Assembly: GCA_016931775.1 (NCBI GenBank) | Contig: JAFGEC010000184.1 | Span: forward strand, 1-42,805 | DNA length: 42,805 bases | Direction of reading: 5' to 3' | Source: Candidatus Zhuqueibacterota bacterium | GTDB lineage: Bacteria > Zhuqueibacterota > Zhuqueibacteria > Residuimicrobiales > JAFGEC01 | In this document: positions 1 to 42,805 of the stretch, piece after piece | How positions within the stretch are numbered: position 1 is the first letter of the stretch | Layout of the letters: each line of letters opens with the position of its first letter | Notes under the pieces: model-generated | Database searches by the model: none | What the model saw: the letters and a program-made list of their open reading frames with translations, nothing else | What the model was told of the DNA's origin: nothing | Made by a program: the position numbers and the translations under genes

Positions 1-1404
1 AATCAACTTGGTCATATCACCGGACAAGTATGGATCGATGAAAATCAAAATGGTATCCGGGAAACCGTGGAAAATGCAACGCCGCCCACCTATCAGGTCA
101 CCTTACTGGATGGAGGCGCTGGTGTTGTGAGTTCCATTATGACCTCATTATCAGGAGTGTATGAATTTTCTTCTGTACCTTTTGGGAATTATTCAATTCA
201 AATCACACCCATTTTATATTTTGGGTTCAGTCCCAAAGACCAGGGCGGAAATGATTTACTGGACAGCGATATAGACCCCATGACAGGTCAAACAGATATC
301 TTTATCGTCGATGCGGCTCAGAGTTATGTATTTGACGCCGGTATTCTTGTACTGGATTCCGACAATGACTTTATTCCCGACAGCACCGAAGTATCCGACG
401 ACCGGGATGATGACGATATCGTAAACTATCTTGATTTTGATCCCACCGGTTATCTGTATGATGAGGTGACCGGACAAATACTCTCCGGCGGATCGGTATT
501 GGTCACCGGGCCGGGCGTAGTAACTCTCATTCATGATGGTTCAGCAGGATTTTACCAATTTATCACAGATGGAACACCGGGACTGTATACGATACAAATC
601 ACACCGCCGCCGAATTATTTTTCCAGTTTGAGTTGCACCGCTGAAAGCCAGCCGCTGGATCCCACCGGGCAGACCAATCCGGTGGTTCTCGGTAACGGTG
701 AGGACGGTAATACCGGCTTTTTAACGTCCAACGCCTGTACACCGTTCTATTACACTTACAACTATGAGCCAGACGATCCGACCGTCATTAACAACAATTT
801 CCCATTTTATTCAATGGTCCCTGTAGAACTCTTCTCTTTCACGGCATCCTGTTCCAAAGGTGTCGTTTTTTTGGAATGGATCACACAATCCGAATCTGAA
901 AACCTGGGTTTCTTTGTATATCGTTCATTACAGCCGAACAGCGGATATGAAAAAATCACCCCGGTAATGATCCGAGGAGCAGGCAGTTCTGCCGTTAACA
1001 ACAAATACACATTTACGGATAAACCGGAAAAAACCGGTTGCACCTATTATTACAAGCTGGCGGATATCAGTTTTAATGGTGAAATAAAATATCATAATCC
1101 AATAGCGATAGAAGTCAAAAAACCTTTAGAGTATCGATTGGAGCAGAACTATCCCAATCCGTTTAATCCTGTTACAACCATTAGTTACAGCTTAAAACAA
1201 GCCGGATTCACTCGGCTCTTGATCTATAACATGAAAGGACAAATGATAAGAGATTTAATATCCGATGTGACGGACGCCGGCGAATACGATGTCGAGTGGG
1301 ACGGACGTGACAACAACGGTCACATTGTACCCAGCGGAACGTACCTCTATAGATTGCAGGTTCATGATTTTTGCCAAACGCGTAAGATGCTGCTGCTTAA
1401 ATAG
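1..1404 (+). CDS. Secreted protein with SdrD_B-like repeat segments and C-terminal type IX-like sorting domain; 5' end truncated by window
   Basis: Frame is open from base 1 (NQLGHITGQVWIDENQNGIRETVENATPP...), so the listed ATG at 67 is internal. The IxG.V..D.N.NG.R motif is typical of SdrD B-like domains. C-terminus NYPNPFNPVTTISY...RKMLLLK. Confidence 0.85.
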   Translation, partial: NQLGHITGQVWIDENQNGIRETVENATPPTYQVTLLDGGAGVVSSIMTSLSGVYEFSSVPFGNYSIQITPILYFGFSPKDQGGNDLLDSDIDPMTGQTDIFIVDAAQSYVFDAGILVLDSDNDFIPDSTEVSDDRDDDDIVNYLDFDPTGYLYDEVTGQILSGGSVLVTGPGVVTLIHDGSAGFYQFITDGTPGLYTIQITPPPNYFSSLSCTAESQPLDPTGQTNPVVLGNGEDGNTGFLTSNACTPFYYTYNYEPDDPTVINNNFPFYSMVPVELFSFTASCSKGVVFLEWITQSESENLGFFVYRSLQPNSGYEKITPVMIRGAGSSAVNNKYTFTDKPEKTGCTYYYKLADISFNGEIKYHNPIAIEVKKPLEYRLEQNYPNPFNPVTTISYSLKQAGFTRLLIYNMKGQMIRDLISDVTDAGEYDVEWDGRDNNGHIVPSGTYLYRLQVHDFCQTRKMLLLK

Positions 1405-1453
1405 CGCTGAATGGCCTTACGGATTTTTGCGGGTCTGATACGCTTATCATCTT

Positions 1454-1489
1454 GTTAAAATGAAGGCGCCTGCATAGCCTCATTTTAAC
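1454..1489. terminator. Hairpin between convergent genes, candidate bidirectional terminator
   Basis: GTTAAAATGAAGGC...GCCTCATTTTAAC, inverted repeat with a single bulged/mismatched base; lies between the convergent stops and overlaps the end of the minus-strand CDS. Confidence 0.5.
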
Positions 1490-2517
1490 AGCATCATCTT
1501 GCGGGATTCTGTAGACGAACCGGATCTCAGACGACAGAAATACACGCCACTGGCCGCCGGATTTGTGAATTCGTCTGTGCCGTTCCACATCACGGCGTGC
1601 TCACCCGCCGGCAGCACGCCGGAAACCAGCGTTTTAATCTTTTCACCTTGTATATTAAAAACATCGAGATTGACATAATCAGACTTTGCCAACACAAAAG
1701 ATATCGTGGTTGCCGGATTAAAAGGATTCGGGAAATTGGTGAATAAAGCATGGTGTTGAGGGGCTACAGTGGATTCGGCCGTCTTTACAGTTGTCGTCAA
1801 TTCTGCATATGTATCGGCAATACGGATTTCGTCGTAAAAAGACTCCGCTTGATCCGGGGGATTACCGCTGCCGATACGAATTCGGTTAAAACCGTTGCTT
1901 CCACGCCACTGCACACGAGCGGCCGCATCCACCGTGTCGGGCTCCACGTTGGGATCGGGATCGATCCATAAATAGGCAAGATCATTTGTCTTATCACCGG
2001 TCATTACAAGCTTGGTCACAAGCCACGCGCCATCATAAGCATCAAAACCGCTTGAAGAATCAATTCCGACACCGGTACCATCAAGACCCAGATTTCTGGT
2101 TGCCCACGGTTTGCCGATATATAAAAGCTCCGTGCTTCCCCTGAACAGGGACAATCCATTGTACGAATCGTTTACGTCGATATCATCGATCCGGATGTAG
2201 AGCATACTGATCCAGTATACCGATCCATCATCAGCCCACAACTCTGCCAGATTTCTGTAGGTGGTTCCGCCTTCACTGACCTCCAATATACCGCCGCGCT
2301 CCGTTATCTTTCCAAAATTCAAAAATTCGGCAAAGACCTGAACCACACCGCGCTCGGCCTGTTCCCAGGCACCACCCCAACCACCGGTAGCGTCTCCCTG
2401 CCCCGCAAGATCACCTTCAGGATAGTCAAAAGACTCGGTTAAAACGACCGCGCCGGCCGGCCAAACCAGCAGCAGTACATACAGAATCAAAAACCGCCAA
2501 AAGACATTTATCCGCAT
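1480..2517 (-). CDS. Secreted protein, unknown N-terminal (concanavalin/laminin G-like fold possible), with C-terminal sorting domain
   Basis: Signal peptide, NFPNPFNPATTISF...RKMMLLK C-terminus; AGGAGGAAAAAT RBS before the ATG. Confidence 0.8.
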   Translation of the reverse strand: MRINVFWRFLILYVLLLVWPAGAVVLTESFDYPEGDLAGQGDATGGWGGAWEQAERGVVQVFAEFLNFGKITERGGILEVSEGGTTYRNLAELWADDGSVYWISMLYIRIDDIDVNDSYNGLSLFRGSTELLYIGKPWATRNLGLDGTGVGIDSSSGFDAYDGAWLVTKLVMTGDKTNDLAYLWIDPDPNVEPDTVDAAARVQWRGSNGFNRIRIGSGNPPDQAESFYDEIRIADTYAELTTTVKTAESTVAPQHHALFTNFPNPFNPATTISFVLAKSDYVNLDVFNIQGEKIKTLVSGVLPAGEHAVMWNGTDEFTNPAASGVYFCRLRSGSSTESRKMMLLK

Positions 2518-2563
2518 ATTTTTCCTCCTCGTATATTAAGATTCAAAGTGCCGGACCTGTTAA

Positions 2564-3298
2564 CTATTTTAATTTTTCTTTCAATAAATTCACATATCGG
2601 CGGCTGATCACAAAAGGTTCTTCCACACCCCGTATAAAAATCCGCATAGCGTAATTGTACCAATTTTCCATTTTTTCAATATAGTCCAAATTCACAATCT
2701 TACTGCGATGAATGCGGGCAAAATACTGATCCGGCAGGCGTTCCTGCCACTCTTTCATTGTTTTTTGCGTCAATTCTTTTTGACCGTCCACAGTGGCGAC
2801 ATACGAATAATCTCCGGCAGCCGAAACGTATAATATAGAACACGTCTGTAAAAAACGATAACAGTCACCAAACAATAAAAACAATCGGTCGTCATAAGAC
2901 AACGGTCGGCTGATATCTCGACGGTTGTAATATTTTCCATCCAGTTTTTCCAACGCCTGCTGCAGTCGTGCCGGATGGACGGGTTTGAGTAAATAGTCCA
3001 GTGCATTCACCTCAAATGCCCGCAGGGCAAATTCATCATAGGCAGTAATAAAAATTATATGGGCTCTGATTTTCACTTTTTCCAGTAGATCGAATCCTGA
3101 TTCACCCGGCATTTGAATATCCAGGAAAATCACATCCGGACGTAACTTTTGAATGGCGGAAACGGCAGAAGGGACATCACACGCTTCGCCCACCACCTGT
3201 ATATTCTCATATTCGGCCAAATTTGAAATCAGATCCGCACGGGCAAGGCGCTCATCGTCGACAATGAGTGCTCTTTTAATCTGCAGATTTTTCATCAC
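2564..3298 (-). CDS. LytTR-family response regulator
   Basis: Receiver domain (ALIVDDERLARADL, VIFLDIQMPGESG, ITAYDEFALRAFEVNALDYLLKP) followed by a LytTR DNA-binding domain (IHRSKIVNLDYIEKM). Confidence 0.95.
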   Translation of the reverse strand: MMKNLQIKRALIVDDERLARADLISNLAEYENIQVVGEACDVPSAVSAIQKLRPDVIFLDIQMPGESGFDLLEKVKIRAHIIFITAYDEFALRAFEVNALDYLLKPVHPARLQQALEKLDGKYYNRRDISRPLSYDDRLFLLFGDCYRFLQTCSILYVSAAGDYSYVATVDGQKELTQKTMKEWQERLPDQYFARIHRSKIVNLDYIEKMENWYNYAMRIFIRGVEEPFVISRRYVNLLKEKLK

Positions 3299-4373
3299 CT
3301 TCTATCTCCAAAATCATTTTCACCGTTTTATCCTCCGTAATAACGCTCAATCGATGTCGTCCCGGAAATACGTTCTCCAGTCGGCGGCGTACATTGGTCA
3401 AACCGGTACCGGTTCCGCAAGTATTCTCCGCAAGAGGTTCGACCCAATGTCCGCTGTTGTTAACCTGAAGAAACAGGCGTTTTTCCCGCACCCGGGCTTC
3501 GATGCAAATTTTCAAGGGCATGGCACTGGTTTTCATGCCGTACTTGACGGCATTTTCCACCAGAGGATGAATAAGAAAACTCAGAACAGGAAAATCCTCC
3601 GCCGAGGGTTCGATCCGGTATTCAACCTCAAGCTTTTCCTCAAACCGCCGTTTTTGAATCGTCAGGTAATGCCGGATTGCATCCAGTTCTTCAGACAGGG
3701 GCACATCTGAAAAACTTTTGCTGACCAGTGAATAACGCAAAAATTCGGCCAGCTCGGTTATCATCATTTTAGCAGCCTTTTTATCCTCCTCTACCAACGC
3801 ACGAATCGAATTGAGCGCGTTGAATAAAAAATGCGGATTCAGCTGGTAACGCAGCATTTGAAGTTGCGCACTCTGTGCCAGTGCATTGGCCTCTTCGGTA
3901 CGCTTTTTTTGTTCGTTCCATTCTATCCACAGCTTGATGACAAAATAAAAAGCGCTCCAGGTGACCAGGGTAAAAAACTGGCTGAAATTCCGTCCTACAT
4001 AGGTTCGCAGTTTAAGCAAGGGCATTAAACGTTCAAAACCCCGGTAAAGCCCTGTGAGTGCAAAATCGCCCCAAAACCATACAGTTGTACCGACAATAGA
4101 AGTAAGAATAGCCGCCAGAGCGAGGGTGCCAAACGACCTGTACTTGAAAAGCAAGTGCCGGTAAAAATAGCGCATGCCCAGGCTGGTCATAAAGCCAAAG
4201 GCGCGGTCCGTAAACAACCCAATCGCAAGAATATAATTCGTCCATGCGTTTGGATAATACACAATCCAGTAAAACAACCAAATGAAGACCCAGCCTGTAA
4301 TGTGCAATAGCCAAAAAGTTGTATTCTTATTATACTGTTTAAAATAATGAATCTCTGTTTTCCTTTGTTCCAT
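3276..4373 (-). CDS. LytS/YehU-family sensor histidine kinase
   Basis: His_kinase motif QLNPHFLFNALNSIRALVEED, HATPase motif HPLVENAVKYG, N-terminal TM helices; overlaps the response-regulator ORF. ATG at 4373 preferred over the TTG at 4388. Confidence 0.95.
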   Translation of the reverse strand: MEQRKTEIHYFKQYNKNTTFWLLHITGWVFIWLFYWIVYYPNAWTNYILAIGLFTDRAFGFMTSLGMRYFYRHLLFKYRSFGTLALAAILTSIVGTTVWFWGDFALTGLYRGFERLMPLLKLRTYVGRNFSQFFTLVTWSAFYFVIKLWIEWNEQKKRTEEANALAQSAQLQMLRYQLNPHFLFNALNSIRALVEEDKKAAKMMITELAEFLRYSLVSKSFSDVPLSEELDAIRHYLTIQKRRFEEKLEVEYRIEPSAEDFPVLSFLIHPLVENAVKYGMKTSAMPLKICIEARVREKRLFLQVNNSGHWVEPLAENTCGTGTGLTNVRRRLENVFPGRHRLSVITEDKTVKMILEIEGDEKSAD

Positions 4374-4606
4374 GGAGAAAATATACAAATTTTCATGTTA
4401 TTTTCCAGTTTATTTCTTTAAAGGGTTATAAAAAAGGACGAACGGTCAGGTTGAGAATGGCCGCCGATAAGGTTGCACAGATATAACAAGGTACTTTTAC
4501 AAAACCTCTTGCCGACGGGATTGACCGTTTGTGGAATTCATCTGCCAAGAAACAGACTATTTTTGTATTATCTTGAAATATGACTACAAATCTCAGGAGG
4601 AGTCTC

Positions 4607-6676
4607 ATGTCCAGATTTTCAAAAAAAACCGCCGCTCTGTTTACCGTACTGGTTCCGATTTTTGCCATGGCTGAAAATTTGATCATTACCCCCGAATGTG
4701 TTTCCTATGATTCATCTCATCACCGCTATCTGGTTTCCTGCTTTACAACCGGCTCTATCGTGCAGATCGACTCGTCCGGTAATCAAAGTTATTTCCGCAG
4801 TAGTTTGGGGAGATGCTTGAGCCATCACATCCATAAAAACGTACTGTATCTTTGCAGAGGTAAAAGGGTGTCCGGATATAATCTGGACAGCGGACTTCAG
4901 GTTATGGATGTAACTTTTGAAGAAGCCGATCAGGTGGACGGAATTACCAGCGACAACCGGAACAACCTGTATGTCCTGGAGTACGGCGGATCGATGTTTA
5001 AAATAAAACTTTCCAACTCAAAGTATACTGTTTTTGTCGACAAAGGATTGGCACGGGCTCCGCAGGATCTTTTATTTGACGAAGCAAACAATCGTTTGAT
5101 CGTATGCGCCTATTACAACCGCTCTCCCATTCAGGAAGTCAGTCTGGCGGATTCATCGGTCAGGACAATAACCGTGTCAAGCATCGGAAATTTTGACGGA
5201 CTGGCACGCGACAGGTACGGTTATTATTACCTCACATCCTGGGGAACCAATGCGGTTCACCGGTATGATCCGGATTTTACAGAACCGCCCATGACCGTCT
5301 CTACAGGTCATGAGGGTCCGGCCAATCTATGCTGCAATGTACGCGACGAAATTCTCGCAGTACCAAACTTTGATGGAAACCGGGTGGATTTTATCGACAT
5401 ATCACCGGCCGGTTATTTTAAGGTCGACAGTGTATTTTTCCGGGATACCGATAATGACTGGATTTATACGAAAGATGAAAATTTAGAAATCCGACTCACA
5501 TTGAGTAATATCATTAACCTGGACAATATCAAAGCACGACTCACTTGCCGGGATTCATCGATCGTTGTGCTCGATTCCCTCGCCGATTTTTCTGATATGG
5601 TCGATTTATCTACCGGCAACGATTCGCCTTTTCTTATCAAAGTACAAAATGATCACCCAGGCCGCAATGTCCGGTTGCAGGTGGATATTTTTTTGCACGG
5701 TAAAAAGGCAACCACTAAATTTTTAAACGTTTTTGTCGGCCGGGGAGACATATTACTGGTGGATGATGACCAGGATGAAAATGTGGAAGAATTTTACAGT
5801 GATGCGTTAAAAAGTTTTGGCCTCTCTCCTCATTTTTGGGAGACGGCGAGAAGAAGGACACCCCCGATGGAATTATTGGTTAATTTTTCTACGCTCTTTT
5901 GGTTTACGGGAACAAGTGATTCGACAACTTTGACCTCCAAGGATCAGCGCGTTTTAGGCCAGTTTCTGGACAATGGAGGCTGTCTTTTCCTTTCAGGCCA
6001 GGGGATCGGGCAAGATATCGGATCCGAAAAATTTTACAAAAATTATTTACATGCCCGAAAAAGCGATACACCCTGGCACAGCAGTTACCTTATAAAGGGT
6101 AACGATGATCCTTTAAGCCAAGGAATATTCACATCGATCCGTGGAGGTGACGGCGCGGATAACCAGATTCAGCCGACAGCTGTGGAACCGGATTCCGCTG
6201 CCAGATCGATATTTACTTTTATTCCGGGCAATACCGGAGCGGGAATTGTTTATGAAGGAGATTACAGAATCGTTTATTTTGGATTCGGTTTTGAGGCTGT
6301 CAACAAGCAAAGTACAAGAGAGGACATAATAAGGCGGATTTTACAATTTTTCGGTTTCCCGCTGGCGGTTCACGGTGGTTTCTCTCAATTACCCACCATT
6401 CAAAACTTGTTTCAAAATTATCCCAATCCTTTCAATTCACAAACCGCCATCCGTTTCGTTCCGCCAAACGGTGAAAAATATCGTCTTTCAATTTACGATA
6501 CGATGGGAAGATTGGTAAAAACCCTGTCGTCTGGTCAGCAAGGTACTCGCCGCCAATTCACGGTAATCTGGGACGGCACGGACACTTTCGCAAATGCGGT
6601 TGGATCCGGTGTCTACTATTGTCGCCTGGAAACATCACATTTTTACCAAACACGAAAAATATTGTTGCTTAAATAG
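4607..6676 (+). CDS. Secreted beta-propeller-like (SMP-30/NHL-like) protein with a GATase-like middle region and C-terminal sorting domain
   Basis: AGGAGG RBS 5' of ATG 4607 (MSRFSKKTAALF signal peptide); repeated propeller-like blades; C-terminus NYPNPFNSQTAIRF...RKILLLK. Confidence 0.75.
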   Translation: MSRFSKKTAALFTVLVPIFAMAENLIITPECVSYDSSHHRYLVSCFTTGSIVQIDSSGNQSYFRSSLGRCLSHHIHKNVLYLCRGKRVSGYNLDSGLQVMDVTFEEADQVDGITSDNRNNLYVLEYGGSMFKIKLSNSKYTVFVDKGLARAPQDLLFDEANNRLIVCAYYNRSPIQEVSLADSSVRTITVSSIGNFDGLARDRYGYYYLTSWGTNAVHRYDPDFTEPPMTVSTGHEGPANLCCNVRDEILAVPNFDGNRVDFIDISPAGYFKVDSVFFRDTDNDWIYTKDENLEIRLTLSNIINLDNIKARLTCRDSSIVVLDSLADFSDMVDLSTGNDSPFLIKVQNDHPGRNVRLQVDIFLHGKKATTKFLNVFVGRGDILLVDDDQDENVEEFYSDALKSFGLSPHFWETARRRTPPMELLVNFSTLFWFTGTSDSTTLTSKDQRVLGQFLDNGGCLFLSGQGIGQDIGSEKFYKNYLHARKSDTPWHSSYLIKGNDDPLSQGIFTSIRGGDGADNQIQPTAVEPDSAARSIFTFIPGNTGAGIVYEGDYRIVYFGFGFEAVNKQSTREDIIRRILQFFGFPLAVHGGFSQLPTIQNLFQNYPNPFNSQTAIRFVPPNGEKYRLSIYDTMGRLVKTLSSGQQGTRRQFTVIWDGTDTFANAVGSGVYYCRLETSHFYQTRKILLLK

Positions 6677-6678
6677 CG

Positions 6679-7605
6679 TCAAAAACGCTTTGTGTACACA
6701 TGACAATACGGTGTTCCACCGTTCTTTATATAATAATCCTGATGATAGTCCTCAGCCTCCCAAAAGTTGGATTTTTTTTCGATTTTTGTTGCGATTTTAT
6801 ATCCTTTGCTTTCCAGGATTTTTATCAACTTTTCGGCAATACGCTTTTGCCCGGAATCGATAAAAAACATCATTGACAGGTACTGTTCGCCAATATCATT
6901 GCCCTGGCCGTCTTCCTGAGTCGGATCGTGAATTTCAAAAAACAACTTTGCCAGTTCTTCATAATTAATTTTTTCAGGATCGTACTCCACCTCGATAGAT
7001 TCAACCAATCCGGTTTTACCCGAACACACCTGTTCATAGGTGGGTTTTTTAACGTAATCTCCCATATACCCTACCGTGGTGGACAGCACGCCGTCCTTGT
7101 TTTGGAAATAATATTCAACGCCCCAAAAACAACCGCCGGCAAAATAGGCTTTTTCAGTTTTGGCATTGTCTGCAGGAATAAAATTCATCGATATGGAATT
7201 CACGCAATGTCTGATATTTTTGGCTGTAAATCCTTCACCTTCAAAAACATGACCCAAATGAGCGCCACAGTTTGCGCATAAAATTTCCGTACGCATGCCA
7301 TCCGCATCGGGCACTCGCTTTACTGCGCCGGTAATTTCATCGTCGAAACTCGGCCATCCGCAAAACGAATCAAACTTGTCATCGGAGCGAAACAACGGCG
7401 CATCGCAACGTTTACACGTATACATTCCTTTTTCTTTGTTGTTTGCATATTTCCCACTGAATGGTTCTTCAGTTCCTTTATTTATAATAACCTGTTCTTC
7501 TTCTTTGGTCAGCTTATTGTATTTCATACCTTGTTCCTTTTTCCATTCTGCAAATATAGAAACAGCAAAAACAAACATCAATAAAAAAATAAATATTGTT
7601 TTCAT
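6679..7605 (-). CDS. msrBA: Bifunctional peptide-methionine sulfoxide reductase MsrB-MsrA fusion, exported
   Basis: MsrB part (CKRCDAPLFRSDDKFDSFCGWPSF, CANCGAHLGHVF, RHCVNSISMNF) followed by MsrA part (AYFAGGCFWGVEYYFQ, VGYMGD, YHQDYY); N-terminal signal peptide. Confidence 0.95.
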   Translation of the reverse strand: MKTIFIFLLMFVFAVSIFAEWKKEQGMKYNKLTKEEEQVIINKGTEEPFSGKYANNKEKGMYTCKRCDAPLFRSDDKFDSFCGWPSFDDEITGAVKRVPDADGMRTEILCANCGAHLGHVFEGEGFTAKNIRHCVNSISMNFIPADNAKTEKAYFAGGCFWGVEYYFQNKDGVLSTTVGYMGDYVKKPTYEQVCSGKTGLVESIEVEYDPEKINYEELAKLFFEIHDPTQEDGQGNDIGEQYLSMMFFIDSGQKRIAEKLIKILESKGYKIATKIEKKSNFWEAEDYHQDYYIKNGGTPYCHVYTKRF

Positions 7606-7766
7606 AACCCGACTCCCAATTTACACTCTAATTTATAATTAATAACAAAACTATGGACTTAAATGTTCCCAATTTAAGCCGGCCTCAATCACCGGAATTG
7701 CAGAATACTTGTTGCCTTTTTTCAATGATTTTAGTACTATTCACTTAACAAAAAATGGAGGACCGT

Positions 7767-8279
7767 ATGCATCTCGAAAAACTCACACCACTTTTAACAA
7801 ATGCCGTATCGGAATTGTCAAACTCAGCTTTTCAAACCGTTGCAAGCTCCTTGGGTACTCTGAAAGAAAACATACGAGAGGAAATCCGGCGGGAGACACT
7901 TGATGAAATCAGGGAAATCATTCGAAAACTGGAAGGCAATAAACCACTTTTACCTGCCGAACTTGAAACGATGAAGCTATGGATCATTGGTGATGCCGCC
8001 AGTTACACCAAAATAGAAAAAAATTTCCAGCATTGGCTCGACGATTATAAACAGTCGCTTGCAGAGCTGAAAACGTTTGAAGACAGGGAACTGAGCATTC
8101 AGGAACTCTCGAAACTGGAGGGAATTCTTGAGGAAACAACCAGAATCTGTTTCGATATCAGCAATTTCCTGGAACAAAAAGAACGTATTGAAAAATTCGA
8201 GGCAACGACCAGGAATATAACCAACCTGGATATGGCGACGCGGAAATTATTGGCTCAATTTATATCAAGTAAAATGTAG
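7767..8279 (+). CDS. Hypothetical helical/coiled-coil protein
   Basis: GGAGG RBS before ATG 7767; Glu/Leu/Lys-rich heptad-like composition; no recognisable domain. Confidence 0.6.
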   Translation: MHLEKLTPLLTNAVSELSNSAFQTVASSLGTLKENIREEIRRETLDEIREIIRKLEGNKPLLPAELETMKLWIIGDAASYTKIEKNFQHWLDDYKQSLAELKTFEDRELSIQELSKLEGILEETTRICFDISNFLEQKERIEKFEATTRNITNLDMATRKLLAQFISSKM

Positions 8280-8343
8280 AGTACAATCAATATTCGGGTT
8301 GGAATTGTCTGTGCGATTGTACAAATGCCGTATTATTTGAATA

Positions 8344-10596
8344 TTATTTCAAAACGAGCATTTTTATTGTCCGGCTCTCGCCTGAACGCGATGCTCGGCA
8401 ATAGTATACGCCATCTGCCACAGTCTGTTGATTCTGATCCAGCCCATCCCAAACATAGCGATATATCCCGCCTGCAGTGCAGGAGATATTCGTCTGCTTC
8501 ACCAGTTGTCCCGCTACATTATAAATAGAAATTAAAAGTACCGCCGGTTTGTCAACATAAACTGTGATAACCGTCCGTGCATTAAACGGATTGGGGAAAT
8601 TTTGTAAAACGACAAAATTATCCGGAACCTCACCGCGCGATCCGGCTCTTATAGCGGTTTGAAACGGTTCGATGGCCTTGTCCATCCAATCAAGGCGGTC
8701 CAGAAACCAGACCAGCAGGTAATCAAAATCTTCAACAAAAGTTATTCCGACGTTGCTGTTGGGAGCGATTTTTTGCCCGATAATCGGCCAACGTTCGTAG
8801 TTCAGCACCTGCGGACCAACAATTTCAAAATACAGCGAATCAAATAAAATATTTACATCTGTTTCATCCAGATAATCCAATCTTAATTGCTGATAACGTT
8901 CATAAACAGACTTTAAAAAAGTCGGATCATCGTACAGCTTTTTCCACCAAAAGGGAATTTGCAGTGAATCCTGTGCAACCTGATCGTTACTCAAAAGTGA
9001 CGGCAGCGTCCACCCGGTCACGGAGGAACCGCCAAATTGGTCATTATTTCCGAATGCATGATGGAAATCCCACAGCGTTTCAATATGTAATTGCGGATCG
9101 ATGCTATCCCGGTCCTTGATAAAACAGGAATTGGCCCGGTAGCCGTAGACGTTTCTACTCATCTCATTCAACAGGAAATAATCCACAAAGGATGATAAAT
9201 TGAATAATGATGCGGTTTGCTCTGTTGATGCGGGAAAGGCCGTTAAAGAAACGGCGGTTTCGAAATCATGCATATAGGTTTTGATATAATCCTGCTGCTC
9301 AACAGGCATCACGAAAAGTTGCGGAGAAAAATACCGAAAAACAATCTCACCGTAACGGTTCGGCAGGGGAGCGAAATCCGATACAAATCCGTTATCACGA
9401 CGCCATCTGTCCAGTTCCAGGATATACCCTCCGGTCAGCACATCACCGGAAACATCACCCGGTGTCAGTGGTGATATGCCCATACCGGCGCTTGTAATAT
9501 TTTTTCGAAAAAGGTAAATCCCCAGATATTCCTCATTGACAAATAAATGGCAAAACCGGCTTTGGTAAAACTCTTTACCCATAAAACGCGCCAGAATACC
9601 GGCCAGAGCGTCCCGGATTAAAGTCTTGTCACTATAGGGCGCATGCAAAATCCATCTGTTTGATTCAAGACCGAGAATTTCCTGATCCTGCAGAGAACCA
9701 TCCCCGGCAATCGTTACAAAATCATAGCTTGATTTGGGATATTCAAAAGAATTGTTTTCTTTGACAATACGAACAGAAAGAGTCTGCTCGTAGGGATCGG
9801 ATATTTTTTTCAGCTCATCATCATTTTGACCGATGGTACTAAAAAGAGCGGATGATTCTGTTGCAGAGCCGATGCCGTTGCCGTTATCCGTTCGTATATC
9901 GAAAATCGGCAGACGGCTCTCAAAATATTCCTTGTAACTTTTTCGGCCGATCAACTGCGGCAGAATGAGAAAATCAGGACTACTCCTGTCCACATTCATG
10001 CCGTGGATGGCCAGCAGATTTTCACCGGGAACCAAAACATCCAAATGCTGGGAGATAATATACGATTCAAAAATACTGGCTTCATGTGGCTGCACCGCAT
10101 TGGAGCGCCAATTGGGTTGACTGGTCGCATTAAATGCAGCCACGCGGCGGCCATTCAAATAAGCGACAAAACCATCATCAAAACGTAAACGCAGGACCAG
10201 ATAATCCAGCGCTTCAAGCAGGTCCCCGCTAATGGTAAAAGGAATCCGAATATAACATGTCGTGTTACGCATCCCTGAAATGTCTAAACTGATATATGAA
10301 GCATAATCACCATCGCGGTCGAAACCGATACCACCCGGCTCATTCTCACATACAAGCCATTCCGAATCATTAAAATCCAATCGTGAATACCAATTGATAT
10401 CGACACTATCGTTTGGTATAAAAGCCTTCTTGGAGTGTCCCGTTTCAACAAGATTGACCAAAAGTCCTTCGTCCGAAATTTCTTCATGCAGGGAAGCCGG
10501 ATAAATCCGGTCGGCTGCCGATCCATAGAATGGTAGGAACTGAATCGAAACAAACAGTACAATAACAAGTAAATTCTTTAAAACGTTATACATCAT
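8344..10596 (-). CDS. CotH kinase-like secreted protein with C-terminal sorting domain
   Basis: CotH-like motifs SNRWILHAPYSDKTLIRDALAG, LFVNEEYLGIYLFRKNI, NEMSRNVYGYRANSCFIKDRDS, LWDFHHAFGNND; C-terminus NFPNPFNARTVITV...IKMLVLK. Confidence 0.88.
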   Translation of the reverse strand: MMYNVLKNLLVIVLFVSIQFLPFYGSAADRIYPASLHEEISDEGLLVNLVETGHSKKAFIPNDSVDINWYSRLDFNDSEWLVCENEPGGIGFDRDGDYASYISLDISGMRNTTCYIRIPFTISGDLLEALDYLVLRLRFDDGFVAYLNGRRVAAFNATSQPNWRSNAVQPHEASIFESYIISQHLDVLVPGENLLAIHGMNVDRSSPDFLILPQLIGRKSYKEYFESRLPIFDIRTDNGNGIGSATESSALFSTIGQNDDELKKISDPYEQTLSVRIVKENNSFEYPKSSYDFVTIAGDGSLQDQEILGLESNRWILHAPYSDKTLIRDALAGILARFMGKEFYQSRFCHLFVNEEYLGIYLFRKNITSAGMGISPLTPGDVSGDVLTGGYILELDRWRRDNGFVSDFAPLPNRYGEIVFRYFSPQLFVMPVEQQDYIKTYMHDFETAVSLTAFPASTEQTASLFNLSSFVDYFLLNEMSRNVYGYRANSCFIKDRDSIDPQLHIETLWDFHHAFGNNDQFGGSSVTGWTLPSLLSNDQVAQDSLQIPFWWKKLYDDPTFLKSVYERYQQLRLDYLDETDVNILFDSLYFEIVGPQVLNYERWPIIGQKIAPNSNVGITFVEDFDYLLVWFLDRLDWMDKAIEPFQTAIRAGSRGEVPDNFVVLQNFPNPFNARTVITVYVDKPAVLLISIYNVAGQLVKQTNISCTAGGIYRYVWDGLDQNQQTVADGVYYCRASRSGESRTIKMLVLK

Positions 10597-10949
10597 GACC
10601 TCAAATTAATAAACTTAAATCTACAAATTACAAAGCCAAAAAACAAGTTAAATGTACACAGGAGTTCCACGAAAAGGTCTTTAGCGACAGGTTAAGACTG
10701 TAAATATCTTATATATAGAGGAGTGCGGCTCTTTGGAACGGCTTCGGCTGCCCCGCTTGTGCGAAAACGATTTTTCATGACGTTCACGGTCTTTTCCGGC
10801 CATTCGGACCGTTGTTACCTCACCAAAAGACGCGGGGTCCGCAGCGTTGGTGAAAAGGGAGGAGTCGGCCCAGGCAGTGCGTGAGCCGTAAATAACCATG
10901 AAAGTTACGCTTTCCTTCCCCCGGTTATTCACATATTACACCAACATTT

Positions 10950-11933
10950 TTACAAATGCAACTCTACCACATCCTTATCCTTGAGCACATAATCCCGGTT
11001 TACACGTTGACCCTCAAATTTTCCATGCCCCCACAATCGGGCGAATTTTAATCGTTCGGCAAAATCACGGTGTACCGTATTTGCAAAATCAAACACAGTG
11101 CTTCCCCGTCCCAATACAAATGGCTGGTGCATGTCCGCATCTTTGCCCGGCGGTTTGGAGTAAACCCGAATAATATTCAGCGTTAAAAATATCTCCTCCC
11201 TGAGACGGTCGATGGCTTCACCGGTTTGGGCCGAAACCGCGCTCATGGAAAATTTTTTCACATAGAGTTCTCTCACCACCTCCCAGTTGTCACGCGCGCC
11301 GGCCACATCCAGCTTTGTTCCCACAAGCCGCGTACATTTTTTTGCCACACTGGCCCAAAAGTCCTCCTTCGGCTTGTAGGCCACCAGATCGATTTTCGCG
11401 TCGGTGAGAACCTGAATACAATCCTCCAGCTTTTCCAGAACATCGTCCGCTGATAGATCCGCCACCAAAACAACGAGATCGGCGGAACGAATAATGGTCG
11501 GTACCCAATATTCCATATGCTCACTGCAAACCGGTGGCACATCCACCAGTTGTATCTGTATGTCTTCATACGTCATCATGACCGGATGGGGCATACGCGT
11601 TGAATAAGGATACGGTGCGACTTCAACCGGAGTACAACTCAAACCGGCCGCCAACTGCGATTTACCGCTGTTCGGCCCCCCAGCCAAAACAACCTGCCCC
11701 CCTCCCTCCTTTTCAACCCTGTAACTGAATCCCTTCTTTCTACCGGAATGCTGTATCTCTTCTCTTTGAGCGGCGATACGTTTTTTCAAATCGGCCTGCA
11801 TTTTCTCAGTTCCCTTGTGCTTTGGTATGGCCGACAACATTTTTTTCAATGCATCCAAGCGCTGGTGAGGTGTGGCTGCTTTGCGATATTCTTCTTCCGC
11901 ACGATAGTATTCAGGAGACAGATTGGCAGGCAT
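10950..11933 (-). CDS. DRG/Obg-like GTPase with C-terminal TGS domain
   Basis: P-loop GGPNSGKSQL, G3-like DVPP, GTKLD, C-terminal TGS (VFDFANTVHRDFAERLKFARLWG...GQRVNRDYVLKDKDVVELHL); AAGGAG RBS. Confidence 0.9.
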   Translation of the reverse strand: MPANLSPEYYRAEEEYRKAATPHQRLDALKKMLSAIPKHKGTEKMQADLKKRIAAQREEIQHSGRKKGFSYRVEKEGGGQVVLAGGPNSGKSQLAAGLSCTPVEVAPYPYSTRMPHPVMMTYEDIQIQLVDVPPVCSEHMEYWVPTIIRSADLVVLVADLSADDVLEKLEDCIQVLTDAKIDLVAYKPKEDFWASVAKKCTRLVGTKLDVAGARDNWEVVRELYVKKFSMSAVSAQTGEAIDRLREEIFLTLNIIRVYSKPPGKDADMHQPFVLGRGSTVFDFANTVHRDFAERLKFARLWGHGKFEGQRVNRDYVLKDKDVVELHL

Positions 11934-12014
11934 AATATCTCCTTTCGCTATAAAAAATTCGCGTTAAAAACCTTGTTTTTAACCTTGATTGTACAATTTT
12001 TAGTCCACTCCACT

Positions 12015-12911
12015 TTAACGATTCACCCGAAAATAAACCGTATCCGCGATGGCAGCACCAAACACGCCGATCCCGTCTCCCTCAAAATGGAATTTCGGCT
12101 CCCACAGGTTTCCGTCGATATCCCTTACATTACGATATGACAGGACGAAATCGGCAAAATTTTCATCAGCAGCATATAAAATGACGCGATAATCACCATA
12201 ATACCAGATATTCATCCAATTGATGTCCATATATGCCAGTTTGTCCTGTCCGGTTATCATTCGCTGCGATCTATACTTTAAATTCATCAATATATTTCGT
12301 TCTTGCACATCCTGCCATTTTAATCCCAAACTATTATCCTCAATAAAAGTAAATACAGAGGCATTCATAGCAATGATCGAACAAATATAAGTGTCCACAT
12401 CCGGTGATCGTTTGAATGCCAGTCGAAATTTTTCAACCTCGCCGCGTTTATTTTTCTGCCGGTAAATCTTTTCGCCCAAAATGGATGCCTCACGGTCGAT
12501 ATAAAATCCCTTTTGCGGGACTTGAGAAGTGCAGGAGGTGGACAGGTTCTCTCCATCAATCTCCGCTTGCACATCGAGACGGTATACTTTGCCGTACTCT
12601 ACAACCGGACGGCTGTCGGCGCTGGTGTAAGCATATTCACTGGCTCGAAACACCAGAGGATAATTTTTACCGGCAGCGACATCCATACAACTCACCCGGG
12701 CATTCGAAAGAAAAATGTCATTTAAATCTATTTCCGTATTGAGCGGATAATTACGCATAATCCGGATATTCTGTACAGGCCGCCCAGGAAACAGATAACC
12801 GTCCACGACAATTTTTGGTGCATACTGCTGCTCATCCACCTGCACAATAGTCTCTCCGCAGGCTATAAAAAAAATAAAAACAATTGTTATAAAACGCAAT
12901 CTTTTCATCAT
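12015..12911 (-). CDS. DUF4249-like lipoprotein
   Basis: Lipobox FFIACGE, PKIVVDGYLFPG start typical of DUF4249; immediately downstream of a TonB-dependent receptor. ATG 12911 preferred to TTG 12920. Confidence 0.8.
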   Translation of the reverse strand: MMKRLRFITIVFIFFIACGETIVQVDEQQYAPKIVVDGYLFPGRPVQNIRIMRNYPLNTEIDLNDIFLSNARVSCMDVAAGKNYPLVFRASEYAYTSADSRPVVEYGKVYRLDVQAEIDGENLSTSCTSQVPQKGFYIDREASILGEKIYRQKNKRGEVEKFRLAFKRSPDVDTYICSIIAMNASVFTFIEDNSLGLKWQDVQERNILMNLKYRSQRMITGQDKLAYMDINWMNIWYYGDYRVILYAADENFADFVLSYRNVRDIDGNLWEPKFHFEGDGIGVFGAAIADTVYFRVNR

Positions 12912-12916
12912 TTTTA

Positions 12917-15238
12917 TCAAAAAATTATCGTTAATCCGGCCGATGGCAAAATCGGCAGCATCGAAAAAGTATCAACATCCTGCAGAATTTTTCCATTTTC
13001 CAAATTATCCCTGTATTGAATAAACCACACATTTTTGCGGTCCGTCACATTATAAACCTGAACATAGGGCTGCAATAATATGCGACCCACCCGCCGGGAA
13101 TAGGTCAGGCTGAAATCCAGCCGGATATACGGCGGCAGCCGAAAGCCGTTGCGCTTGCCGGGATACAGCTCATAACCGCTGTAAAAATCCTGATCGGGCA
13201 GCGGCCGGACCACATAGACCGAACTGGTGGTGGTAATAGGCTGACCGGCGGCATAGACAAATCCTGCTCCCACCTGCCATTTATTTTTATATTGAACGGG
13301 ATTTTTTTTCAGAAAAAACCGTATACTGTTCCGTACGTCCATATTACAAACGATATTGATTGTCGCAAACCGGTCATGACGGGGTGCAAAACGTAATCCG
13401 CTGTTCACCGCATTAATTTTATAGCGTGTACGACTGATCGCACATGAAACCCAGCCGTTCACCACTCCCGAATCTTTGCGAAGTAAAACTTCGCCCCCGT
13501 AAGAAAAACCGGAACCGTTATGAAAAAGATGCCTTAAACGATTGTACTCAGGATGCCCCAGTGAATCGTAACCGGCGGGAAACTGGTTGATGAAAAAAAA
13601 CGGATCGTAAAAAAGCAAATTTCCATAATTTTTTAAATAACCTTCTACCTCCACCTCGAGTCCGGCAAATCGGCATTGCACCCCGGTGATAAAATGATCG
13701 GCCCGGGAGTTGTTATACTCACGGTTGGAAAGAGCCCAGATATCCGATACAAAAGTGCGGGGTACGCGGAACAAATATTGCCGATAGGATCCGGCGGCGG
13801 CTTTGAGACTCATAAAATCAAAAAGTTGATACTTGGCGCTGAACCGGGGCACGGGTTGCAAAAATACCTTCTCGTTACGAAATCGATTCAACCGGCAGCC
13901 TGCCTGTATTTCCAACCGCGGCGTCGGCTGCCAGACGGCCTGGCCGTACAATACATCGAACACGGCGTTTTGATCGATGTCAACGATTCCTGCGGGAAAC
14001 CGCGCATTATAGCGTGCGGTCAGGGTGGTATGCTCGCCGCCGGCTTGAAAAAGCAGCTTTTGCGTATAATAATACTCCAAAGCGAATTTTGCTGTGATAT
14101 CACTGATCCCGTTATCCTCTTGAAAATCCATGAACTTAAAATCAGAACCGAATCGGCTGTACACAACCCACAAATCACCATAAACAGTCGGATTCGGAAT
14201 AACGGTCCACTTGGCACTGGCAGTTCGGTTTCCCCAGTTATAAAGCAAATGTTCACGGGCTTCCGGATTTTCACCCACTACATAGTTCAGTTTATCGGAA
14301 CTATTGAAAAAACTGCATGTGAGCTTGTTGTTGTTATTTAAATCAATAAAGGCTTTCAGATGACCGTCCCAGAAGTAGTAATCGGGAATATTTTTTTCAC
14401 GCATGATCTTCAACCTGGCGATAGTCTCGTCAAAATAGGTACGCCGGAATGAACCGGAAAGCGAGCCAATAGAGCCCAGGGGCAACTGCATCGTCGTACG
14501 AGCCGATAATAAACTGACAGAGGTTGTATTTTTGACTTGTTTTCTGTTGCCATCCAGATTCGTCACGTTCAGTACGGAAGAGAGCCGCCCGCCATAATTT
14601 GCACCGAAGCCGCCCTTTGATATCCAAACATCCTTGATGGCGTCGGTATTAAAAACCGAAAACAGACCAAAAAAATGTTCGGGATTGTATATCTGAGCAC
14701 CATCCATGAGATATAAATTTTGATCCGGTGTACCGCCGCGTACGTATATCTCGGATGAATAATCCGAGACCGCAACAATTCCGGGCAGCCGGGTCAGGGT
14801 ACGGAGCAAATCCGATTCCAAAATTTGGGGGATTTTACCGATATGACGGGGCTTTATACTTATTTGTGAGACGGGTCTTTGATAGAGCGATTGGTCCGAT
14901 ACGGCGGAATCTGCGAGAACCGTAATCGCTTGTGTTTCCAGAGTTGTCGGCGCCAGCCGGATGTCAATTCTAGCCTGCTGCCGCTGACCAAGCTCCACTT
15001 TTTTCTGAAAAGTAAAATATCCGATAAAATGACACACCAGCAGGTATTGGGATGGAGGAACATCGGCAATAACAAAATAACCGCTGTTATTGGTGGCCGC
15101 TCCGAAACGAGTGTTTTGCAAAAACACATTGGCACCGGCGAGCCTCTCTCCAGTGCTGTCGTCGTATACGAATCCACTGATAACAGCGGCATTTAAAGTG
15201 CCGGCCAGAATGCCTGAAAAAATTAAAAATCGGATCAT
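12917..15238 (-). CDS. TonB-dependent receptor with CarboxypepD_reg-like N-terminal domain
   Basis: ISGFVYDDSTGERLAGANVFLQNTRFGAATNNSGYFVIADVPP, plug domain VRGGTPDQNLYLMDGAQIYNPEHFFGLFSVFNTDAIKDV, beta-barrel-like C-terminus. Confidence 0.95.
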   Translation of the reverse strand: MIRFLIFSGILAGTLNAAVISGFVYDDSTGERLAGANVFLQNTRFGAATNNSGYFVIADVPPSQYLLVCHFIGYFTFQKKVELGQRQQARIDIRLAPTTLETQAITVLADSAVSDQSLYQRPVSQISIKPRHIGKIPQILESDLLRTLTRLPGIVAVSDYSSEIYVRGGTPDQNLYLMDGAQIYNPEHFFGLFSVFNTDAIKDVWISKGGFGANYGGRLSSVLNVTNLDGNRKQVKNTTSVSLLSARTTMQLPLGSIGSLSGSFRRTYFDETIARLKIMREKNIPDYYFWDGHLKAFIDLNNNNKLTCSFFNSSDKLNYVVGENPEAREHLLYNWGNRTASAKWTVIPNPTVYGDLWVVYSRFGSDFKFMDFQEDNGISDITAKFALEYYYTQKLLFQAGGEHTTLTARYNARFPAGIVDIDQNAVFDVLYGQAVWQPTPRLEIQAGCRLNRFRNEKVFLQPVPRFSAKYQLFDFMSLKAAAGSYRQYLFRVPRTFVSDIWALSNREYNNSRADHFITGVQCRFAGLEVEVEGYLKNYGNLLFYDPFFFINQFPAGYDSLGHPEYNRLRHLFHNGSGFSYGGEVLLRKDSGVVNGWVSCAISRTRYKINAVNSGLRFAPRHDRFATINIVCNMDVRNSIRFFLKKNPVQYKNKWQVGAGFVYAAGQPITTTSSVYVVRPLPDQDFYSGYELYPGKRNGFRLPPYIRLDFSLTYSRRVGRILLQPYVQVYNVTDRKNVWFIQYRDNLENGKILQDVDTFSMLPILPSAGLTIIF

Positions 15239-15242
15239 GGGA

Positions 15243-17027
15243 TTATTCTAAATATCGAAAAGCTTCCTGCTGCCCCATTCTTCCGGCTTGTTTTAAATCG
15301 GAACGGGCGGCTTCCATATGACCTAGTTTCTGATACGTTATACCGCGCTGCAACCAGGCCTTTGAAAAAGTATTATCCAAAGCAATTGCCTGCGAAAAAT
15401 CCCGGATGGCCAAATCCAGCCGGTCGGTCATCCGATAAACCATACCGCGTTTAAAATACGAATCCGCTATACCGGGCTTGAGTTTCACGGCCCGGTCAAA
15501 ATCGTTTAATCCCGCCGTAAAATTTTTCAATTGAACATAAGCAACACCCCGGTTGGAGTAGGCCTCCATATAAAGAAAATCCATCTCGATCGATCTGTTA
15601 TAATCACATAGTGCAGAATCGGCTTTACCAAGCATCATTTTGATATTGCCGCGGTTCGTATATGCCCGGGCGTTGTCAGGTTCCAATTGGATAACTCTCT
15701 GCATGCTATACAACGCATCCTGTAATTGGCCTTTTTGAATTTGATCCATGCCCAAATTATTCCATGCCTCTGCAGCATTCGGGAATCGGGCGAGGGTATT
15801 TTTCCACAGAGTTTGACTGTCTCTCCAGACAAAACTTCGGTTCCAGGTTGCCCAGGATAAAATCAGTGCATATACGAGAAAAACCGTCACGACGGCAATT
15901 TTTTGCTTCGGCCACTTTTTCATGAGCGTGAAAAATCCGAATGCCAAAAGCACAAATACGGCAACGGAGGGTAAATAGCTGTAACGGTCAGCCATAACCG
16001 CATTGCCAACAGGTACAAGCTGAAGGACCAGCACAATATTGACAAGAAAAAACAGCGTGTTAAAAACAAAAAAACGTGTTTTGCGAACGGAATATAAAAC
16101 CGGAACGGTCAGGCCGGCAAATATAACCGGAAAAAAATAATAAAATAGAGGCAAGGATCCGTTTATCCTGTCAGGATAAGGATAAATGGCGGACAAAAAG
16201 ACAGGAGCGATCAATTTTAACAAATATTGAAAAAATCCGTAACCGGCGAATGCAATCCGCTCGATAAAACGAAACGAACCGCCCATAAAAAAAGCCTCTT
16301 TTGAAGACTGTGCCCATATAGCGACAAGGCCGAATATAAGGGCGAGCAGGAAAAACGGGACTTTTTCCCAAAGCACCTTTTTATCGGTTATCCGGCGTTT
16401 CCTGTAATAATCAACAAGCAACAGCGTAACGGCAAGTGGTGCTGCCATTGCTTTGGACAGCAGTGCCAAAAGGAATAAAAACAGAGCAAAAAACAAATAA
16501 CGTTTTTGACCCCGCAAATAGACCAGATAGGCGCACAGGGCAGCCAGGTAAAACATAACATACAGCACGTCCTTGCGTTCGGCAATCCATGCAACCGACT
16601 CCACATGCAGAGGATGGATGCCGAACAAGAGGGCTGCAAAAATAGCCGGTATCCCTTCGCCAAAGAGTAAAAAAACGAATAAAAAAACCAGCGCCGTATT
16701 GACAAGATGGATCAGTAAATTGGTCAGATGATATTGGTGTGGATCTGCAGCCGCAATCTGATAATCCAGCATATACGACAACATTGTCACGGGGTGGTAA
16801 TTACTGAGAACAAAGCTTGAAAATATCCGGCCGATATTTTCGGGATTTACGGTTCGGATGGCCGGATTATCCAACACATAAACGGGATCATCCCAATTGG
16901 TAAATTTGTTTTCCAACACCGGGTAATAGGCGGCCAAAGTAACCGAACAAATCAACAACACCCACCAAAAGTTCTTCTTTTTCTTTCTCTCGGATAAATT
17001 TTTCAGTGGATATTTTTTTTTACCCAT
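15243..17027 (-). CDS. Multi-pass membrane protein with C-terminal TPRs, TMTC/GT-C-like
   Basis: FTNWDDPVYVLDNPAI, YHPVTMLSYMLDY, GIHPLHVESVAWIAERKDVLY motifs of the TMTC-like family, many TM helices, then at least 4 TPR units. Confidence 0.85.
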   Translation of the reverse strand: MGKKKYPLKNLSERKKKKNFWWVLLICSVTLAAYYPVLENKFTNWDDPVYVLDNPAIRTVNPENIGRIFSSFVLSNYHPVTMLSYMLDYQIAAADPHQYHLTNLLIHLVNTALVFLFVFLLFGEGIPAIFAALLFGIHPLHVESVAWIAERKDVLYVMFYLAALCAYLVYLRGQKRYLFFALFLFLLALLSKAMAAPLAVTLLLVDYYRKRRITDKKVLWEKVPFFLLALIFGLVAIWAQSSKEAFFMGGSFRFIERIAFAGYGFFQYLLKLIAPVFLSAIYPYPDRINGSLPLFYYFFPVIFAGLTVPVLYSVRKTRFFVFNTLFFLVNIVLVLQLVPVGNAVMADRYSYLPSVAVFVLLAFGFFTLMKKWPKQKIAVVTVFLVYALILSWATWNRSFVWRDSQTLWKNTLARFPNAAEAWNNLGMDQIQKGQLQDALYSMQRVIQLEPDNARAYTNRGNIKMMLGKADSALCDYNRSIEMDFLYMEAYSNRGVAYVQLKNFTAGLNDFDRAVKLKPGIADSYFKRGMVYRMTDRLDLAIRDFSQAIALDNTFSKAWLQRGITYQKLGHMEAARSDLKQAGRMGQQEAFRYLE

Positions 17028-17076
17028 ATTGCCGCCTTATTCCGGCCAACCGCCAAGAGAAGGAACAATTAAAATT

Positions 17077-17808
17077 TTAATACTGGTCCGCCATAGACTT
17101 TTTGGCGTACCCTTGCGGAATTTTGAATACCTCGGCAGGTGCTTTTCCCTCCTTGCACTCCAACAATTCGGTTTCGGATTTCACGGTACTTCCCATAATA
17201 TGGCTGGTGCTTGTCGTCTTTACAGCGATACCTTTGACCTTTTCCATTTCCTTCATTGCCGATTTAAGAGCTTCCGCCATTCCGGGCATCATGGCCAAGG
17301 CGGCGGATTGTAATTTTGCGTAACTGTTAACATCAACCCCGATATCCTGAGTGGCCCATACTTCAATTTCAATCGGCCCCATCGCCGTGGTTAACTGTTG
17401 CAGATACTTTTGACAGTTCCAACTGCCGATTTTTTGCTTTTCGCCGGTTTCGGTCACCTTGACATCCAGTTTTGCCATATTTTTCATCATATCTTGAATT
17501 TCGGCATTCTGCTGTTCATTCTCGCCCATCATCTGGGCCCCGAAATCAAGAGGCATTTCCATATAAGTTTTTTGAAGGTGATTAATCACGATCATGAGTT
17601 TTTTATCGGTATCCATAATAAAGGAACTTTTTTCGCTGTCGCTTTTTATTTTTGAAGGCGTTATCCAAATACTTTGGGTTGCGTCTTCTGCAGGAACTTT
17701 TTGGCCCATCATTTCAAAGCCGTCGGTATGTTGTTTTTGTTTCATATAAACGTCGGCATTTACACTGCAAGCGGCAACCAGTAATACGATCAAAAAAATA
17801 CGTCTCAT
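17077..17808 (-). CDS. DUF4412-like periplasmic protein
   Basis: GGAGGAAGAAC RBS before ATG 17808; signal peptide MRRIFLIVLLVAACSVNA; WITPSKIKSDSEKSSFIMDTDKKLMIVINHLQKTYMEMP pattern. Confidence 0.75.
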   Translation of the reverse strand: MRRIFLIVLLVAACSVNADVYMKQKQHTDGFEMMGQKVPAEDATQSIWITPSKIKSDSEKSSFIMDTDKKLMIVINHLQKTYMEMPLDFGAQMMGENEQQNAEIQDMMKNMAKLDVKVTETGEKQKIGSWNCQKYLQQLTTAMGPIEIEVWATQDIGVDVNSYAKLQSAALAMMPGMAEALKSAMKEMEKVKGIAVKTTSTSHIMGSTVKSETELLECKEGKAPAEVFKIPQGYAKKSMADQY

Positions 17809-17936
17809 GTTCTTCCTCCATTCGTGATAAATTTTGTCCAAGTGGTCTGGATTCGTCAGTTAAACACGGTATAAAACCGCACAATGGCAAACCATCCGAA
17901 AAACGGTTTTTTGAGTACGAAGCTAATGTACACAAT

Positions 17937-19733
17937 TTATTTCAAAAACAACACCTTTTTTACAAGAGATTTACCTGCGGTTTCAAGTCTGAGAAAATAC
18001 ACTCCACCGGCGGGTATTCCTGCTTTTGAGAATTCAGGTGTCCAGCAAATACGATGGGCTCCTGGATTCTGAGTGACACCCTTAACCAGGGCCAGCATGA
18101 GGCGACCGCGGACGTCGTATATACTCACTGTCACGGTGGTAGTTTTCGGCAACACATACTCGAGCACAGTAGATGCATTAAACGGATTGGGATAAATACC
18201 GGCGACTAAAACATCATGTTCGGAAACGGTGTGACGCCGTCCTATACTAAGGGGATAGCCGTTTTGATACCGTTCGAAAGCCGGTAAAAGTGACTCCGTC
18301 GTTACATCCGGTCCCAGAACCGGCCAGTCACAATCTTTGAAAAAAGCCGGTTTTTCCTGCAGATAATAGGACGCCGGTATGTCATGATCCGCGATGTCAT
18401 TATCCCAGCGGATGGCATTATTGATCCAATTGCCATGGGCTAACGTGCCGTTCACGGAGGCATCGATATTTAACTGGTTGCCTGATTCAAAAACATTTCC
18501 GATAATATTCGTATTGGCTGAATGATCCAACACATCCAGGCCCTCATCGACAATTTTATTGCGTAAAAATGTATTTCCAGGCCCCATAGGACCCCAATAA
18601 TCGCCGACATCGATTTCCTGCACAATATTGGATTCAAACAGATTAAAATTGGCATAATGCCCGTGCAGTGAAATATCGCAGGGTAACCAGGTTCCTTCCG
18701 ATTGATTTTCACGGGAATAGTTATAAGCATAAACATTGCCGCTCGCACCTACGTGCACCATCATCGAGTGCCGGAGACGCTGGAAAATACTATTTTCAAC
18801 AAGATTATCCGTTGAATGTTGCCCACACTCAACACCATAACCGTGTCCGCCACCGCCGTAATCATGGGAATGATGAAAATAACTGTCACGGACTTCACAT
18901 CCGTAACTGGATGTAAAGTTGATATGAGAACGATAAGTGATATCGCTTTCGATATTTTGCACGCAGCAAAACGCGGCATTTTTAAACATCACGGTGTGGC
19001 CGTCACCGGCATCGAGCCGTGAAATGTAGAGATTTTTTAAACCGCCAAACGTAACAAAGCCCTGGGTGCGAATAACCGGATTGAGTTCGGGGCGGTAATC
19101 CAAATACAACGGTTTTTGCAAAAAAAGTGTATCGCCGCGGACATCCTGAACAATTCCGATCTGACCGACGGCATTCTGTGCCCAGGATTGATTCCACTCT
19201 TCATCGGTATACATAATATCCGGATCGTTATCCTGCTGAATCTCAAAAAATATACCGGGTTTAAAAGACATGGCGTCGGCAACGACCAATTTATCGGAAT
19301 CCTTATTTAATCCTGCCATCACGTCAATCCACTGGCCGCGTTGATATGTCATAAATTCGATGCACTGTTTTGCTTCACCGCCCAGATCAAAAAACAGTCG
19401 GCTTTTTTCAGCACCTTCACCGCTGAAAACAACGCTTTTGCCGGTGCTCAGTGATTTTTTGATTAAAAAGTCTCCTTTCGGAATCGAAACAATGCCACCC
19501 AAAGCCGGCAGGCTGTTAATGGCTTTTTCAAACGCCGGAAAATCATCGGAAACGCCGTCGCCGGCGGCACCGAACTCGTAAACATCCACAACAGCAGGAT
19601 CGTTCGGTAACGGCTCCGTAATACCCGGTATCCACTGTATACGCCGCTGCGGTGTTAAAATTTGCCCGAACCCGGCGCTGATCATCATCAAACTCGTCAT
19701 TGCCCAAATATAACAATATCGATGCATACCCAT
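17937..19733 (-). CDS. Secreted right-handed beta-helix protein (pectate lyase superfamily / Pectate_lyase_3-like) with C-terminal sorting domain
   Basis: VDVYEFGAAGDGVSDDFPAFEKAINSLPALGGIVSIPKGDF N-terminus, beta-helix rungs, C-terminus IYPNPFNASTVLEYVL...KKVLFLK. Confidence 0.88.
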   Translation of the reverse strand: MGMHRYCYIWAMTSLMMISAGFGQILTPQRRIQWIPGITEPLPNDPAVVDVYEFGAAGDGVSDDFPAFEKAINSLPALGGIVSIPKGDFLIKKSLSTGKSVVFSGEGAEKSRLFFDLGGEAKQCIEFMTYQRGQWIDVMAGLNKDSDKLVVADAMSFKPGIFFEIQQDNDPDIMYTDEEWNQSWAQNAVGQIGIVQDVRGDTLFLQKPLYLDYRPELNPVIRTQGFVTFGGLKNLYISRLDAGDGHTVMFKNAAFCCVQNIESDITYRSHINFTSSYGCEVRDSYFHHSHDYGGGGHGYGVECGQHSTDNLVENSIFQRLRHSMMVHVGASGNVYAYNYSRENQSEGTWLPCDISLHGHYANFNLFESNIVQEIDVGDYWGPMGPGNTFLRNKIVDEGLDVLDHSANTNIIGNVFESGNQLNIDASVNGTLAHGNWINNAIRWDNDIADHDIPASYYLQEKPAFFKDCDWPVLGPDVTTESLLPAFERYQNGYPLSIGRRHTVSEHDVLVAGIYPNPFNASTVLEYVLPKTTTVTVSIYDVRGRLMLALVKGVTQNPGAHRICWTPEFSKAGIPAGGVYFLRLETAGKSLVKKVLFLK

Positions 19734-19978
19734 CTCCCGTTTTTGCTTGCGGATTTTTCAGGGATTTATATATTAAGTATACTGTAAAACACACAATCAT
19801 GCAAATTAAAAAGTGTCCGTTTGCGAAAGTAATTGTGGCGATTTTGCGACAAAACACGGTTCAAGCAACAATGCATATAAAATTAAGTAAATAAAAACAA
19901 ATGCTTAACACAATCAGTATTTCGGCACAAATTTTGCACAGAATAATGGATACAAAAAACGAAAGGAGGAATATTTTT

Positions 19979-20374
19979 ATGAAGACATTCATTTCGGGTA
20001 CAGTGCTTTTGGTGCTATACCTCGGTTTTACAGCTTTTGCACAGGAATTGGAGCTCAAATTTAATGCCGCGGAAACTGAAAGTATGCTGTTCCTGTTTAA
20101 CCAGACGACTATTAAAGGATCTGACGTTGAGGTCTTGTTGCCCCTGAATAAAAAATTAAAAGACGGTTTGGAAAAAGCCCGGGTACTCGAAGACAAGGAA
20201 GAAGAACTTGTTTTGAAATTGACGCCCCAGGAGATCGGCATCTGTTTGAATATTATTAACAACGCAACATTCGAAGCCAGGTATGCAGAACTGGTTTTCG
20301 GCATGAAGAAAAAATTGCAGGCGCTTCAACCCGTTCAGGGCGGAATGATGCAAATGCCCGCTCCATCGAACTAG
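19979..20374 (+). CDS. Small secreted protein of unknown function (tandem paralog 1)
   Basis: AGGAGG RBS before ATG 19979; signal peptide; shares ETESMLFLFN.T.IKGSDVE and FEA.YAELV..MKKKLQ with the next gene. Confidence 0.8.
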   Translation: MKTFISGTVLLVLYLGFTAFAQELELKFNAAETESMLFLFNQTTIKGSDVEVLLPLNKKLKDGLEKARVLEDKEEELVLKLTPQEIGICLNIINNATFEARYAELVFGMKKKLQALQPVQGGMMQMPAPSN

Positions 20375-20400
20375 AACAAGGGTAAATACGGAGAAAACCG

Positions 20401-20781
20401 ATGTTAAAGAATATCATCTTCTGTTGTCTGGTTCTCGCTTTGTTTGCCGGTACGGTCAGAGGTTTTGCCGCCGTTTTAAAGTACGATCCCGTTGAAACGG
20501 AAAGCATGCTTTTTTTATTCAACAAAACCCCAATAAAAGGATCGGATGTCGAGTATTTTGCTCCCCTGCAGGTAAAATTGCGCAAGGCTCTTGAAAAAGC
20601 TCGTGCGGCCGGTGAAAATTCGGAAAAGGAAATCGAAATCGAACTGATGCCGAACGAGATATTGATCCTGATCCGGATTTTGGAAATGGCTGATTTTGAG
20701 GCCAAATACGCAGAGCTCGTTGCCAACATGAAGAAAAAATTACAAGATCTGGCGGATAAAAATCCGGCACCGATCCGGTAA
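20401..20781 (+). CDS. Small secreted protein of unknown function (tandem paralog 2)
   Basis: Signal peptide MLKNIIFCCLVLALFAGTVRGFA; paralogous to 19979..20374; 26-nt spacer. Confidence 0.8.
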   Translation: MLKNIIFCCLVLALFAGTVRGFAAVLKYDPVETESMLFLFNKTPIKGSDVEYFAPLQVKLRKALEKARAAGENSEKEIEIELMPNEILILIRILEMADFEAKYAELVANMKKKLQDLADKNPAPIR

Positions 20782-20884
20782 GTATTAATTCACGGAAAAT
20801 ATTTTATAACACTGCTAAAAACCGCCTACTTTAATCATTGACACAGAACATGCCTTAAAATATAAAATTTATAAAAATGCTTGA

Positions 20885-20924
20885 CTGCAATCGTTGCCGG
20901 TAACGTTTGCGGTAACGATTGCAG
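20885..20924. promoter_or_regulatory. Operator-like hairpin with three LacI-type half/whole sites
   Basis: CTGCAATCGTTGCCG...CGGTAACGATTGCAG (15-bp arms, one mismatch) containing GGCAACGATTGC (reverse), GGTAACGTTTGC and GGTAACGATTGC. Confidence 0.4.
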
Positions 20925-21036
20925 CATACCAATATGCAGATTTTTACAAGTCGTAAAACAGTCGCAGGATATTTTTCTTTATCAAAACCCAATATATCCA
21001 GCCTGGTGCCAGGATTGTCTTGAGCTGCGTTTTTCC

Positions 21037-22437
21037 TTAGAATATTTTCGCCAACTCCTCTTCCAACTGATCCACCAGCATGAACCGTTTTACAATTTTT
21101 TTCTCCTTGTCCAAAAGATAACAAGTCGGCGTGGCGCGCACATTATACAATTCCACCACACCCGATTTCCAGCCCTTTAATTCACTGACATTGGTCCAGA
21201 AGGCACGGTGGCTCTGAATGGCATCTTCCCAGCTTTGTTTTTCCTGATCGATGGATACCGCATACACAGCAAATCCAGCCGGCTGGTATTTATTGTACAA
21301 TTCTACAATTTTAGCAAGCGCCTGCATGCAGTGAGGACACCATGACGCCCAAAAAAACAAAAGGGTATATTTGCCTTCTGTTGAAGACAGAGCATATTGT
21401 AGATTGTCAACTCCCGGCAGGTTGATATCCGGTGCGACATTTCCCGGCGCCAGGCGTTTTCGGGTTTGTTTGGCGACTTCCAAATCAAAACTCAAATCTT
21501 CATTTTGGCATCCTTCGATAGAGCCGTAGATATCGGACAAGTAGAAAAACACCTCGTCGTAATCACTCTTTTGAAAGGAATCGAGTAAATAACCTACCGT
21601 CCATTCATAAATGGCCGGATTTTCCGCAGTAACGGCCAGTATGTACTGGATCGCGTTCAGATACTCGTCAGCTGTCTGTTGGGGGACAAGATTTAAATAG
21701 CCGGAATATTTTGTCGGCAGTAAATTACTGCGCAAAATTCGCTCATCGGAAAAATTTATATAATCAAAATAGTGCTCACGTAAAAACTGCGTATTGTCGC
21801 TGTATTTCCAATAAAGTTCGGGATGAATATCCAGGCTGGGCTGTTTATTCATTTGTAAAAGTTTTGCCAGAAAGGTATCGGAATAATTCCGAATCATTTC
21901 CTCCTGCTGTTGATTAAATTCCTGCTGAAGAGACCAAATTTCCATAGAGACCGTTTTTTTAAATTCGACTTTTATGGTGTCCACTGCATATAAATTGACC
22001 ACCTGCCTGAGAGCGGAAATTTTGGCGTTAATTGGACGTTCCAAATTCACCAGTTGGTAAAACAGACGCGTCTCCAAAGAGGAAACCACGTTTATACTGT
22101 CGCGAAGATGATGAATGGTTGTTTTGAAAAAAACCGGTTCCAGGCTTACAATAATATCGATAGGTTCCTTTTGTGGTACGATCAATTGATAAAAGCCGGC
22201 AGGTAAGGGCTCGGGAAACTCGAAAAGAAATAAATTATTCGAATCAAAACGGCTGGAATCCAAGACAGTGGTTTTGCCTCCGATAACGGACAAAAGGTAA
22301 ATTTTATTTTGACTCTGGCCTTGAATAACGCCACCTATTTTATATGGTCCCGGACTATTGCTGACAGGTACAGTGACTTGCGCAAAACCGGAAATATTTA
22401 ACCAAAAAAATAAAACGCTGAACAAGAATCTATCCAT
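21037..22437 (-). CDS. TlpA/AhpC-TSA-like thioredoxin-fold protein with N-terminal DUF4369-like region
   Basis: KYTLLFFWASWCPHCMQALAKIVELYNKYQPAGFAVYAVSID; signal peptide from ATG 22437 with a GGAGG RBS. Confidence 0.88.
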   Translation of the reverse strand: MDRFLFSVLFFWLNISGFAQVTVPVSNSPGPYKIGGVIQGQSQNKIYLLSVIGGKTTVLDSSRFDSNNLFLFEFPEPLPAGFYQLIVPQKEPIDIIVSLEPVFFKTTIHHLRDSINVVSSLETRLFYQLVNLERPINAKISALRQVVNLYAVDTIKVEFKKTVSMEIWSLQQEFNQQQEEMIRNYSDTFLAKLLQMNKQPSLDIHPELYWKYSDNTQFLREHYFDYINFSDERILRSNLLPTKYSGYLNLVPQQTADEYLNAIQYILAVTAENPAIYEWTVGYLLDSFQKSDYDEVFFYLSDIYGSIEGCQNEDLSFDLEVAKQTRKRLAPGNVAPDINLPGVDNLQYALSSTEGKYTLLFFWASWCPHCMQALAKIVELYNKYQPAGFAVYAVSIDQEKQSWEDAIQSHRAFWTNVSELKGWKSGVVELYNVRATPTCYLLDKEKKIVKRFMLVDQLEEELAKIF

Positions 22438-22508
22438 TCCATGCCCTCCACAGACATTCACAATAAAAATTTTTAATAATTGGAATACAGTTAGAATGAA
22501 GGCACCCA

Positions 22509-23666
22509 TCAATACCCAAATGTAAATACCTGTCGATAAACCTCATCAGGTGCTGTTGGATCACTAAAACCAAAATCGTTCCAGTTTTTAATACGGGCGA
22601 TCATACAGTTAATTAAATGCTCGTTCTGGATCGTTGTCGTAATCATTTCAGCCCAAGAAACCTGGCCTTCCGGATTGATGGCGAATCTGACTTCGACCTT
22701 ACCTTTAAGACTGGGATTAGATTTGAGTAAACGTTTATAACAATCCGTAATGACCATACGATGTTTATTAATAATCGCCTGGACGTCCTCTGGTTTACGC
22801 CGTAAATATTCCCGCTCTTCCGGCGTTACGGGCACAAGAGGTTTTATTTCTTCAGTATGGGCGACTTTTTCAAAGGATTCATTTGCACGCTTGATGTCCT
22901 TAAAAGCAACCTTTCCGGTAGGTGACACGTTGCCGATCAACTCATCGATCGTCAGAGCATGGCGTTCACGTCTTGTACCGCGCAACACCCGGCCGCCTGC
23001 GGGTCCGGTACCGCCGCCTGATCCGCTCCCCGGGCCGCCTCTACCGCGGCCGATTTTCCCACCATCCAGTGACGAAAGTACATAACCCAAACGTGTGTTG
23101 GCGGCATCACCGTACGTGTTAATCCCATCAACATAATCCGGAGAGACAAAACCGCTTCCGGACGAAAGAATACCGAGAAATCCCACTCTTCCCACATCAT
23201 TCGTCACATCCTGAAGAGATCGCCCACGGCCGCTCCCCGCTCCATCCCTGCGGGCTGACCGCTCACCCATTGTCGGCAAACGGGATTCTGCAGATCCGCC
23301 CGAACCTGCTGCGCCGGAAAAATCGGCACCGCCTCCACCGCCTTCCGCCGGTATTCCAACTCCGCCTTCACCGCCACCCCCTCGACTGCCCCCTATTAAA
23401 TCGGACGCCGACGGCATGGTACCAGCACTACTGATCATCCTCTCGCCAAAACTGTCGCGGTCTAAAAGAATACTGGCATATTGTTCCTGAATTTGCGTGT
23501 AATTGTCAGGTTGCAAAACACTGGGGAGATGAGTAATAACAATGAGAACAAATAAGATGTGCAGAAACAAAGTAACGATGACAATAACCACAAAGTCCCA
23601 ATCGATGGATTGGAGCCGTTTCTTTTTAAACTCTCGCGGAAATTTTGTCAAATCGCTCTTTTTCAT
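22509..23666 (-). CDS. AgmX/PglI C-terminal-domain (TonB-like) inner-membrane protein with Gly-rich linker
   Basis: N-terminal single TM (DFVVIVIVTLFLHILFVLIVI), Gly-rich middle, C-terminal IINKHRMVITDCYKRLLKSNPSLKGKVEVRFAINPEGQV. Confidence 0.85.
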   Translation of the reverse strand: MKKSDLTKFPREFKKKRLQSIDWDFVVIVIVTLFLHILFVLIVITHLPSVLQPDNYTQIQEQYASILLDRDSFGERMISSAGTMPSASDLIGGSRGGGGEGGVGIPAEGGGGGADFSGAAGSGGSAESRLPTMGERSARRDGAGSGRGRSLQDVTNDVGRVGFLGILSSGSGFVSPDYVDGINTYGDAANTRLGYVLSSLDGGKIGRGRGGPGSGSGGGTGPAGGRVLRGTRRERHALTIDELIGNVSPTGKVAFKDIKRANESFEKVAHTEEIKPLVPVTPEEREYLRRKPEDVQAIINKHRMVITDCYKRLLKSNPSLKGKVEVRFAINPEGQVSWAEMITTTIQNEHLINCMIARIKNWNDFGFSDPTAPDEVYRQVFTFGY

Positions 23667-23913
23667 TAGGCCTGGTCCCTATAGCTGCCATATAATATAC
23701 AATTTGCTTTAATGTAGTTTTCCGGGACATAAAAGTCAAGTATAAATTAAACGATTGTCATTTTTAAAGGATTCCAATTTTTTTCTTGCACGATTTCACA
23801 TTTATCTTTATTATACAGCCGGGAGTTCAAATGTCGCGTTTTTTATCATTCATCCCCATTCTGCCCTGAGAGAACGAAAGACAGGCAGAAATCGATCGAG
23901 TTGGGAGAAGAAA

Positions 23914-25203
23914 ATGAAACAAAAAGTCTTTTTGGCATCATGCGAAGGATACGATCCACCGGCCATCGCTCAAAAAATTAAAACAGCCGTTAATACGATT
24001 GCACCAAAACTTCATATCACCGGCAGGGTCGTCATCAAACCCAATCTGGTGATGGCACACCCCAAAGTTGCCACGGAGGGATATACACGGGCGGAGGTTA
24101 TAGAGGGTCTACTGCAGGTACTACAGGAATATACCGGAATCACCCAAACCGCTGTAGTTGAGAAATCCGGCCTGGGTGTATCCACTTCTTATATGTACAG
24201 GAATGCCGGATACCGGGCGCTGAGAAAAAAATACGGTATTCGCCTGGTTTCCATGGAAGAATCTCACAAGAGAATAGTGGTAGCAAACAAAGCTAGGCTG
24301 CAATATTATTTTACTGTGGCCCGGGAAATGGCTCAGCGAGAGTTTCTCATTTTTGTACCCAAACTAAAAACCAATGTTCTCTCTCATGCGTATTCGGGCG
24401 CTATTAAACTCAACATCGGTACAATCGACAGTGCGGAGCGGCTGTTTCACCATAACCGCGATCTGCCCATAAAACTGGCAGACCTGCTCGAGATTGCCAA
24501 TCCCAACCTGATTGTCACCGACGGTATCCGTATGGCATTCGGCGGCAATCAGATGACTCAACACGGCACGGACCTGGGCGTTTTGGTGATTTCAACCAAT
24601 GTGGTGGCCCACGACATGGTCTGTGCGCATCTGCTCAATCTCGACCCGTTAAAAATAGAGCACATCCGTGAAGCGGCGTATCGCGGATTTGGCCCGTCTT
24701 CGCTCAATGAAATCGAAATAATTGGGGATTATCCGGTCCATCGTGCTCAGTCAAAAACACGTGATCTGGATTTTGGCTTTTGCCCGGTGCACCAATTTAA
24801 ATCAAATTTTGCCATCCAAACGGGCAAACCCTATTGTATTGCCGGCTGCCAGGGTATATTCCTTGACTGGCTGTATATGATTAATGACCGTAAACCGAAA
24901 CTTTTGAAAAAATTTCCCAAATTGACGGTTCTTATTGGCAAATGCGGGGCAGTCCATGCAGACAGGATTCTGCTGGTTGGGAATTGTGCCTGTGCATCGA
25001 GACCGTTAAAAGCAAAAAGAATCACGAGGATACACGGATGTCCGCCAAGCCATAAACGTATCGTATGGGATATGATGATCGGTTATGGAATTTTTAATCC
25101 CCTGGTCCGCCCTTCGCTCATTTGGGATGCATATATCCGATACCCGTTTAAAAAGCTCAAAGGATGGTTTTTAAACCTGAAAAAGGATAACACCAGTGAA
25201 TAA
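23914..25203 (+). CDS. DUF362 domain-containing protein
   Basis: VVIKPNLVMAHP, FVPKLKTNVLSHAYSGAIKLNIGTI, NLIVTDGIRMAFGGNQMTQHGTDLGVLVIS motifs; ATG 23914 preferred. Confidence 0.9.
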   Translation: MKQKVFLASCEGYDPPAIAQKIKTAVNTIAPKLHITGRVVIKPNLVMAHPKVATEGYTRAEVIEGLLQVLQEYTGITQTAVVEKSGLGVSTSYMYRNAGYRALRKKYGIRLVSMEESHKRIVVANKARLQYYFTVAREMAQREFLIFVPKLKTNVLSHAYSGAIKLNIGTIDSAERLFHHNRDLPIKLADLLEIANPNLIVTDGIRMAFGGNQMTQHGTDLGVLVISTNVVAHDMVCAHLLNLDPLKIEHIREAAYRGFGPSSLNEIEIIGDYPVHRAQSKTRDLDFGFCPVHQFKSNFAIQTGKPYCIAGCQGIFLDWLYMINDRKPKLLKKFPKLTVLIGKCGAVHADRILLVGNCACASRPLKAKRITRIHGCPPSHKRIVWDMMIGYGIFNPLVRPSLIWDAYIRYPFKKLKGWFLNLKKDNTSE

Positions 25204-26791
25204 AGAAAGTTGGCTCCACCCCAGACACGACAAAATCGAATCCATCAATCCCGCAACTCTGGAAGTAATCGGGAGTGTAGCGGTAACGCCGGCCGGCGAG
25301 GTGGAGGAAAAAGTGTTACTCGCCCGTGAAGCGTTCGGGTCATGGCGAAACACATCATTGAAATACAGAGCCGGTATTCTGAAAAAATTTTCCGAACACT
25401 TGTTCACTAAAAGACAGATTTTTGCCGAGCTCATTACCCGTGAGATGGGCCGGCCCATTGTTGAGGCCCTTGTTTTGGAATGTGAGGCATCCATCGATCT
25501 GGTGAATTATTATGCCCGACGCTACCGGTTGTTAAAGCCGCAAAAGGTACGGTTACACAATCCATTATTTATCCGCCGGAAAAGTTATCACCAATGCCTG
25601 CCTTTGGGCGTCATCGGCGTTATCTGTCCGTGGAACTGGCCGCTGTTGATCCCGCTCGGTTGCATCGTACCCGCCCTTCTGGCCGGAAACGCCGTTGTTT
25701 TCAAACCATCGGAATTTACGCCGCTGGTGGGAGAAGAGATAGCCTCTTTGCTATCAGAAGCCGGATTGCCGCACGGTGTTTTTCAGATCGTACAGGGATA
25801 CAAGGAAACAGGAAAGGCACTGGTGAAAACGGATGTGGACAAGATATTTTTCACAGGCAGTACCCAGGTGGGCAGTCAGATCATGCAAGCGGCGGCCAAA
25901 AATCCAACGGCCGTGGTTTTGGAAATGGGCGGCAGCGATCCGGCCATTGTTTGTAACGATGCGAATGTCGAAATAACCGCCAGTGGTTTGTTGTGGGGCG
26001 GATTCAGCAATTGCGGACAAAACTGCAACAGCGTCGAAAGAGTATTTTTTGAAAAAGATATCGCTGGACCGGTCATGGAAGCGCTGGTGAGAAAAACAGA
26101 ATTCCTCAAAATCGGTAACGGATTTAACAGAAACACCGACATAGGTCCGCTGGCGACAAAACATCAATATGAACATATCAAAACGTTTATACAGCAAATG
26201 ATAAAAAAAGGCGCGGAAATTATGACCGGAGGCAAAGAGGTGGAAAATCAGGACGGCTATTTTTTTCAGCCGACGGTTCTTAAAATACCCAAAGATGTGA
26301 CGGTGAACGAAGAAATATTCGGGCCGGTTATTGCCGTAACTATTGTTGATGATATTGATGAAGCGGTTGAACTGGCCAACGACACACCCTATGGACTGGC
26401 CGCATCGGTGTGGACAGCCGACCGGGCAAAAGGTGAGCGGATCGCGCGCCGATTACAAAGCGGTACCACAATGATAAACGATGCGATTGTCTCATTCGGC
26501 ATGCCGGAAGCAGGTTGGACCGGTATTAAAAAAAGCGGTATCGGCTGGGTTCACGGGCATAAGGGATTGGAAGAGATGGTCAATATTCAATATGTAAATG
26601 TCGATCCGCAGTCACACCAGCAAAAATTCTGGTGGTTTCCGTACGATGAAGAAACAATGCTAACGATGCACGCCGCGATGAAATTTTTGTATTCAACCAA
26701 ATTGTCGGAACGCCTCATCGCCCTGCCGAAGGTATTAAGCCGCTTGGCGGGGTATATATTAGGAAACAGTAAGAGAGCGGATAAATATTAA
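25196..26791 (+). CDS. NAD(P)-dependent aldehyde dehydrogenase
   Basis: CPWNWPLLIPL, VVFKPSEFTPL, FFTGSTQVG, VVLEMGGSDPAIV (catalytic Glu), GGFSNCGQNCNSVERV (catalytic Cys), EEIFGPV; GTG start overlapping the upstream CDS by 8 nt. Confidence 0.96.
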   Translation: MNKESWLHPRHDKIESINPATLEVIGSVAVTPAGEVEEKVLLAREAFGSWRNTSLKYRAGILKKFSEHLFTKRQIFAELITREMGRPIVEALVLECEASIDLVNYYARRYRLLKPQKVRLHNPLFIRRKSYHQCLPLGVIGVICPWNWPLLIPLGCIVPALLAGNAVVFKPSEFTPLVGEEIASLLSEAGLPHGVFQIVQGYKETGKALVKTDVDKIFFTGSTQVGSQIMQAAAKNPTAVVLEMGGSDPAIVCNDANVEITASGLLWGGFSNCGQNCNSVERVFFEKDIAGPVMEALVRKTEFLKIGNGFNRNTDIGPLATKHQYEHIKTFIQQMIKKGAEIMTGGKEVENQDGYFFQPTVLKIPKDVTVNEEIFGPVIAVTIVDDIDEAVELANDTPYGLAASVWTADRAKGERIARRLQSGTTMINDAIVSFGMPEAGWTGIKKSGIGWVHGHKGLEEMVNIQYVNVDPQSHQQKFWWFPYDEETMLTMHAAMKFLYSTKLSERLIALPKVLSRLAGYILGNSKRADKY

Positions 26792-26912
26792 GATAAACGG
26801 CCACTGAGCGCAGGTAGTCTGAAAAGCGGGCGCATGATACGAAAAATGAATTTTTGGGTATCCCGGATGGGTAAATTGAACTGAATTGTCACCGCCGATC
26901 ACAAAAAATACA

Positions 26913-28472
26913 TTATAATGCCGGATAGAGTCGAAAACGTAAAAAATTCCATAAAAAACCAAAAATCCCGACAATGAGAGCATAAAGATCCCGGAAACGG
27001 TAATAAAATTTATCCGTGAGTGATAATCGTTTTGCAGGTACACCGATTTTCGGCGGAATGACCCTCGCCAACCACCCATATTTCCCTTTACCGAGCAATA
27101 TCTGGTTCCATACCATTTTAGGGCCATCTTCCACTTTCACAAGCAGATATATGCTTCCCGCCGTTGCGGACTTGATAACAGGCGCGTCGGTTGTCGGCCT
27201 TTCGCGAATGTTTGTATCTTTTTTTTGTACTCTTACAAATAAATTCTTGGATTCGATCAAAGGTTGGTTCCATAAACGATTCCAGGGCAGATCGATATAA
27301 TGGGAAGGCAGATAAAAACACAAAAAGGCGATACAAAAACCGAATCCGCCGTTAAGGATTTTCAATATGTTTTTCGGTACGACCTTGTTCATATCGATCG
27401 CCAGGTAAATGGCCAGCGTTGTCAGGATAATGCCGAATATGGAGACGACGGGCCGGTTTAAAAAATTCAGTGTGCTGGTAAAAAACGTACCCACCGAATC
27501 CAGATCCCCTAATATATAGCGCACATAGCGAAATCCAAGAAAATGCAGAATACCCAAGGTCGCCAGAGTATGAAAAATCAACATAATCTTTTGTTTGCGC
27601 AATATCGGTGCATAGGGATTGTATTGAAGATCGTCGATAAGACTGGGTGATTTCTCCCAATTGCATTCGTAAAGGGAGACACTGGATTTTTTTCCTTTGA
27701 CATTCACACGTTCCCTGTGCTGCAGGTAATATTCTTTGGTACGGCAGTAGGAAGCCGTGGCACTGGAAACCAGGATTTCACTCCCTTTGGCGCATCCCTC
27801 AACACGGGCGGCCACATTGACCATGTCACCGAAAACATCCTGCTGTTCCACAATAGCGTGGCCGGTATGAATGCCGATTCTCACCTTGAGGATGGACCGT
27901 TTATAATGACGGCGCTCCCGCTCCAGTACCTGCTGCATTGCTATGGCTGCCTTGACGGCGTTGCCAGGTTTTTTAAACGATGCCATTATAGCATCGCCGA
28001 TGGTTTTAATAATTCGTCCGCGGTATTTTTTGATAATGGGGAAAAGCAGCCTGTTATGGTGATCCACCATAAGGCGGCCCTGCACGTCTCCATGGGCGTC
28101 CCAATACCGCGTGGAATCCTCGATATCAGAAAAAAGGATCGACACCTTTTTGCGAGATAATTTAAAGTGGATGGGCAGACGGTAAAATCCTTTTTTTTTG
28201 GATGAAGGTGCCGGTTTGTCACTTTGTAAAAGCGATGAGACACTGGGGGAACGCATCACCTGTCTTTCTTGATTTACATTGCCTGTTGAAGTGACATTTG
28301 GCGTTTTTTTGACCGATTTTACTTTTTGGGGAGCCGGCAAAGTCCGTTTACGGTTGTGCTTGCGGCTTTGGCGACGGGGTGACGCTGAGGATTCGTTGGC
28401 TTTCGGACGCCTGTTTTGCGGCGATGATTTTGGCGTGCGGTGAGTATCGGAATTTGTTTTTTGTTTATTCAT
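26913..28472 (-). CDS. Class III adenylate/guanylate cyclase with TM helices and C-terminal SH3b domain
   Basis: KVSILFSDIEDSTRYWDAHGD, IIKTIGDAIMASF, VRIGIHTGHAI, DVFGDMVNVAARVE; three candidate TM segments; NIRERPTTDAPVIKSATAGSIYLLV...YGWLARVI SH3b. ATG 28472 or upstream start at 28520. Confidence 0.9.
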   Translation of the reverse strand: MNKQKTNSDTHRTPKSSPQNRRPKANESSASPRRQSRKHNRKRTLPAPQKVKSVKKTPNVTSTGNVNQERQVMRSPSVSSLLQSDKPAPSSKKKGFYRLPIHFKLSRKKVSILFSDIEDSTRYWDAHGDVQGRLMVDHHNRLLFPIIKKYRGRIIKTIGDAIMASFKKPGNAVKAAIAMQQVLERERRHYKRSILKVRIGIHTGHAIVEQQDVFGDMVNVAARVEGCAKGSEILVSSATASYCRTKEYYLQHRERVNVKGKKSSVSLYECNWEKSPSLIDDLQYNPYAPILRKQKIMLIFHTLATLGILHFLGFRYVRYILGDLDSVGTFFTSTLNFLNRPVVSIFGIILTTLAIYLAIDMNKVVPKNILKILNGGFGFCIAFLCFYLPSHYIDLPWNRLWNQPLIESKNLFVRVQKKDTNIRERPTTDAPVIKSATAGSIYLLVKVEDGPKMVWNQILLGKGKYGWLARVIPPKIGVPAKRLSLTDKFYYRFRDLYALIVGIFGFLWNFLRFRLYPAL

Positions 28473-28564
28473 AATTTTTTCTTGCAGTTTATAAACAAGT
28501 CGATTAAATTCAAATACCAAAAAAAACGTGTCTGGCTCATTTCACTACTGACCATGGGGATCCG

Positions 28565-28870
28565 ATGGTGGAAAAATTAGAACAATTAAAAAAGCAACCT
28601 CAGGTATTGAACAAAATTGACCATTGGAGTAATACATGCAGAATCCCGGAAAGGATGCTTTTTTCAACTATTAAACTGATTGCAAAGATCTTGGATGCTG
28701 ATACCACCGGACTCTTACTCCGGGATCGTGATACCGGAGAGTCTAAACTTAACACTATCTGGCAAAATAATCAAGCGCAGAATTTATTCATTGAGCATAA
28801 CAACGAAAAAATATTGCCAAAGGTAACCCTCACACAACAGCAAATTTACCGGATTTCCCGGATAAGATAA
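28565..28870 (+). CDS. Small protein resembling the N-terminal half of a GAF domain
   Basis: STIKLIAKILDADTTGLLLRDRDTGESKL pattern; ends after 101 codons. Confidence 0.5.
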   Translation: MVEKLEQLKKQPQVLNKIDHWSNTCRIPERMLFSTIKLIAKILDADTTGLLLRDRDTGESKLNTIWQNNQAQNLFIEHNNEKILPKVTLTQQQIYRISRIR

Positions 28871-28880
28871 CAGGTTAATT

Positions 28881-30116
28881 ATGCTTGGGTATCAAATAAG
28901 AAAAAAATGGTATGCCTTTTGGCAGAAATATAAAATCAAAACACAACTTAAAAACATAAGAAAGCTGCTGGCATTTGTCGTCGCCGTGTGGCTGGCGGGT
29001 TCGTTGCTGACTATCGTCAGCCAATGGCTATTTGCCCGTCAATACCAGGAATTTCTGCAGGATTATTTGAAATACCTTTGGGTTGTCATTATCGAACTGG
29101 TCAGCGGATTCGACATCCCGGAAAGCATCCATTTGCATCCGGTGAGTCAGATTATTTCCATTTTTATGCTATTGATGGGAATTGTGGTCGTTGGCCTTTT
29201 CACCGGCCAGATTATTACCATTTTTGTTCATGTCCTACAGCGCGCCGACTATATACCGGAAAAACCGTTGTCTTTCCAGTTTGAAAAACCAATCGTGATT
29301 TGCGGGATAAACAATAAACTGGTCCCGATTATCAGAACGCTCTCAAAAAACAAAAAGGCGGCAGAAAGGGAAATCGTCATTGTCGATCCCAATGCCGATC
29401 AGATCAAGCTGGCCGACGTCGGCTACTGTAAAGATGTATGGTTCGTTAAAGGAGAATCATCTCAAAGATCTGTCCTGCAAAAAAGCATCGGTAAGCAAGA
29501 CTGCCGCGTCATCCTTTTGCGTGGTGACGATGGGGAAAAAGCGTCGAGATCGACGATAACAACGGCGCTTGCGATCGAGGCATTTGATGAAAGCGTATAT
29601 ACGGTTTTGGAAATTCACAACGAGCTGAACAAGGTCCATTTTAAACGTACCAAGATCAATGATTGGATATGTATAAACGAATACGGTACAAAGCTTATTG
29701 CCCAGGCCGCACTCCACCCGGGTACGGCAAACTTGTTTTATGCATTACTGGGAGATCAGGAGACGGATAATGGGCGGCAAAACGTGCATTTTTCGGCATC
29801 CGAATTACCCGCCGGTCTCCAGGGTAAAACGTATCATGAGATCAGAAAAACACTGCTAACGGCAAAGCTGGACATCACACCGTTGGGATTCGCCAAATAT
29901 ATCGATGCACAGGAAAAAAAACGCCTGGGCATCACGCTGCGGAATTCCTCATATTTCATACAAATGAATCCGGTACATCCCAACAGCAAGACCGTCACGC
30001 AATTTAAAAAGAACGGTATTTTATATTTTAGCCGTGACACCGTGTTAGCAAAAATGGATAAATTAATTTATCTGGCGGATGATCAGGTCAATTTTCAAAT
30101 AAAAGCAAGGGACTAA
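28881..30116 (+). CDS. Two-TM ion channel pore fused to RCK/TrkA-N-like domain
   Basis: TM1 (LLAFVVAVWLAGSLLTIVSQW), pore-loop-like segment YLWVVIIELVSGFDIPES, TM2 (IISIFMLLMGIVVVGLFTGQIITIF), then PIVICGINNKLVPIIRTL... Rossmann-like RCK. Confidence 0.82.
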   Translation: MLGYQIRKKWYAFWQKYKIKTQLKNIRKLLAFVVAVWLAGSLLTIVSQWLFARQYQEFLQDYLKYLWVVIIELVSGFDIPESIHLHPVSQIISIFMLLMGIVVVGLFTGQIITIFVHVLQRADYIPEKPLSFQFEKPIVICGINNKLVPIIRTLSKNKKAAEREIVIVDPNADQIKLADVGYCKDVWFVKGESSQRSVLQKSIGKQDCRVILLRGDDGEKASRSTITTALAIEAFDESVYTVLEIHNELNKVHFKRTKINDWICINEYGTKLIAQAALHPGTANLFYALLGDQETDNGRQNVHFSASELPAGLQGKTYHEIRKTLLTAKLDITPLGFAKYIDAQEKKRLGITLRNSSYFIQMNPVHPNSKTVTQFKKNGILYFSRDTVLAKMDKLIYLADDQVNFQIKARD

Positions 30117-30120
30117 AACA

Positions 30121-30972
30121 ATGCCAAAGCAAAGAACAACCGGTGACAATGCGCTGCGGAATCATTATGTAATCTGCAACTGGTCTCGTAAAGCGGATAT
30201 CATTGTACGCCAGCTGCATGACACAAGTGTCCTGCATCGTTGCCCGATTATCGTCATCACCAAATTTCCGGAGGATATACCGCAAACTTCGGATCCGGAA
30301 TACAGGGGTATTTTGGTTGTTGCCGGTGATCCCACCAACAGTGAAATTCTCGAAAGGGCTGATCTCAAACACGCGAAAACCGTAATCGTGCTGGCAGAAG
30401 AAAATGACCCGGATAACGCTGATTCAAAAACAATATTAACCGTATTGGCTATCGATTCCATCAATCCAAACGCCCACGTCATTGTCGAATTATTGTCTTC
30501 ACGTAATGAAACCTATTTTCAGTATACCCATGCGGATGAAATTATCTGTTTGGAACAACTTGCCGAAAAGCTCCTGGCCCAGTCAGCGCTTACACCGGGA
30601 TTATCCCAGGTCTATATGGATCTTTTAACCCAATCGGCCGATACCAATGAAATTTATCAGGAAGTGGTCCCGGATTGTTTTATCGGTAAAAGTTATGCAG
30701 AGGTGGAAAAACAGATCATCGAAATCGATGACAAAGATATAATACTCATCGGATTTTCCACACGGGACATCAAAATGGTCAACGACCGAAAAGCCTATAA
30801 CGGTAGCGGTCATGTGATTCATGCGAAAAAGGTCATTATCAATCCCAAAAGTTCATCGAACGCAAAATACAGTAAACAATACCGGTTCCAACCAGGAGAC
30901 ACTATTTTTATGATATCTTATGAAGAGCCGGAAATTTGCACATATCTAAAAAACAGGGATAAAAATGAATAA
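30121..30972 (+). CDS. Stand-alone RCK/TrkA-N-like domain protein
   Basis: HYVICNWSRKADIIVRQLH...IIVITKFPED...VVAGDPTNSEILERADLKHAKTVIVLAEENDPDNADSKTILTVLAI, MthK-like RCK_N pattern; no TM segment; 4-nt gap from the channel gene. Confidence 0.85.
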   Translation: MPKQRTTGDNALRNHYVICNWSRKADIIVRQLHDTSVLHRCPIIVITKFPEDIPQTSDPEYRGILVVAGDPTNSEILERADLKHAKTVIVLAEENDPDNADSKTILTVLAIDSINPNAHVIVELLSSRNETYFQYTHADEIICLEQLAEKLLAQSALTPGLSQVYMDLLTQSADTNEIYQEVVPDCFIGKSYAEVEKQIIEIDDKDIILIGFSTRDIKMVNDRKAYNGSGHVIHAKKVIINPKSSSNAKYSKQYRFQPGDTIFMISYEEPEICTYLKNRDKNE

Positions 30973-31117
30973 AGACAACGTCTTGATTTTCCTTATTATT
31001 GCGGCGGTGATAGATACAGTGGTTCCGGTGCCGATCATGACTATTATCTTACTATTCGTTTATTTTCAAAAACCAGCCTGGTTTAAAAAGCTGGTTGACG
31101 ATATTTACCAGGACTAG
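30965..31117 (+). CDS. 50-aa membrane micro-protein, not in supplied ORF track
   Basis: ATG at 30965 overlaps the upstream CDS by 8 nt; translation MNKDNVLIFLIIAAVIDTVVPVPIMTIILLFVYFQKPAWFKKLVDDIYQD*. Confidence 0.6.
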   Translation: MNKDNVLIFLIIAAVIDTVVPVPIMTIILLFVYFQKPAWFKKLVDDIYQD

Positions 31118-31220
31118 ATCGACAGCACCGGATCATCAGTCAGGTCATGCAAACAATCAACTTAACCCGGCATCTGTTTTTTTGATGGATTGCTGATATT
31201 AGGAGTAAAGGAGGCGGATC

Positions 31221-31766
31221 GTGTTTTTACGTGAACTTTTTTATATACTTGTATTTTGTTTCACAATGAATTGCTTGGTAGCTGTTGCTTTTGGCAATGA
31301 ACCGGAGATTGTGAATCATGTGGACCTGAACCGATATGCCGGTTTGTGGTACGAAATTGCCAAAATACCCAACAGCTTTCAAAAAAAGTGTGCATTCGGA
31401 ACAACAGCGGAATATTCGCTGCAGGACAACGGCCTTGTCCGGGTTGTAAACCGCTGCTTCAAACCGGACGGCCGTCCGGTTGAAGCAAAAGGCATGGCCA
31501 GGATCGTGGATCCGGACACCAATGCACGGTTAAAAGTGAGTTTCGTTCGATTTTTGGGCAAAAACTGGTTTTGGGGAGATTATTGGATCATCGGATTGGA
31601 CGCGGATTATCAATGGGCGGTTGTTGGGCATCCGGATCGAAAATACGGCTGGATATTATCCCGCAAACCGGAAATTACCGGGGAATTGCGCCGTGAAATC
31701 GACAACTTGTTGACGCGGCAGGGGTATAATCCTGCGGATTTTGAAAATACGGCTGTGCAAAAATGA
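31221..31766 (+). CDS. Lipocalin family protein (Blc-like)
   Basis: VDLNRYAGLWYEIAKIPNSFQKKC, VVNRCFKPDGRPVEAKGMARIVDP, YGWILSRKPEI; GTG start with AAAGGAGG RBS. Confidence 0.92.
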   Translation: MFLRELFYILVFCFTMNCLVAVAFGNEPEIVNHVDLNRYAGLWYEIAKIPNSFQKKCAFGTTAEYSLQDNGLVRVVNRCFKPDGRPVEAKGMARIVDPDTNARLKVSFVRFLGKNWFWGDYWIIGLDADYQWAVVGHPDRKYGWILSRKPEITGELRREIDNLLTRQGYNPADFENTAVQK

Positions 31767-31959
31767 ATAAAAACCCATACTTCACAATGATTAAAATCGA
31801 AAAAGATAACTGCAAGAGAAAATTCCATTTGCACCGAATTTGTTAACGTATTTTTCAAATTCATTTGCTTTTTTAAAAAGATTTGCTCATCTTTATGATA
31901 AATATATTACTACCGTATCATTCGCAAAAATCTCCTAGTAAACAAGAGGAAGACACACC

Positions 31960-33063
31960 ATGAAAATTTTTCATATCATTCTTTGCTGTCTATTATTTGC
32001 ATGTACCCCGAAAAAACCGCAACAAAAATCCAAAACAGACCAACCCCCAAAATTCGTCATCCATCGAGGCTTAAACATGAGCCACTGGCTTTCGCAGACT
32101 GAAATACGGGGAGAAGAAAGAGCGGCTTATGTGACGGAAAAGGATTTCAAAATTGTGGCCGGAATGGGCTTCGATCATGTACGGATTCCGATTGACGAAG
32201 TTCAATTCTGGACTGAGGATGGCGCCCCGGAACAGGAGGCATTCAAACTGCTGCACAACGGTATCAAATGGAGTCTAGAAAACGGACTGCGTGTTATTGT
32301 TGATTTGCATACGTTACGATCTCATCACTTTAACAGAGCAGACAGCCGTAAATTGTGGGAAGATAAAACCGCACAAGAGCAGTTTATCGGTTTCTGGCAA
32401 CAGCTATCCTCAGAGCTGAAGGCCTATTCCGTCGACAGTGTGGCTTATGAAATAATGAATGAAGCGGTTGCAGAGGATCCGGAGGACTGGAACAATCTGA
32501 TGCAATGGGCCATCGGTGAATTGAGAAAGCTGGAGCCCGACAGAATTATCGTGCTGGGTTCCAACCGATGGCAAATACCGAGTACATTCAAGGACTTGCG
32601 CGTTCCGGAGGTTGACAGGAATATTATCCTGAGTTTTCATTTTTACACGCCCTTTTGTTTGACCCATTACAAAGCACATTGGAATCCCTACTATAAATAT
32701 GAAGGTCCTGTCTCCTATCCCGGCTGGTCCGTTGATACCACACTTTATGCCAATATGAATCCGGAGGTCCTCACCGAGGTCAAAAAGCACAACGGCTATT
32801 ACGACCGGGATGTTTTGGAAAAGGACATCTTGCAGGCCGTTACCGTCGCCAAACAATTCAACCTTCCCCTGTATTGCGGTGAGTTCGGCTGTTATCCGAC
32901 GACGCCCATAAAATCACGCCAGGCGTGGTACCGGGATATGATCGCTATTTTCGATAAACACGATATCGCATTCGCTCACTGGAATTACAAAAACGATTTT
33001 CCGGTGGTCAATTCGGATTTATCGCCGATTTCCGAAATCGTGGATATTATGGTGCCGAAATAG
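31960..33063 (+). CDS. Glycoside hydrolase family 5-like (cellulase) lipoprotein
   Basis: Lipobox LLFACTP; GLNMSHWLSQ, FDHVRIPIDE, VIVDLHTLRSHHFN, VAYEIMNEAVAEDPEDWN, LYCGEFGCYP (acid/base and nucleophile Glu regions). Confidence 0.9.
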   Translation: MKIFHIILCCLLFACTPKKPQQKSKTDQPPKFVIHRGLNMSHWLSQTEIRGEERAAYVTEKDFKIVAGMGFDHVRIPIDEVQFWTEDGAPEQEAFKLLHNGIKWSLENGLRVIVDLHTLRSHHFNRADSRKLWEDKTAQEQFIGFWQQLSSELKAYSVDSVAYEIMNEAVAEDPEDWNNLMQWAIGELRKLEPDRIIVLGSNRWQIPSTFKDLRVPEVDRNIILSFHFYTPFCLTHYKAHWNPYYKYEGPVSYPGWSVDTTLYANMNPEVLTEVKKHNGYYDRDVLEKDILQAVTVAKQFNLPLYCGEFGCYPTTPIKSRQAWYRDMIAIFDKHDIAFAHWNYKNDFPVVNSDLSPISEIVDIMVPK

Positions 33064-33252
33064 GTACCGGTGAAGGTACTGTGTATGGTGAAGCGGGAGA
33101 AATAAGTATCAGTAGCTGACCATTTTTCTGCTGCTCACCCGATCCCTTTATGTAAAGAGTTACTTAAACAATGATTAAAATGAATCCCATAGGCACGATT
33201 CATACACTCTTCACAACAATCGATTGACATATTTTACTAAAAAGGAGAAGAA

Positions 33253-33747
33253 ATGATGAAAAAATCACAGTCGCGAAGAGACTTTATCAATACCGGCTGT
33301 ATGATGTGTGCCGGATGTGCAGCCTTGTTTTCATCCTCCCGTCTTTATGCAAATGATGAAAAAAACCAGGAGATCGATCTTGACAGTTATACTTACTGCG
33401 CCTATCAATGTCCCGACGATTGTCCATTATTTATTGCCACTCAAAAAAACGACGTTGAGTTAAAAAAAGAGTGCTATAAAAACTGGAAGTGGAAAGAAAA
33501 ATTCGGCATGGATTTCGATCCGGAGCTGGTTTTTTGCTGGAAATGCAAGAATGAGGAAAAGCCTAAAAGCATGTTGGTGGAAAAATGCCCGGTGCGATTG
33601 TGTGCCCTTGAAAAGGGATACAAGACATGTATCCAATGTAAAACCCTGAAGGATTGCGATCAAAAGCTATGGTCTGATTTTCCGAAACATAAAGAGGCCG
33701 TTTTGGCGTTGCAGGAAAAGTACAAGGCAAATGCTGAAAAGAAATGA
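33253..33747 (+). CDS. Tat-signal, Cys-rich DUF3795-like protein
   Basis: SRRDFINTGCMMCAGCAALF twin-arginine-like leader; YCAYQCPDDCPLFIAT, CWKCK, CPVRLCALEKGYKTCIQCKTLKDCD. Confidence 0.75.
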   Translation: MMKKSQSRRDFINTGCMMCAGCAALFSSSRLYANDEKNQEIDLDSYTYCAYQCPDDCPLFIATQKNDVELKKECYKNWKWKEKFGMDFDPELVFCWKCKNEEKPKSMLVEKCPVRLCALEKGYKTCIQCKTLKDCDQKLWSDFPKHKEAVLALQEKYKANAEKK

Positions 33748-34158
33748 GATGCCCGATAAAAAACATTTCTATTATTTTTTTCAGCTGGTTTGATGTTTGC
33801 TGTAATTGAGTTGCAGTTATCAGTTAACGGTCATTCGGAAATGTATTGAACGCAAAGACGCGGAGGACGTAAAGAATCCAAGTCATTACAAATTAGCCAT
33901 TTCGGAAGCACAACATTTTTAACGAAAGGCCAAAAAGCAGGAGTATTGGTTCAAATAACTTTGCGTTAAGTGAAATTTTAAAGTTCCACTTCAACCTTTC
34001 CCACGCACACCTGATGTCGTACAAACAAATCACGATATTGCTTGCATTCGCGGTATAAAAATATTATTTTGTAAACAGAAATCTGCGGCGTTAGCAGATA
34101 CTAACGGAACGGTGCCGTCGTTTCCGAACGATATTACCATTTCCAGGCGAGGTAAAAA

Positions 34159-36300
34159 ATGAAAATTTTAACGACTGTCATCATCACCTTATTATTAACC
34201 GCTCTTGCAGCCAGCCAGACCGATCCGAAATACGAATCCTTTTTACAGATTGAAAGAGAAAAGCTGCCGGTGGCCGGCCAGGAGATTTACAACGGCGGCA
34301 ACATGGGAACCTACCGCTTCGGCGGCGGCAGCGGGGCCACCAGACGGATTGTGGACGCCGATCCCGAACTACCATTCGGCAAAGTTTTACAACTTTCCAT
34401 TCAGGGCGCCGGTGCCAATCCATGGGAACCACAGATGCAGACACCTGAAAACCAGGTCGATGTAAACACCGGGGATTATTTGTTTTATATTTTTTATATT
34501 CGGGCTCTCGAGTCTGCCGCAGATAATGGATTCGGCCAGGCTACGTTTTATGTACAGCGTTCCAGTTCACCCTGGACCGGGCTGGGTTCCTTGACTTTGA
34601 GTATCCGGCCGAGTTGGCAAAAATATTATGTGCTCGCCCGGGCCGGGGAAAATTTCCCCAAGGGTGAAATGGAGGTGACCATTCACCTGGGATACGTCAA
34701 ACAAAAGATAGAAATCAGCGGCATTATCGGATTAAACCTGGGTTCTGATATCGATCCGGCCGACCTGCCGCAAACGCCCATATACTATGACGGTATGGAT
34801 ACCAATGCGGCATGGCGCGCAGAAGCCCAGTCTCGCATCCGCAACCACCGTATGGGTGATTTGACCGTCAAAGTTAAAAACTCTAACGGCGAAGCGGTCC
34901 AAAATGCCCTTGTCACCGTGCGGATGACCAACCATGCGTATGGATTCGGCACGTTTATGGCAGAACTGGCATTGCAATCCACGCCTAATGCGCAAAATTA
35001 CATTGATCACGTCTTCGAGCTGTTCAACCGTGCAACAACCCCCTTTTACATGGGCGGCAATACGGATGATTGGGGCTGGTATGGCTCTTCGGGCCATTCA
35101 AAAAGTGCTTATCCGCAGCTGGCGGAATGGCTGCAGGACAACAATATTCCAACCAAAGGGCACGTGCTCATCTGGCCGGGCTGGGATTGGATGCCGTCGT
35201 TTTTTGAAGGACTGAAGGACAATCCCGCGGAATTGCGCCAGGCAATCGACGATCACTTGCAGGAGATTGTACCCATCGGAGAACAATACGGACTGGTGGA
35301 ATGGGATGTGGTGAACGAACCGTATTACAATCACGACGTCATGGACATTCTGGGTGATGATATTTTAATCGAATGGTACAACCGCGTTCATGAGATCGAT
35401 CCAAATCCCCGGCTCATTTTGAATGAATACAATATCCTGGCCGGAGGCGGTAAACAGGATTTTCAGGACAATCTGGCCCGCGTGATCGAACTATTGCAGA
35501 ACGGCGGTGCTCCAATCGGCGGCATCGGTATGCAGTGTCATTTCGACGCCAATTTAACCGGTATTCCAAGAGTACTGGAGATATTGGACCGGTTCGGCCA
35601 GTATGGGTTACCCATTCAGATCACTGAATTTGATATCGATATTTACGATGAGGAGATACAAGCGGCCTATACCCGGGATTTTTATACAGCCGTTTTCAGC
35701 CATCCTGCCACGGACAAAATCGTCATGTGGGGATTCTGGGAGGGCGATATGTGGCGTCCTAAAGGAGCACTCATTCGAACGGATTGGTCTTATAAAAAAA
35801 ATTATGACGCATATACCGATTTGCTGTTTAAGCAGTGGTGGACGGATACGGACGGATTCACGAACAGGGACGGTATTTTCTCCGTCAGGGGATTTTTGGG
35901 TGAATATTCATTGAGAGCGGAATTTGACGGTGTGACGGACTCAAAACGAGCCGTACTGACACAGGACGGCATCGAGATTGAGCTTGTGGTACCGACAACC
36001 GCAACGGAGATAGAATCCGGTGCAAAAAATCCCGTAGAGCACGGATTAAAACCCAATCATCCCAATCCCTTTAATGCATCGACAGTGATCGAATTTACGC
36101 CGAAAAGCAGCGGTAATGCCATTTTGTACATATACGATGTGCGCGGGACAGAGGTATTAAAAAAATGCCTGGCAGTTAAACGGGACGTTCCGCAGCGGGA
36201 AAAATTGACTTTGGATGGTCTGGCTTCGGGTTCGTACTTTTACATGCTGGCATGGCCGGATGGGACGAGGGAAAAAAGAAAAATGATGCTGTTGAGATAG
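34159..36300 (+). CDS. Glycoside hydrolase family 10 endo-1,4-beta-xylanase with N-terminal CBM-like region and C-terminal sorting domain
   Basis: GHVLIWPGWDWMP, VEWDVVNEPYYNHD (acid/base), LPIQITEFDID (nucleophile); C-terminus NHPNPFNASTVIEF...RKMMLLR. Confidence 0.94.
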   Translation: MKILTTVIITLLLTALAASQTDPKYESFLQIEREKLPVAGQEIYNGGNMGTYRFGGGSGATRRIVDADPELPFGKVLQLSIQGAGANPWEPQMQTPENQVDVNTGDYLFYIFYIRALESAADNGFGQATFYVQRSSSPWTGLGSLTLSIRPSWQKYYVLARAGENFPKGEMEVTIHLGYVKQKIEISGIIGLNLGSDIDPADLPQTPIYYDGMDTNAAWRAEAQSRIRNHRMGDLTVKVKNSNGEAVQNALVTVRMTNHAYGFGTFMAELALQSTPNAQNYIDHVFELFNRATTPFYMGGNTDDWGWYGSSGHSKSAYPQLAEWLQDNNIPTKGHVLIWPGWDWMPSFFEGLKDNPAELRQAIDDHLQEIVPIGEQYGLVEWDVVNEPYYNHDVMDILGDDILIEWYNRVHEIDPNPRLILNEYNILAGGGKQDFQDNLARVIELLQNGGAPIGGIGMQCHFDANLTGIPRVLEILDRFGQYGLPIQITEFDIDIYDEEIQAAYTRDFYTAVFSHPATDKIVMWGFWEGDMWRPKGALIRTDWSYKKNYDAYTDLLFKQWWTDTDGFTNRDGIFSVRGFLGEYSLRAEFDGVTDSKRAVLTQDGIEIELVVPTTATEIESGAKNPVEHGLKPNHPNPFNASTVIEFTPKSSGNAILYIYDVRGTEVLKKCLAVKRDVPQREKLTLDGLASGSYFYMLAWPDGTREKRKMMLLR

Positions 36301-36492
36301 AAAATGGATATCGAATTTGAATTCGAAAACTCTAAGAATTCCAGAATACTAAACCACCCGGTTGGCATTTATGTTCAGGGACCAGCAAACAACGGATTAT
36401 AATGCAGGGTATTAATTTGAAAAGAAAAACTGCAAGAAAAGTGTCGGTCATACAGCATAATATAAAAATGTGCAATCTAACGGAGTAACACA

Positions 36493-38652
36493 ATGTATGT
36501 AACCAATTATAATAATAACCAAAGAATCCTTTCACTTTTTTCTCTGTATGTCATCTTTATGACAATACTCATTACGTCTGCTTTCTCGCAAAACTTGTCC
36601 GTTTTTACAGAAAAAAAGTATGACACAAACCGGAATACACATAAAGATTCTCTGCTGTATGCAACCGTCAGCTTGAACGGAAACACAACCGGTCAATTGA
36701 TTTCATACCTGCAAAGGGGTGAGAATATTCTATTAGATTCACAGATTTTTTTTCCAATAGTCGGCGGGAAATATTTTCCTTTCGTACAGAATTATGGTTT
36801 GACGGTACAATATGGCAAAATTATTTCCTTTGCCGTCATTAATAACAATTATGGCTTTGTTGCATGTCAAAAGATAGAAATGGTACCGCCTGCAGAAATA
36901 TTCAATAATACGGTTATGGCTCCGGTTAATTTTCTGATGCGATCCATCGATGGAAGCATCAAGTTTATCAAAGCGGACCAGCACCTTGATATCACCGTTG
37001 AAGAACCCGAAAAAATTGGCGAACGAATTCCCGAAGCAAAAAACCTTGAAACTGTTTTATCTCAAAAAGGTTATATTGTCCAGCAGGGATCGATAAATCT
37101 TGCGAATGCGATTGAATTCTGTTCCGCCGGTTATTCGCCCGACTGCAATGGGAACAATGCCAATTTTCCTTACTTGGTTATACAATCTCCGCCATGCCCT
37201 GCTATCCCCTTCGTATATTCGATACCTATTACCTTTAGTATGAGGCCGGACGAAGCTATCATCATCATCGGCAGGACGCCTCCGCAATGCGCCTATTTTA
37301 GTTATCGAAGCTACTTAATGAACCGGTATTACGAGGATGAATCCCCCCATCGGGTTAAATTGTATGCAAGCCTGGGGGACACAAAAAATCTTTACAACCT
37401 CAATGACGGAAGGACTACCAGTGAAGTTTTTCAACGATTTTTTTTATTGATTTCAACGGCAGATGCAAATATGGAAAAAGCCATACGTGAAGCAGGCATA
37501 CAATCCGGAATCGATGAAAACAATATCTATATTGATGTCATTCCATCAGACATTGTCCGTATGGGCCTTGAAGAGAAAGCGGATTTAATCTCATTCCTTC
37601 ATCGGGTTTCTCTTGTCTCCGAACCGAATCAAAAGGAACTTTATTTAACCAGTCCACCGCTGGAAGTATTGCGTCTTACACCCGAGGAACAACTCGAGCC
37701 TGATTATATACCCATGCCGAAATTACGTACCCGAGGTTCCGGCACAACCGAATTTTTTCTGAATGCCGGTTTTGAGCAACTTGTGCAGAAAATCATTCAA
37801 AAATACAGCTCAAAATACAGAGCTATTCAACTGCGATCATCGGTTTGGTTGATGGAGGGATTGGAAGCCATTCAGTCCAGAACAAATGTTATAGGAGAGA
37901 CAAGGGATGCTCTCTATCTCCGTTCTGAAGAATTCGAATTTTTTAAGGATGACATAATTATTGTGTGCGGAGTGAACCACACGAAAACGAACAAGGCTAT
38001 CTATTGCAATGTCAGTTGCTACGGAGCCGAAAAATACAACGGCCTTGGAGGAATCACAAACAGAGAGTATGCGGGCACGGCACATGAATATCTATCCGAT
38101 TCCCTTTTGGCGGATTATTTTTATGTCTGGAAGTTTGCCCGTGACTCTCTTGATGCTTTTACATTTGTGGTTCCCCAAGATCCAAACCATACATTTACGG
38201 GAATTAATTATGGAGCCAAGTCCTTTATGGGATTCCGTGCTTATGTAGAACCCTCCACCAAAGTAGGGCCGGCTCCATGGGAAGTAATTATGGACCAAGC
38301 TATATTATTAAGACCACTCAATACAAATATTGAAGGGCATAAAAAAACCTTGCAGAATAATTGTCCCAATGTAACTGTTTTCCCGAATCCATTTAATTCG
38401 CGAACAAGCCTACAAATCACTTGCGACGTCCAATCGGATATCAAAATCACAGTTTTCAATCTTCAGGGAAAATTGGTTAAGGAATTGTACTCTGCAACCA
38501 GCTTTTTAGGAACCAAGGAAATTTTTTGGAACGGCAACGATTCCAATAATTTGCCGGTAAGTAGTGGTGTCTATTTTTTCAGATTGATCCATAAAAATCG
38601 GTATTCAAAAGAACAGGATATGATTGTAAGGAAGGTATTGCTCGTTCGCTAA
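36493..38652 (+). CDS. Large secreted protein of unknown function with C-terminal sorting domain
   Basis: Signal peptide; internal motif MRPDEAIIIIGRTPPQCAYFSYRSYLMNRYY; C-terminus VFPNPFNSRTSLQIT...RKVLLVR. Confidence 0.75.
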   Translation: MYVTNYNNNQRILSLFSLYVIFMTILITSAFSQNLSVFTEKKYDTNRNTHKDSLLYATVSLNGNTTGQLISYLQRGENILLDSQIFFPIVGGKYFPFVQNYGLTVQYGKIISFAVINNNYGFVACQKIEMVPPAEIFNNTVMAPVNFLMRSIDGSIKFIKADQHLDITVEEPEKIGERIPEAKNLETVLSQKGYIVQQGSINLANAIEFCSAGYSPDCNGNNANFPYLVIQSPPCPAIPFVYSIPITFSMRPDEAIIIIGRTPPQCAYFSYRSYLMNRYYEDESPHRVKLYASLGDTKNLYNLNDGRTTSEVFQRFFLLISTADANMEKAIREAGIQSGIDENNIYIDVIPSDIVRMGLEEKADLISFLHRVSLVSEPNQKELYLTSPPLEVLRLTPEEQLEPDYIPMPKLRTRGSGTTEFFLNAGFEQLVQKIIQKYSSKYRAIQLRSSVWLMEGLEAIQSRTNVIGETRDALYLRSEEFEFFKDDIIIVCGVNHTKTNKAIYCNVSCYGAEKYNGLGGITNREYAGTAHEYLSDSLLADYFYVWKFARDSLDAFTFVVPQDPNHTFTGINYGAKSFMGFRAYVEPSTKVGPAPWEVIMDQAILLRPLNTNIEGHKKTLQNNCPNVTVFPNPFNSRTSLQITCDVQSDIKITVFNLQGKLVKELYSATSFLGTKEIFWNGNDSNNLPVSSGVYFFRLIHKNRYSKEQDMIVRKVLLVR

Positions 38653-38669
38653 TCAACAGTACTCGCCAT

Positions 38670-39983
38670 ATGTATCCTTCATTTAAGGCAATCCGCATGA
38701 ACTGTAAAAGCAGTAAATTATATTTTCGAAAATTGCCTCAAATCCGCATGGTTTTTATCATAATGTTCAAAATCTCTCTTTCTTCATTATACGCTCAAAG
38801 CGGACAAATTCTCAATGTGCACGATCCATGTGTGATCAAGTGTGGTGAATACTATTATATTTATTGCACCGGAAACAGAATTGACATGAGGAGATCGAAA
38901 GATTTATACAAATGGGATTTTATAGGATCGGTTTTTAAATCAATCCCGGCATGGGGCGTGCAGGAGGTTCCGGGCGTGAGTAATATCTGGGCGCCGGATA
39001 TTTTCTATAATAACGGTACATATTACTTGTATTACTCACTTTCAACTTTCGGGAGCAACCGCTCGCGCATTGGTCTCGCGACAAATACGACACTCGATCC
39101 GAACGATCCCGGTTACAATTGGATTGATCAAGGCGAGGTTATTGAATCAAATCCAAACAGCAATAATTATAATGCCATCGATCCGAACGTCGTCATGGAT
39201 ACGGACGGGAGAATCTGGTTATCATTCGGCTCTTTCTGGTCAGGTATAAAATTAACCGAACTTGATAAAACCACCTTTAAGCTCAAGGAGGGTACCCGGA
39301 TCTACTCCATTGCCGGGCGTAACGGAGGTGCCATAGAAGCCCCCTTTATCGTTTATAAAAATGGTTACTATTATCTTTTTGTCTCCTTTGACCTGTGCTG
39401 CAGAGGTATTAACAGCACTTATAAAATTATGGTCGGACGTGCGCAACGAATAATCGGGCCGTATTTTGATAAAAATTCGAAATCAATGTCGTCCGGAGGG
39501 GGAAGTTTGTTGCTCGCAGGAGATACACGCTGGCGCGGGACCGGCCATTGCGCGGTACTGATGCTGGAAAACGCCGACTGGCTTGTTTACCATGCTTATG
39601 ACGCGAATAATAATGGCACGCCAACATTACGAATCAAGCGTCTTTTCTGGGAAAAGAACGGCTGGCCTGCTGTTGATGATAATGCCTTTGTTCTCGTTGA
39701 AGAATCAATGTCCCTGCCGGACAAATATTCACTATCGCAAAACTATCCCAATCCCTTTAATGGCCAGACCACAATCAGATACACTCTTGCCGGGCAGAGT
39801 TTTGTTTGTTTTGAAATATACGATATACGCGGTGTTCTGGTGGCCCGGTTGGTTCAAAAAAATCAAGATCCGGGAATCTATGAAAAACAATTTAATGTGG
39901 CAGAACTGACCAGTGGAATTTATTTTTACAAATTGAAAGCCGGGCAGTTTGAGCAGGTCAAAAAAATGGTCGTGATCAGGTAG
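38670..39983 (+). CDS. Glycoside hydrolase family 43-like (arabinan endo-1,5-alpha-L-arabinosidase-like) with C-terminal sorting domain
   Basis: HDPCVIKCGEYYYIYCTG, VSNIWAPDIFYNNGTYYLYYSLSTFG, NAIDPNVVMDTDGRIWLSFGSFWSGI, GGAIEAPFIVYKNGYYYLFVSFD; C-terminus NYPNPFNGQTTIRY...KKMVVIR. Start codon uncertain (38670/38697/38748). Confidence 0.9.
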   Translation: MYPSFKAIRMNCKSSKLYFRKLPQIRMVFIIMFKISLSSLYAQSGQILNVHDPCVIKCGEYYYIYCTGNRIDMRRSKDLYKWDFIGSVFKSIPAWGVQEVPGVSNIWAPDIFYNNGTYYLYYSLSTFGSNRSRIGLATNTTLDPNDPGYNWIDQGEVIESNPNSNNYNAIDPNVVMDTDGRIWLSFGSFWSGIKLTELDKTTFKLKEGTRIYSIAGRNGGAIEAPFIVYKNGYYYLFVSFDLCCRGINSTYKIMVGRAQRIIGPYFDKNSKSMSSGGGSLLLAGDTRWRGTGHCAVLMLENADWLVYHAYDANNNGTPTLRIKRLFWEKNGWPAVDDNAFVLVEESMSLPDKYSLSQNYPNPFNGQTTIRYTLAGQSFVCFEIYDIRGVLVARLVQKNQDPGIYEKQFNVAELTSGIYFYKLKAGQFEQVKKMVVIR

Positions 39984-40075
39984 TCTCATTATCAGGCCGG
40001 AATAATTGTGAAATAAAAAATTTTTAGGTTCATATGCAGTTTTGTATCTTGACTTTTTTTTATTCTTCTGTGATT

Positions 40076-40238
40076 CCTCGCGCAGAGAGCCGCCGGAACG
40101 CAGAGGAAGGCAAAAGTCAAGCACTTTGTAAAATTTTTAGTTTTTTCCATAATTCTACAAAAACCAAGCAGGAGGACCCAAAGCTTTAATCGAAATGATC
40201 TGTATAAAATCTCCGTACCTCTCCGGCTCTGCGCGAGG
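40076..40238. repeat. Imperfect intergenic inverted repeat
   Basis: CCTCGCGCAGAGAGCCGCCGG...AGAGG (40076-) versus CCTCTCCGGCTCTGCGCGAGG (-40238). Confidence 0.5.
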
Positions 40239-40329
40239 TTGAATGGAATTATACAGAAAAGTAAAAACCGAGGCGATTAGTTCGGTATATTTATAAAATC
40301 AAATAAAATTTCGGGGGATATCCTGAAAA

Positions 40330-40464
40330 GTAATATCTCAGTTATGGGTGGAAGGTGCGACGCACCAGCTTTCGACATCCTTACAAATATTAAAATCACA
40401 AAAATTTGGCAATAGGAGGTGCGTCGCACCTATCTATCTCTCCCACCCGTAACTGAGGTTTTAC
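40330..40464. mobile_element. 135-bp MITE with ~24-bp TIRs starting GTAA and 8-bp TSD (IS66-like ends)
   Basis: Left end GTAATATCTCAGTTATGGGTGGAA, right end (revcomp) GTAAAACCTCAGTTACGGGTGGGA (20/24 identical by eye); flanked by CCTGAAAA at 40322-40329 and 40465-40472; internal GGTGCGACGCACC / GGTGCGTCGCACC palindromes. Confidence 0.75.
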
Positions 40465-40737
40465 CCTGAAAATTTTTTCTACTTGATTTTTTCAATTTGA
40501 ATATCTATGTTTTACGAGAAATTATAAAGACCGAACATTGTTGCAGGGAAAACACCAATTGATCATTTATTCACGCTCCCGTCGAGATCGCAACGACACC
40601 TGTTCTCCGGAACAGGGCAAAACCACAAATTGTCTTTTTCAAATGATCGGAAGGATCAATTTTCCATTTCTCTATATGAAAAGTAATTCTATATATCCCA
40701 CTACAAAATTTTCCATGGCACTCTTTGAGACAGGATT

Positions 40738-42231
40738 ATGAAACGTACTCTTGTTTTTTCTTCTATTGCTGCTTTATTCATTTTGAATTGTACCCGAGAC
40801 AAGCTACCTGAAGACGTTATGTTCAAAGTCGGTAATCGCTACGTAACAGAAAAAGAATTTCAGTATCGAGCCCGATTTACAATACATCCCAATTTGCCCC
40901 ATGCCAACCGGAACCTTGAAAACATTTTTCTGAACAATATGATCATGGAAAAAATAATTGCCGAAAAATTCGGCCGGAAGAGCGAGTTAAATCGCAATGA
41001 GGGATTTTTGGCCTATCTTCAGGGCAGAAAAGAACAGGCGATGCGTGAGGTTTTGTTCTACAAGAAAGCATTCGATATCGTCAAACTCGACAATGCTGAA
41101 ATCCAAAAAACCATGAAATTATCACAACGGGAATACGATCTGGAATTTTTCAATATCTATAGCGATTCCACCGCAAAAAATCTCAAACGTCAAACCGAAG
41201 CTTCACCCCAATCAGCCTTGAAAATTTTCGACGGTATGGTTGAAGAGTATGGACGCCCAAGCTGGACAGCGAAATGGAAGGATCCCGACCATATCAATAT
41301 CCATGAAGCCCTTTATTCCGCACCGCTCAAGGCGGACAGTATCATCGGACCTCTCAAGCTAGACGACGATCACTGGATTTTTATGAAAGTGGTAAACTGG
41401 CGCGATGAAGTAAATTTTGGCGGCGAGGAGCAGGAATTGCGACGGCAAGAAGTTATTGAAAAGCTGACCACAAATCGCGCGACACGCATTTGGAACGCAT
41501 ACACCCGGGATGTGATGAAAGGTAAAGAGATCGAATTCGACCGTGACATGTTTATTAAAATCGCCGACATATTCTGGGATATGCTTCGTACACAAGACCA
41601 GAAAAAAAACGACATGATGCGGCGGTTATATCAAATCGAGGACAGCACGCTGACAGCCTCCGACCTGCCGGTGGATGAGATGTTTTTGCAGCAGCAGTTC
41701 TTCACCATTGACGGCCTTGAATGGACAGTGGGTGATTTCCGCAGGGCATTGATGTCGCATCCGCTGGTATACCATAAACCGGCCGAAAATAAAAATTTAT
41801 TCTATTTTGAATTCAGGCGAGCGATTGCCGCACTGGTTCGCGATACGTATTTAAACAAAGAAGCTTATGACATGGGACTGGATAAGGACAAAAGTGTTCA
41901 AAGAACAACGGAGATATGGTCCGATGCGCTGATAGCGACTTATGAACGCAACCGTTTGCTGAATGAATTGGGAAAATCGCTGCCCGATACCACTGATCCA
42001 TCCAGAAAAATAAAGCTGAAAAAAATGCTTGAGGAAGAGCTTGCCGATCTTAAAAAGGAATATGACTCTAAAATCAGAGTAGACATGGACAAGTTTAATC
42101 AAACTGAAATCAATAAAACGCAGTTATTTGTCACGCAGCAGCAATTACCTTATCCGGTGGTGGTTCCCGGCTGGCCCATGTTCACCAATAGCAATACTAT
42201 TGAATATTTACCGATTGAACCACGCAAATAG
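40738..42231 (+). CDS. SurA/PpiC-like peptidyl-prolyl isomerase-related lipoprotein
   Basis: Lipobox-like FILNCTRD; VMFKVGNRYVTEKEFQYRA, helical SurA_N-like segment, parvulin-like region SIIGPLKLDDDHWIFMKVVNW. Confidence 0.65.
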   Translation: MKRTLVFSSIAALFILNCTRDKLPEDVMFKVGNRYVTEKEFQYRARFTIHPNLPHANRNLENIFLNNMIMEKIIAEKFGRKSELNRNEGFLAYLQGRKEQAMREVLFYKKAFDIVKLDNAEIQKTMKLSQREYDLEFFNIYSDSTAKNLKRQTEASPQSALKIFDGMVEEYGRPSWTAKWKDPDHINIHEALYSAPLKADSIIGPLKLDDDHWIFMKVVNWRDEVNFGGEEQELRRQEVIEKLTTNRATRIWNAYTRDVMKGKEIEFDRDMFIKIADIFWDMLRTQDQKKNDMMRRLYQIEDSTLTASDLPVDEMFLQQQFFTIDGLEWTVGDFRRALMSHPLVYHKPAENKNLFYFEFRRAIAALVRDTYLNKEAYDMGLDKDKSVQRTTEIWSDALIATYERNRLLNELGKSLPDTTDPSRKIKLKKMLEEELADLKKEYDSKIRVDMDKFNQTEINKTQLFVTQQQLPYPVVVPGWPMFTNSNTIEYLPIEPRK

Positions 42232-42385
42232 ACATAAAATTCATTTTTCGTGACATTTTAATGAATTTTTTCTTGACATTTTGATAATCTTGTGATAATA
42301 TAAATAATTGTATAAAGTAGTTTTTTTTTAGGAAAAAAAGAATTATCTTTACAATATTTTCTCATTAAACATGGGAGTGCATGAT

Positions 42386-42805
42386 ATGAAGCGACGATTA
42401 CAAATTCTCTTCATTCTGCTGGGTGTCCTTTTTACCGTTTCGAACGGACTCTATGCAGGTACAACAGGTAAAATCGCCGGAAAAATTACGGATGCGGAAA
42501 CCAACGAGCCGCTCCCCGGCGTTAACGTCATTGTCGAAGGCACGCAAACGGGCGCTGCTACCGATCTTCAGGGAAATTATCAAATCCTTAACCTGCCGCC
42601 ACGGACGTACACCCTTATTGTCTCTATGATAGGGTACACCAACCAACGAATTGAAAATGTGCAGGTCAGAATCGATTTAACGACAACACAGAACATCAAA
42701 TTAAGCCAGACAGTTTTAGAAAGCGGTGAAGAAGTGACCATCGTTGCCGAGCGGCCGCTCGTTCAGATGGACATGACGGGTTCGCTTTCAACCGTCAGCG
42801 CCGAG
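42386..42805 (+). CDS. TonB-dependent receptor N-terminus with CarboxypepD_reg-like domain; truncated by window end
   Basis: MKRRLQILFILLGVLFTVSNGLYAGTTGKIAGKITDAETNEPLPGVNVIVEGTQTGAATDLQGNYQILNLPPRTYTLIVSMIGY...; open to the last base, so missing from the ORF track. Confidence 0.9.
   Translation, partial: MKRRLQILFILLGVLFTVSNGLYAGTTGKIAGKITDAETNEPLPGVNVIVEGTQTGAATDLQGNYQILNLPPRTYTLIVSMIGYTNQRIENVQVRIDLTTTQNIKLSQTVLESGEEVTIVAERPLVQMDMTGSLSTVSAE

Follow-up and report, generated by a model that had tools for sequence, protein, structure and literature searches.

Between two co-directional genes of the window, by which we mean the whole 42,805-nucleotide stretch of DNA analysed here, lies a 135-bp element whose interior contains no ORF as long as 60 aa and whose ends, GTAATATCTCAGTTATGGGTGGAA and (as the reverse complement) GTAAAACCTCAGTTACGGGTGGGA, form a 25-nt inverted repeat. 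The two arms are 84% complementary over their 25 nt and stand 85 nt apart; the terminal inverted repeat (TIR) starts with GTAA and can be written GTAAnnnCTCAGTTAyGGGTGG. The features of the locus are as follows:

40330..40464, + strand: MITE, 135 bp, non-autonomous (from the window sequence, its multiple copies in its own genome and the copy alignment)
40330..40354, + strand: left terminal inverted repeat, core GTAATATCTCAGTTATGGGTGG (from inverted-repeat analysis)
40440..40464, - strand: right terminal inverted repeat, core GTAAAACCTCAGTTACGGGTGG, read on the minus strand
40322..40329, unstranded: left copy of the 8-bp target-site duplication CCTGAAAA
40465..40472, unstranded: right copy of the 8-bp target-site duplication CCTGAAAA
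40354..40366, + strand: left sub-terminal palindrome GGTGCGACGCACC, belonging to an extended inverted repeat
40418..40430, - strand: right sub-terminal palindrome GGTGCGTCGCACC, the same motif inverted
40040..40327, - strand: adjoining copy of a second high-copy repeat, with a CAGGGTATCCCCC-type end at 40327; its other limit is approximate

The first-pass annotation had described a 135-bp element with GTAA-starting TIRs and an exact 8-bp duplication, all of which can be read directly from the sequence as claimed. It had also stated that the window holds no transposase, and we agree: none is among the 25 Pfam families listed, of 44, for 30 window ORFs, nor did the window yield an IS66 transposase.

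The genome to which the window belongs is a KSB1-type MAG of 7,225,944 bases in 713 contigs, 81% complete, and a BLAST search of the element against it returned 94 rows in all, shorter self-inverted matches included. Among these are 40 scored places that are full-length or near full-length at 81-100% identity, the best other copy having an E value of 5e-48, so that single-copy occurrence, which the annotation had named as an outcome that would speak against it, is excluded by dozens of copies. Matches to the TIR core CTCAGTTAYGGGTGG at no more than two mismatches number 217 in the same genome as against 6 for the reversed control, and about 78 distinct TIR outer flanks could be read. Because a copy has two ends, and one broken by the end of a contig may be counted twice, we claim only several dozen insertions. 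There are many cases in which a contig ends ~65-100 bp inside a copy, and the MITE thus contributes to the fragmentation of this MAG. Some copies or ends lie only ~8-11 bp apart (G000:C387 9514-9688, C157 4667-4718, C624 1-117 and C113 23995-24163), which suggests that the element has inserted more than once at the border of a copy already present.

An exact 8-bp duplication is present in 16 of the 23 copies that have both flanks, and the duplication matches at seven or more of its eight positions in 20 of them, whereas in a control, with the left flank of one copy set against the right flank of another, none of 506 combinations matched. Duplications of this length are the trace expected of a DDE transposase that cuts its target with an 8-bp stagger. 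Taken together with the multi-copy dispersal, they strongly support the identification of 40330-40464 as a MITE.

At the present locus the insertion is at the edge of the second high-copy repeat, the left flank of the MITE being the end of that repeat (CAGGGTATCCCCCAAAATTTTATTTATA...). The second family, for which there are ~40 scored matches and 147 first-look candidates in the same genome, begins CAGGGTATCCCCCAAAATTTTATTTATATTGAAAAACATACCG with a sharp start and contains CTCGCGCAGAG-type repeats (window 40040-40327 and L297-L326). Another MITE copy (L005) has a near-identical insertion point in the end of a different second-repeat copy, in the opposite relative orientation, and second-repeat copies that lack an insertion (L004, at 2351-2435, L011 and others) serve as empty sites of a paralogous kind; the nearest genomes compared are relatives at the level of the order. 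When only loci not fetched for the second-repeat motif are considered, 6 of 78 TIR outer flanks carry it (with up to three mismatches) compared with 1.4% of background 30-mers (P ~7e-4); the preference for second-repeat ends as a target that this would imply is modest and post hoc, and is to be taken with care.

The two near-palindromes noticed inside the element in the first pass are indeed present, GGTGCGACGCACC and GGTGCGTCGCACC being 13-mers with only these two sites in the window even when two mismatches are allowed. The motif lies 2 bp inward of the 22-bp TIR on the left and 12 bp inward on the right, and since its two copies have the same orientation relative to each end, they are simply the sub-terminal part of an extended inverted repeat. 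An alignment of 18 copies shows hardly any variation in the motif, and few columns are better conserved than those of the palindromes; either recent spread or a constraint on the DNA itself may account for this invariance. Two copies, L006 and L008, have an identical 3-bp insertion (CAT) in the palindrome, which one of them carries in its left arm and the other in its right, as if sequence were exchanged between the arms. Outside the element, the region 1380-3024 of a locus in an order-level relative (L055, G002:C189) includes a 211-bp tandem array and abounds in GGTGCGWCGCACC palindromes; allowing one mismatch, the MITE motif has 12 matches there in 3 kb, and in 820 kb of non-own loci it occurs elsewhere at four loci with one match each. 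The motif may therefore be a captured host repeat, a suggestion that we offer as a lead only.

Could the element instead be a functional RNA or regulatory element, in whose transcript the palindromes switch between local hairpins and long-range pairing? The conservation of the palindromes would fit such a role, as would the strength of folding, the two strands having predicted energies of -60.9 and -56.9 kcal/mol (z -9.5 and -7.3). Strong folding is, however, to be expected of any inverted repeat, and on both strands the predicted structure, by minimum energy as well as by centroid, has the two arms paired in one long hairpin. A covariation term of 0.18, with 1 of 31 pairs compensatory among the 18 aligned copies, and a search of Rfam that returned no match for the element also argue against a structured RNA. 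The proposed switching between alternative folds is thus not supported, and we regard an RNA element as very improbable. Still further from likely is an ordinary intergenic palindrome or terminator that merely resembles a transposon: the location between two co-directional genes would speak for it, but for practical purposes it is excluded by the dispersal of the copies, whose flanks differ and bear exact target duplications.

An assignment to the IS66 type is supported, albeit indirectly, by the GTAA...TCAG signature of the TIR, the 8-bp duplication, and a single locus in another genome. A TIR starting with GTAA has been given as a trait of the IS66 family (PMC11946415, PMC12898284), IS66 in Frankia gives 8-bp repeats (PMC11946415), and ISDge4, of the ISBst12 group, has the ends GTAACTGCTCAGCA and an 8-bp repeat (PMC12898284). 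It is with the single-ORF elements of this group that the MITE has GTAA...TCAG in common: in ISDge4 and in the elements of Vibrio-group plasmid transposases such as WP_089139921.1, GTAA is followed by TCA(G/C) at positions 9-12, as in the MITE, and the direct repeats are likewise of 8 bp. Several IS66 elements in class relatives end GTAACTRYTCAGC, one of which (L150) is flanked on either side by the duplication ATTTTTTG, and the Vibrio-group plasmid elements end GTAACCGTTCACC / GTAAGCGTTCACC, with an exact duplication AAATCAAA in one case (L283). The agreement between the MITE end and known IS66 ends extends to only 7-10 of the 14 terminal positions; the MITE TIR continues TTAyGGGTGG, which is on no complete IS66 element found here, and the MITE differs from the ISBst12 group in having no gene.

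The locus that provides the most direct connection (L273) is in a Sedimentisphaerales MAG of Planctomycetota type (G103), where the identical 22-bp TIR, GTAATGCCTCAGTTACGGGTGG, is found at position 150 and, 36 bp inside it, a truncated ORF for an IS66 transposase terminates with its stop codon. The ORF matches positions 248-283 of PF03050 (E 6.2e-6) and an IS66 subgroup profile (E 1.8e-23) and carries the IS66 C-terminal motif DNNRAERELR...KIS. In the ISBst12 group, too, the 3' end of the transposase is just inside one TIR. The remainder of this IS66 element is missing, and it is a single case from a phylum other than that of the window.

The affiliation proposed in the first pass thus has the TIR signature, the duplication and this remnant in its favour, while the complete IS66-like parent with the same TIR was not found. 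PF03050 has no match in the MAG of the window at E<=0.001 or even at E<=1, nor does the IS66 subgroup profile; PF03050 is present in 21 of the 99 relatives searched, and most of the TIR-rich KSB1 genomes searched have no match to it. As no IS66 transposase is detectable in the assembly, the source would have been lost, be unassembled or lie elsewhere. A search for TIR pairs 1-4 kb apart in this and related genomes yielded only MITEs or solitary ends, an IS66 C-terminal peptide had no match in viral contigs, and an IS66 alignment profile had none in the PDB. A contig of G037 with a DruA gene and a weak IS66 ORF beside the TIR resembled a parent but was set aside, since DruA is an accessory of several transposase types and, in the MAG of the window, has genes other than transposases as its neighbours. 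Weak PF03050 matches in G099 and G100, which by eye resemble other transposase families, were likewise set aside. DruA (PF14236) was also seen in a ~780-aa frame together with an apparent IS4-type transposase (L239, G012:C279, and L240, G106:C7), and it adjoins IS66 genes at L152 and L243.

That TIR-rich genomes, including that of the window, mostly lack detectable IS66 transposases could be taken to mean that another transposase family generating 8-bp duplications moved the MITE, the IS66-like TIR being coincidental and the planctomycetotal remnant an unrelated neighbour. Against this stand the remnant's stop codon, so close inside a perfectly matching TIR, and the identity of GTAA...TCAG with an ISBst12-group end, and we consider this alternative unlikely. 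The most probable reading, in which we have good confidence, is that of a MITE that depends on another element for its transposase, an IS66-type DDE enzyme recognising the two inverted ends. This enzyme would join the ends to a staggered target cut, the repair of which would leave the 8-bp duplication. Through the sub-terminal inverted repeats a single strand would fold back on itself as one long hairpin, and the palindromes were perhaps retained from the founding copy, or because they are bound by a protein. We infer that the copies were moved by an IS66-type enzyme acting in trans.

The same 22-bp end recurs on short elements with unrelated interiors in same-order and same-class relatives, other KSB1 families included, and it is found in records named KSB1, Calditrichaceae, 'Deferribacteres' MAG, Nitrospira, Acidobacteria gp11, Planctomycetota and Sedimentisphaerales, these being MAG record names in which binning errors are possible. 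Several MITEs with this TIR and other interiors have exact 8-bp duplications, including one of Planctomycetota (L213, GGCCGGGC) and those of G106 (AAATAAAA, GTTAAGTT and CTCCCTGG), and 8-bp duplications are also present in G100. TIR scans of genome contigs and viral contigs produced MITEs and solitary ends, together with a viral match that lacks a partner; the two IMG/VR matches (L223 and L224) have no paired TIR end. A broader and more doubtful proposal, which we hold only tentatively, is that IS66-type MITEs of several phyla form one group, defined by the end GTAAWRCCTCAGTTACGGGTGG, in which interiors are freely exchanged (here, one with the GGTGCGWCGCACC palindrome) and whose members persist at high copy number in genomes without a resident transposase, and hence would depend on a passing or hidden enzyme.

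MITEs with IS-like ends have been described before: MITECca01 is derived from ISCca4 (PMC9769881), and MITEPsy1 probably from ISPsy2 (PMC3189936). Like the MITE of the window, both are short, lack a transposase, have an IS-like TIR and occur in several copies. They differ from it in that their parents are in the same genome, whereas none was found here, and in that the TIR of the window MITE spans several phyla with unrelated interiors. In the literature searched, with partial coverage, we found no description of an IS66-derived MITE. The kind of element is therefore ordinary, and its interest is in the breadth of the shared end and in the missing partner. The locus provides a well-dispersed MITE, probably of IS66 type, in an uncultured phylum, and its TIR, being common to several phyla, can serve as a probe in the search for the missing transposase.
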